In this document: positions 1-64,000 of the stretch, in pieces | Numbering within the stretch: the stretch's first letter is position 1 | Layout: every line of letters begins with the position of its first letter | NCBI GenBank assembly: GCA_903822595.1 | Contig: CAIJPS010000103.1 | Location: 1 to 64,000, forward strand | Reading direction: 5' to 3' | Length of the DNA stretch: 64,000 bases | Source of the DNA: an uncultured Chlorobiaceae bacterium | GTDB lineage: Bacteria; Bacteroidota; Chlorobiia; Chlorobiales; Chlorobiaceae | Notes under the pieces: model-generated | Told to the model about the DNA's origin: nothing | The model's database searches: none | Seen by the model: only the letters and a program-made list of their open reading frames with translations | Translations under genes and position numbers: made by a program

Positions 1-515
<515 letters not shown>

Positions 516-563
516 TTAATGATTGTTGTCAATGAAGAATGGTGTGAAAAAATATACAACCTG

Positions 564-1307
564 CTAATCAAATTTTTTCATCTTTTCCATAAGGTTTTTC
601 AGGTGCGCTTTTTCCTGCGCTCCAAGGGGTTTCTGGTTGTCGGCAACTTTCTGATATCCTGCAGGGACGCTGAATTGTGAGGGAGGAACTGTTTTTGTCA
701 AGATTTGCACAACTTCCATCGTGTATTTTCCGTTATCGTTATATTGCACAATCTTGACGGGGAATCCTTCAATTCCTTCACTGCTGAGTTTCCTGGAAAG
801 TTGTGTATTCGAGAGTCGGGGATTCTGTGACTGAAGGATTCTGAAGGTAGAAAAATCGCCAAGATCACGCGTTACCCAGAGCTCAAGTTTTTCGGTAGTG
901 CTGGTGAGCATAATGTGCTGGCAATTGTAGCCTTTTATGGTTTGTGTTCCGAGCTTTGCAAGAGTGTAGTTGCTGTCGAAATCGAGCAGCATTGCGTTTT
1001 CAGCCGCAGTTTTCAGGTTGGCGAGGCTGTAGTTTTTTGCCTGGTGATTGATGATGTAAGCCAGGTCTGGCTGGGATGCTTTTGTAATTACTGTAGTTTT
1101 GAGCTGGTCAGGTATTTTGTCCATCTGCATGATCATGTCCATGCGTTGTGCCGTTGCTCCAAATGAGTAGGTGACCTTGGCGGAACCATTTGGCATGGTG
1201 AGCGCCATCGCCATAATGCCGGTAAATTTTGAGGTGGCTGAAGCAGGTCTGCCTTGAGCGGTAAAGGTAAAAAGCAGAATGAGTAGCGCAAGAAGAACTT
1301 TTTTCAT
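564..1307 (-). CDS. Secreted DUF4412-type protein
   Basis: Encodes 247 residues. The first 25 form a clear signal peptide (MKKVLLALLILLFTFTAQG, then an ASA-type cleavage site), so the mature protein should be periplasmic or outer-membrane associated. The body has the pattern of DUF4412 proteins: repeated beta-strand-like stretches, a GYNCQHIMLTS segment and an ELWVTRDLGDF segment. The family has no established enzymatic role and no catalytic residues can be assigned. It lies 57 bp upstream of proS on the same strand and may be co-transcribed. The C-terminus is Lys-rich (MEKMKKFD). DUF4412 membership is from memory of the pattern; function is unknown. Confidence 0.75.
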   Translation of the reverse strand: MKKVLLALLILLFTFTAQGRPASATSKFTGIMAMALTMPNGSAKVTYSFGATAQRMDMIMQMDKIPDQLKTTVITKASQPDLAYIINHQAKNYSLANLKTAAENAMLLDFDSNYTLAKLGTQTIKGYNCQHIMLTSTTEKLELWVTRDLGDFSTFRILQSQNPRLSNTQLSRKLSSEGIEGFPVKIVQYNDNGKYTMEVVQILTKTVPPSQFSVPAGYQKVADNQKPLGAQEKAHLKNLMEKMKKFD

Positions 1308-1511
1308 CGTTTCGTTGCTTGTTTAATGGGGTGCAGGATCTTCTGTTGTGCAGGGTACCGATTTTCAATGTTTAAGATCAATGTACTCTTTAGAATGGTA
1401 CGTGAGAGGATTTTTTTTACAGTGTGGTCGGGATGGTGTACCGTAATGACATTTTGCTGTTCTCTTTTCGGGGAGGTTGGGCAGCGTGAATATTTGGCTT
1501 AACAGGGTGTG

Positions 1512-2402
1512 ATGGAAGAGGTGAAAGAATGGGAGGTTGTTGAACTGCTTAAAACAACAACTGATTACTTTGTGACAAAAAAAGTGGATGAGGCGCGTAT
1601 CAGTGCGGAGTTGCTGCTGGGTCATGTCCTCAGCAAGAGCCGTTTGGAGCTCTATCTGCACCATAACAGGTCGGTTTATAAGGATGAGCTTGACCGTTTC
1701 AGGGCACTCTGCCGTGAGCGGATTGAAGGGCGTCCGGTGCAGTACATTATTGGAGAGCAGTACTTTTATGGGTTGCGGTTTTTTGTTGATGAGCGGGTGC
1801 TTATTCCCCGTCCTGAAACCGAGCTGCTTGTTGAACATGCACTTGAATTACTTGGCATGAGTGGCAGAGGTGGTTCCCGGGATGCGAAGATTCTTGATAT
1901 TGGTACGGGAAGTGGTTGCATTGCCGTGACCATGGCGAAGCTCTGCCCTGAACTGAGGGTGAGCGCAGTTGATTGCTCTTTCGAAGCGCTTGAAGTAGCT
2001 CGTATAAATGCTGCAACGCATGGTGTGGAGTCGCGGGTAACCTTCATTCATGCCGATCTCTTTGATGAGCTTTTTGGCGAAAGGTTGCCAGTGCCCTCTT
2101 ATGACTTGATCGTTTCCAATCCGCCCTATATTCCGGCACTCGAATGGGAGACGCTTGAGCGCGAGGTAAAACAGTATGAACCGAAAATTGCTTTGACGAC
2201 GCTTAAAGGGCTGGAGTGTTACCGTGCGATTGTGACGCAGGTAACCAGGCTACTCGTTCCGGGAGGAAAACTTTGTTTTGAACTCCATGCTGATGGAACC
2301 GCAGCAGTGTCTGAACTCATGACAGTCAATGGTTTTTGCGGGATAACGGTATCAAAGGATTATTCTGGCCATGAGCGAATTATTTCGGGGACTTTTGGCT
2401 GA
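1512..2402 (+). CDS. prmC: Peptide chain release factor N5-glutamine methyltransferase
   Basis: Methylates the glutamine of the GGQ motif in release factors 1 and 2, using S-adenosylmethionine. About 296 residues, typical for PrmC/HemK. The N-terminal third is the helical substrate-binding domain with [16 protein letters not shown]; then [16 protein letters not shown] leads into the SAM-binding motif [16 protein letters not shown] and the catalytic NPPY motif ([13 protein letters not shown]). A GTG at 1509 could also start the protein, but the ATG at 1512 has an AGGG five bases upstream. The next gene is hrcA after about 80 bp. The assignment is firm. Confidence 0.95.
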
Positions 2403-2485
2403 AAGAGGGTGCAGAAAAGATTAGTTTTTTTAAATTCATTTTTTTATTTCTCCCGATAAATTGCAATTACTATGTTTATACGGTG

Positions 2486-3538
2486 ATGGATTTTCGTGAT
2501 CTCAATCTGAGAGAGCGGCAGGTTCTTGGCATCATTATCCAGGCCTACGTTGTGACCGCTGCCCCGGTAGGCTCAAGGTATATAGCCAGAAATTACAATC
2601 TGGGCCTTTCTGATGCCACGATACGCAATGTCATGGCTGAACTTGAGAGTGAAGGTTATATCAGCCAGCCGCATACCTCTGCGGGTAGAATTCCGACGGA
2701 CAAGGGGTATCGCTATTATGTTGATCTCATCATGACCTTTCAGTCTCTTGATGAGCAGGAGAAAAAGCGAATTGAGGAAAATGTCGGTCAAATCAGTATC
2801 GATCGAAAGGGTACCTCCTCTGATGTGCTCCTCTCGGCGGTGAAAGTTCTCGGAACAATTTCAAGGCAGTTGAGCGTTGTGTTGTCACCGACGCTTTCAA
2901 ATGCGATTTTTGAGAAACTCGATATGGTGTTGCTGAGCTCGACGAGGATGATGGTGATTCTTTCCATCCAGTCGTTGTTTGTCAAAACCATTGTCATGGA
3001 GCTTGATCTTGAGGTTTCCCGCCAGACGGTTGACGGGGTGGTCGATATGCTCAATCAGCGGTTGTCGGGGCTGACACTTGCCGAAATTCGCCGATCAATT
3101 ACCCGGCGTCTTTCCGGCTGCAGTTGCGACAGTGCCCTGAAAAATCTTATTGTACGCTCTGCAGGTACTCTTTTTGACGAGTCGCCTATTTTTGAGCGTC
3201 TCTATATCTCCGGTACCGAATATATTGTTGATCAGCCTGAGTTCAAGCAGCCGGAAAAGGTTCGCGAGCTTATCACCATGATCGAGGACAAGTTCAGTAT
3301 GGCAAAGCTTGTTGAAAACAGTGGTCCCTCGCGCATGGATATTACCATCAGTATTGGCAAGGAGAACTGCGAACGGCAGGCAGAAGAGCTGACCATTGTC
3401 TCTGCGCCTTACTATGTTGGAAATATGGTTGGAAAACTCGGAATTCTCGGGCCGAAAAGAATGGATTATGAACACGCAGTCCGTGTTCTCAATTATATGG
3501 CCGACAGTCTTTCTGCAACGCTGTCGAGTGTTAACTAA
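2486..3538 (+). CDS. hrcA: Heat-inducible transcription repressor HrcA
   Basis: Represses heat-shock operons by binding the CIRCE inverted repeat. About 350 residues. It opens with a winged-helix DNA-binding domain ([58 protein letters not shown]), followed by the GAF-like HrcA core ending in [19 protein letters not shown], both diagnostic. Two starts are possible, GTG 2483 and ATG 2486; the ATG gives the usual [12 protein letters not shown] beginning. It heads an apparent operon hrcA-grpE-dnaJ (15 bp to grpE). No CIRCE-like TTAGCACTC repeat is visible in the 80 bp upstream, so autoregulation is not supported here. Confidence 0.96.
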
Positions 3539-3553
3539 AAAAAGTAACGAACA

Positions 3554-4177
3554 ATGACAAAGAAAGCAATGGATGAACAAGAGAGTCATAAAGAGTATCT
3601 TGGGGATGTGCCCGAAATTGGTGGTGTTCAGGACAATGCCATCTTCGAGGCAGAGTGGTCGCTGGGGCAGTCATCACAGGAGAGTGATGCTACTGTAGCC
3701 AGAATAGCTGAGCTTGAAAGTGAGCTGGAGAGGCAGAAAGAGCAGGTTGGCAAGTTTCGCGACGAGTTGTTGCGCAAGGCGGCAGATTTTGAGAATTTTC
3801 GCAAACAGAAGGAGCGCGAGGCAATGATGGCCTCTTCGAGGGCTCTCGAGAATATCATCAGGGAACTGCTTCCGGTTGTCGATGATGTCAAACGTCTTCT
3901 TGCCCATGCTCCACAGAGTCCTGAAATATCAAGTGAAGCGCGTCCTTATCTTGAGGGTGTTGAGATGGTGAAGAAAAATCTTGAAAAGTGGCTTGGTGAA
4001 AAAGGGGTTACCGCAATAGAATCAATAGGGACGAAGCTTGATGTGAACTTCCATGAAGCCATCTCCCAGATTGATCACCCCGATGCAGAGCCCGACATGA
4101 TTATCGAGGAGTACCAGACAGGCTACCTGTTGGGAGAGAAGGTGATCAGGCATGCAAAGGTTATTGTTGCCAGATAG
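3554..4177 (+). CDS. grpE: Nucleotide exchange factor GrpE
   Basis: Releases ADP from DnaK during the chaperone cycle. 207 residues: an acidic, low-complexity N-terminus, a long coiled coil ([20 protein letters not shown], then [18 protein letters not shown]) and the C-terminal beta domain with [24 protein letters not shown] and [17 protein letters not shown], the classical GrpE signature. It sits 15 bp after hrcA and 55 bp before dnaJ. dnaK is not in this window, so this is an hrcA-grpE-dnaJ run without dnaK. The start ATG is the first of the frame; a second Met six codons in (MDEQE) is an alternative. Confidence 0.96.
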
Positions 4178-4232
4178 AGGGGGGTACTTTTTTTATAATG
4201 AACGTCATACAAGTTAATTTGCAGGTCTTACT

Positions 4233-5414
4233 ATGAAGAGAGAATATTACGAAGTGCTTGGTGTGGGCCGGACGGCAACCAAGGACGAGATAAAAAAGGC
4301 ATACAGAAAGCTGGCCTTGCAGTTTCATCCCGACAAGAATCCTGACAACAAGGATGCTGAGGATCACTTCAAGGAGGTTAACGAAGCCTATGAAGTGCTG
4401 AGTAACGACGACAAACGACGCCGTTACGACCAGTTCGGTCATGCCGGTGTTGGCTCTTCTGCCGCATCGGGTGGCGGGCAGCCGGGCGGTGGAGCCGATT
4501 TAAACGATATTTTCAGCGCTTTCAACGACATGTTCAGCGGCAGGAACAGGGGAGGTGGTTCTCCCTTCGGTTTTGAAGACGCATTTGGTGGCGGTGGCAG
4601 AAGACGCGCTTCAGCGGGTATTGCTGGAACGGATCTGAAAATCCGTCTCAAGTTGACCCTTGAGGAGATTGCCAAGGGTGTTGAAAAAACATTGAAGATA
4701 AAAAAACAGGTTACCTGCAAGGAGTGTAACGGCAGTGGATCCAAATCGGGCGCAACAGAGAACTGTCAGACCTGCCACGGCAGTGGAGAGGTTCGACAGG
4801 TTTCAAAAACGATGTTTGGTCAGTTTGTCAATGTTGCCGCCTGTCCGACATGCGGAGGTGAAGGCCGGATTATCAAGGATCGTTGTACCGCATGTTATGG
4901 TGAAGGGATAAAGCTTGGTGATGTCACCGTAAAGGTTGCGGTTCCATCTGGAGTCGAGGACGGGAATTACCTCACCCTGCGCGGCCAGGGCAACTCCGGG
5001 CCGAGAGGAGGTGCCGCCGGTGACTTGATTGTTGTGATTGAAGAGATCCCGCACGAGCTCTTTTCACGCAATGGAGACGATGTGATCTATAACCTTGCCG
5101 TCAGTTTTCCCGACCTTGTGCTCGGTACAAAGGTTGATGTTCCGACGCTTGACGGAGCGGTCAAGCTGACCATTCCTCCCTCGACGCAGCCGGAGACCAT
5201 GCTTCGTATAGCGGGTCACGGGATCGGTCATCTGAGAGGATCGTCAAGGGGCGACCAGTATGTAAAAGTCAACGTTTTTGTTCCAAAAGATCTTTCACAT
5301 CAGGACAAGGAGCTTCTGAAAGAGATGAAAAAATCCTCAGGGATTTCACCCTCGGCCCACAACGACAAGAATGCCAAAGGCTTTTTTGAAAAAGCCCGAG
5401 ATATCTTCAGTTAA
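4233..5414 (+). CDS. dnaJ: Chaperone protein DnaJ
   Basis: Hsp40 co-chaperone that delivers substrates to DnaK and stimulates its ATPase. 393 residues with the full type I layout: J domain (residues 1-70, with FHPDKN carrying the HPD motif), a Gly/Phe-rich linker (about 75-130), four CxxCxGxG zinc-finger repeats ([32 protein letters not shown]; about 165-230) and the C-terminal substrate-binding beta domain. The third and fourth repeats are slightly degenerate but all eight cysteines are present. It is the last gene of the heat-shock run and is followed 18 bp later by a strong bidirectional terminator. Confidence 0.97.
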
Positions 5415-5432
5415 GAGATACTGCCACTGACG

Positions 5433-5483
5433 CACTACAACAAAAAAAGGCCGGATTGTTACCGGCCTTTTTTTGTTGTAGTG
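5433..5483. terminator. Bidirectional terminator between dnaJ and malic enzyme
   Basis: A perfect 22-bp inverted repeat (5433-5454 and 5462-5483) with a 7-base loop. Each arm contains GGCCGG or CCGGCC next to a run of seven A or T, so either strand gives a GC stem followed by a U tract. It lies between the convergent dnaJ (+) and malic enzyme (-) genes and can terminate both. Confidence 0.9.
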
Positions 5484-5498
5484 GAATTGACACTTTTG

Positions 5499-6701
5499 TC
5501 AGTTCAGCAGTGCATGTACCAGCTCTTCCAGCTCAGGCTCATTTTCAGCGTAACTTCTTGCTGCCTCGGTATTTGAGATAACGTCAACGATATTGCGCAC
5601 AACATCCTTGTTGAAGGCAGTCGGCATCAAGTGATCGCGAGTTGGCACAATGGAGTGGGCGATTGAGGTCGCAACAGCCATTTTGATTTCCGGGGTCACT
5701 TTTTTGATGCCACTTGTAAAGAGGCCTCTGAAAAGACCAGGGAAAACAAGGGCATTATTCACCTGGTTTGGCAGATCTGAACGACCCGTTCCAACAACGC
5801 TCGCACCAGCCTTATAGGCAAGGTCAGGCATGATTTCCGGTTCCGGATTGGCCATGGCAAAGATAAACGGTGCGCAGTTCATTCCCTCAACCATGGCAGG
5901 AGTGACGATGTTGCCGACAGAGACGCCTACAAAGACATCAGTACCGACCATGCTGCTCTGCAGATCGCCACTATGTTTCGCCTTGTTGCTGATTGCAGCG
6001 ATTCCCTGCTTGATTGAATTCATGCCCGGACGGCCCTCGTAGATTGCACCCTGTGTATCAACCAGCACAACATCCTTCACCTTTGCATGAATGAGGAGCC
6101 TTGCGATGGCAATACCGGCAGCACCGGCACCATTGATGATAACAGAGAGATCTTCGATCTCTCGTCCCGTTACACGGCATGCATTGATGATGGCAGCGAT
6201 GGTAACAATGGCGGTACCGTCCTGGTCGTCATGAAAAACCGGAATTGAAAGCTCTTCTTCGAGACGCGTAAAAATTTCAAAACATCTTGGTGCTGAAATA
6301 TCTTCAAGATTGATGCCGGCAAAACTCGGCTCAATCATCTTGCAGAATTTTATGATCTCTTCTACATCGGTTGAGTTGATGCAGAGCGGAATGGCATCGA
6401 TATCAGCAAATTCCTTGAAAATAATAGCTTTTCCCTCCATGACCGGCATGGCAGCCTCAGGGCCAAGGTCACCGAGACCGAGTATGGCTGTGCCATCAGT
6501 TACAATCGCAACCTGATTGGCCCGGTTGGTCAGGGTATAGGATTTCTGTTTGTCGAGCCCGATCTCTGTGCAAACGGCTGCTACCCCCGGGGTATATGCC
6601 AAGGATAGATCGTCTTTGGTTTTAATGCTGACCTTCGAGCGAATTTCGATCTTGCCGCGTGAACGGAGATGTAACTCTATTGATTTTTGTGAATAGTCCA
6701 T
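5499..6701 (-). CDS. Malic enzyme (malate dehydrogenase, oxaloacetate-decarboxylating)
   Basis: Interconverts malate and pyruvate plus CO2 with NAD(P). 400 residues, the length of the short prokaryotic malic enzymes without the C-terminal phosphotransacetylase-like domain. Visible features: the N-terminal SLAYTPGVAAVC stretch, VTDGTAILGLGDLGPEAAMPVMEGKA-type core (positions about 68-90), metal-binding VFHDDQDGTAIVT, the Rossmann motif INGAGAAGIAI and the late FAMANPEPEI and GTGRSDLPNQVNN motifs. The nucleotide preference cannot be read with confidence. It is convergent with dnaJ, with no upstream partner on its strand for 400 bp. In a reductive-TCA organism it would balance the C4 and pyruvate pools; that is inference. 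Confidence 0.93.
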   Translation of the reverse strand: MDYSQKSIELHLRSRGKIEIRSKVSIKTKDDLSLAYTPGVAAVCTEIGLDKQKSYTLTNRANQVAIVTDGTAILGLGDLGPEAAMPVMEGKAIIFKEFADIDAIPLCINSTDVEEIIKFCKMIEPSFAGINLEDISAPRCFEIFTRLEEELSIPVFHDDQDGTAIVTIAAIINACRVTGREIEDLSVIINGAGAAGIAIARLLIHAKVKDVVLVDTQGAIYEGRPGMNSIKQGIAAISNKAKHSGDLQSSMVGTDVFVGVSVGNIVTPAMVEGMNCAPFIFAMANPEPEIMPDLAYKAGASVVGTGRSDLPNQVNNALVFPGLFRGLFTSGIKKVTPEIKMAVATSIAHSIVPTRDHLMPTAFNKDVVRNIVDVISNTEAARSYAENEPELEELVHALLN

Positions 6702-7013
6702 GTTCCTAACAATGACTCCCTGGTCATGATTTGTAGAGTGATATAAAATGAGCTTGCCTTACTAGGTGGTGTGCCGGTGAACGCGGGAAAACGTATTGAA
6801 GTATTCCTGAGAAATGTGAACAGGCGGACAAGGTTATTGTAAAACGATCTAATATAGTCTTTTTTTTACAGTTAAACCGGTGCTATTTATACTTTCAGCG
6901 ATTTTGATTCGCGCTTCTGCTTCACCTGTTGCCCTGAGAACAAGCGAATTGTCCGTCGAGAGAAATGACTGTTGAAGAATGAATGTCTTGCTTTATTGGC
7001 CGCAATCGCTTTC

Positions 7014-7079
7014 GCCGAACGTTTAAATGCACCGGCCTGCGCGGCTTTTCGGCAGGTACGGTGGAGTGAGTGGTTAGGC
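7014..7079 (-). repeat. attC-like (59-base element) recombination site
   Basis: On the minus strand a 66-bp segment starts with the core GCCTAAC and ends with GTTCGGC, the two pairing in 6 of 7 positions as attC R'' and R' boxes do. Inside, CACCG pairs with CGGTG (L''/L' position) and CCTGC with GCAGG, giving the stepped imperfect hairpin expected of a folded single-stranded attC. The CTCACTCCACCG and TTTAAACGTT stretches resemble Pseudomonas-type attC sites, recalled from the literature. It lies 41 bp downstream of the gene at 7120-7818, in the same orientation, which is how an integron cassette is built. Translating it gives the PNHSLHRT peptide often miscalled as protein. Confidence 0.6.
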
Positions 7080-7119
7080 TGGGCTGACACAGTTGACGGA
7101 CTGAGTGTTTGAAGAAGTG

Positions 7120-7818
7120 TCATTTTTTGCCTGGGGTGTCTGAATCACTAGTTGGCTGCCCTTGTTTCGCACCGGATGTCGCCTTGCCAAGAACATATCC
7201 CGCAATAGCCGCTATTATTGGAGAGATGTCTTTCCCATCGAGAATCTTCAGGATGCCCAAAATTAAAACAGTGAATATGATGACGATGACGGTGCTGTAT
7301 TCCAGAAGAAAAGACCATCCTCCACCCAATAGAGAGATATCTATGGAGCTAGGTACCTTCTTTTCTGCGCGCTTTGCTGCTTCGGTTTCAACTTGTTGCC
7401 GCAATGTCTCGTATCTAACTCTTTCCTCTGATTCCCATTTCTGCTCCGCTGCACGCTGTATCTTCTGCTCTTCCTTCCTTTTGAGCCGCTCCTCTTTCTC
7501 CTCGGGCGTTTCGTTGCTCGGGATCCAATCCGACTCAAGACTCCCTGCATACTTTTCACTCTCCCATAGCCGTTGAGTAGAGCCATAGCCATCTGGTGGA
7601 GGATTCCTGGGATCTATCGGACCTTCCACCGCCCTATCGTGCAATTCACGAAGTAAAACCTTCAATTCTTGTTGCTTCGCGCCCTCTATCAGGGAGTCGC
7701 GAAGATAGGCTGACGTTTGGAGCCGGCGACCGAAGAAAAAAACCATCCAGATGCACGCAAGGCATGTTGCAAGGACGATGACGACTAAAACGCTAGAATC
7801 GACAAATAATGTGTTCAT
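7120..7818 (-). CDS. Orphan membrane protein with central coiled coil (cassette-like gene)
   Basis: 232 residues, not recognised. Residues 8-30 form a membrane segment (VLVVIVLATCLACIWMVFFF); a charged region follows, with a Pro-rich stretch and a strongly helical, Glu/Lys/Arg-rich part (about 105-155: PEEKEERLKRKEEQ and following) likely to be a coiled coil. A second membrane segment (about 170-192, VIVIIFTVLILGILKIL) and a third short hydrophobic Gly/Ala stretch (ISPIIAAIAGYVLG) come next, then a polar tail. It is followed after 41 bp by the attC-like site, and upstream is a GC-rich island rather than an operon partner. This suggests an integron gene cassette. A lone gene with no known domain; function not proposed. 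Confidence 0.65.
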   Translation of the reverse strand: MNTLFVDSSVLVVIVLATCLACIWMVFFFGRRLQTSAYLRDSLIEGAKQQELKVLLRELHDRAVEGPIDPRNPPPDGYGSTQRLWESEKYAGSLESDWIPSNETPEEKEERLKRKEEQKIQRAAEQKWESEERVRYETLRQQVETEAAKRAEKKVPSSIDISLLGGGWSFLLEYSTVIVIIFTVLILGILKILDGKDISPIIAAIAGYVLGKATSGAKQGQPTSDSDTPGKK

Positions 7819-7920
7819 CGCAGTTCTCCGTTTTTACACAATAGAATCAGGTGTTAATCAAGATTACGTATTAAAACAAAAAATAATACAGTTTTCTGAC
7901 AATATCTCAGAAAATGCTGA

Positions 7921-8220
7921 GTTCAGCCGCAGCTCAACCAGCCTTACGCCCGCATCCTGCCACGCTTCGCAACAGCGCTTTGCCGCCTCTCGCAGCCGCA
8001 TACCCCGCAGCTTGCGCTCTTGCTCCGCCACAAGCAAAGGCGCTCACATGAGCCGCTGCGCCCCCGTTGCGCCTTGCTGCTGCCTGCTCAGTGCCAGCGT
8101 AACAGTACATCAGCACATGTCTTTTTCTGCGCGCTTCGCTTGCTCGCGTACCCGCGCTCAGTGGCTGGACATGGCAGCAGATCGCCGCCACCGGGCAAGC
8201 AGTGCACCGGCCGGTAACAA
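7921..8220. other. GC-rich non-coding island
   Basis: About 300 bp that is visibly richer in G and C than its surroundings and contains many GCNGC-type words and near-palindromes (for example GCTCACATGAGC). Short open frames cross it in both directions, but their products are Ala/Arg/Gly-rich, have no known domain and lack a convincing start. It lies between the flavodoxin terminator and the cassette-like gene. It may be a dispersed repeat, a structured RNA or foreign DNA; I cannot decide. Confidence 0.4.
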
Positions 8221-8233
8221 TATATGTGAGGCA

Positions 8234-8273
8234 ACGAAAAAAGGTAAGCGGCCCGAAGCAGCCGGGTCCGCTT
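8234..8273 (-). terminator. Terminator of the flavodoxin gene
   Basis: On the minus strand a stem AAGCGGaCCCG / CGGGCCGCTT (8246-8273, one bulge) is followed by a U-rich tract (ACCTTTTTTCG). It lies 38 bp after the flavodoxin stop codon. Confidence 0.65.
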
Positions 8274-8310
8274 GAATGAGGGGTTCAGTGATGGTTATCG
8301 CACCGAAACG

Positions 8311-8757
8311 TTACAATGACCGGTACGCTTTGTTCAGCCCGTCAACATAGTTGGCGATGACGCTTTGGTCAGAGAGTTGATCGGGGGCAAAAATCTTTTC
8401 GGCAATAATGGTGCTGCCGATGAGGTTGAGTTTCAGTTGTGGCAGGTAGAGCAAGTTTGCCATTAGTTCAGGGCTGCCGCAGGTGAGAAACAGTGCGATT
8501 TTTTTGCCCTGAAGGCAGCTTTTAAGGTTGCTTTGCAGCAGTGCTCCAAGAAGTTCTGATGCGACAAGCAGATAGTAAATTGGGGCACCCAGGATTACAA
8601 CATCAAACTCCTTGACGAAGCTGTAATCTCCTGTTGCTTTACATTTTGCCTTTTCAACGTAGGCGCCTGTTTCGGCAAGTTTCAGGCCAATTGAATCAAT
8701 GAGCTTTTCGGTCGATCCACCTGAAGTTTTGCTGTCGAACAGGATGATAGCTTTCAT
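8311..8757 (-). CDS. Flavodoxin family protein
   Basis: Small FMN-dependent electron carrier or NAD(P)H-type reductase of the flavodoxin fold, 148 residues. The start at 8757 gives MKAIILFDSKTSGGSTEKL, where SKTSGGSTEKL is a variant of the T/SxTGxT phosphate-binding loop. The alternating strands VVILGAPIYYLLVASE and KKIALFLTCGSPE match flavin-contact loops. The open frame runs back to 8967, but that would cross the gap terminator and the end of gap, so a downstream start is required; ATG 8781 is the alternative. No strong Shine-Dalgarno site precedes either. Its redox partner is not evident from neighbours. Confidence 0.8.
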   Translation of the reverse strand: MKAIILFDSKTSGGSTEKLIDSIGLKLAETGAYVEKAKCKATGDYSFVKEFDVVILGAPIYYLLVASELLGALLQSNLKSCLQGKKIALFLTCGSPELMANLLYLPQLKLNLIGSTIIAEKIFAPDQLSDQSVIANYVDGLNKAYRSL

Positions 8758-8850
8758 GGGTGCAGTGGCAGTGTGTGTCATAAGAAAAAAGGATAGTTGT
8801 GTTGAACACAGAACTGGAATTATCAGGGAGATAAAGAAAGAGCAAAGTAC

Positions 8851-8886
8851 AAAAAAAAAGCGCCCGGTTAAGAGCGCCTTTTTTAA
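8851..8886 (-). terminator. Terminator of gap
   Basis: On the minus strand, AAGGCGC pairs with GCGCTTT around a ten-base loop (one G-U pair) and is followed by a run of T. It lies 26 bp past the gap stop codon and upstream of the flavodoxin start. Confidence 0.75.
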
Positions 8887-8911
8887 AATCACCTCTGCAG
8901 AAGAGCGGTGT

Positions 8912-10003
<1,092 letters not shown>

Positions 10004-10031
10004 TTAAGATATCATTTGAAATTGGAATTCT

Positions 10032-11462
10032 TCAGGGATTTTTTTGAAAACTTTCTGTCAAAAGATTTTTCAGGTTGCCGAAACTTCCGTTGCTGAGCAA
10101 GACAACGACATCTCCTTCTTTGAGTTGTGGTTGAAGAAATTCCACAATATCGGAAGGATAGTTTGTCGCATTTTCTCCGGCAAGAAAGACGGTTATTCCC
10201 TTTTGTTGCAGCTCATCCTTCAACCGCTGGGTATTGAGCGATTTTTCTTGCGTGTAGCGTTCAGGGCGGTGCACCTTGCCCATTACCACAATGGATGCCG
10301 GACCGAAACTCTCGGCAAGTTCCTGCTGGAAGATATTCCGGGTGGTTGTGTTGGAGCGGGGTTCAAAACAGGTGACAATCCTGCGCCCGGCGTAGAGCTC
10401 TCCGAGAGCTTCAAGTGTTACACGGATTGCGGTTGGATGATGGGCAAAATCCTCAACAAGCGTGATGTTCCTCGGGTAGGTGCCGATGATCTCCATGCGC
10501 CGTTTCGGGCGTTTGAAGAGAGGCATGGCGCGTGTTATGGCTTCAAGGGGAAGGCCGCTGTGGGTTGCTGCAGCGATTGCGGCCAGCGCATTCATGATGT
10601 TGTGGTTGCCGAAGAGCGGCACCCGGAGCGTTCCAACTGGAGTGCCCTGATAGAGCAGCTCAAAGGTTGATGCGTTGCTGTCTGCCGATATGTTGCAGGC
10701 GCTCCACTCCGACTCTGTGGTCATTCCGAACCGTTCAACCTTGCAGAAGGCTTTGGAGGCAATTTCGAGAGCAACCTTGTCATCACCGTTTACCAGCAAT
10801 GTGCCGTTTCCGGGAAGCAGATTGACAAAGAGCCTGAAGCTGCGTTTGATATCTTCAAGGGAGTCGAAAATATCAGCGTGGTCAAATTCAATATTGTTGA
10901 TGATAGCGATGTCGGGGCGGTAGAGAAGGAACTTGCTTCGCTTGTCGAAAAAGGCGGTATCGTATTCATCACCCTCCGTGACAAAAAAGCCATTTTCACT
11001 GCGTCCCGAAGCCCGGCAGCCGATCGAGAAGTTTTCTGGGATGCCGCCTACCATAAAGCCCGGCTTGAGACCGCCATGTTCAAGCAGCCAGGCAACCAGT
11101 GAGGTGGTTGTTGTTTTGCCGTGGGTGCCCGCCACAACAATGGAGGTGTTGTTGCCGATGAGGTGACGCTTTACCAGCTCCGGCATGGAGAGAAGCTCAA
11201 GATGATGGTTCAGGGCGTATTCGAGTTCCGGATTTCCCCGGCTTATCGCATTGCCGACAACGACAATATCTGGTGACGCGCTCAGCAGGTTTGTTTCAGA
11301 AAAACCGGTGAAGTAGCGGATATTATGGTCGTCAAGATAACTGCTCATCGGAGGGTAGAGCTGCGTATCTGAGCCACTGATGGCATGACCTGCATGGGAG
11401 AGTGCGACGGCAACCGATGCCATTGCGGTACCGCCGATACCAAGAAAGTAGAAGGAACTCAT
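10032..11462 (-). CDS. mpl: Murein tripeptide ligase Mpl (Mur ligase family)
   Basis: Recycles cell-wall peptide by joining UDP-N-acetylmuramate to L-Ala-gamma-D-Glu-meso-diaminopimelate with ATP. About 476 residues from ATG 11462; the longer frame begins with a GTG at 11501. Features: N-terminal FLGIGGTAMAS nucleotide-binding loop, the ATP-binding VVAGTHGKTTTTS, the GDEYDTAFFDKRSKF stretch that separates Mpl from MurC, IINNIEFDHADIF, LFGNHNIMNALAAIAAA, and VEDFAHHPTAI. The C-terminal domain carries CFEPRSNTTTRN. MurC is the nearest alternative but the GDEYDTAFFDKRSKF segment favours Mpl. The gene stands alone with its own terminator. Confidence 0.9.
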   Translation of the reverse strand: MSSFYFLGIGGTAMASVAVALSHAGHAISGSDTQLYPPMSSYLDDHNIRYFTGFSETNLLSASPDIVVVGNAISRGNPELEYALNHHLELLSMPELVKRHLIGNNTSIVVAGTHGKTTTTSLVAWLLEHGGLKPGFMVGGIPENFSIGCRASGRSENGFFVTEGDEYDTAFFDKRSKFLLYRPDIAIINNIEFDHADIFDSLEDIKRSFRLFVNLLPGNGTLLVNGDDKVALEIASKAFCKVERFGMTTESEWSACNISADSNASTFELLYQGTPVGTLRVPLFGNHNIMNALAAIAAATHSGLPLEAITRAMPLFKRPKRRMEIIGTYPRNITLVEDFAHHPTAIRVTLEALGELYAGRRIVTCFEPRSNTTTRNIFQQELAESFGPASIVVMGKVHRPERYTQEKSLNTQRLKDELQQKGITVFLAGENATNYPSDIVEFLQPQLKEGDVVVLLSNGSFGNLKNLLTESFQKNP

Positions 11463-11604
11463 CGTTGGCTGATTGTCAATTTCCGGGTTACTTTGCTGCA
11501 CGGGCAGCTTTCATAAGGGCTTATATACATAAATGGTGTAAAAGAATGAAATGAATCCCTATTTTAGCAAAAAGGTCTTTCCAATTTTAATCAGGTAAAC
11601 CGTT

Positions 11605-12720
11605 ATGCAGTTTATTGACCTGCTTTCACAGAAAGAGCGGATACGTACAGCACTTCTCCATCGCATTGAGGGTATTCTGGATCGTGGTCAGTTTATCATG
11701 GGGCCGGAGGTAACTGAACTCGAATCGCGTCTGGCTGCCTATGTTGGCACACGGTACTGCGTCTCCTGCTCCTCAGGAACTGATGCACTGTTGATGCCTC
11801 TTCTTGCTAAAGGGATTGGCCCGGGAGATGCCGTGCTGACCACACCCTTTACCTTTGTTGCAACTGCTGAAGTGATCAGCCTGGCGGGAGCAACTCCCGT
11901 TTTTGTTGATGTTTTGCCCGACACCTTTAATATTGATCCGGATCTTGTCGGGTTTGCTGTCGATGATGCTGTTCAGCGGGGTTTGAAACCCAAAGCAATT
12001 ATTCCAGTCGATCTCTTTGGTCTACCTGCGGATTATAACCGTCTTCAGGCCGTTGCTGATGCTTACAGGCTCTGGATTCTTGAAGATGCAGCCCAGAGTT
12101 TTGGAGGAAGTTTTGGCGGACGCAGAGCGGGCAGTTTCGGCCTTGTCGGTGCCACCTCCTTTTTTCCGGCAAAACCACTTGGCTGTTACGGCGATGGGGG
12201 GGCGATTTTTACCAATGACGATGAACTCGATATGCTGTTGCGCTCAATACGGGTGCATGGCAGCGGTATCGACAAATACAGCAACGATCGTATCGGCATC
12301 AACGGACGGCTTGATTCCATCCAGGCTGCTGTGCTGCTCGAAAAACTTACCATTTTTGACGATGAGCTTGAGTCACGCCAGCGTATCGCCGATTTCTACA
12401 GCGAGAGGTTGCAGGGCAGGGTCGCTGTTCCGCGAATTCCGGAACACTATCGCTCTGCATGGGCACAATACTCGGTGCTTGCCGCTTCAACCGAAGAGCG
12501 GGAGCTGCTCATGAATGCGTTGCAGCGGGAGGGAATTCCAACAATGATCTACTACAAAATTCCCCTCCATCTTCAGAAAGCCTACGATTTCCTCGGCTAC
12601 AAAGCTGGAGATTTCCGCATCTCGGAAGATATGAGCAGCCGGATATTTTCACTACCCATGCACCCTTACTTGAAGGAAGAGGAGATTGAGCATATCTGTT
12701 CCGTGCTTCTGCGTGCATGA
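11605..12720 (+). CDS. DegT/DnrJ/EryC1/StrS-family sugar aminotransferase
   Basis: PLP-dependent transfer of an amino group to a nucleotide-linked keto-sugar, used for lipopolysaccharide or other surface sugars. 371 residues: SSGTDALLMPLLA near residue 57 (phosphate-binding), TPFTFVATAEVISLAGATPVFVD, PVDLFGLPAD, LEDAAQSFGG, and SFFPAKPLGCYGDGG with the Schiff-base Lys in AKPLG. The closest recollection is the WbpE-type UDP-2-acetamido-3-oxo-glucuronate aminotransferase, but the substrate cannot be read from sequence. The start is preceded by AGGT. It has no sugar-gene neighbours: mpl diverges on the left and an MFS transporter converges on the right. Confidence 0.88.
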   Translation: MQFIDLLSQKERIRTALLHRIEGILDRGQFIMGPEVTELESRLAAYVGTRYCVSCSSGTDALLMPLLAKGIGPGDAVLTTPFTFVATAEVISLAGATPVFVDVLPDTFNIDPDLVGFAVDDAVQRGLKPKAIIPVDLFGLPADYNRLQAVADAYRLWILEDAAQSFGGSFGGRRAGSFGLVGATSFFPAKPLGCYGDGGAIFTNDDELDMLLRSIRVHGSGIDKYSNDRIGINGRLDSIQAAVLLEKLTIFDDELESRQRIADFYSERLQGRVAVPRIPEHYRSAWAQYSVLAASTEERELLMNALQREGIPTMIYYKIPLHLQKAYDFLGYKAGDFRISEDMSSRIFSLPMHPYLKEEEIEHICSVLLRA

Positions 12721-12759
12721 CTGCAGGATGTGGAGGATAGTGGGTTTCCTGGGTATGAT

Positions 12760-14073
12760 TCAGTGTCGCTCGCTTACAGATGCCGTTCCCGGATCTTTTA
12801 TGCGAACAGTGATACCGGCAAGCATGACCAGAGCATTGATGGCACCGACAACCATGAACGGTGCCTTTGGGCTCATGGAGTCGAAGAGCCTTCCTCCGAG
12901 CGTGGTGATGACAAGGATTCCCACAGCGCCGCTGATATTGAACATCCCGACAACCGATCCCCGCTCTGCTTTCGGTGCCTCCTGACCAATCAGTGACTGT
13001 GAGCCGAGAAATGCGCTGATTTGACCTATTCCAAGTAGCACAAAATAGACAATTGAACCGGGTTCATGCGGATTGCCGATTAACCCCAGCGAAAGATAGC
13101 CGATGCTTGCCAGCCCCATGCAGACAGTCAAAGCACTAACCCTGTTCCATCGGTCGATAAGTGGCCCGATAACCGGTGCCCAGAGCAGTGCCGCACCCTG
13201 TGAGATAATAAAAATGATCATTCCCTTTTTGACCGCTTCCGCTGGCGCCATACCCATGGTAATTCCGGCAGTTGTTCCCCAAAGTGGCAGGAACGTGCCG
13301 ATAATGGATTGATCACCCCGTGCAACAAAAGCGGCAGCGTAGGAGAGAAGGATTCGTGGATTTTTTGCACATCTAATACCACTGGTAACAAGAGAGAGAA
13401 GCGCAGGGCGCTCCTTTTTGCTGACCTCTGTACCCCCTTTGAGGCCAAAACCGACAACCACTGCCGAAACAAGCGCTACTCCGGCAATCGCAAGGTGTGT
13501 GTAGAGGCCGGCATCACTACCGCTGAACCCATTTGCCACAAGCTGCATCGGCAATCCGCCGAAAAACCGGTTCAGCACCACAATGCCGAGACCATTGAGA
13601 AAGCCGGTTATGGCAATCAGTTTTCCCCGCGATCGTTCGGCAGGGTAGTCCATCATCACCGTCGAGAGCGCACCGGTCACCGCAACAATACCAAGTGCAT
13701 AGATCATCCTGTAAAGAGTAAGCTCACCCACCGACCGTGAGAGTGGATAGAGCGCATAAGCCAGTGCAAGCAGAACAAATCCGGCGCTGTAGACCGGCTT
13801 TCGTCCGATTCGGTCCATCAGAACCCCGGCAGGTACAAAAAAGAGCAGCGTGACAACTTCCGTCCAGAAAACCAGATTGCCGCTGATGGTTCCCTGTTGC
13901 GAAGCGGGAATTTTCAGATGCTCATTGAGGATATAAGCCTGCCCGATCGAGACAAAGGTGACCAGCCCGATCGAAAAAAAAGCAGCATACAGATAGGTCA
14001 AAGCGTGGCGGGGCAGAACCGAAGGCGCCAGAGTCACAGGGCCCATTTTATGCAAGGTTGCTTTTTCGTTCAT
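12760..14073 (-). CDS. MFS transporter
   Basis: Inner-membrane secondary transporter of unknown substrate. 437 residues with about 12 hydrophobic segments; the loop between helices 2 and 3 reads GVLMDRIGRKPVYSAGF, a good MFS signature (GxLaDrxGrkxv). The central loop (about 215-235, KGGTEVSKKERPAL) divides the two six-helix halves, and the second half repeats the motif as GPLIDRWNRVSALT. The start ATG lies 7 bp after the PIN-domain toxin stop, so translation or transcription may be linked to the AbrB/PIN module upstream. No substrate motif was recognised. Confidence 0.85.
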   Translation of the reverse strand: MNEKATLHKMGPVTLAPSVLPRHALTYLYAAFFSIGLVTFVSIGQAYILNEHLKIPASQQGTISGNLVFWTEVVTLLFFVPAGVLMDRIGRKPVYSAGFVLLALAYALYPLSRSVGELTLYRMIYALGIVAVTGALSTVMMDYPAERSRGKLIAITGFLNGLGIVVLNRFFGGLPMQLVANGFSGSDAGLYTHLAIAGVALVSAVVVGFGLKGGTEVSKKERPALLSLVTSGIRCAKNPRILLSYAAAFVARGDQSIIGTFLPLWGTTAGITMGMAPAEAVKKGMIIFIISQGAALLWAPVIGPLIDRWNRVSALTVCMGLASIGYLSLGLIGNPHEPGSIVYFVLLGIGQISAFLGSQSLIGQEAPKAERGSVVGMFNISGAVGILVITTLGGRLFDSMSPKAPFMVVGAINALVMLAGITVRIKDPGTASVSERH

Positions 14074-14080
14074 CGCTCAG

Positions 14081-14545
14081 TTATTCACTGGTATAATGCA
14101 ATGCTGACAGGAGAATAACGTCAAGAGCATTTCCTGATCTGATCCCGCTATCGTTGGTTATGAAAAAGGTGCATCCAGCTCGTATTGCTGTAGCATAATG
14201 CAGAGCATCGATAAATTTTTGGTTGTACTTTGCTCTTAATTGGGCAGCCAAATCAAATGTTTCTGCATCATGGGAAGATATAGACAGGAAATTCTCCATT
14301 CTGAAAAAAGCCTTGATACTTGCCACCAGTTCCAGGTTACCGGATTGATAGGGTTTGACCAATATTTCAGCTATGGACACGTCTCCCGTGCAGCCGATGA
14401 TTAATCCAGATTCGACAGCTTCAATTATCGGTGCAACCAGTCGAAAATAATCGGGATTACGGTCCAGAAAGTAGATAAAAACATTGGTATCCAGATAGAC
14501 TTTGTGACCCTGTAGCCGCTTGAGTGTTTCCTCTATCGTTCCCAT
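14081..14545 (-). CDS. PIN-domain ribonuclease toxin (VapC-like)
   Basis: 154 residues with the PIN nuclease fold. Four acidic positions expected for Mg2+-dependent RNA cleavage are present: YLDTNVFIY (Asp), SIAEILVKP (Glu), FIDALHYATA (Asp) and FITNDSGIR (Asp). Its start overlaps the end of the AbrB-type gene at 14533-14787 by 13 bp, the usual antitoxin-then-toxin order. Unlike vapC at 15883-16283, this gene is intact. The 7-bp gap to the MFS gene downstream suggests read-through. RNA target unknown. Confidence 0.85.
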   Translation of the reverse strand: MGTIEETLKRLQGHKVYLDTNVFIYFLDRNPDYFRLVAPIIEAVESGLIIGCTGDVSIAEILVKPYQSGNLELVASIKAFFRMENFLSISSHDAETFDLAAQLRAKYNQKFIDALHYATAIRAGCTFFITNDSGIRSGNALDVILLSALHYTSE

Positions 14546-14787
14546 GAATCACGACTTTTATTGAGTGCAGCATCAATTTCAAGAGTTGTTTCACCCCAGA
14601 TGCCCCGTGCTATACCGGCATAAGCCATGGCTGACTCCTTACGCTTTTTGCGTGCTACCGGTATCAGGGTTACAACTCCGTTACTATAAGATACCTCAAG
14701 CATGTCGTCTGGCTTAATGTTCGCCGATTCAGCAATCCGGGCGGGTATGGTGATCTGGTGCTTGTTTCTAACGCGGACTTGTGCCAT
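14533..14787 (-). CDS. AbrB/SpoVT-type antitoxin
   Basis: 84 residues. The N-terminal swapped-hairpin DNA-binding domain is clear: VRVRNKHQITIPARIAESA, then IKPDDMLEVSYSNGVVTLIPV. The C-terminal half (about 50-84) is charged and should bind and neutralise the PIN toxin encoded next. Such antitoxins normally repress their own operon; a perfect inverted repeat 54-73 bp upstream is a candidate operator. Overlap with the toxin gene supports a co-translated module. Confidence 0.85.
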   Translation of the reverse strand: MAQVRVRNKHQITIPARIAESANIKPDDMLEVSYSNGVVTLIPVARKKRKESAMAYAGIARGIWGETTLEIDAALNKSRDSWER

Positions 14788-14840
14788 GCTTGCATGTGTC
14801 TCATTGTAGGAAAGTTCGATTTCATATAGGAAATCTAACT

Positions 14841-14860
14841 GTTTATTTTGACAAATAAAC
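14841..14860. promoter_or_regulatory. Inverted repeat upstream of AbrB/PIN module
   Basis: GTTTATTT and AAATAAAC, a perfect 8-bp inverted repeat with a 4-base spacer, placed 54-73 bp upstream of the antitoxin start. It could be the operator for autoregulation. It is AT-rich, so a chance palindrome or a weak hairpin is possible. Confidence 0.35.
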
Positions 14861-14958
14861 TCTTCTGCCTGAAGAATATTGATTAACCGGGTTCAATTCG
14901 GTTGAGTGCAGGCAAGTTTATTGACAGGTCCAAGTGGTCGTTTTTCTTCAGGCTGATT

Positions 14959-15870
14959 TTACTCAGCAACTCTTTTCAGGAATTTTCTTACAGCAACAAG
15001 AAAGGCTTCAGGCTGCTCTTCGTGTGGAAGGTGTCCGCAATCGGGTACAACCACCAGTTCCGCGCAGGGAAGCTCACGGGCAAGCCTGATGCTCTCCTCT
15101 GTTTTGACTGTCAAGTCGTGTTCACCGGTAATGACGAGTGATGGCAGCGACATGGTTTTCAGCCGGCTCTCCAACTGGAGATGATGTGTCTCCAGAAAAA
15201 GCTCCCAGAATGCTCTCGACCAGTTGCCATGCATCAGGTCACTGCGAAACGCGGCCAGAACATCATCGCCCAGCCGCTCTTTGTTGTGCCAGAAGCCGAG
15301 AATATTGCGATCATACAGTCTGGTGATGAGGAATTTCATGAGACGGGAAAAGAGCGGGGTCATCGCTTTCATGGCAGGCTTCATGAACGCAGGCACTTCG
15401 CTGGTGGCATAGCCGCTGTAAATCATGGCACCAGCAAGTACCACACCCTCAACATGCTGCGGATAGCGGAGTGCACAGAGAAGCGCCAGGGTGCCGCCCG
15501 TTGAATTACCAACCAGTATCGCTTTGCTAAAACCAAGCTTTTTTATCAATGCAATAACCAAGTCACATTGCGCTTCAGGAGTGTAACTGACTCCTGTGGC
15601 TTTTGAAGGCAGAGGGCGTGAGGTATAACCAAAAGCAGGGCGGTCGAAAGCGAGTACTGTTGCGTTTTCCGCCAATTTATCAAAGACTAGTCGCCATGAG
15701 CGGATGCTCAAAAAACTGCCATGCAGCAGCACAACGAGCGGCTTTCCGCTCCCGGCCATCCGGTAATGAACTTTGAAACCGTTAACCTCAATGAAGCACT
15801 TCTCAGGAGAGGTATGTTTCCCGTTTGTAGCGTAAGTTCCCTTGGCGATCAGTGTTGCTCTTTCAGGCAT
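14959..15870 (-). CDS. Alpha/beta-fold hydrolase
   Basis: 303 residues of the alpha/beta hydrolase superfamily; substrate unknown. Visible: the oxyanion-hole stretch VVLLHGSFLSIRSWR, AFDRPAFGYT, the nucleophile elbow LVGNSTGGTLAL (Ser in GNSTGG), the acidic residue in VITGEHDLTVK, and the catalytic His in PDCGHLPHEE. The cap region is about residues 150-215. No signal peptide, so probably cytoplasmic. The stop of the vapBC remnant is 12 bp upstream on the same strand. C-C hydrolases, haloperoxidase-like esterases and epoxide hydrolases all share this pattern. Confidence 0.85.
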   Translation of the reverse strand: MPERATLIAKGTYATNGKHTSPEKCFIEVNGFKVHYRMAGSGKPLVVLLHGSFLSIRSWRLVFDKLAENATVLAFDRPAFGYTSRPLPSKATGVSYTPEAQCDLVIALIKKLGFSKAILVGNSTGGTLALLCALRYPQHVEGVVLAGAMIYSGYATSEVPAFMKPAMKAMTPLFSRLMKFLITRLYDRNILGFWHNKERLGDDVLAAFRSDLMHGNWSRAFWELFLETHHLQLESRLKTMSLPSLVITGEHDLTVKTEESIRLARELPCAELVVVPDCGHLPHEEQPEAFLVAVRKFLKRVAE

Positions 15871-15882
15871 GGTTGCAGCGGT

Positions 15883-16283
15883 TTATAATGCGGCCCAATT
15901 TTCAATGGTTAAACCTTTTACTCTATTGAATTCTTTTGTGTTATTGGTCACAAGCACTGCGTTCAGCGCCTTGGCGTGAGCCGCAATCATGGTGTCAAGT
16001 GATCCGACAGGTGTTCCTTTTGTTTCAAGCTCTGTTCGTATTTCTCCATAATGCCACATAGCGGAAGCATCAAATGCAAAGAGTTCGAGTGGTGCAAAAA
16101 ACATTTCAAGAGCCCGACGATTTTTTTTGAACCGCTTTTAATGACGCTAAAAGCAAGCTCAGCAGCGGTCATGCTCGATATGCTAATTTTGCTAATGCTT
16201 TCCTGACGGAACCGTTCCAGAACATGCAGTGGTCGCGTATTGATGATGTAGATGCAGATATTGGTATCGAGAATGTCACTCAC
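15883..16283 (-). pseudogene. vapC: vapC toxin gene with -1 frameshift in an A8 run
   Basis: Encodes in two frames a PIN ribonuclease of the VapC type. The first frame (15987-16283) begins MSDILDTNICIYIINTRP and carries the first catalytic Asp and the TAAELAFSVIKSGSKK stretch. The second (ending 15883) continues with APLELFAFDASAMWHYGE, GSLDTMIAAHAKAL and VLVTNNTKEF. The break is at a run of eight A on the coding strand (plus-strand T8 at 16121-16128): with nine A the frame would read SGSKKNRRALEMFFAPLEL without interruption. Either the gene is dead, or the run permits slippage, or it is a read error. The vapB start overlaps as usual. Confidence 0.85.
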
Positions 16284-16513
16284 GACGCCATCTCCTCACG
16301 AGTCTTTACTTCAGTCTGATCTCTCTTTAATTGAAACCCCGGTTCAAACTCCTCCAGAGCAGCTTCAAGCATTGTCCATGACTTATCAATCGGCAACAGT
16401 ACAACTCCGTTACCGAAATGTTTGATAAGAACATCGGTGCCCTTAAACCGGTACTCCTTTGGCAACCGGACGGCCTGGCTCTGCCCGGATGGCAAAATGC
16501 GTGCAGTATCCAT
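16280..16513 (-). CDS. vapB: VapB-type antitoxin
   Basis: 77 residues from ATG 16513: MDTARILPSGQSQAVRLPKE is the characteristic VapB swapped-hairpin DNA-binding domain, and the C-terminal half (LEAALEEFEPGFQLKR) is the toxin-binding part. The frame extends upstream to 16615 but that extension overlaps the DUF2442 gene and lacks family similarity. The stop overlaps the vapC start by 4 bp. The antitoxin is intact although its vapC is frameshifted. Confidence 0.88.
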   Translation of the reverse strand: MDTARILPSGQSQAVRLPKEYRFKGTDVLIKHFGNGVVLLPIDKSWTMLEAALEEFEPGFQLKRDQTEVKTREEMAS

Positions 16514-16529
16514 ACTCCCAACCGACCAT

Positions 16530-16781
16530 TCACAGTGCTGTCTCGCCATGAACCCATAATTCATGCTCGCTAATATCAATATCTTTCTGCCAAATAACTG
16601 CGTAACCACCCACATCCACCTTCACTGCATTGAACAGTGCTGCGTTTTTTAAGGGAGCAAACATCTCTTTCTCAAGCAAAGGTTTAATGTCATAGGTTTT
16701 CTTCTGATGATTATCGAATTCAACGAGAAGTGAATGATCGTCAATTGCTGTGGCACTTATGATTTTTGGATGATTCATCAT
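16530..16781 (-). CDS. DUF2442 domain protein
   Basis: 83 residues. It matches the DUF2442 pattern: a short beta-rich N-terminus (KIISATAIDDHSLLVEFDN), YDIKPLLEKEMFAPLKN, and VGGYAVIWQKDIDISEHELW. The function of the family is not established; it is commonly paired with DUF4160, exactly as here, where the DUF4160 stop and this start are 1 bp apart. The pair is often regarded as TA-like. The protein is probably a DNA-binding or partner-binding component; I make no firmer claim. Confidence 0.8.
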   Translation of the reverse strand: MMNHPKIISATAIDDHSLLVEFDNHQKKTYDIKPLLEKEMFAPLKNAALFNAVKVDVGGYAVIWQKDIDISEHELWVHGETAL

Positions 16782-16782
16782 A

Positions 16783-17043
16783 CTAATCCAGTGGTGGGAG
16801 ATTGTGAAATTCTTGCTTATTCCACATCTCTTTTAACTCAGATTGATACATTGTTGCCCATTCGTTGACCAGCTTTCGTGCTCTGCCGGGTAAATCACCT
16901 TCAATCATTTCCATGGTCTCGATGTTGAACAATCCAATATGTTCTCCATAGACGGCATGAAAATGTGGTGGTGGGTGATCACCGAAAAACAATTTAATGA
17001 CTATTCCGTAAAATCTGGCTATTTCAGGCATTTTTGAATCCAT
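16783..17043 (-). CDS. DUF4160 domain protein
   Basis: 86 residues. The stretch MPEIARFYGIVIKLFFGDHPPPHFHAVYG is diagnostic of DUF4160 (the HPPPHFHA motif contains several His residues that could bind metal). The C-terminus is WNKQEFHNLPPLD. A second Met four codons in gives the family's usual MPEIARFYG start. Immediately followed by DUF2442. Biochemical role unknown; the pair is tentatively grouped with toxin-antitoxin-like genes because of its size, order and neighbourhood. Confidence 0.82.
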   Translation of the reverse strand: MDSKMPEIARFYGIVIKLFFGDHPPPHFHAVYGEHIGLFNIETMEMIEGDLPGRARKLVNEWATMYQSELKEMWNKQEFHNLPPLD

Positions 17044-17067
17044 GTTTTTGTCTCAGGTTTTTTCGTT

Positions 17068-17760
17068 TCACCCCCCGCAGGGATGCAACTGCCCGCCCTC
17101 CATTCGCAGGCAGCGGTCGGCAAGGGCGGCGTACTCTTCGTTGTGGGTGACGATGATGAAGGAGGTTCGGCGTTCCTTGCTTAGACGTGCCATGAGCTCA
17201 TAGAGAATGCGGCTGTTGTTGCTGTCGAGGTTGCCGCTTGGTTCGTCGGCAAGGATCAGTTTCGGGTTGTTCATCAGGGCACGGGCAATGGCGACGCGCT
17301 GCTGTTCCCCGCCGGAGAGCTCCGAGGGGAGGTGGTCGAACCGTTCCGATAGACCGAGGCTTGCGAGCAGCTCTCCGGCCCGTTTTTTTGCGGGGGGGAG
17401 TTTGCCGGTGGCGATGAATTCGGGCATCGCAACATTTTCAAGGGCGGTGAAGTCAGAGAGGAGGTGGTGGAACTGGAATACAAAGCCGATTTTCCGGTTC
17501 CGGAACTTTGCCAGCGCTTTTTGGGAAAGCGTATATTTTTTATCCTTGAAAAGGAGCTCCCGGTCAAAGAGTATTTCGCCGCTGTCGGGTGTGTCGAGGG
17601 TACCGAGCAGGTTCAGCAAGGTGGTTTTGCCACTGCCTGATGCTCCGATGACGGTCACCATCTCACCTTCGCCAAGCGAGAGATTGACTCCACGGAGAAT
17701 CTCAAGGCTTTTTTTGCCCGGCAGGGTGTAGGACTTGCTTATGTTTTTTGCTTCGAGCAT
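17068..17760 (-). CDS. LolD-type ABC transporter ATP-binding protein
   Basis: 230 residues; powers a MacB/LolCE-like transporter that acts on the outer face of the inner membrane, for example in lipoprotein release. Walker A is [12 protein letters not shown] (about 39-50), the LolD-family [22 protein letters not shown]-loop region follows, then signature [15 protein letters not shown] and Walker [13 protein letters not shown], with His in VTHNEEYA. No permease gene is adjacent: upstream is hicB (13 bp) and downstream DUF4160. It may therefore work with a LolCE pair elsewhere. LolD is the best-fitting family, but other FtsX-partner ATPases are similar. Confidence 0.85.
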
Positions 17761-17773
17761 TGTTAATTTTTCG

Positions 17774-18130
17774 TTACACCGTTTCGCGTTTGCCTAAGCT
17801 CTCTGCCAACATGGATGTTACCAGAGAGTTCATGCTGACACCCTCTTGTTTTGCTCTCATAACCAAACGGGAATGAATGCTTTTAGGAACCCGTTGAATA
17901 AACTTGCCACTGTGCGTGCCACCACTATCTGGTTCTGGAACAGCCATGTTCAAGCTTTCCAGGGCAGCAATTGTTTCCTGTAAGGCATCCATTCCATTTT
18001 CAATTGCTTTAGCTATTGTTTCGCCATCTGAAATACATTCAGAAAAGTCAGTAAATGAAATCATATAACCACTACCCTCTTCTTTTGAAAGAGGACGAAT
18101 TTCAAATGGGTATTTGCTTAAATCTTTCAT
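17774..18130 (-). CDS. hicB: HicB-type antitoxin
   Basis: 118 residues. The N-terminal part (YPFEIRPLSKEEGSGYMISF, then FSECISDGETIAKAIENGMD) is the HicB partial RNase-H-like domain, and the C-terminal part (SGKFIQRVPKSIHSRLVMRAKQ, VSMNSLVTSMLAESL) is a ribbon-helix-helix DNA-binding domain. It follows hicA, whose ancestral stop lies 3 bp upstream of this ATG. The antitoxin is complete, whereas hicA is interrupted by a repeat. The 13-bp gap to lolD suggests the ATPase may be transcribed from the same operon. Confidence 0.88.
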   Translation of the reverse strand: MKDLSKYPFEIRPLSKEEGSGYMISFTDFSECISDGETIAKAIENGMDALQETIAALESLNMAVPEPDSGGTHSGKFIQRVPKSIHSRLVMRAKQEGVSMNSLVTSMLAESLGKRETV

Positions 18131-18133
18131 AGC

Positions 18134-18486
18134 TCAATCCATTACAAAATCAACAAATTTCTTGATGTAAACCGGTTTAATCGCTATAGGAAATATTCCT
18201 CGAAGCTTTGCTTCGTGAAGGAATTCTCAAACATGAACTCATCCTCCATAGCTCTGCTGCGGGGTAGTTGATTTGGCCGATGAGCAGGGACAAGTAACGT
18301 CCGACCATCAGCGCGAACAAAAACGACGTGGTTTGTACCTTGTTGCCGCCATTTGATGTTGTAAGCGCTGGCAACGGTTTTCAGATTTTCAATCCGCCAG
18401 TCAAAGGGATTGTTTTGTATCTGCTGGAGGATTTTATCTGCTTTGTTCAAAGGGTGTATGATACTAAATATGATATCATGATGCAA
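18134..18486 (-). pseudogene. hicA: hicA toxin gene interrupted by a 92-bp palindromic repeat
   Basis: HicA is a small mRNA interferase with a double-stranded-RNA-binding-like fold. The visible N-terminal part reads KADKILQQIQNNPFDW and RWQ-type segments up to GTNHVVFVRADGRTLLVPAHRP. Normal HicA proteins continue IKPVYIKKFV. Here, the reading enters a 92-bp repeat at 18273 and ends in it with a foreign tail (FENSFTKQSFEEYFL). The expected end IKPVYIKKFVDFVMD and its TGA are found directly after the repeat (18134-18181), in the right frame for a continuous gene and 3 bp before hicB. So the repeat was inserted into an intact hicA. The start is uncertain: TTG 18450 fits family length better than ATG 18486. 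Confidence 0.9.
18182..18273 (-). repeat. 92-bp palindromic (REP-like) repeat, copy 1
   Basis: Same length as copy 2 at 22364-22455 and 88 of 92 positions identical (by eye). It contains two hairpins, CCCCGCAGCAGAGCTA(T)GG and ACGAAGCAAAGCTTCG. This copy has three changes in the right arm of the first hairpin. Boundaries are read from hicA: the codons CAT CGG CCA end on one side and ATT AAA CCG resume on the other. The 92 bp is not a multiple of three, so it shifts the frame. No transposase is nearby. Confidence 0.85.
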
Positions 18487-18689
18487 GAGCAGGAAAGATA
18501 ATGAAGAAATTTATTTGGATTTTCCGCTTTCAATTTCCAGAAAACTTCATCCGCTGGAATTGCTTCCATTTCTCCCCGTTCAGAAGCCGTGTAGGTTCCG
18601 CCGAACCTCCACCTTGGTTAACATTACCTCGATCAGTGCAAGCAACCACGAAACATTAACGCTTTTTAACCGCTGAGTTGACTGCAGCG

Positions 18690-18917
18690 TCATGCGTTTT
18701 TCGTATTATTAACTGCATACAAGTCTATGAGTTGTCTTATCATCTTTTGATAAGAAGTATGATGTTTTTTTGAGAAGTCTATGCTCGACTTTTTTAACGC
18801 TATAGTAATCTTGACGTTATCGTCCTTCAGGATTAATTGATCAGGTGAAGGGAGAAAGTCATTAATTATTTTTAACTCTCCCATTGGTTCATCGGTATAT
18901 CTAATCTTGCTCTTCAT
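18690..18917 (-). CDS. brnA: BrnA-type antitoxin
   Basis: 75 residues from ATG 18917 (MKSKIRYTDEPMGELKII). The start lies inside the tail of brnT, as usual for these operons. The sequence matches BrnA: a short beta strand DFLPSPDQLILKDDNVKITIAL and a ribbon-helix-helix part FSKKHHTSYQKMIRQLIDLYA. In current DNA the brnT frame runs into this gene without a stop, so a longer fused frame exists from 18998, but that reflects a frameshift in brnT. Acts as DNA-binding antitoxin of a BrnT RNase. Intact, although its toxin gene is damaged. Confidence 0.82.
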   Translation of the reverse strand: MKSKIRYTDEPMGELKIINDFLPSPDQLILKDDNVKITIALKKSSIDFSKKHHTSYQKMIRQLIDLYAVNNTKNA

Positions 18918-19190
18918 ATATTTTTTCTCCCTTTTCTCCAATATCTCGGCTCCGAATATTCTGATAATATTGTCTCTGTAGGTAAACCTTACCGTCATTA
19001 TTCCTTTATCAACGCGCCCAATACAATAAAATCGATTTACTTCATTGTTGTGATTAGTATCTTCGACAATAATACGCTTCGGATCAAAAAAGGCATGTTG
19101 TGCTAATGAAAAAGGTACGTTGTGTTTCTCCTGATTTTCCCCGTCCTTTTCTTCATCCCACTCAAAACGTGTACTTTTTATACGATTAAT
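18918..19190 (-). pseudogene. brnT: brnT toxin remnant
   Basis: The minus strand reads TRFEWDEEKDGENQEKHNVP, then FSLAQHAFFDPKRIIVEDTN, FYCIGRVDKGIMTVRFTYRD and NIIRIFGAE, the BrnT RNase pattern. Two lesions are visible. First, the in-frame TAA at about 19191 is not followed by any ATG, GTG or TTG before the conserved TRFEW. Second, an extra base after GCCGAG (about 18944) shifts the usual YWRKGRK ending (still present one frame over) and fuses the frame to brnA. So it is most probably inactive. An exotic ATT start cannot be excluded. Confidence 0.75.
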
Positions 19191-19280
19191 TTACTGCTAT
19201 ATGGGTAAATAGCAATATTTTTATATGGCTTCTCATTGAATACTCAGGCATAATATTGTTTATATTCATTCTTACACCCA

Positions 19281-20537
19281 TCACACCGGCCTCACTTGCC
19301 CGTTACCCTCAATAATCCACTTATACGTCGTCAGCTCTTTCAGGGCCATCGGGCCTCTTGCGTGGAGCTTCTGTGTGCTGATGCCGATCTCTGCGCCAAG
19401 TCCGAACTGTGCGCCGTCGGTGAATGCGGTAGAGGTGTTGGCATAAACCACAGCGGCATCGACCTGTTTCAGGAAGGTTGCGGTTGTTTCGGGGTCGGTT
19501 GCAATGATGGCTTCGCTGTGGCGGGAGCTGTAACGTGCAATATGCTTAAGCGCTTCATCAAGCGATGCGACAGTTTTTACCGACATTTTCAGTGACAGGA
19601 ACTCGGTGCCGAAATGTTCAGGTTCAGCATGGTGGAGCAAAGCTTCGGGATAGGAGCCTTGCAGTGCCTGGAACGCTTCTTCATCGGCAAAGAGCACCAC
19701 CTGTTTTTCCTGAAGCGGCTCTACCAGTGCGGGGAGGTCACGGAGACGGTCGCGATGGATCACCAGTGTGTCGAGTGCGTTGCAGACGCTCGGGCGGCGG
19801 GTTTTGGCGTTGAAGATAATCTTTTTGCCGAGGTCGAGATCGCCGCTTTTATCGAAATAGGTGTGCACAATACCCGCACCGGTTTCGATAACCGGCACTT
19901 TCGCGTTGTTGCGGACAAAGTCGATCAGCTTCTGGCTTCCTCTCGGGATGATCATGTCGATAAAGCCGACTGCATTGAGCATGACTGCGGCAGCCTCCCG
20001 TTCTGCGGGGAGCAAATAGATGGTATCGGGATTGATGCCATGCTCCTTCAGGACGGAGTGTATGAGCTCAACAATGGCGATGTTCGAGAACATGGCATCA
20101 CTTCCGCCTTTCAGCACGGTGGCGTTGCCCGATTTCAGGCAGAGTGCAAAGACGTCGAAGGTGACGTTTGGCCTTGCTTCGTAGATGATGCCAATCACGC
20201 CTATTGGCACGGTAACCTTTTTCAGGTTGAGACCGTTCGCCAGCACCCGCTCTTCAAGCACCGTATCAAGCGGAGAGGGGAGTGAAGCGACATTTCGAAT
20301 GTCGGCGGCAATGGCGTCAAGTCGTGATGCATTCAGCAGCAGCCGGTCAACCATGGGGTCAGCCGGATCCATCCGCTCGATATCCTTCTGGTTTGCCTGG
20401 AGAATGGCATCGCGGTGAGCGGGTATGCTGTCGGCAAGGGCGCAGAGCAGGCTGTTGATAGCCGCGTCGGTGAGGGTAATGATCTCCCTGCTTGCCTGCT
20501 GGACGGCTATGAGTTGTTGTGTTATCGTGTCCTTCAT
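19281..20537 (-). CDS. proA: Gamma-glutamyl phosphate reductase
   Basis: Second step of proline synthesis: NADPH reduces gamma-glutamyl phosphate to glutamate semialdehyde. 418 residues, normal length. Motifs: [30 protein letters not shown]-type N-terminal region (about 105-135), [35 protein letters not shown], and the catalytic Cys region [18 protein letters not shown]-terminal [20 protein letters not shown] is present. Twelve bp separate it from proB upstream, so the two form an operon with the SMR gene. Confidence 0.97.
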
Positions 20538-20549
20538 GTCGAACGGAGT

Positions 20550-21638
20550 TCAGGTGGTTATATAAAGGTAATCGTAATGAATCAGGGGTTTCTGATCCTT
20601 AATCCCCATGATTGCCAATGTTTTTTCCGAGCTGTATTGCGCCATACCGTAGCCGATGATGGTTCCGTCCGTGGCGCACACCTTGATGATGTCGCCTTTC
20701 AGGAAAGGTCCTTCAACCGACTCAATACCGACGGGTAACAGGCTGTTTGCTCGATCTCCGGCTACAAGGGCCATTTCAGCGCCCATGTTGACTGTGACCG
20801 CACCTTTTTCCATCCCTTCGCTATTTGCAATCCACCGTTTCGGGCCGTGAGTTGCCTTTTGCGGCAGAAATTTCGTGCCGGTTGGTTCTCCCTCAAGAAG
20901 CGAGAGGAGAATGCCGGGAGTACGTCCGTTGGCGATATGGACAGTGATGCCGAGCCGTGAGAGCTTCTGCGCGATGTGACACTTGGTCAGCATCCCTCCT
21001 CGCCCGAACTCTGACTTTCCTGGTTGGATATACTGGTGAAAATGTTTGGTCGAGGGGTCAATGACGGGGATGATGGTGCCATCTCCCGTTTTCATGTCAA
21101 ACAGGCCGTCAACATGAGAAAGAATGATGTAGCCTTCAACATCCATCATGGAAGCAATCAGTCCGGAGAGCTCATCGTTGTCAGTAAACATCAGTTCGGT
21201 CACTGACACAGCATCGTTCTCATTGACCACAGGAATGATGTTCTGTTGTAGAAGGGAGTTGAAGCAGGTCTGCATGTTGAGGTAGTGCAGGCGGTCACTG
21301 AAATCGCTTTTGGTGACAAGGATCTGGGCTGTAACCAGTCCATGTTCAGCAAAGAGGTCGTTGTAAGTGCTGATCAGCTTGATCTGCCCTGTCGAGGCAA
21401 GAACCTGGCGGGCCGCAACCGGCGCGATGGTGCCGGAGAGTTTGACCACTGAACGCCCGGCGCCGACAGCACCTGATGAGACCAGAATGATCTGGATTCC
21501 TTGCTTATACAGTTCCGCAATCTGTGCAGTAAGCTGCTGGAGAATTTCAAGGTCAAGCTCGCCGTTTTTGGCAGTAATGACGTTGGTGCCGACTTTGACG
21601 ACTATTTTTTTATAGAGAGGATTGAGTAGTTGTTTCAT
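20550..21638 (-). CDS. proB: Glutamate 5-kinase
   Basis: First step of proline synthesis: ATP-dependent phosphorylation of glutamate. 362 residues: amino-acid kinase domain (KIVVKVGTNVIT, LVSSGAVGAGR, QILVTKSDFSDR, VVNENDAVSV, LSHVDGLFD, GRGGMLTKCHIAQ) followed by a C-terminal PUA domain (about 275-360). Feedback inhibition by proline is a family property. Spacing of 3 bp to the upstream SMR gene and 12 bp to proA downstream argues for one transcript. Confidence 0.97.
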   Translation of the reverse strand: MKQLLNPLYKKIVVKVGTNVITAKNGELDLEILQQLTAQIAELYKQGIQIILVSSGAVGAGRSVVKLSGTIAPVAARQVLASTGQIKLISTYNDLFAEHGLVTAQILVTKSDFSDRLHYLNMQTCFNSLLQQNIIPVVNENDAVSVTELMFTDNDELSGLIASMMDVEGYIILSHVDGLFDMKTGDGTIIPVIDPSTKHFHQYIQPGKSEFGRGGMLTKCHIAQKLSRLGITVHIANGRTPGILLSLLEGEPTGTKFLPQKATHGPKRWIANSEGMEKGAVTVNMGAEMALVAGDRANSLLPVGIESVEGPFLKGDIIKVCATDGTIIGYGMAQYSSEKTLAIMGIKDQKPLIHYDYLYITT

Positions 21639-21641
21639 GCG

Positions 21642-21965
21642 TTAGTGAACCTCTTGACTGAAATGCAACCCCGCAACACCGATAATAATCAGCAGCAGGG
21701 ATACGAGTTTAATGGCATTGATTCCTTCACCAAACCAGATCACTCCGATAACGGTTATCGCCGCCGTACCGATTCCTGACCAGATTGCGTAGGTCAACGC
21801 GATCGGCAGAACCTTGAGTGCCAGCGACAGAAAGGTAAAGCTCAGCCCGTAAAAAATAAAGATAAAAAGCGTTGGTGCAAGTTTACTGAATCCGTCGGAG
21901 ATTTTCATGCAGGTGGTGCCGGATACTTCAAGCAAAATGGCAATAATCAGGTAAAGCCAGTGCAT
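21642..21965 (-). CDS. Small multidrug resistance (SMR) family transporter
   Basis: 107 residues with four membrane helices. The proton- and substrate-binding Glu lies in helix 1 (IAILLEVSGTTCMKISDGF) and the helix 3 stretch LTYAIWSGIGTA matches EmrE and SugE relatives. Helix 1 ends with the KxSDGF motif typical of EmrE-like members. An AGGAA precedes the ATG. It is 3 bp upstream of proB, an uncommon partner; the association may be chance co-transcription. Guanidinium export is an alternative role in this family. Confidence 0.9.
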   Translation of the reverse strand: MHWLYLIIAILLEVSGTTCMKISDGFSKLAPTLFIFIFYGLSFTFLSLALKVLPIALTYAIWSGIGTAAITVIGVIWFGEGINAIKLVSLLLIIIGVAGLHFSQEVH

Positions 21966-22189
21966 TGTTCCTGAAAGGAAAAAGGTTACAGGAGATTGTG
22001 TGGCTGAAGCTGAAGCCTCTGCCCAAGAGGTGCCTGTTTGTGTTTAACTGAGAAGATATACATTTTCACAGATTCGTACAACCGCTATATCTTGCAATAC
22101 TTTACGGCTAATTTTTTGCAAATCTGTACCAAAACCAAAAAATCGAAGGATTTAAGGCATATCGTCGAGTAAAAGCGTTTTAAACTTGA

Positions 22190-22453
22190 ATCACCCAAAC
22201 AACCCCACAAAGGCAGCCAGCATCCCTGCTGCCAGTCTACCGCGACAAAATCGACATCCCTGACGATATCGAAACCAGCTTCAAAACCGAAACCGGCAAA
22301 AGAATCAAGCACCCCTTCAACCACATAACCTGGTTACACAAGCGCTACAATGATAAAAACTCCAATCAACTACCCCGCAGCAGAGCTACGGGGTATGAGT
22401 TCATGTTTGAGAATTCCTTCACGAAGCAAAGCTTCGAGGAGTATTTCCTATAG
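22190..22453 (+). pseudogene. Unidentified gene fragment ending inside the palindromic repeat
   Basis: An open frame of 87 codons without any start codon near its beginning. The middle reads VYRDKIDIPDDIETSFKTET then GKRIKHPFNHITWLHKRYND, which looks like real protein sequence but is not recognised. From 22364 the frame enters repeat copy 2 and ends at a TAG within it, so the last 29 residues are repeat-derived (ending FTKQSFEEYFL), just as in hicA. Most likely the 3' part of a decayed gene truncated by the repeat. The rest of 21966-22190 shows no coding signal. Confidence 0.5.
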
Positions 22454-22455
22454 CG
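22364..22455 (+). repeat. 92-bp palindromic (REP-like) repeat, copy 2
   Basis: Inverted with respect to copy 1 at 18182-18273 and better preserved: ACCCCGCAGCAGAGCTACGGGGT forms a stem of seven pairs, and ACGAAGCAAAGCTTCG forms a second stem. In this copy the flanks are an unidentified fragment on the left and an Mrr-type nuclease fragment on the right. Shared ends are AATCAACTACCCC and CCTATAGCG. Confidence 0.85.
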
Positions 22456-22704
22456 ATTAAACGGGAACAAATAGGGGATTTTAGAAATGCAATGATGGGC
22501 GGGGCAGAAAAGGGTATTTTTATAACAACAGGATATTTTAGTGCAGATTCTGAAAGAGAAGCTTCCCGAGAGGGTGCGACTCAAATTGAACTTGTAGATT
22601 GTGATAAACTGATAGAAATGTTTGAAAATTCAGAACTTGGCCTGAAGCAGATAACAACTTATGATGTTGATCGTCAGTTTTTTGAGAAATACATAAAGAG
22701 CTAA
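22456..22704 (+). pseudogene. C-terminal fragment of an Mrr-type restriction endonuclease
   Basis: The frame, open from the end of the repeat, reads REQIGDFRNAMMGGAEKGIF, then ITTGYFSADSEREASREGA and IELVDCDKLIEMF, ending FFEKYIKS. This matches the C-terminal half of Mrr_cat-type nucleases, whose usual pattern is DFRGAM...KGIFITTG. The upstream catalytic Asp and QxK (FQCKRY-type) part is absent: the repeat abuts the fragment. So only about 80 residues remain and nuclease activity is lost. An internal ATG at 22492 could start a 70-residue product. Confidence 0.75.
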
Positions 22705-22751
22705 CAACCGCATCAACTCGGACTAGCAATTTCGCAGCGCTCCATTGCCAA

Positions 22752-22784
22752 TGCAACGTCGGCTACCCGATCTTCGCCGTCACC
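22752..22784 (+). repeat. 33-bp direct repeat, left copy
   Basis: Matches 24361-24393 at 30 of 33 positions. The two copies bracket the HicA-like two-gene unit at 22797-24160. On the minus strand the sequence is a piece of the unidentified remnant at 24282-24615 (VTANIGSPTL), here with an in-frame stop. Confidence 0.8.
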
Positions 22785-22796
22785 ACCCACCAGCAT

Positions 22797-23090
22797 TCAC
22801 CCATTATCTGCGAATCCTTTTTCTATAAGAATACGTTCATATTCGCTTCTGCTTAACGGGCATTTAATGAGGTCAATAAATTGCTTATTGTTAAGCTTGC
22901 ATTGCGTTGCCATATATGAGAGAAGCCCATCGGGAATATCTTTCCCACCTTTGCCGTGTGAGGTTTTTGTTCCTACCCTGCTTTTTTTATTGGTTTGAGT
23001 GAAATAGATGAAATATGAATGGTCTGTTTCAATTCGTTTAAAACCTTTTTGCTCAAGAGCCGAATCTACATCCCTTTTTTTAAATAGCAT
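22797..23090 (-). CDS. Small HicA/YcfA-like protein
   Basis: 97 residues from ATG 23090, preceded by AGGAGA at good spacing. The frame from 23105 uses a TTG and is less likely. The pattern KRDVDSALEQKGFKRIETDH, then YFIYFTQ, VGTKTSHGKGGKDI and CPLSRSEYERILIEKGF resembles a HicA-like family with a catalytic-type His in TSHG. This is recalled rather than verified. It overlaps by 11 bp the end of the split gene upstream, so the two are a translationally coupled pair. A toxin of TA type is plausible, with the upstream protein as partner. Confidence 0.55.
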   Translation of the reverse strand: MLFKKRDVDSALEQKGFKRIETDHSYFIYFTQTNKKSRVGTKTSHGKGGKDIPDGLLSYMATQCKLNNKQFIDLIKCPLSRSEYERILIEKGFADNG

Positions 23091-24160
23091 TAGGTATCTC
23101 CTCAAAAGTGCCTAAAAGTTCTTTTTGCAGCATCTGAGCATCAGTCGTTAATGAATTTGGTTCGGCATTTGCATACTCATTCCAAAGTATGGATAGTTCT
23201 GAATAAAGCTCTTCCTCAAGTCCTGGTCGTGTTGCTGCAAATATGAATATATCAAAAGGGCCGGTTGCGTTATATGATGAACTCTCTCTATCGAAAGTAA
23301 CTGCAAAACAAAGCGGTTTTTTCGACTTAAGGGTTATAACATTGAACTTCAAAAGGCTTATTTCGATTGCGGTTTCATCAATCTCAAGTATATCATCAAC
23401 TTCTGAAATGGATTGGGGTGACCCATCATCATTCCAGACTATGTTTCCATGTACCTGAATAAGCTCACGAGCATTGTTTAGTAAAACAGGTTCAAAGTCA
23501 TCGGCGTATGTTGCCGTGAGCGTTTTGCTTGAATCTAATAACTTTACAACCAGCCTTCTTTCGTGGAACTTCATCTCTATGAGAGTGCCTGTAATATATC
23601 CAAAATCAGCAGTAGAAACTTTGCTGGGCGGGGGGGGGTAACAGTTGCTTGATTTTTTCTAATGCAGAGGAGCCATGTAAAAGTTTTTCTTGATAATAAT
23701 CTTCAATATTTATAATGAGACAAGAGTGTTTTGCGGGCTGCATATTTTCTAATGCTTGCAAAATAGAGCGCCGATAAAACGAGTCTGGCACAATACTGCC
23801 TAATTGTTTAGCATCTCCTGAGTTGACCGCCGAGATTACTTTACAAGTGGTTTTGACTATTTTCTGACACTCATTTTCATCAAACAACTGATCAGTCTCG
23901 CCTCCAATTGTTATTGGAAGAGCGAACCCACCATCTTCAGGTATGCTGCAAATTAAAGGAAAACGACGCTCAATTTCTTTGGTAACCCTTGCTATTTGTA
24001 ATACTTCACGACCTTCTTCAGCCATTGCAATCAAATGTACTACCCGCTGAAAGCGTTCAAGGGCTTGCACCAAAGCAGAGGCTGGAAGCTTATGGCCCTC
24101 TGTGGCGGCACCATCAAAATGGAGCCTCAGTTGTCGAGTGTGTTCTTGATTCAAGCTCAT
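23080..24160 (-). pseudogene. Gene split by a C9 homopolymer (possible phase-variable partner of HicA-like gene)
   Basis: Two consecutive frames make one protein if a nine-C run on the coding strand (plus-strand G9, 23630-23638) loses one base. The first frame, 184 residues (24160-23606), starts MSLNQEHTRQLRLHFDGAAT and ends soon after LLPPP. The second (to 23080) continues KVSTADFGYITGTLIEMKFH and ends with LYSELSILWNEYANAEPNSL and TFEEIPNAI. One base less gives about 359 residues. I do not recognise the family. The downstream HicA-like gene overlaps its end. The break may be a mutation, a read error in a homopolymer, or an on/off switch. An internal ATG at 23574 could express the second half alone (164 residues). 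Confidence 0.7.
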
Positions 24161-24281
24161 GTTTCGGATTTATACCCTGGGGAAGGGATTATGAAACAAC
24201 AATTTTTTAATGTAACACAAAACCAACTCAATCAGTATAATAAGCCTATAAATACCTTTTCGTTTGCCTGCATTGCTTAAC

Positions 24282-24615
24282 TTAACCTTGTACATCATCC
24301 ACCCCCAGCACATCATCCCGATCCAGCACCACCCGCGCCAATTGCCGGTCAATCTCTCGCTGCAACGTCGGCGACCCGATATTGGCCGTCACCTCCTTCG
24401 CTCGCACCAGAAAATCCAGATCAGCCCGCCGGTACCTCAGCTCAAACCGCTGCGGATAGGTCACCACCACATTCGCTCCATCTGGGCAAGCTTCGACCTA
24501 TCATTATACATCGACCGCTGCATCCGAGCCACATCCTGCAAATCACTCACCGCAGCACCACGCTCCAGCGGTTTTGAATTATAATGCACCACCGCCGGCA
24601 GCAAAGCGCACTCTT
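24282..24615 (-). pseudogene. Frameshifted remnant of unidentified gene
   Basis: Two frames on the minus strand give convincing protein-like sequence: GAAVSDLQDVARMQRSMYND and SKLAQMERMWW up to a TGA, then one frame over VVVTYPQRFELRYRRADLDF, LVRAKEVTANIGSPTLQREI and DRQLARVVLDRDDVLGVDD. The overlap near GCGAATGTGGTGG indicates a frameshift. The family is not recognised; phage structural genes are one possibility. A piece of the same sequence recurs at 22752-22784. No start codon upstream. Confidence 0.45.
24361..24393 (+). repeat. 33-bp direct repeat, right copy
   Basis: Pair of the repeat at 22752-22784 (30 of 33 identical). Here it lies within the coding-like remnant at 24282-24615, so the sequence originates from that gene and the left copy is a duplicate or a broken-off piece. 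Confidence 0.8.
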
Positions 24616-24661
24616 ACTTGTCCTATGAAATTGGGTTGTTAAAGGTTTAAACCATGAAAAG

Positions 24662-26545
24662 TCAAGTTTTCTGACTCTCATACTGATCCGATCCGTAGAG
24701 ATTGAGCTGCTTGCGATAATAGGCAAAGGCCTCTTCCTGGCGGACCACGCCAAGCAATTTTCCGCTTTCGGTATCGAGAACCGGCAGCATATCGTAATCA
24801 GAGATTTCAAAAAGTTTGAGAGCTTCATCAAGTTTTGAAGTTTCATAAAGCACGGGAACATCCTTTTTTGTAATATCTTCGGCAATAATTCCAGTCAAAA
24901 AGTCTTCTCTGAGAAGCGCTCTCATCTCATCGAGACTGATAATTGCGGAAAACACTCCTTGATCATCGGTGACCAGAAAACTTGATTCCGGGGTATTAAA
25001 AAAAACATCAATCATGTTTTCCGCGCTTTCTGAATCAATGAATTTCACGTAATCTGTTTTTATGACATTGGCGATTCTGATATGCTCCGCAACAGAAAGC
25101 GCAATGCCAAAACCAACTCTAACTCCTTCCTTATCAAGAACGTAACTCTCCATGCTGTGACGATAAGCAAGGCGGGCAACAAGTGACGAGGTAACGGCTG
25201 CAAACATGATGGGCAGTACAATCTCGTATTGACCGGTCACTTCAAAAAGAATAAGGATAACGGTTAAGGGAGCCCTCATGATCCCTGCCGTTAACGCACC
25301 CATACCGACAAGGGCATAAGCACCAGAGGTTGCTGTTATGGTAGGAAATATCATATGAACAAGTTTACCGAACATACCTCCGAGCATTGCCCCCATTTTC
25401 ATAGCAGGCGCAAACATTCCACCTGATCCACCTGATCCAATACTGAGACCAGCAACAACAGGTTTGAAAAGGTAAATACCGATCATGTTCGTCCAGGTTT
25501 CATTCCCATGAACCGCATTATTTATTGCTTCATAGGTAAATCCGTACAGACCGGGAAACCAGATACAGATAACACCGCTCATAAGGCCGCCGATAGCAGG
25601 CATGGCCCATACAGGGATCTTCCATCGTTGTTCTATTCTCCCAAACCACTCCTCAAGAGCGTAATAAATCTTGATAAACATTACTGCCGAAAGACCAGCA
25701 AGAATTCCGAGTATACAATAAAAAAGAAGCTCTGTATTCGATACAAGAGCATATTCAGGAACCTGAAATGTGGGAGAATTTCCCAGAAAGCTTCTTGAAA
25801 GTACGGTACCGATGACAGCCGCAATGACAATTGGGCTAAATGTTTTAACACTGAAGTCTCCGAGCAGCACTTCAACAGCAAACATGACACCGCCGATGGG
25901 TGCATTGAAAACAGCCGCAAGGCCTGCAGCCGCCCCGCAACCGAGAAGTGTTCGGGTCTTGTTTGGCGAAAACCGCAACATTTGGGCTACCGTTGAACCG
26001 ATTGCTGATCCAACCTGGACAATCGGAGCTTCACGACCACCACCACCACCGGTGCCAATACTTAATACAGATGTTATACTCTTATGAACCCAAAGCTTGC
26101 GGTCAATAATCCCGTCATTCTGGGCAACCGCCTTGATGACGGATGCAAGACCATGTCCAGGCCTGGCTTTCATAACAAAAGCATTGTAGAGACCAACAAG
26201 CAGACCACCAAAGGCAGGAATGAAGGGAAGCAGAACCTTCCAGTAGTTGTCGATGAACGTAGATTTACCGAACGAACGAAGACCTGTAAAGCTCAAGGAA
26301 CTTATCGTCACAATGGCATCATGAAACACCACGGCGACATAGCCTGTCAGAAGGCCTACGCATGCCGCTACAAAAAGAAACGGGATGTCCTGATTAAGAT
26401 TGAGCTGAACAAGCAGATAATCAAGGCTGAGGCGGAAAAACTGCTGAGAATTCCCCTTGAAATATCGACTTCGTCTGATGATGCTCAAAATAAAAGCAAG
26501 CGCCTTTCTTTTGAGACGACCTGTTTTGTGAGGTGAAGATTTCAT
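24662..26545 (-). CDS. ClC-family chloride channel/transporter with C-terminal CBS pair
   Basis: 627 residues: a ClC membrane domain (about 50-445) with roughly ten hydrophobic helices, then two CBS domains (about 480-615: FLVTDDQGVFSAIISLDEM and MLPVLDTESGKLLGVVR). The selectivity motifs are variants: GHGLASVIKA in place of GSGIP, GGGGGREAPIVQVGSAIG with the gating Glu of GREGP retained, and GSGGSGGMFAPAMKMGAMLGG in place of GxFxP. The gating Glu suggests an H+/Cl- antiporter rather than a channel. CBS domains would sense adenine nucleotides. Gene remnants flank it on both sides, so it sits in a remodelled region. Confidence 0.93.
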   Translation of the reverse strand: MKSSPHKTGRLKRKALAFILSIIRRSRYFKGNSQQFFRLSLDYLLVQLNLNQDIPFLFVAACVGLLTGYVAVVFHDAIVTISSLSFTGLRSFGKSTFIDNYWKVLLPFIPAFGGLLVGLYNAFVMKARPGHGLASVIKAVAQNDGIIDRKLWVHKSITSVLSIGTGGGGGREAPIVQVGSAIGSTVAQMLRFSPNKTRTLLGCGAAAGLAAVFNAPIGGVMFAVEVLLGDFSVKTFSPIVIAAVIGTVLSRSFLGNSPTFQVPEYALVSNTELLFYCILGILAGLSAVMFIKIYYALEEWFGRIEQRWKIPVWAMPAIGGLMSGVICIWFPGLYGFTYEAINNAVHGNETWTNMIGIYLFKPVVAGLSIGSGGSGGMFAPAMKMGAMLGGMFGKLVHMIFPTITATSGAYALVGMGALTAGIMRAPLTVILILFEVTGQYEIVLPIMFAAVTSSLVARLAYRHSMESYVLDKEGVRVGFGIALSVAEHIRIANVIKTDYVKFIDSESAENMIDVFFNTPESSFLVTDDQGVFSAIISLDEMRALLREDFLTGIIAEDITKKDVPVLYETSKLDEALKLFEISDYDMLPVLDTESGKLLGVVRQEEAFAYYRKQLNLYGSDQYESQKT

Positions 26546-26924
26546 AAATTGGGCAAATGAACAACGACTCAGAAATAATGGGAAAAAATCTTTCGATCAA
26601 GGTGCTTTGATTTTCATCATCCAGGACTTTGAGCAGATTGCAATATAGTGTAAGCAGTTGTTTTGCCAATTTTTGTGTATCATTCTCAGATATTACTATT
26701 GACCCAATCACCACAACCTCATCCCGCTCTCGCTCACCCCGCTTCAGCCAGTTCAACAGCGTCCACCGGTCAATCCCCGCCAGCTTGCAAGCCACCGCCT
26801 CAGCCTTGACCAGGTTATACTCCTTCCTGTTCTCCGGGTTCGCTTGAAGCCCTGTTTTTTGGGAAAACCGCCCGAAATCATTATGATAGATATCAATATA
26901 AAAGGCGACTTCACCGCCCGCCAT
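26421..26924 (-). CDS. Hypothetical protein, possible helix-turn-helix remnant
   Basis: From ATG 26924 the frame reads AGGEVAFYIDIYHNDFGRFS, then KTGLQANPENRKEYNLVKAE and AVACKLAGIDRWTLLNWLKR, a helix-turn-helix-like stretch similar in style to terminase small-subunit or MerR-like segments, then VVVIGSIVISENDTQKLAKQ and a leucine-rich helix. It overlaps the ClC start by 125 bp, and the tail in the overlap looks non-coding, so the real end may be lost. The family is not recognised. It could be the 5' remainder of a gene cut when ClC or its flank was rearranged. Low certainty. Confidence 0.35.
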   Translation of the reverse strand: MAGGEVAFYIDIYHNDFGRFSQKTGLQANPENRKEYNLVKAEAVACKLAGIDRWTLLNWLKRGERERDEVVVIGSIVISENDTQKLAKQLLTLYCNLLKVLDDENQSTLIERFFPIISESLFICPIYEIFTSQNRSSQKKGACFYFEHHQTKSIFQGEFSAVFPPQP

Positions 26925-27010
26925 ACTACGAATTTCCCAAAAAAGAGTGCCGCGTTTTGCTCTGGCGGTTTCTCGTGTCTGGTTAGTGATGAATTTATGG
27001 ATTGTAAACG

Positions 27011-29176
27011 ATGATGTTGATGAGCATGATAGATATCTCATTGCCGTTAAAAAATCCGGTACTGCAGTTCTCGCTGTTGTTGTTGATCATCCTGTTTGCA
27101 CCGGTTCTTCTCAGCCGGATGAAAATCCCGAGTCTCATCACGCTTATTCTTGCCGGAGCGGTTATTGGTCCACATGGCTTGAATCTGATGCTTCGTGACA
27201 GCAGCATTATCCTCTTTGGAACTGTTGGCCTGCTCTATATCATGTTTCTCGCTGGGCTGGAGATTGATGTTGCCGATTTTCGCAAAAACAGTACTAAAAG
27301 TATTCTGTTCGGACTTTATACCTTTTTTATCTCCATTGTCCTTGGCATTGTGGTTGCTCTCTATATTCTGCAATTTTCGCTGCTCTCTTCTATTCTTATT
27401 GGCAGTATCTTTGCCTCTCATACGCTCATTGTTTATCCGGTCATCAGCAAGCTTGGCATAGCCAAGAACAAGGCGGTCAATGTCGCAATCGGCGGTACCA
27501 TTATCACTGATACCCTTGCTCTTCTGGTGCTTGCGGTCGTGGTTGGACTGTCAGGAGGGGAATTGACAGGCGCATTCTGGATCAGGCTGATTATCGGCAT
27601 AACGCTTTTCGGTCTGGTTGTTCTGCTGCTCTTTCCCGTTATTGCCCGATGGTTTTTCAAGCGCTTTGACGACAGCGTGCAACAATACCTCTTTGTTTTG
27701 GCAATGGTCTTTTTCAGTGCGTTTCTTGCTGAAGCTGCTGGTGTTGAAGCTATTATCGGAGCTTTTCTTGGAGGTCTTGCCCTGAACCGTCTGATTCCGA
27801 GGACATCCCCGCTCATGAACCGAATCAAGTTTGTCGGCAACGCCATCTTTATTCCCTTTTTTCTGATCGGTGTCGGCATGCTGATAAATATCCAGGCCTT
27901 CTTCAAGGGCTATGAAACCATTAAAGTTGCTGTAGTTATAACTGTGGCGGCTACGATAGCCAAATATCTTTCAGCATGGATTACCCAGAAAATATTCGGT
28001 TTTTCCCTTGATCAGCGCAGGCTTATTTTTGGATTGATCAGCGCCCATGCGGCACTTGCCCTTGCAACCGTCTTGATCGGGTACAACATTGTTACTGGCT
28101 ATACTCTCAATGGCGATCCTGTCAGGCTGCTTGATGAAAGCGTGCTCAATGGCACGATTCTCTTTATTCTGGTAACCTGTACCCTCGCAACCGTAGTAGG
28201 AGAAAAAGGTGCACAGAATATTGCGCAGGCTGAGGCTCTCGATGAGGTTGCCGAAACCGGATTGCTTGTAGCAGAAGAGCGGATACTGATTCCTGTAAGT
28301 GATATCAGTACGGTTGATGAATTGGTCAATCTTGGTATAACCGCTCAATCGCATAAATCCCGCAACAGCATTTATGCCCTGCATGTAGCCAATAACAGCA
28401 TAAGTGGTGATGCGGCAGAAAAGAGTGCTGCCAAGCTTCTTGAAAGAGCGGCAGTTGCCGCATCATCCACCGATCATGCCCTGACGCCGCTCATTCGTTA
28501 TGATCGCGATGTGGTCAATGGTATTGCCGGGGTGATCAGGGAGCAGAAAATCACTGACCTGATTCTTGGACTTCATCACAAGAAAAACCTGACGGAAAGT
28601 TTTCCTGGAAGTACATCGGAAAGCATCATCGGACGCAGCAATGTCACCACCTTTATTTACAAATCAGTCCAGCCGCTTGCTACCATCAAGCGAACAATCG
28701 TCATCATTCCTGAAATGGCAGAAAACGAGATTGGTTTTGTACTCTGGATGCAAAGACTGATCAATATCATTAAAAACACCGGGAGCAAACTGGTGATTCA
28801 TGCATCCCGCCAGACCATTGTCTACCTCAAAGAGGTCTGTTCAGAGAGTATTGCTCATGCCGAATACAAGATGCTCAAGGAGTGGGATGATTTTCTCCTT
28901 CTGTCGAAAGAGATAAAAAATGACGACAACCTCATTATCGTGATGAGCAGGAAAAACAACCTCTCCTATCATTCAAAGATGGCCAGGATATCAGCCTATC
29001 TCAACCGCTACTTCCAGAAAAACAGCTTTATCCTGATTTATCCTGTCCAGAGCGGCATCTCCGAAGAGGCTTATGAAAATACCACTTTCCAGCCCTTCCA
29101 GAAAAGCCTTGTCAATTTTGACAAAATTCTGAAAAAAGTCTACAAAAAAGCCCGTCAGAAAAGAGGTTTCCAATAA
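27011..29176 (+). CDS. Cation:proton antiporter (CPA2, KefB-like) with universal-stress-like tail
   Basis: 721 residues. Residues 15-400 form the CPA2 membrane domain with about 12 helices: LITLILAGAVIGPHGLNLML (helix 2-3 signature), LAGLEIDVADFRKNS, ISKLGIAKNKAVNVAIGGT and GVEAIIGAFLGGLALNRLI. The acidic pair of CPA2 proteins is not cleanly located; Asp in GTIITDTLALLVL is in the ion-binding position. The C-terminal 300 residues are cytoplasmic, with a USP-like alpha/beta repeat (ILIPVSDISTVDELVNLG) instead of the KTN domain of KefB. Exchanges Na+ or K+ for H+; the ion is not certain. The neighbour downstream is msrB, one base apart. Confidence 0.9.
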   Translation: MMLMSMIDISLPLKNPVLQFSLLLLIILFAPVLLSRMKIPSLITLILAGAVIGPHGLNLMLRDSSIILFGTVGLLYIMFLAGLEIDVADFRKNSTKSILFGLYTFFISIVLGIVVALYILQFSLLSSILIGSIFASHTLIVYPVISKLGIAKNKAVNVAIGGTIITDTLALLVLAVVVGLSGGELTGAFWIRLIIGITLFGLVVLLLFPVIARWFFKRFDDSVQQYLFVLAMVFFSAFLAEAAGVEAIIGAFLGGLALNRLIPRTSPLMNRIKFVGNAIFIPFFLIGVGMLINIQAFFKGYETIKVAVVITVAATIAKYLSAWITQKIFGFSLDQRRLIFGLISAHAALALATVLIGYNIVTGYTLNGDPVRLLDESVLNGTILFILVTCTLATVVGEKGAQNIAQAEALDEVAETGLLVAEERILIPVSDISTVDELVNLGITAQSHKSRNSIYALHVANNSISGDAAEKSAAKLLERAAVAASSTDHALTPLIRYDRDVVNGIAGVIREQKITDLILGLHHKKNLTESFPGSTSESIIGRSNVTTFIYKSVQPLATIKRTIVIIPEMAENEIGFVLWMQRLINIIKNTGSKLVIHASRQTIVYLKEVCSESIAHAEYKMLKEWDDFLLLSKEIKNDDNLIIVMSRKNNLSYHSKMARISAYLNRYFQKNSFILIYPVQSGISEEAYENTTFQPFQKSLVNFDKILKKVYKKARQKRGFQ

Positions 29177-29320
29177 ATGGCTATGCTACAGGGTATAACC
29201 GTCGCCATAAGAGGAACGGCGATCTTTTTCAGAATCGCTACCGATCGATCATCTGCGGGGAGGAGTCCTGCCTGGCAAAAGATAAAGCTTCCGAACAGAT
29301 GCGACGAATGCGGTGTTGTA

Positions 29321-29899
29321 TTGCAGGTTTTCCGCCGCCGGCTCCGAACGGTTCCCCTCATTCTGCTGTTTATGAGTGCATTATCGGCATGCAACGGGAC
29401 ATCTACCCCGAGAACAACCCCAAAACCCATAGCCATGACTGAAAAACAACATCCAGCCAATCCTTATTTTTCGCGTACCGATACCACAAGTCTCACCCTG
29501 TCTGATACCGTCTGGAAGGAGGTGCTCTCTCCAGCAGTCTATGAGGTGGCGCGTCACGGATCGACCGAGCAGGCATTTTCTGGGAAATATTGGGATTATG
29601 AGGGGCGGGGAACCTACTTCTGCGCGGCGTGTGGCAACAGGCTTTTCCGCTCCGACGCCAAGTTTGCCAGTACATGTGGCTGGCCCAGCTTTTTTGAAAC
29701 CGTGCGCCCGAACAGTGTCCTCTACCGGAAAGACTCCTCATTCGGGATGGTGCGGACGGAGGTTGTCTGCGGAAGGTGCAAAGCGCACCTTGGCCATGTA
29801 TTCGACGATGGCCCGCCCCCCACGGGAAAGCGCTTCTGCATGAACTCCATCGTCCTCGACTTTGAGCCGGACAAAGCTTCACCGAAAGAGCGTCCGTAA
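29321..29899 (+). CDS. msrB: Methionine-R-sulfoxide reductase, probably lipoprotein
   Basis: Reduces methionine-R-sulfoxide in oxidised proteins. The conserved domain (about 70-180 from TTG 29321) holds zinc-binding CAAC and CGRC, the STCGWPSF motif and the catalytic Cys in RFCMNSIVLDF, which reads RxCxN as in MsrB. Upstream is a hydrophobic stretch PLILLFMSALSAC that looks like a lipoprotein signal with lipobox LSAC. The open frame extends to an ATG at 29177, only 1 bp after the antiporter stop, but that adds a cytosolic-looking 48-residue N-terminus, so I prefer a start near 29321. It should act in the periplasm. The start remains uncertain. Confidence 0.88.
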   Translation: MQVFRRRLRTVPLILLFMSALSACNGTSTPRTTPKPIAMTEKQHPANPYFSRTDTTSLTLSDTVWKEVLSPAVYEVARHGSTEQAFSGKYWDYEGRGTYFCAACGNRLFRSDAKFASTCGWPSFFETVRPNSVLYRKDSSFGMVRTEVVCGRCKAHLGHVFDDGPPPTGKRFCMNSIVLDFEPDKASPKERP

Positions 29900-30057
29900 A
29901 AGGATGAGTATCCGTGACCAGGGAGGATCAGAAGTCATTCAAGAGTTCACTGAGTTATGGTAGAGGCCTTCAGTTTGTTCATGATTCATGAAAAAACGCC
30001 TATGATTCCCGGGCTCATCGTGACCCGTATGAAGATATGAGCAGTCGGTGTTCATTA

Positions 30058-31389
30058 TCAATTTCCTGCGTGTTCAGGGTCGGTAATGCGTCCCATGAAA
30101 AGTATTCTGCCGCTGCTGTTTTCGCGGATCACAAAAAAAAACGGGTGATCGGTTTTGAAAACCGGTATGGGCATTGGCATGGCCGACTTGAGCTGCATGA
30201 TGACCGCTGTTGCTGCTGCTGCTTCTGTGCCTTTTTCACTGACATCCACAAAAGCCTTGTGCACTACGGCTCCGATAAAGAGGTTGTTGCGGTTTGAGTC
30301 CATACCGCTGAAATCGGCCAGATCGCTACTGAAGGCATCAGTCATGCCCATGTTTATCAGGGTTTTATCGAGACGGAAAGCTGCTGTGGTGCTGAATTTC
30401 AGAATCCGGGCATCAACCTTTGTCTGGTGAAGGTTAGAAGTCCACAGTAGAAACCGTTCAGGGGTCATCGATTTTTCAAGAGCTTCCAGCCCAAATGTTT
30501 CTTTCGGAAGAATGAGCACCATCGACAGCTCTTTTCCTGAATAAGGGAGTTCAAGCACCTGCAGGGAATCGCGATCGGCATAACCGAAGGTGGCGGATTG
30601 CCTCATAAGCGGAGCCATTCCTGTCTTTCCGCGCTTGATGTAAAATGGTGACTTAATGGTATTGTTTTCATTGAATGGGTGCTCCCAGTCGCCTTTGAAA
30701 TAGACTGCACTGACCAGAGAGAGACGGGTACGAGGTGTGAGAATGCCTGGTTTGATAAACTCCCGAACCCTTTTTTTTGTCTCTTTTTCTACCTGACGAT
30801 TGATGGAAAGTCGGGCTTTTTCGGTCTGTCTGATATAATCCACCGGCGTAACGGCACTCCCATAGTATTTTCTCATCAAGGTAATCCATCGCAAAGAAAG
30901 GGGATAACCCTGCTGTGGCCAGATGGAGTTGGATGAGGTAATCGTAATTTCCCCTTTTTTCAGAATATTTTTCAACTGTTGTTCAAAACCGGCAAGCTCT
31001 TCATGATGATGCGTTATGGCATCCGGCTGCACGTTCATGACCGTGGCCATCTGTTTTTCCGTTCTGCCTCGCGCTCCGCTCAAGGTCATGGAAAGAGCCG
31101 TTTCGATGCTTGAGGGAGAGAAAAAAAGATCGCTTTCCGGAGTGGCGAGCTGCTTGTAGAGATCGATGGCAAAGGCATTTCCTGCACTGGTATTTGAAGT
31201 TGCCGGTTGCATCACGGCACCTCTCACGGCTGCGGGTATCAGCAGTGATAAAATGGTGAGGAAAAAGGATGTGGCAGTGTTCGATGCGGTTTTTCCAAAG
31301 ATGTGCCTTTTTCCGGGCATATTCTTTTCATGCTCAGGTATTATTTCTGTCCGTATCGGAACCATTTTTTGTCGATAAAAAAGTTTCAT
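30058..31389 (-). CDS. Secreted serpin (serine protease inhibitor)
   Basis: 443 residues. A hydrophobic signal-like stretch (about 41-58) precedes the serpin fold (about 70-440): NAFAIDLYKQL, LFFSPSSIETALSMTLSGARG, SAVYFKGDWEHPF, LELPYSGKELSMVLILP and HPFFFVIRENSSGRILFMGRI. The reactive loop hinge EKGTEAAAATAV has the small residues required for loop insertion, so it should be inhibitory. Counting from the hinge Glu as P17 gives P1-P1' Lys-Ser, which predicts a trypsin-like target. Part of a run with a Cache-like lipoprotein and a hydrolase upstream; stop-to-start distance to the upstream gene is 2 bp. Confidence 0.9.
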   Translation of the reverse strand: MKLFYRQKMVPIRTEIIPEHEKNMPGKRHIFGKTASNTATSFFLTILSLLIPAAVRGAVMQPATSNTSAGNAFAIDLYKQLATPESDLFFSPSSIETALSMTLSGARGRTEKQMATVMNVQPDAITHHHEELAGFEQQLKNILKKGEITITSSNSIWPQQGYPLSLRWITLMRKYYGSAVTPVDYIRQTEKARLSINRQVEKETKKRVREFIKPGILTPRTRLSLVSAVYFKGDWEHPFNENNTIKSPFYIKRGKTGMAPLMRQSATFGYADRDSLQVLELPYSGKELSMVLILPKETFGLEALEKSMTPERFLLWTSNLHQTKVDARILKFSTTAAFRLDKTLINMGMTDAFSSDLADFSGMDSNRNNLFIGAVVHKAFVDVSEKGTEAAAATAVIMQLKSAMPMPIPVFKTDHPFFFVIRENSSGRILFMGRITDPEHAGN

Positions 31390-31391
31390 CG

Positions 31392-32228
31392 TTATGGTTT
31401 ATTTGGCTGTATCACACAGGCAACGATCCGCCACTCCTTTCCGTAGAGCGAAACCGTCTTCCACATCGCCTCCTTGCTTACCGTTTCTTTTGTCCGGGGT
31501 CGGTAGAACCGGTATCGACCGTTGCCTTCCGGTTCCTTAATGATTCGTCGGGTGATTTTCTGCAAAGAGGGGAAGGATTTGTAGAGCGGTGCGGTAAAGA
31601 GGTTCAGTCCGATATGTTCCGGCATAATGTCGTAGAGCATGATTCCGTTGGTGTCCACAACCCAGATGTTGACCTCTGATCCAGTAACAGCCTTTTCGAT
31701 ACTCTTGCGCAGAAGCTGGTCTGAGCTGAAGAGGAGGCTTACGGCTCCGGTGAATTTTCCTGCTTTGTTAAAGACCGGATATTCAGCATCCATGGCATAG
31801 AGGCCTTCTACTGATTTGAAGAGTTTGCTCATGACGGGTTTGCGTTCCTTCAGGATGGTGTGAACCTGCTGCTGATCGCTGATATTTTTGCCGATGATGT
31901 TTCTGTACTCTGCGGGCTCCACGTCTACTATGCATCCGGTTGTATCGATGGTGATACCGTCAATACTGCAGGGGAGTGCTGAACAGATACGGCTGAGAAC
32001 CTTTCTCGCCTCGTCACCCGAAAGTCCAGTGAGTGCAAGTTGCCGTGATGCATCAGCCAAAGAGTTGTCGATGGCTGATAATGCTTTAGAAATATCGGTT
32101 GTTGCCGAATCGAGGGGTGCAGTCATCCCGTTCGCCCTGTTGCAATGCAACAGCAGAAACGGAATGCACAGCAGCAGTAAAGCATCTCTGAACCTCTGCA
32201 TCATAAAGCTCCTTGCGTTTGGGGTCAT
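31392..32228 (-). CDS. Cache-like domain lipoprotein
   Basis: 278 residues. The N-terminus (RDALLLLCIPFLLLHC) ends in a lipobox Cys, so it is probably a lipoprotein facing the periplasm. The body resembles a Cache sensor domain (helix, then ITIDTTGCIVDVEPAEYRNI, YPVFNKAGKFTGAVSLLFSSD, NIWVVDTNGIMLYDIM). No methyl-accepting, kinase or other output domain follows, so it may be a solitary binding protein. It sits in the hydrolase / Cache / serpin run, 17 bp after the hydrolase. The second Met (position 9, MMQRF) is an alternative start. Confidence 0.7.
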   Translation of the reverse strand: MTPNARSFMMQRFRDALLLLCIPFLLLHCNRANGMTAPLDSATTDISKALSAIDNSLADASRQLALTGLSGDEARKVLSRICSALPCSIDGITIDTTGCIVDVEPAEYRNIIGKNISDQQQVHTILKERKPVMSKLFKSVEGLYAMDAEYPVFNKAGKFTGAVSLLFSSDQLLRKSIEKAVTGSEVNIWVVDTNGIMLYDIMPEHIGLNLFTAPLYKSFPSLQKITRRIIKEPEGNGRYRFYRPRTKETVSKEAMWKTVSLYGKEWRIVACVIQPNKP

Positions 32229-32245
32229 GGGAAAAAGCGGGACGA

Positions 32246-33235
32246 TTAGGGGTTGATCAGTTCCATGAGCCGGGGATAGACAATATCGACCTGTTGACCG
32301 GGCTGGGCAGGATCAATGATGTCGTGGCCAAGTTTGAGAGCAGCATCGAATTCGCTGGTGGTCAGACTTGCATGGTGTGCCTTCCAGATGTTGACCATTT
32401 GTGTTGTCATTTCGTTATTGATCATGCTGTCATTGGCGTTGAAGACGATAACCATTTTTTTTGCGGCGGGAGGCTTGAGCTTTGCATCTGCCTGCACGAC
32501 AAACCCAAGACGGAGGATCTGCGACAAAGCATGACGGGAATAGCTTGGATAGGCGTGCGCAGGGAGAACCTTCTCCTTAAGTATCGGATCCCACCACTCA
32601 ATAGCATCAGGCAAAACGGTGTAAACATTCATCGCTGCGGCGGTCAATGGCGTCGAAATTTTTTTGAATCCAAGGGCAGGGGAGATGATGACCGCCAGGT
32701 CGATATCGTTCCGGTTTTGTGCAGCCCAGGCGGTGGTTACTCCTCCGGCGGAAATTCCCATCATGATTACCTGTTTACCGAGTCCCTGGGCGATATCAAC
32801 AGTCCGGTCGGCGTAAAAGGCCAGCTCTTCAGCCGTCAGTCGGGCATGTTCCTGTGTCATCCGGTCAGCCAGTCCGTGATGTGGCAGGGGAGCAATAAGC
32901 ACGTTATAGCCCACATCATAAAAACGTTTTCCAAGGTCGTGAAATTGCTGCGGGTCGCTCGTATAACCATGAACCAGAATGATGGCGCGATCCGTTTTGT
33001 TGCCATGGGTCATCAATTGAGTTCGGCTGAGTGGATTCATCTCCTGAGGCTCCTTCGTCCGAAAGATTTCAATGAGGTGCAACGCCTCGGCGTAATTTTT
33101 TGCGGGTTGAGGGTGAGAGGAGAGATGTGCAATGTTCCATGGCGTCAGAAGAGTAAACAGGATCGAGAGCACCAATCCGGAGATCAAGAACAAAATCCAC
33201 CACTTTTTAGCGCCAGATGTATGCCGTTGTTTCAT
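32246..33235 (-). CDS. Membrane-anchored alpha/beta hydrolase
   Basis: 329 residues from ATG 33235 (preceded by GGAGA). One membrane segment at about 13-31 (WWILFLISGLVLSILFTLL) anchors or exports it. The hydrolase core has AIILVHGYTSDPQQF, the nucleophile elbow MMGISAGGVTTAW (Ser in GISAGG), the acidic residue in FNANDSMINNEM and His in KLGHDIIDP. The pattern fits carboxylesterase or monoacylglycerol-lipase-like enzymes. It is the first gene of a likely operon with the Cache-like lipoprotein and the serpin. Substrate unknown. Confidence 0.83.
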   Translation of the reverse strand: MKQRHTSGAKKWWILFLISGLVLSILFTLLTPWNIAHLSSHPQPAKNYAEALHLIEIFRTKEPQEMNPLSRTQLMTHGNKTDRAIILVHGYTSDPQQFHDLGKRFYDVGYNVLIAPLPHHGLADRMTQEHARLTAEELAFYADRTVDIAQGLGKQVIMMGISAGGVTTAWAAQNRNDIDLAVIISPALGFKKISTPLTAAAMNVYTVLPDAIEWWDPILKEKVLPAHAYPSYSRHALSQILRLGFVVQADAKLKPPAAKKMVIVFNANDSMINNEMTTQMVNIWKAHHASLTTSEFDAALKLGHDIIDPAQPGQQVDIVYPRLMELINP

Positions 33236-33397
33236 AAAAATTTCTCCGGTAATGGGTGAATATCGCGCATCGACAACAGTACCCCTCAATGTGGCATTAA
33301 AAGCGCTTCTGTTGCCGGAAAAAGTGCCCCACGGTAATAGTATAGTGATACTGTGCGAATTCCGAAACTTTTTTTAGGTTGCGGCTTTTTTCAGTCT

Positions 33398-34216
33398 CTA
33401 CTCCATGGAGCTGACCCGAACCGCCACCGTCAGTTTTTCCTGGGCATTGCCTTTGTAGGTACCCCGTACCGGCGGTACGTCGTCATAATCCCTGCCCGAA
33501 CCGATCTTGATGTATCGCTGGTCGACAAAGAGTGTTTTATGCGTCGGATCCATACCGATCCACCCTTTTTCCTTGCCGCAGTATATTTCGCACCAGGCGT
33601 GGCTCGCCTCATCGTGACCATCAGGTGTGCTTCCTCCGTAAAGGTAACCGCTGACGTAGCGGGCGGGGAGAGCGAGGTAGCGGCAAGCGGCAAGCAGAAT
33701 ATGGGCAAAATCCTGGCAAACGCCCCTTCCGAGTGCCATGACGACCGCGCTTGTACTGTGAACATCAGTCACACCAGGCTCGTAGATGAAGGTGTCGTTG
33801 ATGTAGCGACAGATCGATTCAGCAAGCTGAAAACTGTCGGTATTGGTGGCAAAACGGGCTGTGAAGTCTCGTATTGCAGCATCGAAATGGACATAGCGGC
33901 TCTGACATGAAAAATCCATCAGATAAATATCCTCATTCTCGCTGGCATCAGCATGGCCCATGCCGGTCTCTACCACTGAGGTTGCAACAATTTTAACCCG
34001 TTTATGACTCTGGAGCAGATTGAAGTGGTTGACCTGGTTGCCGTAGAAATCGGTGTATTCAAAAATAGTGGCCGGAGGATCAACCTGGAGCTTGAAGCTT
34101 GCACAGCGCTGCGGAGCAGCAGGGTTGTTGTCGGGGTGGAGCCTTACTTCGGTCGCCGTTTCATAGATAGGATTGTCATATTCAAACAGGGTAGAGTGCT
34201 CAACTTTCAGAATCAT
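33398..34216 (-). CDS. Transglutaminase-like cysteine protease family protein
   Basis: 272 residues. N-terminal beta-rich domain (about 1-95: LKVEHSTLFEYDNPIYETAT) as in bacterial transglutaminase N-terminal domains, then the transglutaminase core with catalytic Cys in GRGVCQDFAHILLAACR, His in EASHAWCEIYC and Asp in GMDPTHKTLF. Probably a peptidase or amide-bond enzyme rather than a cross-linker. It is the last gene of the ATP-grasp / alpha-E / transglutaminase set, a conserved trio proposed (Iyer and Aravind) to make or modify peptides. 21 bp separate it from the alpha-E gene. Confidence 0.9.
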   Translation of the reverse strand: MILKVEHSTLFEYDNPIYETATEVRLHPDNNPAAPQRCASFKLQVDPPATIFEYTDFYGNQVNHFNLLQSHKRVKIVATSVVETGMGHADASENEDIYLMDFSCQSRYVHFDAAIRDFTARFATNTDSFQLAESICRYINDTFIYEPGVTDVHSTSAVVMALGRGVCQDFAHILLAACRYLALPARYVSGYLYGGSTPDGHDEASHAWCEIYCGKEKGWIGMDPTHKTLFVDQRYIKIGSGRDYDDVPPVRGTYKGNAQEKLTVAVRVSSME

Positions 34217-34237
34217 GCTCTTTTGGTTTACGTCCGG

Positions 34238-35311
34238 TTATTGCTGTTGCTGATGCTGCTGTGCCTGGCTCCAGTTGGCTCGTCCACCGGCTACTCCGGT
34301 AAAGGGAAGCGCCTCCTCAATGTCCGACGACTCGATCTCCGGAGTGTGATAGGCAAAATAGGTGAGGTGAACCTGTTCTCCAACTTTTACGAGTCGCTGT
34401 TCCAGATCTTCAAGATAGTGGTGTAACCCCTTCGAAAAGATATCCTCAATCGCCGTATAACTGAGTTCGGCCTCCAGCTTTCCAATCAGTCGGTCGGCGT
34501 TATTGACGTAGCGGTGACGGGAGCTTCCCGATATACGCCACAGGGCATCTTCAGCCGCACAGACAGAAAAGTTTATGCTGCGAGGGAAGGTACGGTCGAG
34601 AATGAGAAAGCGCAGGATGTTGTCGGGATCGATTTTTGAAAGGTAGACCTTGCGGAACGCCTCGAGTGCGCTGCAGCTTTTGAGCACAGCCATCCATTGG
34701 ATGATATCTTCTGATCCTGCAACAAGTTCAGGCTGGCTTTGCGCCTCGGAGAGCAGCATGTGGTATTTCACATCAATAAGCCGGGCGATGTTGTCGGTAC
34801 GCTCGAGATACTTGGCAATCTGTATAAAGTCCCACCCTTCGTTATGCGAGAAGGTGTTATCAGTAATGCCCTGGAAAAGATGCGAGGCATTCTTGATCTC
34901 CTTGTAGAAGCCGTAGGGGTCGTTCTGCACGAATTGCGGGGTTACATTCTGCAGATAGTGGTAGAGGTTATTGACCTGTTCCCACATTTCGCTTGAGATG
35001 CTCTCGATAATGCTGCGTGCATTTTCCCTTGCCAGACCGATACAGGAGGTGATGGAGTTCGGATTACTCTTGTTGAAGACCAGATAATCGGTCACCGTAC
35101 GGGCCGAGTACTCATCGTAAAGGCTGTTGAAACGCTCCTTGTCGCTGGTGACAAGAATAAGCGCCACCCAGTAGCTCGGGTTCTCGATGTGGGTAATTTT
35201 ATTGAGATCGAGCAGCAGGTTGAAATTGACGTCAAGAAACCTGGCAGTATTTTCTGCCCGTTCGAAGTAACGACTCATCCAGAAGAGCGATTCGGCAACA
35301 CGGCTTAACAT
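34238..35311 (-). CDS. Alpha-E domain protein
   Basis: 357 residues. The start MLSRVAESLFWMSRYFERAE is the diagnostic beginning of alpha-E (DUF403) proteins, and most of the chain is predicted helical, with WDFIQIAKYLERTDNIARLI as a second family stretch and RYVNNADRLIGKLEAEL near the end. The C-terminus is a Gln/His-rich tail. No enzymatic function is proven; it is a consistent partner of the circularly permuted ATP-grasp and transglutaminase genes, as seen here, with 20 bp spacing on both sides. Confidence 0.9.
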   Translation of the reverse strand: MLSRVAESLFWMSRYFERAENTARFLDVNFNLLLDLNKITHIENPSYWVALILVTSDKERFNSLYDEYSARTVTDYLVFNKSNPNSITSCIGLARENARSIIESISSEMWEQVNNLYHYLQNVTPQFVQNDPYGFYKEIKNASHLFQGITDNTFSHNEGWDFIQIAKYLERTDNIARLIDVKYHMLLSEAQSQPELVAGSEDIIQWMAVLKSCSALEAFRKVYLSKIDPDNILRFLILDRTFPRSINFSVCAAEDALWRISGSSRHRYVNNADRLIGKLEAELSYTAIEDIFSKGLHHYLEDLEQRLVKVGEQVHLTYFAYHTPEIESSDIEEALPFTGVAGGRANWSQAQQHQQQQ

Positions 35312-35331
35312 AGATAATAAAAAATTAGTGT

Positions 35332-36780
35332 TTATTCGTCGACAACCCAGGTGTCCTTGCTGCCTCCCCCCTGGGAGGAGTTTACCACCAGTGAACCACG
35401 CTTGAGGGCCACTCTTGTCAAACCTCCGGGGACTATAGTAACAGTTTTACCGTACAAAACATAGGGGCGAAGGTCAATATGACAGCCAAAAAGTTCGGTG
35501 TCATTGAAAAAGCTTGGGTGGCGAGACAATGAAATGGTTGGCTGTGCGATGTAGTTACGGGGATTGGCCACAATCATCTCCGCAAAATTCTCCTGTTGCT
35601 CAATGGTTGATTCCGGCCCGATCAACATGCCATAGCCCCCCGATTCATTGGCCGCCTTCACGACCAGTGAACTGAGGTTTGCCAGAATATATTTCAGGTC
35701 GGAAGGATTGCTTGCCAGCCAGGTAGGTACATTTTGAAGGATCGGATCCTCTCCAAGGTAGTATTTGATAATCTTTGGTACAAAACTGTAGATCACTTTG
35801 TCGTCGGCTACCCCGCAACCGATGGCGTTGGCAAGCGTCACATTGCCTTTGCGATATGCGTTGACGAGACCTGCAACGCCGAGTTTAGAGTCCGGTCGGA
35901 AGACCAGCGGATCAAGATAGGCATCATCAACCCGGCGGTAGATCACATCAACTCGTTCCAGTCCGCGTGTGGTTCTGGTGTAGACCTTGTTATTGTTGAC
36001 GACCAGGTCTTTTCCTTCAGTCAGTTCAACACCCATCTGGCGGGCGAGAAAGCTGTGTTCAAAGTAGGCGGAGTTGTAGATGCCAGGCGTAAGCACCACG
36101 ACGTTTGGTTCCCTGCGGGAAACCGGACCGATCTCCTGCAGGGTGCGGAGCAGCTCCTGCGGATAATTTTCTATCGGACGGATCTTGTATTTGTCGAAAA
36201 GTACCGGAAAGGCGCGTTTCATCGCCTGCCGGTTCTGTAACATATAGGAGACCCCGCTCGGGGTGCGCAGATTGTCTTCAAGCACCAGGTAGTTGCCCTG
36301 CCCGTCGCGAATGATATCGCTGCCGGTAACGTGAATGTAGATGCCGAGAGGTGGATTGACCCCCACAAATTCGCGTCTGAAGTGCTGGCTGCCAAGAATC
36401 AGTTCGGCGGGAATGATCTTGTCTTTGAGGATTTTCTGGCCATGATAGATATCGTGCAAAAAAGCATTGAGTGCCGTAATCCGTTGCGTAAGGCCCTTTT
36501 CGATGGTCTGCCATTCATCGGCAGGCACAACTCTTGGAATAAGATCAAATGGAAAAAGCCGCTCTACGCCCTCTTCCTCGCCATAGACGGTAAAGGTGAT
36601 GCCCTGATTCCGGAAAAAAATATTGACAATCTCACGGCGAGCCTTGATATCGTCAGTCGAAAACTGACTGAAGCGGTGAAGCATTTTGTCGTAGTGTGGA
36701 CGGGGGGTTCCCTCTTTTGAGATAACCTCATCAAAAAACTGGGAGGTTTCGGCTTCGTAGCGCTCAAAGAAGCGAATCAT
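35332..36780 (-). CDS. Circularly permuted type 2 ATP-grasp protein
   Basis: 482 residues of the COG2308-type family. Recognisable: [41 protein letters not shown] (positions about 168-190, with Glu and Asn for metal), [20 protein letters not shown], and the later [19 protein letters not shown] with the Gly-rich loop and [22 protein letters not shown]. The expected reaction is ATP-dependent ligation of a carboxylate to an amine, substrate unknown. First gene of the ATP-grasp / alpha-E / transglutaminase operon. The upstream 320 bp (36781-37102) shows no gene or tRNA. Confidence 0.92.
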
Positions 36781-37102
36781 ACGGGTATGGATTCTTGTTG
36801 TTTATGAAAAAGTATACTCAAAACAGCGGCTTGCACTTAAATTATTTCGGAATTTCCTTAAGTATACCTGATTTTATTAAAATAGTGAGAAGTTTTTTGC
36901 GTTTTTGTCCGATTATTTCTGACAGGCTGCTCATCGAGTTCTTTTTCGCAAGTACACGCAATCAGGAGCATCCCTCTGTTTTGCTCAACTTTTGTGCCTT
37001 GTCATGGCGGTAAATTGTTTTTATTATATGTTACAGAAAACAGCTCAGACGTTTCAAAGGCCGGTAACATCCTGCCTCTAACCCATTATTAGATCAAGTG
37101 CA
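36781..37102. other. Divergent intergenic region
   Basis: About 320 bp between the divergent ATP-grasp (-) and epimerase (+) genes. Only weak AT-rich promoter-like words are present (for example GTATAC twice). No open frame with family similarity and no tRNA or hairpin terminator was seen. It probably holds both promoters. Confidence 0.6.
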
Positions 37103-38116
37103 ATGAATATACTGGTGACAGGCGCAGCCGGATTTATAGGATTTCATGTCTGCAAACGGCTGCTCGAAAGGGGAGAGCGGGTTACCGGTATCGATAACAT
37201 GAATGACTATTACGATGTTTCACTCAAGGAGGCGCGGCTTTCAATGCTTACGCCTTTTGAAGAGTTTACCTTTGTGAAGGCGGATCTTGCTGACCGCAGT
37301 GCAATGGAGGAGCTTTTTAAGAGGGGCGAGTTTGAGCGAGTAGTGAATCTTGCTGCCCAGGCCGGTGTGCGCTATTCAATCCAGAATCCCCACGCCTATA
37401 TTGAAAGTAATATTGTCGGATTTCTCAATATTCTTGAGGGGTGCCGCCATAATGGCGTAAAGCATCTCGTCTATGCTTCATCAAGCTCGGTCTATGGCGC
37501 CAACGAAACCATGCCTTTTTCGGTGCACGACAACGTTGATCATCCCCTTTCGCTCTATGCAGCCAGCAAGAAGGCCAATGAGTTGATGGCGCATACCTAC
37601 AGCAACCTTTACAATCTTCCCACAACAGGACTTCGCTTTTTTACCGTCTACGGCCCGTGGGGAAGGCCTGATATGGCGCTCTTTCTCTTTACCGATGCCA
37701 TACTGAACAACAAGCCCATCCAGGTGTTCAATTATGGCAAACATCGCAGGGATTTTACCTTCATTGATGATATTACGGAAGGAGTTCTGAGGACACTCGA
37801 CCATGTTGCCGAGCCCAACCCCGACTGGTCAGGAATCAAACCCGATCCCGGCACGAGCAAGGCTCCCTGGAGAGTCTACAATATTGGCAACAACAGCCCG
37901 GTTGAACTTATGGATTACATTAAAGCTCTGGAAGGCCAGCTTGGCCGCACCGCCATAAAAGAGTTTCTGCCACTCCAGCCCGGCGATGTACCCGATACCT
38001 GCGCTGACGTCGATCAACTGATGGAGGATGTACACTACAAGCCGGAAACCACCGTACAGGAAGGTATCCGTCGTTTTGTTGCATGGTATCGCGACTATTA
38101 TGCCATACCAGTTTAA
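37103..38116 (+). CDS. UDP-glucuronate 4-epimerase-type NAD-dependent epimerase
   Basis: 337 residues of the extended short-chain dehydrogenase family. NAD-binding [22 protein letters not shown] at the N-terminus, [16 protein letters not shown], catalytic triad Ser in YASSSSVYG and Tyr-x3-Lys in [30 protein letters not shown]. The [16 protein letters not shown] stretch is typical of UDP-glucuronate 4-epimerases, which supply UDP-galacturonate for surface polysaccharides. It is followed by umuD at 105 bp, separated by a palindrome, so probably a separate transcript. The exact sugar is inferred. Confidence 0.9.
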
Positions 38117-38145
38117 TTTCAATTGAGTCCACAGACCCGTCAATC

Positions 38146-38170
38146 TGACAGGGAATGCGGATCCCTGTCA
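38146..38170. promoter_or_regulatory. Inverted repeat between epimerase and umuD
   Basis: TGACAGGGA and TCCCTGTCA form a perfect 9-bp inverted repeat with a 7-base spacer, 52-76 bp upstream of umuD. There is no T run after it, so a classical terminator is not supported. It could be an operator, for instance for an SOS repressor, or a structural hairpin ending the epimerase transcript. Confidence 0.4.
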
Positions 38171-38221
38171 ACAACTCAACAACGTTTTATGCATATTCAG
38201 GAAAACTGACTCGGAACCAGC

Positions 38222-38674
38222 ATGAAACTTTCGCGAATCCACTCCGGCCCGGTACTGGACTTTTACACGGCGGATTTTACTACCATCCTGGAGCTGCCTC
38301 TTGCAGGTGCAGGAATCTCCGCTGGCTTTCCTTCACCTGCCGAAGACTTTGGGGAGGTCGTCCTTGACCTCAATAAAGCACTCATCAAACACCCCGCAGC
38401 TACCTTTTATGCCAGGGTAAAAGGATCGTCCATGCTCGATGCCGGCATCAAAGACGGTGACCTCCTGATTATCGATAAATCTCTTGATCCCAAAGAAGGA
38501 AATATTGCGGTCTGTTTTCTCAATGGGGAGTTTACCGTCAAGCGAATCTCCTTGCAGGATGACGGGCTCTATCTCATGCCCGCCAACCGCGAATTCAAAC
38601 CCATCCGGATCAGTGAAGAAAACGAGTTTCAGGTGTGGGGTATCGTTACCTACGTCATTCACAAGCCTGAATGA
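38222..38674 (+). CDS. umuD: UmuD-type translesion polymerase accessory protein (LexA-like peptidase)
   Basis: 150 residues. After RecA-stimulated self-cleavage it supports error-prone polymerase V. The cleavage site is Ala34-Gly35 in GISAGFPSP, the catalytic Ser is in KGSSM (about 70) and Lys in EFTVKRI (about 107), the LexA/UmuD dyad. No N-terminal DNA-binding domain. It sits 15 bp before umuC, forming the umuDC pair with the SRAP gene after it. SOS induction is expected; the palindrome upstream is the only candidate operator visible. Confidence 0.93.
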   Translation: MKLSRIHSGPVLDFYTADFTTILELPLAGAGISAGFPSPAEDFGEVVLDLNKALIKHPAATFYARVKGSSMLDAGIKDGDLLIIDKSLDPKEGNIAVCFLNGEFTVKRISLQDDGLYLMPANREFKPIRISEENEFQVWGIVTYVIHKPE

Positions 38675-38689
38675 AAAGGAGGAGATCGG

Positions 38690-39964
38690 ATGTTCGCACT
38701 GGTCGATTGCAATAACTTCTACGTCTCGTGCGAGAGGGTCTTTAATCCTGCATTGAGAGGTCGCCCTGTTGTTGTGCTCTCCAATAATGACGGTTGCTTT
38801 ATCGCCCGCTCCGAAGAGGCCAAATCCATTGGCCTTGCCATGGGTGCCCCGGCATTCAAAAGCAGGGAGCTGCTGAAAAAACACAAGGTTGTCGTACACT
38901 CTGCAAACTTCCCATTGTATGGTGATATGTCATCAAGGGTCATGTCAACCCTGGCAGAACTTGCTCCTGAACTTGAAATCTATTCGATTGATGAAGCCTT
39001 TCTCGATATGAGCGGGTTCAAACGGTACGATCTTGACCTGTATGCTCGTTCTATGCGGAAAACTGTCATGCAGCATACCGGTATCCCGGTCTGCGTCGGT
39101 ATTGCTCCAACGAAAACCCTCGCCAAAGTAGCCAACCGCCTTGCAAAAAAAAATCCTGGATATAAGGGTGTCTGTTTGCTCAATACCGACAAAGAGTTGC
39201 TTGCAGCGCTCGCCATAACACCGGTTGAAGAGATCTGGGGCATAGGCCGTCAGTGGAGTAAATTTCTCCATGCTCAAAATCTGCATACCGCCCTCGACTT
39301 TGCCCGGGCATCACCAGCCATGATCCGCAAGCACCTGCATATCACCGGAGCCCGTGTTCAGGCAGAGCTGAATGGTAAATCCTGTCTCTCACTCGAAATG
39401 GTCAGGCCGGCCAAACAAAGCATATGCACCTCACGCTCCTTTGGCCGAAGCGTCACCGCTTTTGATGAGTTGCATCAGGCGGTGGCAACCTTTGCCGGAA
39501 AATGCGCCATCAAACTCCGTAAAGAGGGATCGGCAGCATCACTGCTCACACTCTTTATTTGCACCAGCCCATTCAATGACCCTGAAAAAAAATACTGGGG
39601 CACCAGAACCCTCTCTCTGCATCACCAAACCCAGGATTCGATTTCCATCATTCGAGCTGCGGGAGTGGTTCTTGAATCGATCTTCCGTGCAGGCTACGAA
39701 TACAAAAAAGCCGGAGTTATCGTCAGCGGCCTGATACCGGCAGGAGTATCCCCGGCAATTCTGCCGCTCTTTCCTCAAGAGTTACCGCTTCCAGACGACA
39801 GGCAAAAAAAGCTCATGACGGTCATGGACAGCATCAACCAGCGCTATGGCAGTGGCTCTATTCAACTTGCTGCCGAAAACTCCGCAGGATGGAAACCTCA
39901 TCAGAACTTGCTCTCTTCGCGCTACACCACCGCATGGAAAGATATTATCAAGGTGAAAGGATAA
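38690..39964 (+). CDS. umuC: DNA polymerase V catalytic subunit (Y family)
   Basis: 424 residues, the normal UmuC length. Catalytic acidic residues occur in MFALVDCNNFYVSCERVF and IYSIDEAFLDMSG. The chain continues with PVCVGIAPTKTLAKVANRLAKK, EEIWGIGRQWSKFL (helix-hairpin-helix region) and a little-finger domain ending SPRYTTAW-like. Synthesises across damaged template together with UmuD'. The upstream umuD is 15 bp away, and the SRAP-type gene follows after 47 bp. No lesion in the frame. Confidence 0.95.
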   Translation: MFALVDCNNFYVSCERVFNPALRGRPVVVLSNNDGCFIARSEEAKSIGLAMGAPAFKSRELLKKHKVVVHSANFPLYGDMSSRVMSTLAELAPELEIYSIDEAFLDMSGFKRYDLDLYARSMRKTVMQHTGIPVCVGIAPTKTLAKVANRLAKKNPGYKGVCLLNTDKELLAALAITPVEEIWGIGRQWSKFLHAQNLHTALDFARASPAMIRKHLHITGARVQAELNGKSCLSLEMVRPAKQSICTSRSFGRSVTAFDELHQAVATFAGKCAIKLRKEGSAASLLTLFICTSPFNDPEKKYWGTRTLSLHHQTQDSISIIRAAGVVLESIFRAGYEYKKAGVIVSGLIPAGVSPAILPLFPQELPLPDDRQKKLMTVMDSINQRYGSGSIQLAAENSAGWKPHQNLLSSRYTTAWKDIIKVKG

Positions 39965-40011
39965 TTTTTTGTAAAATCTACCCATACTTTCAGGAAAAAA
40001 CGTTACAAACT

Positions 40012-40704
40012 ATGTGTGGAAGGTTCGGATTCTTTGAGCTCATCTATTTCATCGAAAAACTCCGGCAGCTCGAACTCCCTTTTCTTGAGGCACCAGAGTT
40101 CAGGTATACGGCCAGCTACAACATTGCGCCCGAAACGGATATTGTCATCCTGCTTGGCGAAAACGGCAAGCACACGCTCCGCCAGGCACAGTGGGGCATG
40201 ATACCGCACTGGGCCAGGGAGTTGCCGAAAGTGCGCCCCATCAACGCCCGTGCAGAGAGTCTTGCTGTAAAGCCCTACTTCCGCAATATGCTGCACCGGC
40301 ACCACTGCATCATTCCTGCCAGCGGCTTCTACGAATGGAAAAGGGTCTCCGGATCAAAAAAACAACCATACTTCATCCATCGGAGCGACAACACCCCCAT
40401 GGCTTTTGCCGGTTTGTGGGATATCTGGCGGTCGTCGGAGTCCAATACTCAGCCTGTTGTATCGTTTACTATCATTACTACAGAAGCCAACAACACCATG
40501 AAACCTATTCATGACCGTATGCCGGTCATCCTTGAACCCGAACACTGGAAAGAGTGGCTTGAAGCTGGCACGCCTGATGCCACAAAGCTCCTTGTTCCCT
40601 CAGGTGACGACAAACTCGATATCTACCCGGTTTCAACAAAAGTCAATAGCCCACGCCACACCAGCAGAGACTGTACCGAGCCAGTTGAGGAAGAGGGCTT
40701 GTGA
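40012..40704 (+). CDS. SRAP-domain protein (YedK/HMCES family)
   Basis: 230 residues from ATG 40012, where MCGRF provides Cys2, the residue that forms the covalent link to abasic sites after removal of Met1. Family motifs follow: YNIAPETDIVIL, AQWGMIPHWARE, INARAESLAVKPYFRNML, CIIPASGFYEWKR (catalytic Glu) and FAGLWDIW, then PIHDRMPVIL (His). The open frame extends to 39889 but only the MCGRF start is functional. Protects abasic sites in single-stranded DNA. Placement right after umuDC points to a shared SOS/damage role. Confidence 0.93.
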   Translation: MCGRFGFFELIYFIEKLRQLELPFLEAPEFRYTASYNIAPETDIVILLGENGKHTLRQAQWGMIPHWARELPKVRPINARAESLAVKPYFRNMLHRHHCIIPASGFYEWKRVSGSKKQPYFIHRSDNTPMAFAGLWDIWRSSESNTQPVVSFTIITTEANNTMKPIHDRMPVILEPEHWKEWLEAGTPDATKLLVPSGDDKLDIYPVSTKVNSPRHTSRDCTEPVEEEGL

Positions 40705-40765
40705 TGCTGGTGATTTTCTCAACAACCTTAATATCGAGACGAGATAAGTGGCGCAAGATGATTTC

Positions 40766-42355
40766 TCACCCCTCAGTTTTAAACTCCGAAGTGGTATGGA
40801 ACTCAAGTTCGGGGTAGTCCTCTCTGGCGGTTTTCAGCATCCAGTCGCTTTCGGCAAAAAAGACGGGATGATTCTCTTTGTCGTGCGCAATGGCGTTCCA
40901 TTTGCGGCGAAGAAACTCTTCGAGCATCTCTTTGTTGCTGCCGGTGATCCAGAATGCTTTTTTGAAGCGCAGGGGAGTGAAGTCACACTGGGCGCCATAT
41001 TCGTGTTCCAGACGGAACTTGATGACGTCGAACTGCAACTCTCCAACCGTACCGATAATTTTGCGGGCACCGTGCTGGATGAAAAGCTGGGCAACCCCCT
41101 CTTCGGTGAGCTGGCGCACCCCTTTGTCGAGCTGTTTGGCCTTCATCGGGTCGCGGTTTTCGAGCGCCTTGAAGATTTCAGGCGAGAAGCTCGGGATGCC
41201 GCGGAAATGCAGCTCTTCACCCTCGGTCAGCGAGTCGCCGATTTTCAGGGAGCCGTTGTCGTAGAGGCCGATGACGTCGCCCGGCCATGACTCATCAACC
41301 ACACTTTTTTCATTGGCCATGAACTGGGTCGGGCTTGAAAAGCGTATTTTTTTCTTGAGCCGGGTGTGGTAGTAGAATTTGTTGCGCTCAAAACTGCCGG
41401 AGCAGATCCGGAAAAAGGCGGTGCGGTCGCGGTGGTTGGGGTCAAGATTGGCGTGGATTTTAAAGACAAATCCGCTCATTGGCTCTTCGGAGGCTTTGAC
41501 GATGCGCTCGGTTGCCTCTCGCTCATCGGGGCTTGGCGCGACAGCGAGGAATGTTTCGAGCAGCTCCCTGACACCGAAGTTGTTGATGGCGCTGCCGAAA
41601 AAGACCGGAGCAAGCAGCCCGGAACGGTAGGTCTCCTCGTGAAAAGGCTCGTAGACCCCTTCGATCAAGGCGACATCTTCGCGGAGTTTTTTGCAGAAAC
41701 TATCCGGGATCCAGTTTTCCAGTTCAGGGTCGTTCAGGTCATTGACCCGGATATTGCTTTCGCTGATGCGGGTGGTATTGGCCTCAAAAAGGTTGAGCTC
41801 TTTGTTGTAGAGGTTGTAGACACCTTTAAAGGTCTGGCCTTGACTGATCGGCCAGGTCAGGGGCCTGACACTGATTTGGAGCTTGTGTTCAAGTTCGTCA
41901 AGCAGTTCAAACGGATTGCGCCCTTCACGATCCATCTTGTTGATAAAGATGATGACCGGAGTCTGGCGCATCCGGCACACCTCCATCAGCTTTTCTGTCT
42001 GCTCCTCCACCCCTTTGACGCAATCTACCACAAGGATGACGCTGTCAACGGCGGTCAGTGTGCGGTAGGTATCTTCGGCAAAGTCCTTGTGGCCGGGTGT
42101 ATCGAGAATATTGACCCGTTTTCCGGCATATTCAAACCCCATGACCGATGTGGCAACGGAGATACCGCGCTGCTTTTCGATCTCCATGAAGTCACTTGTT
42201 GCGGTTTTGCGGATTTTGTTGCTTTTTACAGCTCCAGCGGTCTGAATTGCGCCACCAAAAAGCAGGAATTTTTCTGTCAGCGTGGTTTTTCCGGCATCAG
42301 GATGGCTGATGATGGCAAATGTTTTGCGTCTTGCGGTCTCTTTTATTAAATCCAT
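40766..42355 (-). CDS. prfC: Peptide chain release factor 3
   Basis: GTPase that recycles RF1 and RF2 after termination. Starting at ATG 42355 gives 529 residues, the normal family length. G1 is [18 protein letters not shown]3 [20 protein letters not shown], and G4 [10 protein letters not shown]. Domain II (about 300-390) and the C-terminal domain ([17 protein letters not shown]) are typical of RF3 rather than EF-G. The longer frame to 42571 lacks similarity and is not used. Convergent to the SRAP gene with a 61-bp gap; no terminator seen. Confidence 0.95.
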
Positions 42356-42657
42356 TATTATCGGTTCTCTCTTTTCCAGTGTGTTACGGTAGCGGGGTAT
42401 TGTGAAAAAAAATAGCGTTGCCTGCCGCCGGGGATAACCTATGAAATCTCTTCTGCTTCCAGCAATGGCTGGCGTGATCGCGGCTCTTTTGCCTGCAAAG
42501 ATACAAAGATAGGGCTTAAAAAACAGAATCTTCGGATTTCGGAACAATTTCACCGTGAGATTATCATGCAATACCGTATTTTTGAGCTTGATTGAACCCT
42601 ATCATACAATGTCATTGACCTTTACTGGTGTAAATTAACCACAAAAAGAAAATTATT

Positions 42658-43440
42658 ATGAGAAGAGACAGGATCGGTATGGTTATTGCGCTGTTTTTTT
42701 GCTCATGCTTGATGTTGTCGGGCTGCAGCAAAAGAGAGAAAATCAGTGGACTTCAACAACTGAACGGCAAAGAGTTTGCAATTCCGACCGGCACTGTTGC
42801 AGACCAGCTTGTGTTGTCAAAGTTGCCGAATGCCAGGTTCAAGTATTTTAACAGCGTCATGGATGCTGCTCTTGCGGTGAAGGCTGGCAAGGCAGATGCC
42901 GCAGCCTATGATGAGCCTATCCTGAAAAACATTGCGGCTAAAAACAGTGGCCTTGTTGTTCTTAAAGAGATGATTACGGTCGATAACTATGGATTTGCTG
43001 TCCGTCGCGATGATCGGGAGTTGAAAAAAACAATAGATACGGTGGTAGCCGATCTGAAGAAAGATGGCACGACTGACAACATGATGAAGCGCTGGTTCCC
43101 AAAATCGGGTAATCCTGCTTCAATGCCGGAAATTACATCAGGCGGAAAAAATGGCGTGTTGAGGCTTGGCACTGCAAGTGTAACCGAGCCGTTTTCTTTT
43201 GTTGATGGCTCGGGACAAATTGTGGGCTATGATATCGAGCTTGCCAGGCATATTGCCAAAAAACTGGACAAGAAACTTGTCATTGTGAATATGGATTTTG
43301 GAGGCATGATTCCTGCATTGATTTCTGGGAAGGTTGACATGATTGCTGCCTGCATCACCATCACCAGCGAGCGGTCGAAGCAGGTACTGTTTTCTGAACC
43401 CTATTATATCGGAGGCATTGCTGCACTTGTCAGAGAGTGA
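42658..43440 (+). CDS. Amino-acid ABC transporter substrate-binding protein, lobes in permuted order
   Basis: 260 residues, a lipoprotein (signal ending LMLSGC at about 23). Normally the order is lobe 1 (G-T-EPFSF...DIELA...MDFGGMIPAL...SEPYY), then lobe 2 (LNGK...VGxQxGT..., WF at the end). Here the lobe 2 half comes first: LQQLNGKEFAIPTGTVADQL to DNMMKRWFPKSGN (about 33-150). The lobe 1 half follows: GVLRLGTASVTEPFSFVDGS to SERSKQVLFSEPYYIGGI, and the protein stops there. So the chain is circularly permuted as read. It precedes permease and ATPase genes of the same transporter. The ligand is not certain. Confidence 0.85.
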   Translation: MRRDRIGMVIALFFCSCLMLSGCSKREKISGLQQLNGKEFAIPTGTVADQLVLSKLPNARFKYFNSVMDAALAVKAGKADAAAYDEPILKNIAAKNSGLVVLKEMITVDNYGFAVRRDDRELKKTIDTVVADLKKDGTTDNMMKRWFPKSGNPASMPEITSGGKNGVLRLGTASVTEPFSFVDGSGQIVGYDIELARHIAKKLDKKLVIVNMDFGGMIPALISGKVDMIAACITITSERSKQVLFSEPYYIGGIAALVRE

Positions 43441-43506
43441 CTGGGTTTGACAATGCACAGTATTTTCATGCATCAGTAACCTCTTATAAATGAAAAAGAT
43501 GCACAA

Positions 43507-44418
43507 ATGCCAAGGTTGACCGTAAAATATATTGCATTGTCCATAGCAACAGGGTGCCTCCTCCTTTATGCTTTTAATAGTCTGGCATTTGCCAGTCAGC
43601 ATATCCATCCCTGCTCTACCAACGCACAGGGAGTGGTCGCTGGCATGTTTGCATTGAACAAAAACATCGCACCCAGCCTGCTGAATCTGGCAGGAATGGA
43701 CAATGGCGCATTGGCGTCATCACTTGCTTCTTTTGCAAGAAGTTTTCAGAGCAACATCATTCAGGAGAACCGTTATCTCCTTATTCTGGATGGATTGAAA
43801 ACCACCGTTATTATCTCCGTTTTTTCTACTGTTTTCGGAACTCTCCTGGGCGCGCTGGTCTGTTTTATGCGCATGTCGCGCAACAGGGTGCTGAGTGGCA
43901 TTGCGAAGGCCTATATATCGGTTCTGCGAGGCACCCCCGTGCTGGTATTTCTGATGTTGATGTTCTATGTTGTTTTTGCTTCAGTAGATGTTAATCCTGT
44001 CATTGTTTCCGTCATTGCATTCGGGATGAATTTTGCTGCTTATGTCGCGGAAATTTACCGGGCTGGCATTAACAGCATAGACAAGGGGCAGACAGAGGCT
44101 GGTATTGCCATGGGCTTTACCAGGGTAAATACCTTTATTTTTATTGTTCTGCCTCAAACCATCCAGCGCATTTTGCCGGTTTACAAGGGCGAATTTATTT
44201 CGCTTGTCAAAATGACCTCAGTTGTTGGCTATATCGCCGTGCAGGATTTAACGAAGGCCAGCGATATCATCAGAAGTCGGACGTTTGATGCATTTTTCCC
44301 GCTGGTTATGGTGGCAATTCTCTATTTCTTCATCTCCTGGGTTCTTATGCTTTCACTTGAATATGTCGAGCGGCTTGTAGATCCTAAATCAAAAAGAAAG
44401 CAGATTGAGAGCGCATGA
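43507..44418 (+). CDS. Polar amino-acid ABC transporter permease
   Basis: 303 residues of the HisM/GlnP type. The N-terminus has a hydrophobic segment (about 8-28), then an 80-residue region before the conserved transmembrane domain. [20 protein letters not shown] and [21 protein letters not shown] are the classic first helices; the EAA loop is [22 protein letters not shown]. The extra N-terminal 85 residues are longer than in ordinary GlnP proteins and may be periplasmic. Starts 66 bp after the binding protein; its stop overlaps the ATPase start by 4 bp. Confidence 0.92.
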
Positions 44419-45500
44419 TAAAAGTAGAGCATCTTTCGAAAAATTTCGGAAACCTCGTTGTACTCAAGAATGTCAACATTGTCATCAGGGACGGAGAGGT
44501 CATTTCTGTCATTGGTCCTTCCGGAACCGGCAAAAGTACCCTGTTGCGTTGTATCAATCTGCTTGACAGGCCAAGTGGTGGCTCTATTTCTATCGACGGG
44601 ATTGATATTCTTGATTCAAGAACAGATGTGCCAAAAATACGACAGAAAATGAACATGGTTTTTCAGTCGTTCAATCTTTTTGCTCATCTCTCCGTCATGG
44701 ATAATCTGACCATCGCCCCCATTAAACTGTTGGGAAAGAATAAAAAAGAGGCCGAACAGAAAGCCATGAACATTCTCACGTTGGTGGGGCTGGCTGAAAA
44801 GGCTTTCAATTTTCCGGATGAACTTTCGGGCGGGCAAAAACAGAGAGTTGCTATTGCCCGCTGCCTGGCAATGGATCCTGAAATTATTCTTTTTGATGAG
44901 CCAACCTCTTCGCTGGATCCGACTATGGTCAGTGAGGTGTTGTCGGTTATTCGCCGTCTGGCCAAAGATGGCATGACCATGGTTATTGTCACCCATGAAA
45001 TGGACTTTGCCAGAGATGTCTCTAACCGCGTCTTGTATATGGATGAGGGTATTATCTATGAAGAGGGTTCGCCTGAGCAGATATTCGACAATCCCCAAAA
45101 GGAGAAGACCCGCGCATTCATCAACAGGATAAGAAGCATCCACTATCATATTACATCTCCCAAATATGATCTCTTTACCATGAATGCGGAGATAGAGGCT
45201 TTTTGTGAAAAGCAGATCCTGCCGTTAAAAACGAGACAAAATCTGCTTTTGATTATTGAAGAGTTGCTCAAGATTTACAATCCTCTTCTTTTTTCCGTAG
45301 CTCTTGATATGACTCTTGCCTATTCGGAAAAGAAAGAACGTGTTGAAGTGGTATTGGAGAGCGCAGGAGAGGCTGTTAACCCGCTTGACCACAACCGGCT
45401 GCCTGATAACGCGGGTCTGAGCTTGATTTGCAGCATGACACAGGGCATTGATTACCAGCGAGTGAATAACAAAAACAGGTTAACGCTCATTTTGAAATAA
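44415..45500 (+). CDS. Amino-acid ABC transporter ATPase with C-terminal HATPase-like extension
   Basis: 361 residues. Residues 1-240 are a GlnQ-type ATPase: Walker [17 protein letters not shown] (34-41), signature [18 protein letters not shown], Walker [14 protein letters not shown] and [17 protein letters not shown]. Ordinary GlnQ proteins end near residue 240. Residues 250-361 form another domain with an N-box-like helix ([17 protein letters not shown]), [15 protein letters not shown] and NRLTLIL, the order of an HATPase_c/RsbW-like fold. The match is by pattern only. It overlaps the permease by 4 bp. The extra domain might sense nucleotide or modulate the transporter. Confidence 0.85.
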
Positions 45501-45600
45501 ACATGCGTTTGATCCTGTCGTCATCATTTGGTCGATCCTGCGTCTCCCCGGTCGTTTTTCTATGAAAAGCACAGTATTGTAGTTCGCAACGCTTTATTGG

Positions 45601-45629
45601 TTGCCGGATTTTGAAAAAATCACTATAAT
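45601..45629 (+). promoter_or_regulatory. Sigma-70-type promoter for ppa
   Basis: TTGCCG (45601-45606), a 17-base spacer, and a consensus TATAAT (45624-45629), 40 bp upstream of the ppa start at 45669. Good match to housekeeping sigma factor spacing and sequence. Confidence 0.75.
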
Positions 45630-45668
45630 GGCACAGCTTTTTTAACCGAATACAAGCCCGATCACGCT

Positions 45669-46202
45669 ATGAATTTTAATCCCTGGCACGACGTTGAGAT
45701 AGGCCCGGAGCAGCCGAATGTTGTTAATGCTATTATCGAGATATCCAAAGGCAGTAAGACCAAGTATGAACTTGATAAAAAAACCGGCATGCTGAAGCTG
45801 GATCGGGTTCTTTATTCTGCTGTTTTTTATCCGGCCAACTATGGATTTATTCCAAAAACGCTTGGTGATGATCATGATCCGCTTGACATTCTTGTGATTT
45901 GCCAGTCTGACATTGTACCGATGTGCATGGTGAGGGCGAGGGTTATCGGTGTCATGCGCATGATCGATCATGGAGAGGGAGACGACAAGATCATTGCTGT
46001 TGCCGAAGATGATGTCAGTATGAGCAATGTTCACAACATCGATCAGTTGCCACCCTACTTCGCCTCCGAGTTAAAGCACTTTTTTGAAGAGTACAAATCG
46101 CTTGAAGAGAAGACCGTTCTTGTTGAGGAGTTCCAGGGCGCTGAAATTGCCCGCCAAAGTATTGTTCATGCAATCGACAACTACAAAAAAGTTTACGCAT
46201 GA
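45669..46202 (+). CDS. ppa: Inorganic pyrophosphatase, family I
   Basis: Hydrolyses pyrophosphate in the cytoplasm. 177 residues, normal length. Substrate-binding [26 protein letters not shown], the metal-binding [10 protein letters not shown] and [18 protein letters not shown] are present. It stands as a single gene with its own promoter and a strong terminator, a typical housekeeping arrangement. Confidence 0.96.
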
Positions 46203-46242
46203 TTTGTGCGTTCAGGCTTGCGTTGTATGAAGATTGACGAAG

Positions 46243-46274
46243 GGCGGTCATTGTTGAAGCAGTGACCGCCTTTT
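46243..46274 (+). terminator. Terminator of ppa
   Basis: GGCGGTCA (46243-46250) pairs with TGACCGCC (46263-46270), eight GC-rich base pairs around a 12-base loop, followed by TTTT. It lies 41 bp after the ppa stop. Confidence 0.85.
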
Positions 46275-46410
46275 CAATGTGATGCCGCACTTGATATCTG
46301 ACGGAAGTACACTGAGTCAACAACGTCCCTCTGTTTTTTTTTGAAGTGCTGGAAAAGTCATATATTGGCCGGGTAAAAAATTATTGTACGACTGAAATGC
46401 ACCACCTCTT

Positions 46411-46929
46411 ATGCTGTCATTAACGATCGGGGAACTTGCGAAAAGGGCTGAAAGGATAAAACTTGTCATTTCCGACAATGATGGTGTCTTTACCGATAAC
46501 GGGGTCTATTATTCGGAGAGGGGAGAGGAGATGAAGCGCTATTCCATCAGGGATGGGATGGGCGTTGAACGGTTGAGAAACAGCGGGATTGAAACCGCGA
46601 TCATGACTGGCGAGGTTTCGCCAAGTATCAGGATGAGAGCTGAAAAGCTTGGGATAAAGAGGCTCTATCTTGGTGTCAAAGAGAAGTTGTCACTGCTTGA
46701 AGCGGTTATGGCTGAAACCGGACTTCAAAAAGGTGAACTGGCTTATATTGGCGATGATGTCAATGATGTCGGGATCATGAACGAGATTGCTGCTGAGGGA
46801 TTGACGGGGTCTCCTCGTGATGCCACTGTTTTCGTTGAACCATATATTCATTATCGTGCTTCTGCCGATGGCGGGTACGGTGCATTCAGGGATTTTGCCG
46901 AGTGGCTGATCATGCTCAGGCATTCCTGA
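46411..46929 (+). CDS. KdsC-like HAD phosphatase
   Basis: 172 residues of the HAD superfamily without cap insertion, as in 3-deoxy-D-manno-octulosonate 8-phosphate phosphatase and its sialic-acid-pathway relatives. Catalytic motif 1 is VISDNDGVFTDNGVYYS (DxDG variant with Asn between the two Asp residues), motif 2 IMTGEVSPSIR, motif 3 KLSLLEAV with Lys, motif 4 YIGDDVNDVGIMNEI. A kdsC role for lipopolysaccharide or a role with the adjacent NeuB-like synthase are both possible. It is 79 bp upstream of that synthase in the same orientation. Confidence 0.85.
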   Translation: MLSLTIGELAKRAERIKLVISDNDGVFTDNGVYYSERGEEMKRYSIRDGMGVERLRNSGIETAIMTGEVSPSIRMRAEKLGIKRLYLGVKEKLSLLEAVMAETGLQKGELAYIGDDVNDVGIMNEIAAEGLTGSPRDATVFVEPYIHYRASADGGYGAFRDFAEWLIMLRHS

Positions 46930-47007
46930 CTGTTTTTTAATCAATATCGATTGTCTCCATACTGCTCAAGCGGTCATGGACGCTTCGTTTTATCAAGAGT
47001 AATTGTT

Positions 47008-47877
47008 ATGGCGGAAGTTACCATAGGGAATAGAAAAGCAGGAGACGGGCATCCTGTTTTTGTCATTGCTGAAATCGGCATAAACCATAACGGGTCGATG
47101 GATGTTGCAAAAAAACTGATAGCAGGCGCAGCGATTGCCGGATGTGATGCGGTAAAGTTTCAGAAGCGCACTCCGGAACTCTGCGTTCCAAAAGATCAGC
47201 GTGATATTGAACGTGATACCCCATGGGGACGCATGAAGTATATTGATTACCGATACAAGGTTGAGTTTGGCCGGGAGGAGTATCAGGAGATAGACCGTTA
47301 TAGTAAAGAACACGGAATTTTATGGTTTGCATCATGCTGGGATGAGGAGTCTGTTGATTTTATGGAACAGTTTGAGCCGCCCTGTTACAAGGGTGCATCA
47401 GCATCGCTGACAGATCTTCCACTCCTGAAGAAAACCGCAGCAACCGGGCGTCCGCTTATTATTTCTACGGGCATGTCCACCATGGAAGAGGTTGAAAACA
47501 CCGTCAAGGAACTCGGTCATTCAAATCTGCTTATAGCGCATACCAACTCAACCTATCCCTCTCCGATTGAAGAACTGAACCTTCGGATGATTACAACACT
47601 AAAATCCCGTTATCCCGATGTACCGATAGGGTATTCAGGCCATGAGGTAGGACTTGCCACGACGTGGGCCGCCGTTGCACTCGGAGCGACCTTCATTGAA
47701 CGTCACGTCACTCTCGACCGTGCCATGTGGGGATCCGATCAGGCAGCTTCAGTCGAACTCTCAGGCATGGCAAGGCTTGTCTCCAATATTCGTGATATCG
47801 AAAAAGCTCTTGGTGACGGCGTTAAGCGGGTCTATGCCGGTGAGGCAGCAGCCCGCAAGAAATTACGACGTTCTTGA
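47008..47877 (+). CDS. N-acetylneuraminate synthase-like enzyme (NeuB barrel, no SAF domain)
   Basis: 289 residues from ATG 47008. Condenses phosphoenolpyruvate with an amino or deoxy sugar. The NeuB TIM barrel is visible: VFVIAEIGINHNGSMDVAKK, DAVKFQKRTPELC, HGILWFASCWDEESVDF, IISTGMSTMEEVE, HTNSTYPSPIEELNL and GYSGHEVGLATTW. The C-terminal antifreeze-like SAF domain of canonical NeuB (about 60 residues) is missing, as in several other family members. Product may be a nonulosonic acid such as sialic or legionaminic acid. KdsC-like phosphatase upstream, htpG downstream. Confidence 0.85.
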   Translation: MAEVTIGNRKAGDGHPVFVIAEIGINHNGSMDVAKKLIAGAAIAGCDAVKFQKRTPELCVPKDQRDIERDTPWGRMKYIDYRYKVEFGREEYQEIDRYSKEHGILWFASCWDEESVDFMEQFEPPCYKGASASLTDLPLLKKTAATGRPLIISTGMSTMEEVENTVKELGHSNLLIAHTNSTYPSPIEELNLRMITTLKSRYPDVPIGYSGHEVGLATTWAAVALGATFIERHVTLDRAMWGSDQAASVELSGMARLVSNIRDIEKALGDGVKRVYAGEAAARKKLRRS

Positions 47878-47944
47878 CCTTGAAGCTTCGCTCTTTGCAA
47901 GAAAACGTATTTGAACAGGAACATCTATCCAATTAAGGACCACT

Positions 47945-49831
47945 ATGAGCCATAACAGCAATAACGGCACAACTCCGATTCAGGAGTTCGAATACAAGGC
48001 TGAAATGAAACAGCTTCTGGACCTGATCGTCCATTCGCTTTACACCCATCCCGAAATATATCTCAGAGAGCTGATTTCCAATTCATCTGATGCACTGAGC
48101 AAGGTTCGTTTCAATGCACTTACGGATCAGGATATCCTCGACAAGGAGGCCGATCTTGCAATCCGGATAAGCATTAATCCTGAAGAGATGACTTTTGTCA
48201 TTGAAGACAGTGGAGTCGGCATGACGGAAGAGGAGCTGATTGCCAATCTTGGTACCGTCGCAAAGTCGGGTACGTTGGGCTTCATGCAATCATTGAAGGA
48301 GCAGCAGAAGCAGCTTGATGGCAATCTTATCGGACAGTTTGGTGTCGGCTTCTACTCGGTTTTTATGGTAACCGAAGATGTCACGGTTGAGACAAGAAGT
48401 GCTCATCCCGGTTCAGAAGGGTTCCGCTGGCGTTCAAGCGGCCAGGGAACATACACGATTGAAAAAATCGACAAGGCTGAGCGGGGAACCAAAATTTCGT
48501 TCAAGCTCAAAGAGGAGTACAAAGAGTTTGCCGAAGAGTACCGCGTTGAGCAGGTTGTAAAAAAATATTCAAACTTTGTTGATTTCCCCATCTATCTTGG
48601 CGACAAGCAGCTCAACAGCATCACAGCTCTCTGGCAGCGTTCAAAAAGTGAACTGAAGGATGAAGAGGTCAATGAGTTCTACAAGTTCATTGCAAACGAT
48701 TATCAGGACCCGCTGGACTATCTGCCGGTTTCCGTTGAGGGGATGGTCACCTTCAAAGCGCTTCTTTTTTTGCCAAAAGAGGCTCCACCGGAGATGCTTT
48801 ACCGCCAGGGGGAGCTCGAAAACCACGGACCGCAGCTCTACGTAAAAAAGGTATTGATACAGAATGAGTGCCGTGACCTTCTGCCGGAGTACCTGCGCTT
48901 TATTGCCGGTGTCGTTGATACCGAAGATCTGTCACTCAATGTTTCAAGAGAGGTTGTTCAGTCGAGCCCGGTGATGGCCAAAATCCGCCAGATCCTTACC
49001 GGAAAGATTCTTGGCTGGTTTGAAGCCCTTGCCAAAGAGCAACCTGAAAAGTTCAAGACCTTTTACAAGGCATTTGGCCCCATTATCAAAATTGGTTTGA
49101 ATACCGATTATAGCAATCGTGACAAGCTGATTGAGCTGTTACGGTTTGAAAGTACCAAAACGGCTGATGGTGAATATGTAACCCTTAAAGAGTACACTGA
49201 AAGAATGGGCGCCGATCAGAAAGAGATCTACTACCATTCCGGGACCAGTCGCGGGCAGCTTCTTGCGCACCCCAATCTTGAATATTTCCAGGATATGGGC
49301 ATTGAGGTCTTGTTGCTCAGCGATCCCGTTGATGTTTTTGTGATTCCTTCGATTCATGAGTATGACAAAAAGCCACTGAAGTCGATTGAAAAAGCTGATA
49401 TCGATTTTTCGCAGCAGAAAAAGGAGCGCCCGGAGCCCCTTGCAGAGAATCTTCTTGCTCCGGTGCTTCAGCTCTTCCGCGAAACTCTCGGTGATGGAGT
49501 TGAGGATGTTATTGAGTCTCATCGGCTTGTCAGTTCTCCGGTAACACTGGTGAGCGGAAAGGACGGTCTCGACAGCCAGATGGAAAAGATGATGAAGATG
49601 ATGCAGAGTAATATGCCTGCCGGAAAAAGGATTCTTGAGGTCAACACCTCCCACCCAATTATCCGGAACCTTGCCGGAATGATTATTGCGGATGCCAACA
49701 ATCCGCTGATCAGAACCGCCATGAAGCAGCTCTATGAAGGTGCGTTGTTTCTTGAGGGGGGGCTTGATTCGACGACCGGATTTTTATCGAGAATGAACGA
49801 GTTGATCGAGGCCGCAACGCTTTCCAGATAG
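47945..49831 (+). CDS. htpG: Molecular chaperone HtpG (Hsp90)
   Basis: ATP-dependent chaperone of the Hsp90 family. 628 residues, normal length. N-terminal ATPase: [56 protein letters not shown] and [13 protein letters not shown]. The middle domain has [49 protein letters not shown]. The C-terminal dimerisation part is complete. An initial ATG at 47945. It stands alone 67 bp after the NeuB-like gene. No heat-shock operator is visible upstream. Confidence 0.97.
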
Positions 49832-49863
49832 GCGGATTCAAAAACTTTTTAACCAGTGAATTT

Positions 49864-50739
49864 GTGAAAAAGGGAAGGGATTTCGATGTACGGGAAGTCG
49901 CGGTTTTTCAGAAGAATGAGATAACCGAGCATTATATCTATAAAAGTCTTTCAGGGAAAGTACGCGGCGTCAAAAACCGTCGCATACTCTCCCAGATTGC
50001 CGACGATGAGATGCGTCACTATAATGTCTGGAAAACCTATACAAGGCAGGATGTCTCTCCCAGCCGCATCAAGGTATGGTTCTACACCCTTGTCAGTCTT
50101 TTGTTTGGTTTTACCTTTGGCATAAAGCTGATGGAAAACGGTGAAAAACGGGCCCATTTTATCTATAGCCGTATTCCGGGTTCATTCAAGGAGGTCAATG
50201 GCATTATCCGCGATGAAGAGGAGCATGAACAGGCACTCCTGGTGCTTCTTGATGAAGAGCGTCTGAAGTATACCGGTTCCATTGTGCTCGGTCTCAACGA
50301 TGCACTTGTTGAGCTGATGGGTGTGCTGGCTGGTTTAACCTTTGCCTTGCAGAACTCCAGACTTATCGCCCTTACGGCTTCCATTACCGGAATTGCTGCG
50401 GCTCTCTCCATGGCCGCCTCAAGCTATCTTTCAAGCAAAGCAGAAACGGGCGGGAAAAATCCTTTTGTTGCTGCATTTTATACCGGAATTGCCTACCTCA
50501 TTACCGTGCTGCTTCTGATTGCTCCCTTTCTTGTTTTTGATGGTCTCTATCTCTCTCTTGGTGTCTCATTTTTTGTGGCGCTCGTTATTATATGGTTTTT
50601 CAACTACTATATCTCTGTTTCGCGTGACCTGCCCTTCAGAAGCCGTTTTCTTGAAATGGTTATACTGAGTTTTGCCGTTGCGGCCCTCAGTTTTTTTGCC
50701 GGTTATGCCATACGCTTTGCATTTGGTATCGTCGTTTAG
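49864..50739 (+). CDS. Ferritin-like/VIT1 iron or manganese transporter fusion (MbfA-like)
   Basis: 291 residues starting with a GTG. Residues 1-145 resemble a ferritin/rubrerythrin-like di-iron domain ([55 protein letters not shown], with the expected Glu and His). Residues 145-291 form the VIT1/CCC1 membrane domain with about five helices, starting [20 protein letters not shown] and including [13 protein letters not shown]. The fusion exports iron or manganese and is known as MbfA in other bacteria. It is 32 bp after the htpG stop and likely runs separately. Confidence 0.85.
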
Positions 50740-50786
50740 CTTTTCGGACTTTTCCGGAATAGAATTCGCTGGTTCGCTCTCTCTTT

Positions 50787-52355
50787 TCAGGCTGAAAGGG
50801 TAGAGCGAGCTGCGGCGGATTCAAGCAGTGCAGCAATGGCCGCGTCATCGACCGGTTTCCCCGTGTTGATATCGATAGCCAACCTCTCTTCTCCGGCTGA
50901 AAGCGGCTCCTGCTTTTCCTGTTGGGAGGCAAGTACCGCGGAGTCAGCTTCGGAAGCATCGTTACCCATCAGATAACGCTTTCGTACTCTTTCATTCAGT
51001 ACTTCATCGGAAGCAGAAAAACGCAAAATCACGCAGGAAACATGTAGAGTCTCTGCAAGTTCCTCGAAAAGTTCGCGGTTGCATCGCTTGAGAAAGGTTG
51101 CATCCACGATGACCGTTATTCCTTCATTGAGGCAGAGAGAGGCAAGGTCGTGTAACCTTTGGTAGGTTTGCTGGCTGATCATCTCAGTATAAAGTGCTCC
51201 ATTTTGTTCGCTCCGCTCGAGCGGCCTGAGACCCGCCAACCTCTTTCGTTCAATATCCGAGCGGAGATGGATGCATGGTACCCTTTGGGCGATACGGCGG
51301 GAAACCACTGTTTTTCCACTTCCGGAAACTCCGAAGGTGAGGATAAGCATTGGCTTTCTGCTACGGGTGTAGTTCAGTGCAAGCTCAATATATGAACGGT
51401 GCTCTTCAAGAATCTTTTGTGCCTGGCTCTGGCCGCTTGTCTGCTCGTAACGGATAGCGGTCACTTTTGCTCTTACCATGGCGCGGTAGACGACATAGAA
51501 GCGAAGAAGCGGCAGGGCACTGTAATCCCCGGTTTCTGTCAGATAGTGGTTCAAAAGCCGCCAGGCAAGTCCGGACTCTCCTCCATGCTCAAGATCCATA
51601 AAAAGAAATGCCAGGTCACTGATGACGTCAATCATACTGAGGTTCTCATTGAACTCGATACAGTCAAAAATAAAAATCCGTCTATTCCACCAGACCATGT
51701 TGCCGGTATGCATGTCTCCGTGGCATTGGCGGATAAACCCTCCACTCTTTCTCTCAAGGAAAAGAGGGTAGAGCCGTTGATGCTCCCTGATGCTCCATAC
51801 CCGGAGAAACTCAAGCCGTTCAATTTCATCTTCGCTTGTAGCGATTGGCTCCATAGAGGTAAAATTGTGCAGTATTGGCTTGACGAGATTGTCCGGCTGT
51901 CCGAACCCGCTCCCTGCAGGTGCTGCGGGCAGCGATGTATGGAACGCAGCGATCATGCTGGCGAGAGAGTCGATATGCTCCTCGCTCAGTAACTGTTTTG
52001 CAAGCATCCGGTCCAGCTCCATCGTCCGCTCAAATCGTACCATTTTCACCGCATAGTCCACAATCTCACCCTCTCTGTCAACCAGAAACGTGTCAGCAGA
52101 GCGCACAACCGGTACAACAGAAAGATAGAGATCAGGGCAGAGTCTCCGGTTGAGGCGAAGCTCCTCATTGCAGTAATGATGGCGTTTCTGAAGGGTGGAA
52201 AAGTCCAGGAATCCAAGATCCAGTCTCTTTTTGACCTTGTAGGCGTACAGTTCTGTGAGGAAAATCCAGGAGATGTGTGTCTCGACCACCTCAATGTTGC
52301 CAGTGGTATGAGGGTATGCCTCTGGATGGCTCAATGCTTCAGCTAACGACTCCAT
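50787..52355 (-). CDS. Bifunctional phosphotransferase-like / P-loop kinase fusion
   Basis: 522 residues from ATG 52355. The N-terminal 340 residues look like an aminoglycoside phosphotransferase-type kinase with the Brenner motif RQCHGDMHTGNMVWW and metal-binding IFDCIEFNENL; the following 170 residues are a P-loop kinase-like domain with Walker A LTFGVSGSGKTVVSRRIAQ, HLRSDIERKRLAGL and VIVDATFLKR. This arrangement is found in the COG2187/COG0645 family, annotated as bifunctional aminoglycoside phosphotransferase/ATP-binding protein. The substrate is not known. Divergent from the universal stress gene at 52540; no known partner. Confidence 0.87.
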   Translation of the reverse strand: MESLAEALSHPEAYPHTTGNIEVVETHISWIFLTELYAYKVKKRLDLGFLDFSTLQKRHHYCNEELRLNRRLCPDLYLSVVPVVRSADTFLVDREGEIVDYAVKMVRFERTMELDRMLAKQLLSEEHIDSLASMIAAFHTSLPAAPAGSGFGQPDNLVKPILHNFTSMEPIATSEDEIERLEFLRVWSIREHQRLYPLFLERKSGGFIRQCHGDMHTGNMVWWNRRIFIFDCIEFNENLSMIDVISDLAFLFMDLEHGGESGLAWRLLNHYLTETGDYSALPLLRFYVVYRAMVRAKVTAIRYEQTSGQSQAQKILEEHRSYIELALNYTRSRKPMLILTFGVSGSGKTVVSRRIAQRVPCIHLRSDIERKRLAGLRPLERSEQNGALYTEMISQQTYQRLHDLASLCLNEGITVIVDATFLKRCNRELFEELAETLHVSCVILRFSASDEVLNERVRKRYLMGNDASEADSAVLASQQEKQEPLSAGEERLAIDINTGKPVDDAAIAALLESAAARSTLSA

Positions 52356-52539
52356 AGCGTTTTTTCTCCGTTTATGAGTGCAAGCGCTGAAAAAAAGTTC
52401 ATTCACCCAATATAGGGGAGGCACGAAAAGCAGGCAAGAATTGTATGCAACGAAAATGGATTCCTTTGAAAAAAATGTAAATTACAAGCTTGTAGAAAAG
52501 GTATGCCATTCATCACATTCATGTACTCAACTCATCTTT

Positions 52540-53004
52540 ATGATACATCTTGCAAGGATACTTTGTCCGACCGATTACTCCGCTACATCGGATAATGCTG
52601 TACGCTATGCCGTTGAATTTGCCCGGAAAGTTGGTGCCCATGTCAGGTTTCTGCATATCCTTTCTCCCGGAACTGTTCCTGAAAAAAACGAAGTAACCCC
52701 TGAACTGCTTTCAGCTCAGTCAGAAGAGGATGATTCCCTTCCTGAAAATTTTTCCCGTGTTTTGATGGATGAGAAAAAGAAGGGGTTAAATGCCGATTTT
52801 CGCGTTCTCAAAGGGGAAGCACCCAAAGTTATTGCTGAACAGGCAAATTCCTGGGGTGCCGATCTTATCATTATGGGTTCTCATGGTCGTACTGGGCTGC
52901 ATCGACTCATGATGGGCAGTGTTGCTGAAGAGGTTTTCCGTTCTTCCGACATTCCCGTCCTGTTGGTCAAGGAGCAGGCGGCAGCCAAAATTATTACAGA
53001 TTAA
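52540..53004 (+). CDS. Universal stress protein (UspA family)
   Basis: 154 residues from ATG 52540, which gives MIHLARILCPTDYSATSDNA, the standard Usp start; the frame extends to 52378 without similarity. The nucleotide-binding loop GSHGRTGLHRLMMGSVAEEVFR (about 120-140, GxHGxxG-9x-GS) is present, followed by PVLLVKEQ. ATP-binding type. It is divergent from the P-loop fusion and 46 bp upstream of the fumarase. Stress association is a family trait. Confidence 0.92.
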   Translation: MIHLARILCPTDYSATSDNAVRYAVEFARKVGAHVRFLHILSPGTVPEKNEVTPELLSAQSEEDDSLPENFSRVLMDEKKKGLNADFRVLKGEAPKVIAEQANSWGADLIIMGSHGRTGLHRLMMGSVAEEVFRSSDIPVLLVKEQAAAKIITD

Positions 53005-53049
53005 CATTCCATATACCAAGTCCTTCTCAATTTTAGTGCTCAACACTCT

Positions 53050-54582
53050 ATGGAAAATTTCAGGAAATCAATTCTCGCCCTTATTACCGAGACATCGGCA
53101 AACCTGCCGAGCGACATCCGTTGTGCTCTTGCAGCCGCTATTGACCGTGAAGATCCGCTCTCCCAGGCGGGTCTTGCCATGTCAACTATCTCGGTCAATA
53201 TCGACATGGCTGTCGACAACATTTCGCCGGTCTGCCAGGATACCGGTATGCCCACCTTTTTTATCCATACACCCCGGGGAACCGATCAACTCTTTATGAA
53301 ACGGGAGATTGAGGAGGCCATCGTGGAAGCCTCCCGAACCGGCAAACTCCGCCCTAATGCCGTCGATGCCATAAGCGGCAAAAACTCCGGCAACAATCTC
53401 GGCAGCCACTTTCCGGTGATTCACTTTGAGCCATGGGACAAGGATGAGATTGAGGTCAAGCTGATTCTGAAAGGGGGAGGATGCGAGAATAAAAACATTC
53501 AGTACTCACTGCCCGATGAGATTCCGGGTCTCGGAAGCGCTTCACGTGATCTTGATGGTGTCCGCAAATGCCTGCTCCATGCGGTCTACCAGGCACAGGG
53601 TCAGGGGTGCAGCCCAGGTGTTATCGGCGTTGGTATAGGCGGCGACCGCACCAGCGGCTTTGACCTTGCCAAACAGCAACTTTTCCGCACCATTGATGAC
53701 CGTAACCCTGATAGTGAACTGGACAGCCTTGAACAGGATATTCTTGAGAAGGCGAACACGATGGATATTGGTCCAATGGGATTTGGCGGAAAAACCACCC
53801 TCTTTGGCTGCAAAATTGGCAAATCGCACCGCGTTCCGGCAAGTTTTTTTGTCTCTGTAGCATACAATTGCTGGGCATACCGTCGGCTTGGCGTTTTGCT
53901 TGATGCGCAAACCGGTTCGATTGAGCGCTGGCAGTACAGAGATGCCGATGAAATTAAACGCATGGCAAAAGGGGAGGGCATGGCTCTCACCGGAAAAGAG
54001 GTCACTCTGCAGGCTCCGGTTACTGAAGAGCAAATCCGGACACTGAAGGTTGGCGATGTCGTACTCGTCAACGGTACCATGCATACCGGGCGTGACGCTT
54101 TTCATCACTATATTATGCACCACGACCTGCCCGATCATCTCGATACGACCGGCGGAATTCTTTTCCATTGCGGACCGGTTATCATGAAAAACGATGATGG
54201 CAGTTACCGTGTGACCGCCGCCGGACCGACCACCTCAATTCGCGAAGAGCCATTCCAGGCCGATGTCATCAAAAAACTTGGATTGCGGGCGATTATCGGC
54301 AAAGGGGGCATGGGCCCGAAAACCCTCAAGGGGTTGCAGGAGCACGGAGCAGTCTACCTCAATGCCATCGGTGGTGCGGCGCAGTACTACGCCCGCTGCA
54401 TTGACAAGGTTACCGGAGTTGATTTTCTTGAAGAGATGGGCGTTCCTGAAGCCATGTGGCATCTTGAGGTGAGCTCTTTCCCGGCAATTGTTACCATGGA
54501 TGCACACGGCAACAGCCTGCACAGCAGCATCGAAGAGGAGTCGTTCCGTCAACTCGGCACTTTCGCCGATGACACCCACTGA
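53050..54582 (+). CDS. Fumarate hydratase, class I (iron-sulfur)
   Basis: 510 residues; reversibly hydrates fumarate to malate with a [4Fe-4S] cluster in a reductive or oxidative TCA cycle. Alpha part (about 1-290): NISPVCQDTGMPTFFIH, LKGGGCENKNIQYSLP and QGCSPGVIGVGIGGDRTSG, giving candidate cluster Cys residues. Beta part (about 300-510): TGKEVTLQAPVTEEQIRTLK, LLVNGTMHTGRDAFHH-type segment, GPVI, AAGPTTSIREEPFQ and IGKGGMGPKT. The 50-bp gap to the downstream carboxyltransferase suggests co-transcription. The oxygen-sensitive class I type suits an anaerobe. Confidence 0.94.
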   Translation: MENFRKSILALITETSANLPSDIRCALAAAIDREDPLSQAGLAMSTISVNIDMAVDNISPVCQDTGMPTFFIHTPRGTDQLFMKREIEEAIVEASRTGKLRPNAVDAISGKNSGNNLGSHFPVIHFEPWDKDEIEVKLILKGGGCENKNIQYSLPDEIPGLGSASRDLDGVRKCLLHAVYQAQGQGCSPGVIGVGIGGDRTSGFDLAKQQLFRTIDDRNPDSELDSLEQDILEKANTMDIGPMGFGGKTTLFGCKIGKSHRVPASFFVSVAYNCWAYRRLGVLLDAQTGSIERWQYRDADEIKRMAKGEGMALTGKEVTLQAPVTEEQIRTLKVGDVVLVNGTMHTGRDAFHHYIMHHDLPDHLDTTGGILFHCGPVIMKNDDGSYRVTAAGPTTSIREEPFQADVIKKLGLRAIIGKGGMGPKTLKGLQEHGAVYLNAIGGAAQYYARCIDKVTGVDFLEEMGVPEAMWHLEVSSFPAIVTMDAHGNSLHSSIEEESFRQLGTFADDTH

Positions 54583-54631
54583 TTCTGAAAGGCCAGGTTG
54601 CCATTCTCATTAAACTGTAAAAAGGTCGCTG

Positions 54632-56560
54632 ATGAAAAAAATAAAGTTTATGGACGTCTCATTCCGGGACGGGTTTCAGTCATGTTTCGGCGCGAGGGTC
54701 AAGACAGAGGACTTCCTGCCCGCACTTGAAGCCGCCGTTCATGCCGGAACCGACAATTTTGAAATAGGCGGTGGCGCCCGATTCCAAAGTCTCTACTTCT
54801 ATTGCGAAGAGGATGCATTTGTCATGATGGATGCCGCCCGCAAGGTTGTGGGACCCGATATCAACCTGCAGACCCTTTCGAGAGGAGCCAACGTTGTTGG
54901 GCTTGTCTCTCAGTCCCGCGATATTATCGATCTCCATGCCCGTCTCTTCAAAAAGCACGGCATCACGACCATCCGGAATTTTGATGCCTTGATGGATGTC
55001 CGCAACCTCTCCTTTTCCGGACAATGTATTCATGATGCCGGTTTGAAACACCAGGTCGTTGTGGCCATGATGGGCCTTCCACCGGGACTGAACGAGACCT
55101 ATTGCCATACTCCGGAGTTCTATCTTGACAAATTGCAGGAAATTCTTGATGCGGAGATTCCATTCGACAGCGTAGCCTTCAAGGATGCCTCGGGGACAAC
55201 AACCCCTGCAGTTGTTCATGAGACCATCAAAGGAGCACGGAAGATGCTGCCCGAAGGTACCGTAATCCAGTTCCATACCCACGATACCGCCGGAATGGGC
55301 GTTGCCTGCAACTATGCTGCCATCACTGGTGGTGCAGATATTATTGATCTGTCCATGGCTCCGGTCAGTGGAGGAACTGCCGAAGTGGATATTCTCACTA
55401 TGTGGCAGCGACTCAGAGGTACCGAATACACCCTCGATATTGACCAGGAAAAATACCTTGAGGTGGAGGCGCTCTTTATCGACCAGATGTATAAATACTA
55501 TATGCCCCCCGAAGCCACGGCGGTCAATCCGGTCATCTCCTTTTCTCCCATGCCCGGCGGAGCCCTTACCGCCAATACCCAGATGATGCGCGACAACAAC
55601 ACGCTTCACCTGTTGCCCGATGTCATCAAGAACATGCGTGAAGTGGTGGTCAAAGGCGGCTTTGGCGCGTCAGTTACTCCCGTTTCACAGTTCTATGTTC
55701 AGCAGGCCTTTGCCAACACCCTTCAGGGTAACTGGAAAAAGATAACCGATGGTTACGGCAAAATGGTGCTTGGTTATTTTGGAAAAACCCCTGCCCGCCC
55801 CGACGAAGAGGTCGTCAGGCTTGCATCTGAACAGCTTGGCCTTGCACCAACGAGCGAAGATGTCCATGACATCAATGACCGGAACCCGGAACTCGGCATA
55901 GCCTATAACAAGGCGCTGCTCCAGAAAGCCAATATTCCGCAGACCGACGAAAACATTTTTATCGCAGCAACCTGCGGCGCCAAGGGGATTGCCTTCCTTC
56001 AGGGTGATTGTACAACCGGTATTCGCTACAAGGCTGATATCGCCGTTGAAATAAAGGCAACACCAAGAGCAGAGGTGGTAGCCGCTTACCACGAAGCGCA
56101 TAAACACGACATCCATCAGAAAGAGGTTAATCACCGGCTTGAGGAGCTCTTTTCAAAGCTTCCGTCTGCAACGCCAGCCCCGGTTTCTCCTGTATCAAAG
56201 GTTATTTCTATGGCCGGGAACTTTACTGTTTTTGTTGATGGAGCTCCCTATTCAGTCTCTTTTGCCGAAGGATCAGCCATTAATCCACAAGCTGCCTCGT
56301 CGCCTGCGGTTGTGCCTTCAATCACGGAAGAACCAGCAGTGTCTGCAGGGATACCTGTACCTGCAGTCATGCCTGGTAATGTCTTCTTGATTTCTGTCAA
56401 GGTTGGTGACGAGGTCAAGGAGGGAGAAGAGGTTGCCGTCATTGAAGCCATGAAAATGGAAAACTCCGTCAAAGCCCCTTGTTCAGGAACAATCCTCTCC
56501 ATCACGGTAGCCAAAGGCGACACCGTAGGAATGGGGGAGACCATGATGACCATCGGATAA
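54632..56560 (+). CDS. Pyruvate carboxylase subunit B / oxaloacetate decarboxylase alpha-type biotin enzyme
   Basis: 642 residues. Carboxyltransferase domain with MDVSFRDGFQSCFGARVKTE at the start, SVAFKDASGTTTPAVVHETI (Lys for the carboxylation step), QFHTHDTAGMGVACNYAAIT and the zinc-binding HTHD. A conserved middle part (about 300-480) and an Ala/Pro/Val-rich linker (505-575) precede a C-terminal biotinyl domain, with the biotin Lys in VIEAMKMENSVKAPCSG. Either pyruvate carboxylase B for CO2 fixation into oxaloacetate, or decarboxylase alpha. No biotin carboxylase (A) gene adjoins. It follows fumarase, fitting C4 metabolism. Confidence 0.93.
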   Translation: MKKIKFMDVSFRDGFQSCFGARVKTEDFLPALEAAVHAGTDNFEIGGGARFQSLYFYCEEDAFVMMDAARKVVGPDINLQTLSRGANVVGLVSQSRDIIDLHARLFKKHGITTIRNFDALMDVRNLSFSGQCIHDAGLKHQVVVAMMGLPPGLNETYCHTPEFYLDKLQEILDAEIPFDSVAFKDASGTTTPAVVHETIKGARKMLPEGTVIQFHTHDTAGMGVACNYAAITGGADIIDLSMAPVSGGTAEVDILTMWQRLRGTEYTLDIDQEKYLEVEALFIDQMYKYYMPPEATAVNPVISFSPMPGGALTANTQMMRDNNTLHLLPDVIKNMREVVVKGGFGASVTPVSQFYVQQAFANTLQGNWKKITDGYGKMVLGYFGKTPARPDEEVVRLASEQLGLAPTSEDVHDINDRNPELGIAYNKALLQKANIPQTDENIFIAATCGAKGIAFLQGDCTTGIRYKADIAVEIKATPRAEVVAAYHEAHKHDIHQKEVNHRLEELFSKLPSATPAPVSPVSKVISMAGNFTVFVDGAPYSVSFAEGSAINPQAASSPAVVPSITEEPAVSAGIPVPAVMPGNVFLISVKVGDEVKEGEEVAVIEAMKMENSVKAPCSGTILSITVAKGDTVGMGETMMTIG

Positions 56561-56571
56561 CATGTCGTCCA

Positions 56572-56601
56572 CCCGCCCCGCGATGCAAATCACGGGGCGG
56601 G
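56572..56601. terminator. GC-rich hairpin after the carboxyltransferase gene
   Basis: CCCGCCCCG and CGGGGCGGG form a perfect 9-bp GC-rich stem with a 12-base loop. It begins 11 bp after the stop of the gene at 54632-56560. There is no T run, so it is a hairpin that may stabilise mRNA ends or terminate weakly. Confidence 0.5.
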
Positions 56602-56640
56602 ACGATGGTAATTACAATACAAACATATAGAGGCGAGTCT

Positions 56641-57036
56641 ATGAACACATGCGAATTATCTCCCTGCTTCGTCACAAAACATGTCGATACCTGCCGCGAT
56701 TTTTACCTGCGTTACCTCTCCGCAAACGCCATTTTTGATTGCGGCTGGTATCTCAACCTGCGCATTGGCGGAGATGGCCCTTCAATTCAGTTTATGCAGC
56801 CGAAAGAGGGAATGGCGGAATACCGTGCAGAAGGAGTGATGCTCAACTTCAGGGTTGATGATGTCGATGCAGAACATGCGAGGTTGCTCAGCGAGGGTGT
56901 TGAACCTGCCATGCCGCTGGAAGATCACCCATGGGGCGACAGAGGATTTTCGATTATCGATCCCATTGGAACCTCACTCTACATCTACTCTGATCGTGAA
57001 CCATCTGATGAATTCAAACAATTCTGCACAGCCTGA
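56641..57036 (+). CDS. VOC-superfamily (glyoxalase/bleomycin-resistance) protein
   Basis: 131 residues from ATG 56641 with GAGGCGAG just upstream. The fold pattern is VOC: a beta-alpha-beta start (ELSPCFVTKHVDTCRDFYLR), AIFDCGWYLNLRIGG, VMLNFRVDDVDAEHARL, PLEDHPWGDRGFSIIDPIGTS and YSDREP. The metal-binding Glu and His set is not clear. The function may be a lyase, an isomerase or a binding protein; the substrate is unknown. The neighbour at 57679 is an ArsN2-like acetyltransferase whose upstream end once overlapped this gene. The last 14 residues recur downstream of the TA module. Confidence 0.75.
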   Translation: MNTCELSPCFVTKHVDTCRDFYLRYLSANAIFDCGWYLNLRIGGDGPSIQFMQPKEGMAEYRAEGVMLNFRVDDVDAEHARLLSEGVEPAMPLEDHPWGDRGFSIIDPIGTSLYIYSDREPSDEFKQFCTA

Positions 57037-57064
57037 CGAAGGCGCATCTGCTGATCACCTGATT
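56991..57064 (+). repeat. 74-bp direct repeat, left copy
   Basis: Matches 57662-57735 at about 58 of 74 positions, without gaps. It covers the end of the VOC gene (DREPSDEFKQFCTA) and the start of an out-of-frame peptide MNSNNSAQPDEGASADHLI that matches the beginning of the GNAT gene downstream. It marks a duplicated junction around the TA module. Confidence 0.8.
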
Positions 57065-57083
57065 AAAGTTTAGAATATCAGAC

Positions 57084-57317
57084 ATGAATACTATCTCTAT
57101 TACCGACATTCTTGGGCTTCCAGTACAGGATCGTATCCGTCTCGTTGAACTTATCTGGGACAGCGTTGCTGCGGTTCCTGAGGCCGTTGACATTTCACCT
57201 GAGCTGAGGGAAGAGCTTGATGCGCGTCTTAAGGAGTTCGAAGCAAATCCGGAAGCTGGTTATTCCTGGGATCAGGTTAAGTCACGCCTTAAAGATGACT
57301 CATGGCGTACCGCCTGA
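57084..57317 (+). CDS. Addiction-module antitoxin (PF09720-like)
   Basis: 77 residues. Its MNTISITDILGLPVQDRIRL start, VELIWDSVA and DISPELREELDARLKEFEAN pattern is that of short antitoxins (Unstab_antitox) that precede ParE/RelE toxins. It overlaps the toxin start by 16 bp. Acts by binding the toxin; autoregulation is likely. Inserted between the VOC and GNAT genes. Both partners intact here. Confidence 0.85.
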   Translation: MNTISITDILGLPVQDRIRLVELIWDSVAAVPEAVDISPELREELDARLKEFEANPEAGYSWDQVKSRLKDDSWRTA

Positions 57318-57598
57318 AATTTTCCCCACGAGCGTTGCGTGAAATTGGCAAAGCTCGAGAGTGGTATGAATTGCAGAGTCCTGGGCTTGGTGAAGAATTC
57401 ATTTCTGCAATAGAGTTACAGCTAAAACGGTTAGAGCAAGCGCCGTTACTTTATTCCGAAGTAATTGTCAATGTTCGCCGAGCTCTCCTGCCTCGGTTTC
57501 CTTATGGACTGTTTTATGTCGTGCGGGGCAATCATGTACATGTTTTGGCTGTGTTGCATGATGCTCGTAATCCGGGTCATTGGCCCAAAACCCGCTAA
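57302..57598 (+). CDS. RelE/ParE-family toxin
   Basis: 98 residues. The pattern is that of the RelE/ParE fold: YRLKFSPRALREIGKAREWY, GLGEEFISAIELQLKRLEQA, VRRALLPRFPYGLFYVV and VLAVLHDARNPGHW. Charged residues in the last strand are consistent with an mRNA interferase or gyrase inhibitor; the class cannot be read. It overlaps the antitoxin gene by 16 bp. Intact, in contrast to vapC, hicA and brnT earlier in the window. Confidence 0.88.
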   Translation: MAYRLKFSPRALREIGKAREWYELQSPGLGEEFISAIELQLKRLEQAPLLYSEVIVNVRRALLPRFPYGLFYVVRGNHVHVLAVLHDARNPGHWPKTR

Positions 57599-57661
57599 TC
57601 TGAAGCTCAACCAAGTCCCTAAGCAAAAAACTCTGCACAATCCGGTAGCAACTCATTTGTT

Positions 57662-57735
57662 TGATCGTGAGCCCTCAGATGAATTTAGGCAATACTACAC
57701 CTCCTGACAAAGGCGATCCTGCCGATCACTTGATT
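57662..57735 (+). repeat. 74-bp direct repeat, right copy
   Basis: Right partner of 56991-57064. It contains the peptide DREPSDEFRQYYTS followed by TGA, the diverged end of a VOC gene, and the beginning of the GNAT gene. Homology stops abruptly before DREP on the left, where the toxin gene region lies. Confidence 0.8.
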
Positions 57736-58191
57736 GACAGCATAACCAGCTCCATGGCCAGCCGGAATGATTTGCCGATGGTACTGGTACTTTTATCGGA
57801 AAATGGTCTACCCTCTGAGGATGTTCGTGAACACATCGAACATTTTGTGCTGGCATGGGATGACGGCACGCTTGTTGGAGCAGTCGGTATGGAATTACTC
57901 GGAAGTGATGGATTGTTTCGCTCGCTCTGCGTCCGTTCGAATTATCGAAATCGGGGTATTGCCTCCGAATTATGCAGTCGTATCGAGGTATATGCGCTTA
58001 TTGCCGGAGTTCACCGGCTCTACCTCCTGACTACCACAGCAAAAGATTTTTTCGCCCGTCGGGGCTATTCGGTTTGTTCCCGCGAGAGTGTCCCGCCCAC
58101 AGTGCAAGGTACCGCAGAGTTCCGTCATCTCTGTCCATGCACGGCTGTGTGCATGATGCGAAGGCTGGATGAGAGAGACCCGCTCAGTTAA
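57679..58191 (+). CDS. GNAT acetyltransferase, ArsN2-like
   Basis: 170 residues from ATG 57679. The GNAT core has MASRNDLPMVLVLLSENGLP, DGTLVGAVGMELLGSDGLFR, SLCVRSNYRNRGIASELCSR (acetyl-CoA binding RxxGxA) and LYLLTTTAKDFFARRGY, then the VPPTVQGTAEFRHLCPCTAV end. This pattern matches arsenic-resistance acetyltransferase ArsN2 proteins by recall. No ars operon is adjacent, so the substrate is uncertain. The VOC gene upstream may be its partner, now separated by the TA module. Confidence 0.75.
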   Translation: MNLGNTTPPDKGDPADHLIDSITSSMASRNDLPMVLVLLSENGLPSEDVREHIEHFVLAWDDGTLVGAVGMELLGSDGLFRSLCVRSNYRNRGIASELCSRIEVYALIAGVHRLYLLTTTAKDFFARRGYSVCSRESVPPTVQGTAEFRHLCPCTAVCMMRRLDERDPLS

Positions 58192-58312
58192 ACGGTATCT
58201 TTCTCTTGTTTCGGTAATTCAGGGTATTGTGGCTGGAGGAATGATCAGCCTCTTTTTCTGGTTGTACACTTTAATGATTGTTACAACAGGAATAATGGCT
58301 GGCAAATTATGA
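58169..58312 (+). CDS. Small 47-residue membrane protein candidate overlapping the GNAT gene
   Basis: ATG 58169 to TGA 58310-58312 encodes 47 residues: a basic N-terminus (METRSVKRY-like), then hydrophobic VSVIQGIVAGGMISLFFWLY and LMIVTTGIMAG. One or two membrane helices are expected. It overlaps the GNAT gene by 23 bp in another frame, suggesting translational coupling. Hydrophobic pattern, basic start and intact frame support it, but no homologue is recognised. It may equally be a chance frame. Confidence 0.35.
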   Translation: MRETRSVKRYLSLVSVIQGIVAGGMISLFFWLYTLMIVTTGIMAGKL

Positions 58313-58396
58313 ATTTTACAACCTTTCTGCGTTCTATCCGGATCTTTCCCAACACTCCATCAACGTTAGGTTACATGAAAAATAATAACGGGTTCT

Positions 58397-59131
58397 ATGC
58401 CGGATAATCCGTTGGACAGAGGGGAGCATGTGGAGGTACTCAGGATCACCGACCTGTCGAAATTCTACACAATGGGGGAGGTGCGGGTTGATGCGCTGAA
58501 GCATATTTCCCTTGAGTTTCATGCGGGCGAGCTGGCGGTGTTGCTGGGGGCTTCCGGCAGCGGGAAATCGACGTTGCTCAATATTATCGGGGGGCTTGAT
58601 GTGCCCTCTTCGGGGAAACTCTTTTTTCACGGGAGAGAGATTACTGCTGCAACTGAGGCGGAGCTGACTGCCTATCGTCGCCGTTCGATCGGCTTTGTTT
58701 TTCAGTTCTACAATTTAATATCAAGCCTTTCGGCGCTTGAAAATGTGCAGCTTGTGACCGAAATTGCCGACAATCCCATGTCGGCTGAAGAAGCTTTGCG
58801 GCTGGTGGATCTTGGCCATCGTCTGAACCATTTTCCGGCGCAGCTTTCCGGCGGGGAGCAGCAGCGGGTGGCGATAGCGAGGGCGGTTGCCAAGCGGCCT
58901 GAGCTGTTGCTCTGTGATGAGCCTACTGGTGCACTCGATTTCCAGACGGGAAAACTGGTGCTTGATGTGATCGAGAAGGTCAATCGAGAACTTGGCACGA
59001 CTACGCTGGTCATTACCCATAACGCATCGATTGCGGGGATGGCTGACCGGGTTGTGCGTCTGAGGAGCGGTGAGATTTCCGAGGATCGGCAGAATCTTAC
59101 CCGGATGTCACCTTCGGAATTGGTCTGGTAG
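58397..59131 (+). CDS. ABC transporter ATP-binding protein (MacB/LolD-type)
   Basis: 244 residues. Walker A is [19 protein letters not shown] (about 51-58), Q-loop in [20 protein letters not shown], signature [19 protein letters not shown], Walker [17 protein letters not shown] and His in [13 protein letters not shown]. It powers the permease encoded 7 bp downstream and, together with the membrane-fusion protein, forms an export system. ATG 58397; no strong Shine-Dalgarno site. A MacB-like role in export of a small molecule or peptide is inferred. Confidence 0.93.
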
Positions 59132-59138
59132 GGGGTAG

Positions 59139-61502
59139 ATGAAGCCACTTCAGAGAAAGCTGCTGCGCGAACTGATGCGCCTCAAGGGTCAGATGTTGGC
59201 TGTTGCTGCGGTTGTGGCCTGCGGGATTTCGGTTTTTGTCTCCATGAGCAGCGTGAAGCATTCGCTTGAGGTTTCGAGGCAGCGCTATTACAACAGGTAT
59301 CGCTTTGCGGATGTTTTTGTGCAGGTCAAGCGCGCACCGGAGTTTTACCGCGAAACGGTGAGTCGTATTCCAGGGGTGGCGTCGGTCAGCACGCGCATAA
59401 CGGCTGACGTTACCCTTGATGTTCCGGGTCTCGATGAACCGGCTACAGCCCGACTGGTGTCGATTCCCGAGTACCGGACACCGGTGCTGAATGATCTTTT
59501 TCTGAAAAAAGGGCGCTATATCGAGCCGGGCAAGCCTGAAGAGGTGATTGCGAGCAAGCCCTTTCTTGAAGCCAACCATCTTGTTCCCGGTGACCGTATC
59601 AGTGCGGTGATCAACGGTCGAAAGAGGAATTTGCTGATTGTCGGTATGGGGCTCTCTCCCGAGTATATCTATGAGGTACAGCCCGGCTCATTTTTCCCCG
59701 ACAAACGCCGGTTCGGGGTTTTCTGGATGGGGCGCCGCTCGCTGGAGTCTGCGCTCGACATGAGCGGGGCGTTTAACGACCTGTCGCTGACGCTTGCTCA
59801 CGGGGCATCGGAAAAGGATGTCATCATGCGACTCGACAACCTGTTCAAACGGTATGGTTCGCTTGGTGCTTACGGGCGGAGCGAGCAACTTTCCGATCGC
59901 TTCATTGTCGATGAGATCAAGCAGGTCGGTATTCAGATTACCTTTCTGCCGGTCGTCTTTCTTGCTGTGGCGGTCTTTCTGCTCAATATTGTGCTTCGCC
60001 GCATTGTGGCCACTCAGCGTGACCAGATTGCCGTGCTCAAGGCTATTGGCTATTCCAATGAGGATGTCGGGCTGCACTATCTTGGTTTTGCCATGATTCC
60101 CACCGCTTTCGGGGCGGTTGCGGGTACGCTGCTTGGAGCGTGGCTTGGCAGGGGGATGATGGACATCTATGCGGAGTTCTACAATTTTGCCGAGCTGGTA
60201 TATTACTTCCGCTTTGAGGATGTTGCCCTTTCGGTTCTTCTGAGTTTTGCCGCGGCCATTTTCGGAGCGCTTGGTGCGGTGCGCAAAGCGGTGCAGCTTC
60301 CTCCGGCTGAAGCGATGCGCCCGGACTCTCCGGCGCTCTATAAGCCGGGTATTTTTGATCGTGAGTCGTTGCGTAAAAAAATTCCGGTCTCTTTGAGGAT
60401 TATTGTGCGCAATCTGGAGCGTCGCCCGTGGAAAGCAGCTCTCTCGGTGCTGATGATCTCCCTTTCCGTTGCGATTCTTATTGCTGGTCGTTATACCAAT
60501 GACTGTCTTGAGCGGATGGTTCAGGTGGAGTTCTCCCGGAAACACCGCGAGGATGTCACGGTGATCTTCAATAATCCCATGCCTCCCGGGGTCCGCTTTA
60601 ACATTGCCTCTCTGGACGGTGTCATTGAACATGAATATTATCGTGAAGAGCCGGTGAAGATGAGTTTTGGTCATCGTGTTCGCAGGCAGTCGATCAAGGG
60701 AATTGTTTCTGCAGAGGGGTTGCAGCGGCTGGTTGACAAGGAAAACCGTCAGTTCGGCATGCCTCCTGACGGTATTCTGCTTACCACTACCCTTGCTACG
60801 CTGCTCGGTGTCAGGCCGGGCGACAAGTTGCAGATCGATTTCCTGCAGGGCCGTCAGCGTCATGGGGAGCTTCTTGTCAGCGGAACCATCGATGAAATTC
60901 TCGGGCTTTCGGCCTACATGAACCTTGGAGCCCTTAATCGTCTGGCGGGGGATGGCGGAGCGCTGAATGCGGCATATCTGCGTCTCGATCAGGCCAAGGC
61001 AGGGAAACTTTACACGACTTTCAAGAAAATGCCGGGAGTTGCCGGGATCATGATGCTGAAGGCGATGAAAGAGAGTTTCAATGAACTGATTGCCCAAAGC
61101 ATGAACACCTCGACCGTCATTCTCACCTCCTTTGCCTGTGTGCTTGCCTTTGCGGTGGTCTACAATGGCGCACGCATCTCGCTTTCCGAGCGTGCAAGAG
61201 AGCTGACAAGTCTCCGGGTGCTCGGTATGACAAAAGGGGAAATTTCCTTTATTTTGCTTGGTGAACAGGCCTTGCTTACCCTGTCGGCAATACCCCTCGG
61301 TTTTCTTATTGGTATTGGACTCTCTGCACTCCTTGCACATGCGCTCAGTTCAGAACTCTATCGGCTACCCCTGGTTTTCAGCGCAGTTAACTTTCTCTTT
61401 GCCTTTTTGGTTATTGTATTTGTGTCCGTACTCTCCGCATTTCTGGTCAGAAGGCGGCTTACAAGCCTTGATCTTGTCGAGGTATTAAAAACAAGGGAAT
61501 AG
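59139..61502 (+). CDS. FtsX-type ABC transporter permease (double)
   Basis: 787 residues. An N-terminal helix (about 14-34, GQMLAVAAVVACGISVFVSM) is followed by a large periplasmic domain (MacB_PCD-like, to about 260), then three to four helices with an FtsX segment (ITFLPVVFLAVAVFLLNIVL, VLKAIGYSNEDVGLHYLGF). A second helix, periplasmic domain and FtsX segment repeat the pattern at the C-terminus (ILTSFACVLAFAVVYNGARI, ELTSLRVLGMTKGEISFILL). Eight helices are expected. The ATPase and the fusion protein adjoin on each side with 7 and 3 bp gaps. Confidence 0.9.
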   Translation: MKPLQRKLLRELMRLKGQMLAVAAVVACGISVFVSMSSVKHSLEVSRQRYYNRYRFADVFVQVKRAPEFYRETVSRIPGVASVSTRITADVTLDVPGLDEPATARLVSIPEYRTPVLNDLFLKKGRYIEPGKPEEVIASKPFLEANHLVPGDRISAVINGRKRNLLIVGMGLSPEYIYEVQPGSFFPDKRRFGVFWMGRRSLESALDMSGAFNDLSLTLAHGASEKDVIMRLDNLFKRYGSLGAYGRSEQLSDRFIVDEIKQVGIQITFLPVVFLAVAVFLLNIVLRRIVATQRDQIAVLKAIGYSNEDVGLHYLGFAMIPTAFGAVAGTLLGAWLGRGMMDIYAEFYNFAELVYYFRFEDVALSVLLSFAAAIFGALGAVRKAVQLPPAEAMRPDSPALYKPGIFDRESLRKKIPVSLRIIVRNLERRPWKAALSVLMISLSVAILIAGRYTNDCLERMVQVEFSRKHREDVTVIFNNPMPPGVRFNIASLDGVIEHEYYREEPVKMSFGHRVRRQSIKGIVSAEGLQRLVDKENRQFGMPPDGILLTTTLATLLGVRPGDKLQIDFLQGRQRHGELLVSGTIDEILGLSAYMNLGALNRLAGDGGALNAAYLRLDQAKAGKLYTTFKKMPGVAGIMMLKAMKESFNELIAQSMNTSTVILTSFACVLAFAVVYNGARISLSERARELTSLRVLGMTKGEISFILLGEQALLTLSAIPLGFLIGIGLSALLAHALSSELYRLPLVFSAVNFLFAFLVIVFVSVLSAFLVRRRLTSLDLVEVLKTRE

Positions 61503-61505
61503 ATT

Positions 61506-62669
61506 ATGCTCCTTTCAAAAACACAGCGCATTGCTGGAATCTCGGTTGCAGTGGCTGCGCTCATTCTTTTTTTTGTTTTTCGCCCCTCTCCGCTTCCCGT
61601 GGATTCGGGTGTGGTACGGCGCGGCCCTCTGCAGGTAACGCTTGAAGGGGAGGGAGTCACCCGTGTGAATGACCGCTTTGTGGTTGCCGCTCCGGTCAGC
61701 GGAAAGCTGGTGAGGGTGGAGCTTGAAGAGGGAGACAGCGTCCGGAAAGGGAGCGTGATCGCCTCGCTTCTACCTGCCCAGCTTGACAGCCGTGAGTACC
61801 GTGAAGCCTCTTCGAGGGCGGGATCGGCCCGTGCAGCTCTTGACGAGGCGATTGCCCGGCAACGCAGGGCTGCGCTTATGCTTGCACAGGCGGAACGCCG
61901 TTTCGGGCGATACAAGAGTCTCTATACTGAAGGGGCGGTTTCAAAAGAGGCTTATGAACTTGCAGAGAATGAGTCTCAAACATTGCGAAAAGAGGGCGAT
62001 GCTACCCGGTCAGGGGTTGAGGCTGCCCGTTATAACCTTGGAGCGCTTCAGGCCCTGGTTGACCGGCAGGTAGCGGGAAAGCCGGTTAAGGTGCTTTCCC
62101 CGGTTGACGGGCGGGTGCTTCGCATCCATGAGCAAAGTGAACGGGTCGTGGGTGCCGGTTCACCGCTTGTTGATATTGGTGATCCTTCAGCCATTGAAAT
62201 TGTGATTGATCTTCTCTCTTCCGATGCCATCAGGGTAAAGCCGGGAAACCGGGTGGTGATTATGGACTGGGGCGGCGACAGGGAGTTGCAGGGAGTGGTG
62301 AAAACGGTCGGGCCTGCCGCTTTTACCAAAACTTCGGCACTTGGTATTGAAGAGAAACGGGTGAATATTGTGGCTGTTCTGAGTAAAGATGAACCGCTGC
62401 TTGGTGATAATTTCCGTGTCCAGGCAAGCATTGTACTCCGCGAAGCGGCCGATGTGCTCCAGGTGCCGGTCAGCAGCCTTTTCCGGGGAAAAGAGGGGTG
62501 GCATCTTTTTGCTCTTGAGGAGGGCAGGGCAGTTGACAAAGCGGTGACGCTCGGAATGCGGGGAACCTTTCAGGCGCAGGTACTTGCAGGGGTCAACGAG
62601 GGGCAACGAGTGGTGGTGCACCCTACCAACGAACTCAAGGATGGCATGTCGGTGAAGGTTCAGGAGTGA
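61506..62669 (+). CDS. HlyD-type membrane-fusion protein
   Basis: 387 residues. A single N-terminal membrane anchor (about 10-26, ISVAVAALILFFVF) is followed by a lipoyl-type barrel (FVVAAPVSGKLVRVELEEGD), a long coiled-coil hairpin (about 95-190), and the beta-barrel part (PVDGRVLRIHEQSERVVGAG; VVIMDWGGDRELQGVVKTVG). It links the inner-membrane permease to an outer-membrane factor, which is not encoded here. Start 3 bp after the permease. Substrate unknown. Confidence 0.9.
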   Translation: MLLSKTQRIAGISVAVAALILFFVFRPSPLPVDSGVVRRGPLQVTLEGEGVTRVNDRFVVAAPVSGKLVRVELEEGDSVRKGSVIASLLPAQLDSREYREASSRAGSARAALDEAIARQRRAALMLAQAERRFGRYKSLYTEGAVSKEAYELAENESQTLRKEGDATRSGVEAARYNLGALQALVDRQVAGKPVKVLSPVDGRVLRIHEQSERVVGAGSPLVDIGDPSAIEIVIDLLSSDAIRVKPGNRVVIMDWGGDRELQGVVKTVGPAAFTKTSALGIEEKRVNIVAVLSKDEPLLGDNFRVQASIVLREAADVLQVPVSSLFRGKEGWHLFALEEGRAVDKAVTLGMRGTFQAQVLAGVNEGQRVVVHPTNELKDGMSVKVQE

Positions 62670-62750
62670 GCTTTCGAATTGTACTGGCAGTGAGTACCGT
62701 GAAAAAGAGCACTTGCACGTTTCCCGGCAGGGAGTAACTTTACCCGCACT

Positions 62751-64000
62751 ATGAGCATTAATAAAACAACAGCAGAAACAGCGGGCCAGCCGCATTCGAC
62801 GATTCTCATTATTGGCGGTGGTGCCGCAGGGATGGCTGCAGCCATTGCCGCACGCCGGAGCGCGAAAGCTTCCGGTCAGTCCTGTTCCATAACCATCCTT
62901 GAGCGGAATGCCCGTCCGGGAACGAAAATCAGGATATCGGGGGGAGGTAAATGCAATGTGACGCATAGTGGTACTCCGGCGGAGCTGCTTGAGCAGGGTT
63001 TTTTGCGTCGCAATGAAGCGCGTTTTTTGCGTCATGCCTTCTACAGCTTTTCAAACAGCGACCTTCTTGCCCTTCTGATTTTGCGGGGTGTTGAGACCGA
63101 GGCGCGGCCTGACGGAAAGGTTTTTCCCTTGAGCGGAGATGCCGCGACGGTTGCACGAGCCTTTGAGGAGCTGCTGCGGGAGTCGATGGTTCAGCAGCAC
63201 TATTCCTGCCTGGTTCGGCGTGTCGAACGCAAGGGCGAGCTTTTTGTTGTGACCACTGCCGACGGGGCCTTCACGGCAGATTGCCTCATTCTGGCAACCG
63301 GTGGGGTCTCCTGGTCAAAAATTGGTACAACGGGTGACGGTCTTGCATTTGCCCGTGAGCTTGGCCATACCATAACAAAACCTTCGGCAGCGCTGGCACC
63401 GCTCTATACCATAAAAGCTCCTCCCGCGTCTCTTTCAGGGCTGGCGCTTCGCGCAATCAGCCTTGTTGCCACTGCCGGGGGACGGAGTCTGGAGCGGCGT
63501 GGAGATCTGCTCTTCACGCACCGCGGTTTCAGCGGCCCTGTGGCACTCTCCCTTTCACGAGATATTGCGGAGTTGATGGGTGAGCAGGGTAATTGCACTC
63601 TCTATGCCGACCTGTTTCCTGAACAGAGCAGCGCTGAGCTTGAGGATGAGCTGCTCCGGCAGGCACGCAGGAGTGGTGCGCAGATGGTTCGCAAGTTCCT
63701 GCAGGCATGCCCGATTGCTCCTCATAAAGGCTCTTTTTGTGTGGCTCTGCAAGGTACACTTCCGACTGCACTTGTACCCTTTATCATGCGCCATGCGGGC
63801 CTTGAGAATGATGTCACCTGGAGCGGACTTGCAAGGGAAAAACGGCAATCGCTACTCTCTGTGCTCAAGCGTTTTTCGCTTGGCGACGTGCGCGATGTGC
63901 CGCTTGATCTGGGCGAAATCTCTGCCGGAGGTGTTTCGCTGGCGGAGGTGAACCCCAAAACCCTCTGTTCAAGGGTTGTTCCAAACCTCTATTTCTGCGG
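62751..64000 (+). CDS. HI0933-type NAD(P)/FAD-dependent oxidoreductase, 3' end outside window
   Basis: About 416 codons are visible and the frame continues past the right edge. FAD-binding ILIIGGGAAGMAAAIAARRS starts the protein, followed by the family signature RISGGGKCNVTHSGTPAEL, CLILATGGVSWSKIGTTGDG and FTHRGFSGPVALSLSRDIAE. The C-terminal SAGGVSLAEVNPKTL is typical of HI0933-like flavoproteins (the YhiN group), whose reaction is not well established. It follows the export operon after 81 bp and is probably a separate gene. Confidence 0.9.
   Translation, partial: MSINKTTAETAGQPHSTILIIGGGAAGMAAAIAARRSAKASGQSCSITILERNARPGTKIRISGGGKCNVTHSGTPAELLEQGFLRRNEARFLRHAFYSFSNSDLLALLILRGVETEARPDGKVFPLSGDAATVARAFEELLRESMVQQHYSCLVRRVERKGELFVVTTADGAFTADCLILATGGVSWSKIGTTGDGLAFARELGHTITKPSAALAPLYTIKAPPASLSGLALRAISLVATAGGRSLERRGDLLFTHRGFSGPVALSLSRDIAELMGEQGNCTLYADLFPEQSSAELEDELLRQARRSGAQMVRKFLQACPIAPHKGSFCVALQGTLPTALVPFIMRHAGLENDVTWSGLAREKRQSLLSVLKRFSLGDVRDVPLDLGEISAGGVSLAEVNPKTLCSRVVPNLYFC

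Follow-up and report, generated by a model that had tools for sequence, protein, structure and literature searches.

Single attC sites without an integrase have been described as SALINs (PMC12690207). By default, IntegronFinder 2.0 reports clusters of at least two attC sites, and single sites can also be true ones (PMC9024848). Cassette integration at attG sites has likewise been described (PMC12901181, referring to the original paper). In Chlorobi, intI genes or complete integrons occur (PMC9024848, PMC2426708), including an intI gene in C. phaeobacteroides (PMC3607928), and these reports bear out the statement of an initial annotation of the present DNA that integrons are found outside the Gammaproteobacteria, including in some Chlorobi.

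The DNA analysed here is a stretch of 64,000 nucleotides (the window), which corresponds to positions 1-64000 of contig C103 in a genome of 3.04 Mb and 109 contigs (G000). The host is presumably Chlorobium or a close relative, in line with the Chlorobi-type chromosome named in the initial annotation. Between a malic-enzyme-type gene and a flavodoxin-domain gene, it holds an orphan ORF followed by an attC site. On the evidence presented below, this pair is likely to be a single integron gene cassette lying outside an integron, that is, a SALIN, and was probably placed there by an integrase at an attG-like target.

Anatomy and folding of the attC site

The attC site (7014-7079, minus strand) is a 66-bp imperfect hairpin with GCCTAAC and GTTCGGC at its ends. 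Read along the minus strand, it consists of the R″ box GCCTAAC (7079-7073), a 5-nt spacer (7072-7068), the L″ arm ACTC-C-ACCGT (7067-7058, then A at 7057), a variable terminal stem (7056-7036), the L′ arm CCGGT-GCAT (7035-7027), the spacer TTAAAC (7026-7021) and the R′ box GTTCGGC (7020-7014). These are the R″/R′ boxes, L boxes and stem that the initial annotation had described within 66 bp, and all of them are indeed present. An attC site is characterized by complementary R″ (RYYYAAC) and R′ (GTTRRRY) boxes that lie ~50-150 bp apart and by L″/L′ arms with an extrahelical base. Both boxes are found at 7014-7079, where the single departure in R′, a C in place of R, also occurs in two of the sites used for model training (L096 and L107). 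The L″/L′ arms keep the canonical register of the training sites, with some pairs broken. In a simple structural scan of the window that returned 112 R″/R′ pairs, the site ranked first by symmetric-stem fraction (0.64, compared with 0.45 for the runner-up).

With respect to folding, the initial annotation had suggested that the site be folded as single-stranded DNA. The predicted energy is −13.2 kcal/mol for the plus strand, which serves as the bottom strand for this gene, and −10.7 kcal/mol for the minus strand, and the bottom strand is likewise the more stable one in 36 of 50 other attC sites. Shuffled sequences matched the fold in 7 of 200 cases (plus) and 12 of 200 cases (minus), and folding on its own is therefore weak evidence; the z-score of the single-strand fold is −1.9. 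Approximately 4 of the 19 consensus pairs are broken, which indicates that the site is probably somewhat decayed.

Other identities for the sequence were also considered. The possibility that it is an ordinary repeat, which the initial annotation had named as an outcome that would speak against a cassette, was rejected, as a BLAST search of the site and its flanks against its own genome returned only the site itself at a significant level. An Rfam search of 6500-8500 gave no match, and an insertion associated with a tRNA was rejected because the window has no tRNA gene.

Covariance model support

Two covariance models were used. Model R1 was built from 14 attC-like sites, most of which lie close to an intI gene or fragment of the genus, and model R2 from 50 sites, comprising genus sites found with R1 together with outside sites and leaving out 7014-7079. 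As a control, R1 recovered the class 1 aadA1 attC at 57.5 bits, even though this site was outside its training set, and it also recovered sites on a Kovacikia plasmid; these are the outside sites that entered R2. The score of 7014-7079 was 24.0 bits with R1 (E of 0.021 in the window and ~1 genome-wide) and 35.9 bits with R2 on the minus strand (E of 1.5e-6 in the window and 7.3e-5 genome-wide), all E-values being rough since they derive from a shortened calibration. The test with an attC covariance model that the initial annotation had recommended is therefore significant with our own model R2. Part of the gain over R1 arises because three R2 training sites (L099, L103 and L108) carry the same terminal stem as 7014-7079. 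One of these, an attC site in the relative G043 (L103), has a 21-nt exact run, CGAAAAGCCGCGCAGGCCGGT, in common with it. Apart from a weak hairpin at 8230-8289 (25.5 bits), the next R2 match in the window reached 11.6 bits. Covariation is strong across the 19 base pairs of the R2 structure, with 141 two-sided changed cells against 51 expected from shuffles in an alignment that was itself structure-fitted.

The opposite orientation, in which the site would face away from the ORF, had first been suggested by AAATGCACCGG, which is common to a site in L022, and was rejected because R2 scores the plus strand at just 10.9 bits. Elsewhere in the genus, one attC-like sequence (positions 945-1002 of L095, G012:C135) is an almost perfect palindrome that the model matches on both strands.

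These results bear directly on whether 7014-7079 might be a chance hairpin or a transcription terminator that resembles attC, which we regard as highly improbable. The R1 genome-wide E-value and the modest z-score of the single-strand fold are what such an origin would lead one to expect. It is opposed by the R2 genome-wide E-value, the strand specificity, the full R/spacer/L register and the 21-nt identity with another attC, as well as by the absence of a T run past the stem and by the fact that R2 finds nothing at E up to 0.01 in 22 of 65 genus genomes. Taken together, model score, orientation, register and sequence in common with genus attC sites identify 7014-7079 as a genuine attC.

The orphan ORF

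The probable cassette gene is an ORF of 232 aa (7120-7818, minus strand), with the attC site starting 40 bp downstream in the same orientation. Among sites elsewhere whose co-oriented ORF is no more than 400 bp away, most have a spacing of −6 to 90 bp. The initial annotation had reported an orphan gene with a co-oriented site 41 bp away; the orientation and the orphan status are correct, and the distance is revised to the 40 bp measured here.

In terms of relatives, the ORF has no family above cut-off in Pfam or NCBIfam and no match below E 0.01 in PHROGs and PADLOC, and no relatives were found on plasmids. Searches of 64 other genus genomes gave no match below E 0.001, G034 giving a partial, marginal one (E 0.004), and searches of 295 other genomes of the phylum sample gave none below 1e-4. 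The only strong relative found is an ORF of Ktedonobacter sp. SOSP1-85 with 50% identity to residues 3-198, and a short match was seen in Sorangium; both came from scanning 84,980 species genomes with a method sensitive to close relatives only. A model search found no attC at the Ktedonobacter copy. Beside this copy lies a gene that by eye resembles an IscB-type HNH nuclease (L070, 3934-5340). As judged by eye, the N- and C-terminal segments of the ORF product are hydrophobic and the middle is charged, which suggests a membrane protein. The ORF is foreign to this chromosome, and a single ORF with a close, co-oriented attC is one of the marks of a gene cassette.

Integrase and attC array elsewhere in the genome

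The initial annotation had noted that the window holds no intI gene and had proposed a genome-wide search for intI and further attC sites. The former observation is accurate and extends to the whole of contig C103, where neither intI nor a fragment is among the matches listed, so the adjacent intI of a complete integron is missing, and where R2 gives only one other match, a weak one. The wider search was positive, however: the same genome carries an intact integrase on C73, with integrase fragments and an attC array on C65, and the unit is thus solitary only locally. Specifically, the C73 IntI is full length, keeps the tyrosine recombinase core residues and the integron-specific region, and matches the solved structure of Vibrio cholerae IntI4 at an E-value of 2.4e-89, while the C65 array comprises five R2 sites at E below 0.01. 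With one attC at 7014-7079 and its nearest integrase sequences on other contigs, the unit has the make-up of a SALIN.

The C65 array was also of interest for its contents (L034, G000:C65:40000-51769). Its segments at 2199-3343 and 3500-6121 contain two small ORFs that weakly match PADLOC TIR-effector models, and a large ORF that by eye resembles a DUF4062-type ATPase and has no PADLOC match. From sequence resemblance, these ORFs are possible defence cassettes.

A probable insertion between conserved genes

The flanks of the unit are conserved. On the left, the malic-enzyme-type gene (5499-6701, minus strand; Pfam PF00390/PF03949) is syntenic in relatives, and on the right, the flavodoxin-domain gene (8311-8757, minus strand; Pfam PF12724) has best copies in relatives that are 94-97% identical. 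The two genes stay neighbours in relatives. BLAST comparison with the syntenic loci of the nearest relatives shows left homology stopping at 6838-6890 and right homology resuming at 8221-8333, which delimits a stretch without counterpart at approximately 6866-8235. The gap between aligned flanks is ~125 bp in G053, ~150-160 bp in G020 and G038, and ~1.4 kb here, an excess of ~1.3 kb over the shortest syntenic intergenic regions. Because the region is much shorter in some relatives, insertion is favoured over stranding. The initial annotation had offered both, namely capture by a chromosomal integron with later stranding, or insertion at a secondary site, without choosing between them; its cassette reading stands, and the shorter gap now tips the balance toward insertion.

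Several relatives (G043, G002, G059, G019, G033 and others) carry different inserts of ~370-900 bp or more in the same gap. The inserts seen in L041-L048 include a methyltransferase-like ORF and a small ORF common to G002, G059 and G019, among others. At the relatives' loci examined, no R2 attC match exceeded 15.1 bits. The intergenic region is hypervariable and too divergent for base-level joins, and for this reason the cassette ends cannot be fixed to the base. A candidate for the 5′ cassette boundary, which should fall at the G/TT of a preceding recombination site, is GTTGAGC (7940-7934). It is the only perfect GTTRRRY noticed on the way from the ORF to the right flank, and such a motif is often expected by chance.

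The insert also contains sequences of other kinds. Upstream of the ORF lies a dispersed element (7864-7927, minus strand; ATATTGTCAGAAAAC...TTGTTTTAATACGTAA, also given as ATATTGYCAGAAAAC...TTGTTTTAATRCGTAA) with similar sequence close to the starts of mutually unrelated genes in relatives, where it precedes an NfeD-like/stomatin pair, a PfpI-like gene and a zinc-ribbon membrane protein gene (L130, L134-L137 and L139; genes named by eye). A pattern search for its core in the own genome gave two matches, one of them within the window. This element may serve as the ORF's promoter region or be a dispersed repeat. Farther to the right is a GC-rich dispersed intergenic repeat (8014-8150, minus strand; 76-78% matches in G043 and G010), and near the left edge is a 51-bp piece from a stomatin/SPFH-like gene (6894-6944, minus strand), which matches coding sequence of four relatives at 92-94% identity. 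No further DNA-level copy of this fragment was found in the own genome. Counterparts of the 7864-7927 element and the stomatin piece both occur in G002:C58, where they at first suggested the termini of a single mobile element; this was rejected, as one of them precedes the NfeD-like/stomatin genes and the other lies within coding sequence. With a dispersed repeat and a stomatin fragment the insert is composite, and it follows that a single cassette does not account for the whole of it.

This composite structure raises the question of whether the ORF and attC were brought in jointly, as part of a larger piece of transferred DNA or through ordinary recombination at this variable intergenic spot, with no local involvement of an integrase. 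Dispersed repeats and the stomatin fragment do flank the cassette, and the differing inserts in relatives, with their low R2 scores, speak in favour of this route. A correctly oriented attC right behind a foreign gene is nevertheless a cassette signature, and nearly half of the genus sites are equally isolated, so we consider this route improbable.

A more serious competitor, and the main alternative to placement by an integrase, is that the unit is the remnant of a former array, either in place or brought by rearrangement, whose other cassettes and intI were lost so that one cassette was left stranded. The weak attC-like hairpin at 8230-8289 (minus strand), a second candidate site 1.15 kb away on the same strand, would fit such a remnant, as would the gene debris within the insert and the decaying intI fragments and attC arrays elsewhere in the genome and genus. 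This hairpin, however, is GC-rich, sits directly behind the flavodoxin gene and is kept alongside it in G043 and G002, where R2 gives 14-15 bits. In view of this association, of the T run at its end and of its broken R′, we downgraded it as a second flanking attC; it is more likely the flavodoxin gene's terminator resembling attC, and less probably a degenerate attC. Together with the lack of an intI fragment among the matches listed for contig C103 and of an array at any relative's locus examined, the allegiance of the hairpin to the conserved flavodoxin side makes the remnant unlikely.

Integrase-mediated insertion of a single cassette thus remains the reading that we prefer. In such an event, the C73 integrase or an earlier one would have folded the bottom strand of the attC and joined it by recombination to a non-classical, attG-like target in the malic-enzyme/flavodoxin intergenic region. 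The attC would then have drifted slightly, leaving the broken pairs and the R′ sequence GTTCGGC, and transcription of the ORF may proceed from the upstream element that recurs before other genus genes.

Solitary attC sites across the genus

Building from this locus, we surveyed the genus as a whole. An IntI above the TIGR02249 cut-off is present in 12 of 61 sampled genomes, whereas R2 sites at E up to 0.01 occur in 43 of 65, at 140 distinct places. As judged from the intI matches listed, 69 of these 140 sites, in 36 genomes, lie >10 kb from any other site, intI or fragment, and at least 26 have an intI or a fragment of one no more than 10 kb away; these tallies are estimates that rest on best-scoring intI matches and draft contigs, with four genomes outside the intI search and with weaker matches that may include terminators. 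Since the contigs are draft, "solitary" here means solitary by assembly. The strongest solitary sites, G053:C101:32075 (66.6 bits) and G009:C67:42481 (61.1 bits), were both in the R2 training set, and R1, whose training set lacked both, scored them at 61.0 and 47.4 bits, respectively. That these two are true attC sites is hard to doubt. Another of the strong solitary sites is G002:C67:32105.

IntI also shows a recurrent truncation, which leaves C-terminal pieces that cover much the same part of TIGR02249 (from position ~214-254 to position 315) in ORFs of 87-111 aa. Such pieces were seen at G050:C2:81149, G003:C10:3470, G007:C42:101999, G039:C96:7795, G043:C14:119673, G057:C40:22158 and G018:C22:6658. 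All have attC sites on the same contig except G018:C22, for which no R2 site is listed.

A broader proposal, which we put forward tentatively and consider possible but doubtful, is that most attC cassettes of the genus are singletons scattered over the chromosome, that off-integron (attG-like) integration is their main mode of storage, and that the 7014-7079 unit is one of ~70. The genus-wide scatter of lone attC sites is in any case a more interesting lead than the single locus. With many attC sites far from integrases and IntI in a minority of genomes, the genus offers a natural test bed for genome-wide cassette integration outside laboratory conditions.

Comparison with known systems

Cassette integration at attG sites was reportedly observed in proteobacteria by Loot et al. 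2024 (Nat Microbiol 9:228-240). The present unit resembles such events in that a cassette sits in intergenic DNA, away from attI and attC arrays, in a genome that has an integrase. It differs in that its host is not known to be among the proteobacteria of that study and in that its integration point is not placed to the base.

The likeness to SALINs lies in one attC behind one ORF with no intI nearby, following the published definition (PMC12690207), and the difference lies in the intact intI and the array on other contigs of this genome. With the Chlorobi chromosomal integrons, the locus has in common that intI or complete integrons occur within the same phylum; those reports, however, treat intI and complete integrons, and a genus-wide scatter of lone sites is not described in them. 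The 7014-7818 locus is therefore a further example of a known phenomenon, neither a new system nor a new mechanism, and it adds to the known cases a well-supported lone cassette from outside the proteobacteria.

Follow-up and report, generated by a model that had tools for sequence, protein, structure and literature searches.

The window (the whole stretch of DNA analysed, 64,000 nucleotides from an uncultured green sulfur bacterium of the Chlorobiaceae) carries on its minus strand a hicA gene that is broken by a repeat of 92 bp, which raises the question of what this repeat is and which kind of enzyme has moved it. The intact hicB antitoxin gene (118 aa, 17774-18130, minus strand; Pfam HicB 36.2 bits with a cut-off of 21) is preceded by a reading frame (18184-18450, minus strand) that is composed of the first 59 codons of hicA (LNKADK...PAHRP, 18274-18450) and 29 codons from the repeat (NQLPRSRAMEDEFMFENSFTKQSFEEYFL), and that stops at a TAG of the repeat. 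The hicA frame can be followed up to ...LLVPAHRP (CAT CGG CCA), with the final CCA at 18274-18276. Beyond the insert, which on this strand is read from 18273 to 18182, hicA resumes with ATT AAA CCG GTT TAC ATC AAG AAA TTT GTT GAT TTT GTA ATG GAT TGA (18181 to 18134), so that the last 15 codons and the TGA (IKPVYIKKFVDFVMD, 18134-18181, minus strand) have been severed from the gene. Only three bases (GCT) separate this TGA from the hicB ATG at 18130, and this direct reading, on which the earlier note had based its claim of an interrupted gene, is correct. The gene is assigned as hicA because it precedes hicB and because it has a weak match to the Pfam HicA_toxin model; an uninterrupted relative scores 22 bits, below the cut-off of 27.

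The uninterrupted form of hicA was taken from relatives and not obtained by joining the flanks within the window. A search of the genus with the first 59 HicA residues identified relatives in 14 other genomes, and in 13 of these congeners the site is empty. The DNA there reads CC[AC]/ATTAAACCG (the slash marks the insertion point; CCC occurs once, otherwise it is CCA), and the protein continues across it as ...HRP (HKP in one)/IKP[IV]YIKKF[VD]DF[IV][MI][DE] up to the stop codon. The ending of the severed fragment, which begins with IKPVYIKKF, is thus conserved in all 13, one of which (G073) has a hicA that is frameshifted further upstream. From the uninterrupted genes it follows that the insert is exactly 92 bp long and was accompanied by neither a target duplication nor a deletion, with an ambiguity of a single base in its placement.

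A second, independent and equally exact empty site is provided by mrr. Another copy of the element (22364-22455, plus strand, 92 bp, with 4 differences from the copy in hicA) lies within the remnant of an mrr gene. The part before the insert (22339-22363, plus strand) belongs to a gene that had already been truncated upstream, with homology starting at 22339, while the C-terminal part (Mrr_cat) covers 22456-22704. An intact mrr paralogue of 299 codons is encoded on contig C53 of the same genome and shows 96% identity over the C-terminal piece; one other Chlorobium genome also has an intact mrr. Congener mrr is continuous across the site (...AACTCC/ATTAAACGG...), and in the comparison with the C53 paralogue the alignment blocks adjoin there, again with no target duplication or deletion. 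A search of viral contigs with the mrr piece gave no match.

In both genes the element is adjoined by ATTAAA (18176-18181 on the minus strand, that is TTTAAT on the plus strand; 22456-22461 on the plus strand). As this hexamer is present in both empty sites, including the uninterrupted hicA of the relatives, it is host sequence and not part of the element. The same preference is seen throughout the genus. Directly outside the last base of the element the sequence is A, T, T, any base, A, A, with each fixed base present in 44-47 of 48 copies, and it is random farther out. On the side of the first base, the flanking DNA is random from the start. The motif ATTNAA occupies only 0.1% of the positions in the window, and we thus consider the preference to be real. 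Viewed on the opposite strand, insertion has occurred 3′ of TTNAAT, and the target is on one side only.

The boundaries of the element are defined just as precisely. In 49 full-length Chlorobium copies both outer ends are constant, contrary to what would be expected if the junction in hicA were coincidental, and 35 of the 49 are exactly 92 bp long. The first bases (AATCAACTACCCC) and the last (CCTATAGCG) are nearly invariant, and the outer bounds are AATCAACTACC... and ...CCTATAGCG. The copy in hicA (18182-18273) reads AATCAACTACCCCGCAGC...CCTATAGCG on the minus strand; in the orientation of an insertion sequence (IS) its left end is at 18182 and its right end at 18273. There are no long terminal inverted repeats. 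The left end (CGCTATAGG...) has a subterminal hairpin ATTCCTCGAAGC...GCTTCGTGAAGGAAT, and the right end has a hairpin CCCCGTAGC...GCTGCGGGG followed by TAGTTGATT. The element had been described as palindromic, which holds for the presence of hairpins; these are, however, two separate structures with differing ends rather than one palindrome, and the right one is damaged in the hicA copy (-1.1 kcal/mol) while it is intact in the mrr copy (-10.7 kcal/mol). One of three changes near this hairpin turns CATA into CATC. With most of its right hairpin gone, the hicA copy may no longer be mobile.

Four full copies and one half copy were found in this genome, which is a draft of 109 contigs with 97.6% completeness and from which a copy could be missing. 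The half copy (L253:2987-3022 on contig C94) represents only the right end, 36 bp, and is located just beyond the end of a gene. Altogether, the element is present in 31 of 65 Chlorobium genomes (E <= 1e-8), with up to 13 copies per genome. Outside the genus, traces were seen in a single genome, from a different family of the order. An open frame of at least 80 codons is touched by just 18 of 46 copies, compared to 95% of random positions. The copies are thus mostly found between genes, and the two in-gene copies described here are unusual among the survivors.

Several copies have lost their core, so that the left and right hairpins are fused in a version of 52-54 bp (L252:2032-2083, L251:1375-1428, L255:1785-1836 and L254:1375-1425). 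We also looked for longer elements with identical ends, but the partial copies that had suggested them were mostly these core-deleted versions, and the half copy on C94 is a right end only. Two unrelated frames (L252:2040-2507 and the interrupted hicA frame of the window) terminate in near-identical tails encoded by the element, QQSFEEYVL and KQSFEEYFL.

The ends of the element resemble those of IS200-group transposons. In Chlorobium, IS200-type Y1 transposases of four genomes (G082, G001, G076 and G002) sit within short elements that start after TTTAAT, TTGAAT or TTAAAT with CTCTA.GGG..., have the left hairpin beside ATTCCCCG and, wherever the downstream side is covered, have ATACC.CG(hairpin)CG.GG...TTTATT or a similar sequence as their terminus beyond tnpA. 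The TnpA of G082 is intact and obtains 130.7 bits on the NCBIfam model for IS200/IS605 (cut-off 55) but only 25.1 on the model for RAYT (cut-off 80). Profiles built solely from the two ends of the repeat were run against 80 IS200 tnpA loci and against 20 other Y1 loci, which are mostly RAYT-like. The left end was matched upstream of tnpA at 31 of the 80 loci and the right end downstream at 31, always on the expected strand, and both ends were matched at 18 (E <= 0.01); there was no match at any of the 20 others. On the opposite side of tnpA there were 3 left-end and 2 right-end matches, a small number that is to be expected because the two hairpins resemble each other. The ends also match IS200-type tnpA loci in many other bacteria. 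The relationship is at the level of the family, as no full-length IS with both ends identical to those of the 92 bp element was found. In G008 (L160, C60:16900-18820), an element of about 210 bp has both IS200 ends and, enclosed by them, the final 41 codons of tnpA; it is plainly intermediate in form, standing between the IS and the 92 bp repeat.

A further line of evidence comes from base pairing. Enzymes of the IS200/IS605 family select their cleavage sites via a guide located 5′ of each hairpin, which pairs with the cleavage tetranucleotide (PMC6006769). We examined this pairing at the right end. Among 38 distinct right ends of IS200 elements, 37 have a guide base X (XATA before the right hairpin) that is complementary to base Y of the cleavage site (TTYATT), with 15 pairs of A with T, 22 of G with C and a single exception. 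Under shuffling, complementary pairs averaged 19.6 and did not exceed 31 in 20,000 trials, which is not a strict probability as the sequences are related. In the repeat, the pair is mostly C-G (24 copies), with T-A in three, so that the bases differ from those of the IS200 elements while the rule is the same; an exact parent IS would be expected to have the right end CATACCCCG...TAGTTGATT with the C-G pair. Some copies break the rule, including a few that are misread by the simple pattern.

The one-sided target, the two subterminal hairpins and the lack of a target duplication assign the element to the IS200/IS605 family. We are confident that the 92 bp repeat is a miniature form of an IS200-group insertion sequence, one that lacks a transposase and is reduced to the ends, that is a PATE (palindrome-associated transposable element) or IS200-derived MITE. 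With the IS200 group it shares TTNAAT on one side, the left and right hairpins and a right-end TTYATT with a complementary guide base (NCBIfam NF033573); it differs in having no tnpA and in its mostly C-G pair, which is A-T or G-C in the sampled IS. We propose that an IS200-type TnpA (a Y1 enzyme of the HUH type), acting in trans, would bind both hairpins on single-stranded DNA, excise the element and reinsert it 3′ of a TTNAAT carried by that same strand, without duplicating the target. As no IS200 TnpA was found in the source genome, in its 109-contig draft state, we infer that the mobilising enzyme has been lost since, was supplied from elsewhere or escaped detection in this draft.

Elements of this kind are already known, and the Chlorobium repeat is a new example. 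The PATEs of Haloquadratum walsbyi (PMC3119063) likewise have palindromes near both ends but no terminal inverted repeats, carry no transposase gene, do not duplicate their target and have ends that match transposons, in their case IS605-type; some are core-deleted down to a terminal-only version of about 52 bp, and insertions occur where intact IS200 transposases are missing. They differ in being haloarchaeal and in having other sequences, while the ends of the Chlorobium element match the IS200 group, which has tnpA only. A PATE-like IS605 element of 271 nt from Halanaerobium hydrogeniformans (PMC7290912) is also an ends-only derivative of the IS200/IS605 family, but it is of the IS605 type, occurs as a single copy and has part of tnpB left. 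A search of the available literature found no paper that links Chlorobium with IS605 and MITEs.

A full-length close relative of the IS200 TnpA is present in only 3 of the 65 Chlorobium genomes, and only 2 of these 3 have the repeat. It is conceivable, but in our view unlikely, that the repeat spreads in Chlorobium without an IS200 transposase, with the help of a resident enzyme, of the Y1 type or another, which has co-opted IS200-type ends, and that on insertion the repeat may also supply new C-terminal tails (...SFEEY.L) to host proteins.

Still less probable is that the repeat belongs to the REPs or REPINs and owes its mobility to a RAYT (TnpA_REP) encoded elsewhere in the genome, as had been suggested in the earlier note. 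REPs and REPINs are also short hairpin repeats, mostly intergenic and moved by a Y1 enzyme (PMC6006769, PMC3116915), RAYT and IS200 TnpA being related, and the size of about 92 bp with two hairpins would fit. A RAYT does exist here: among three Y1 matches in the source genome, one reaches 85.1 bits (curated cut-off 80) and is encoded on the same contig as the element (C103; L046, frame 4375-5031), at a distance of about 78 kb from the copy in hicA. The second fits the RAYT model best but is below the cut-off, and the third is a fragment at a contig end. This RAYT is, however, accompanied by a different repeat, a perfect 28 bp inverted repeat (CCGGGAACGCGGAGCCCCAGCTCCGCAT and its complement) within its own open frame (L046:4394-4577), perhaps its REP, which is unrelated to the 92 bp element; a search of the RAYT neighbourhood for the latter gave no match. 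REPs are defined by a hairpin with the tetranucleotide GT[AG]G on its 5′ side (PMC6006769) and have a RAYT partner that is flanked by them (PMC6006769, PMC3116915), while the Chlorobium element has neither: the tetranucleotide does not precede either hairpin, the strand of the right-end hairpin having GTAG on its 3′ side and the left end none. Moreover, the two ends are unlike in sequence and occur at IS200 tnpA loci but at none of the mostly RAYT-like ones, and 0-14 copies per genome contrast with more than 100, which PMC2817692 gives as typical of REPs. Since the IS200/IS605 type is evident in the ends, in the TTNAAT target, in the architecture and in how guide and cleavage site pair, we do not regard the repeat as a REP moved by a RAYT.

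Marginally weaker again is the proposal that present-day mobilisation is due to a non-IS200 enzyme, such as a resident Y1 protein that recognizes IS200-like ends in trans. It would account for a repeat that is far more widespread than the full-length transposase, and the same puzzle has been reported for Haloquadratum (PMC3119063). However, a past or transient TnpA that was later lost explains this distribution equally well, decayed tnpA pieces do occur in several genomes, and such ends were found at none of the other Y1 loci examined. Finally, the draft state of the genome might suggest that there was no insertion and that an assembly join or ordinary divergence of the sequence had produced the pattern, but this is refuted by two independent, exact empty sites, with identical end points and copies that differ from each other.

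We thus return to the ends-only derivative of an IS200-group element and to its effect on the host. By its insertion, the last 15 codons of hicA would have been exchanged for 29 codons of the element and a stop, which has probably disabled the HicA toxin while hicB was left intact. The case thus records a probable loss of the toxin beside an intact antitoxin gene, and illustrates that the element is able to provide host proteins with a new C-terminus and a stop codon. It represents a well-bounded ends-only IS200 element in a bacterium, backed by two exact empty sites, and indicates that repeats of this kind can be separated from those of the REP/RAYT system by their one-sided target, the kinship of their ends and the covariation between guide and cleavage site.
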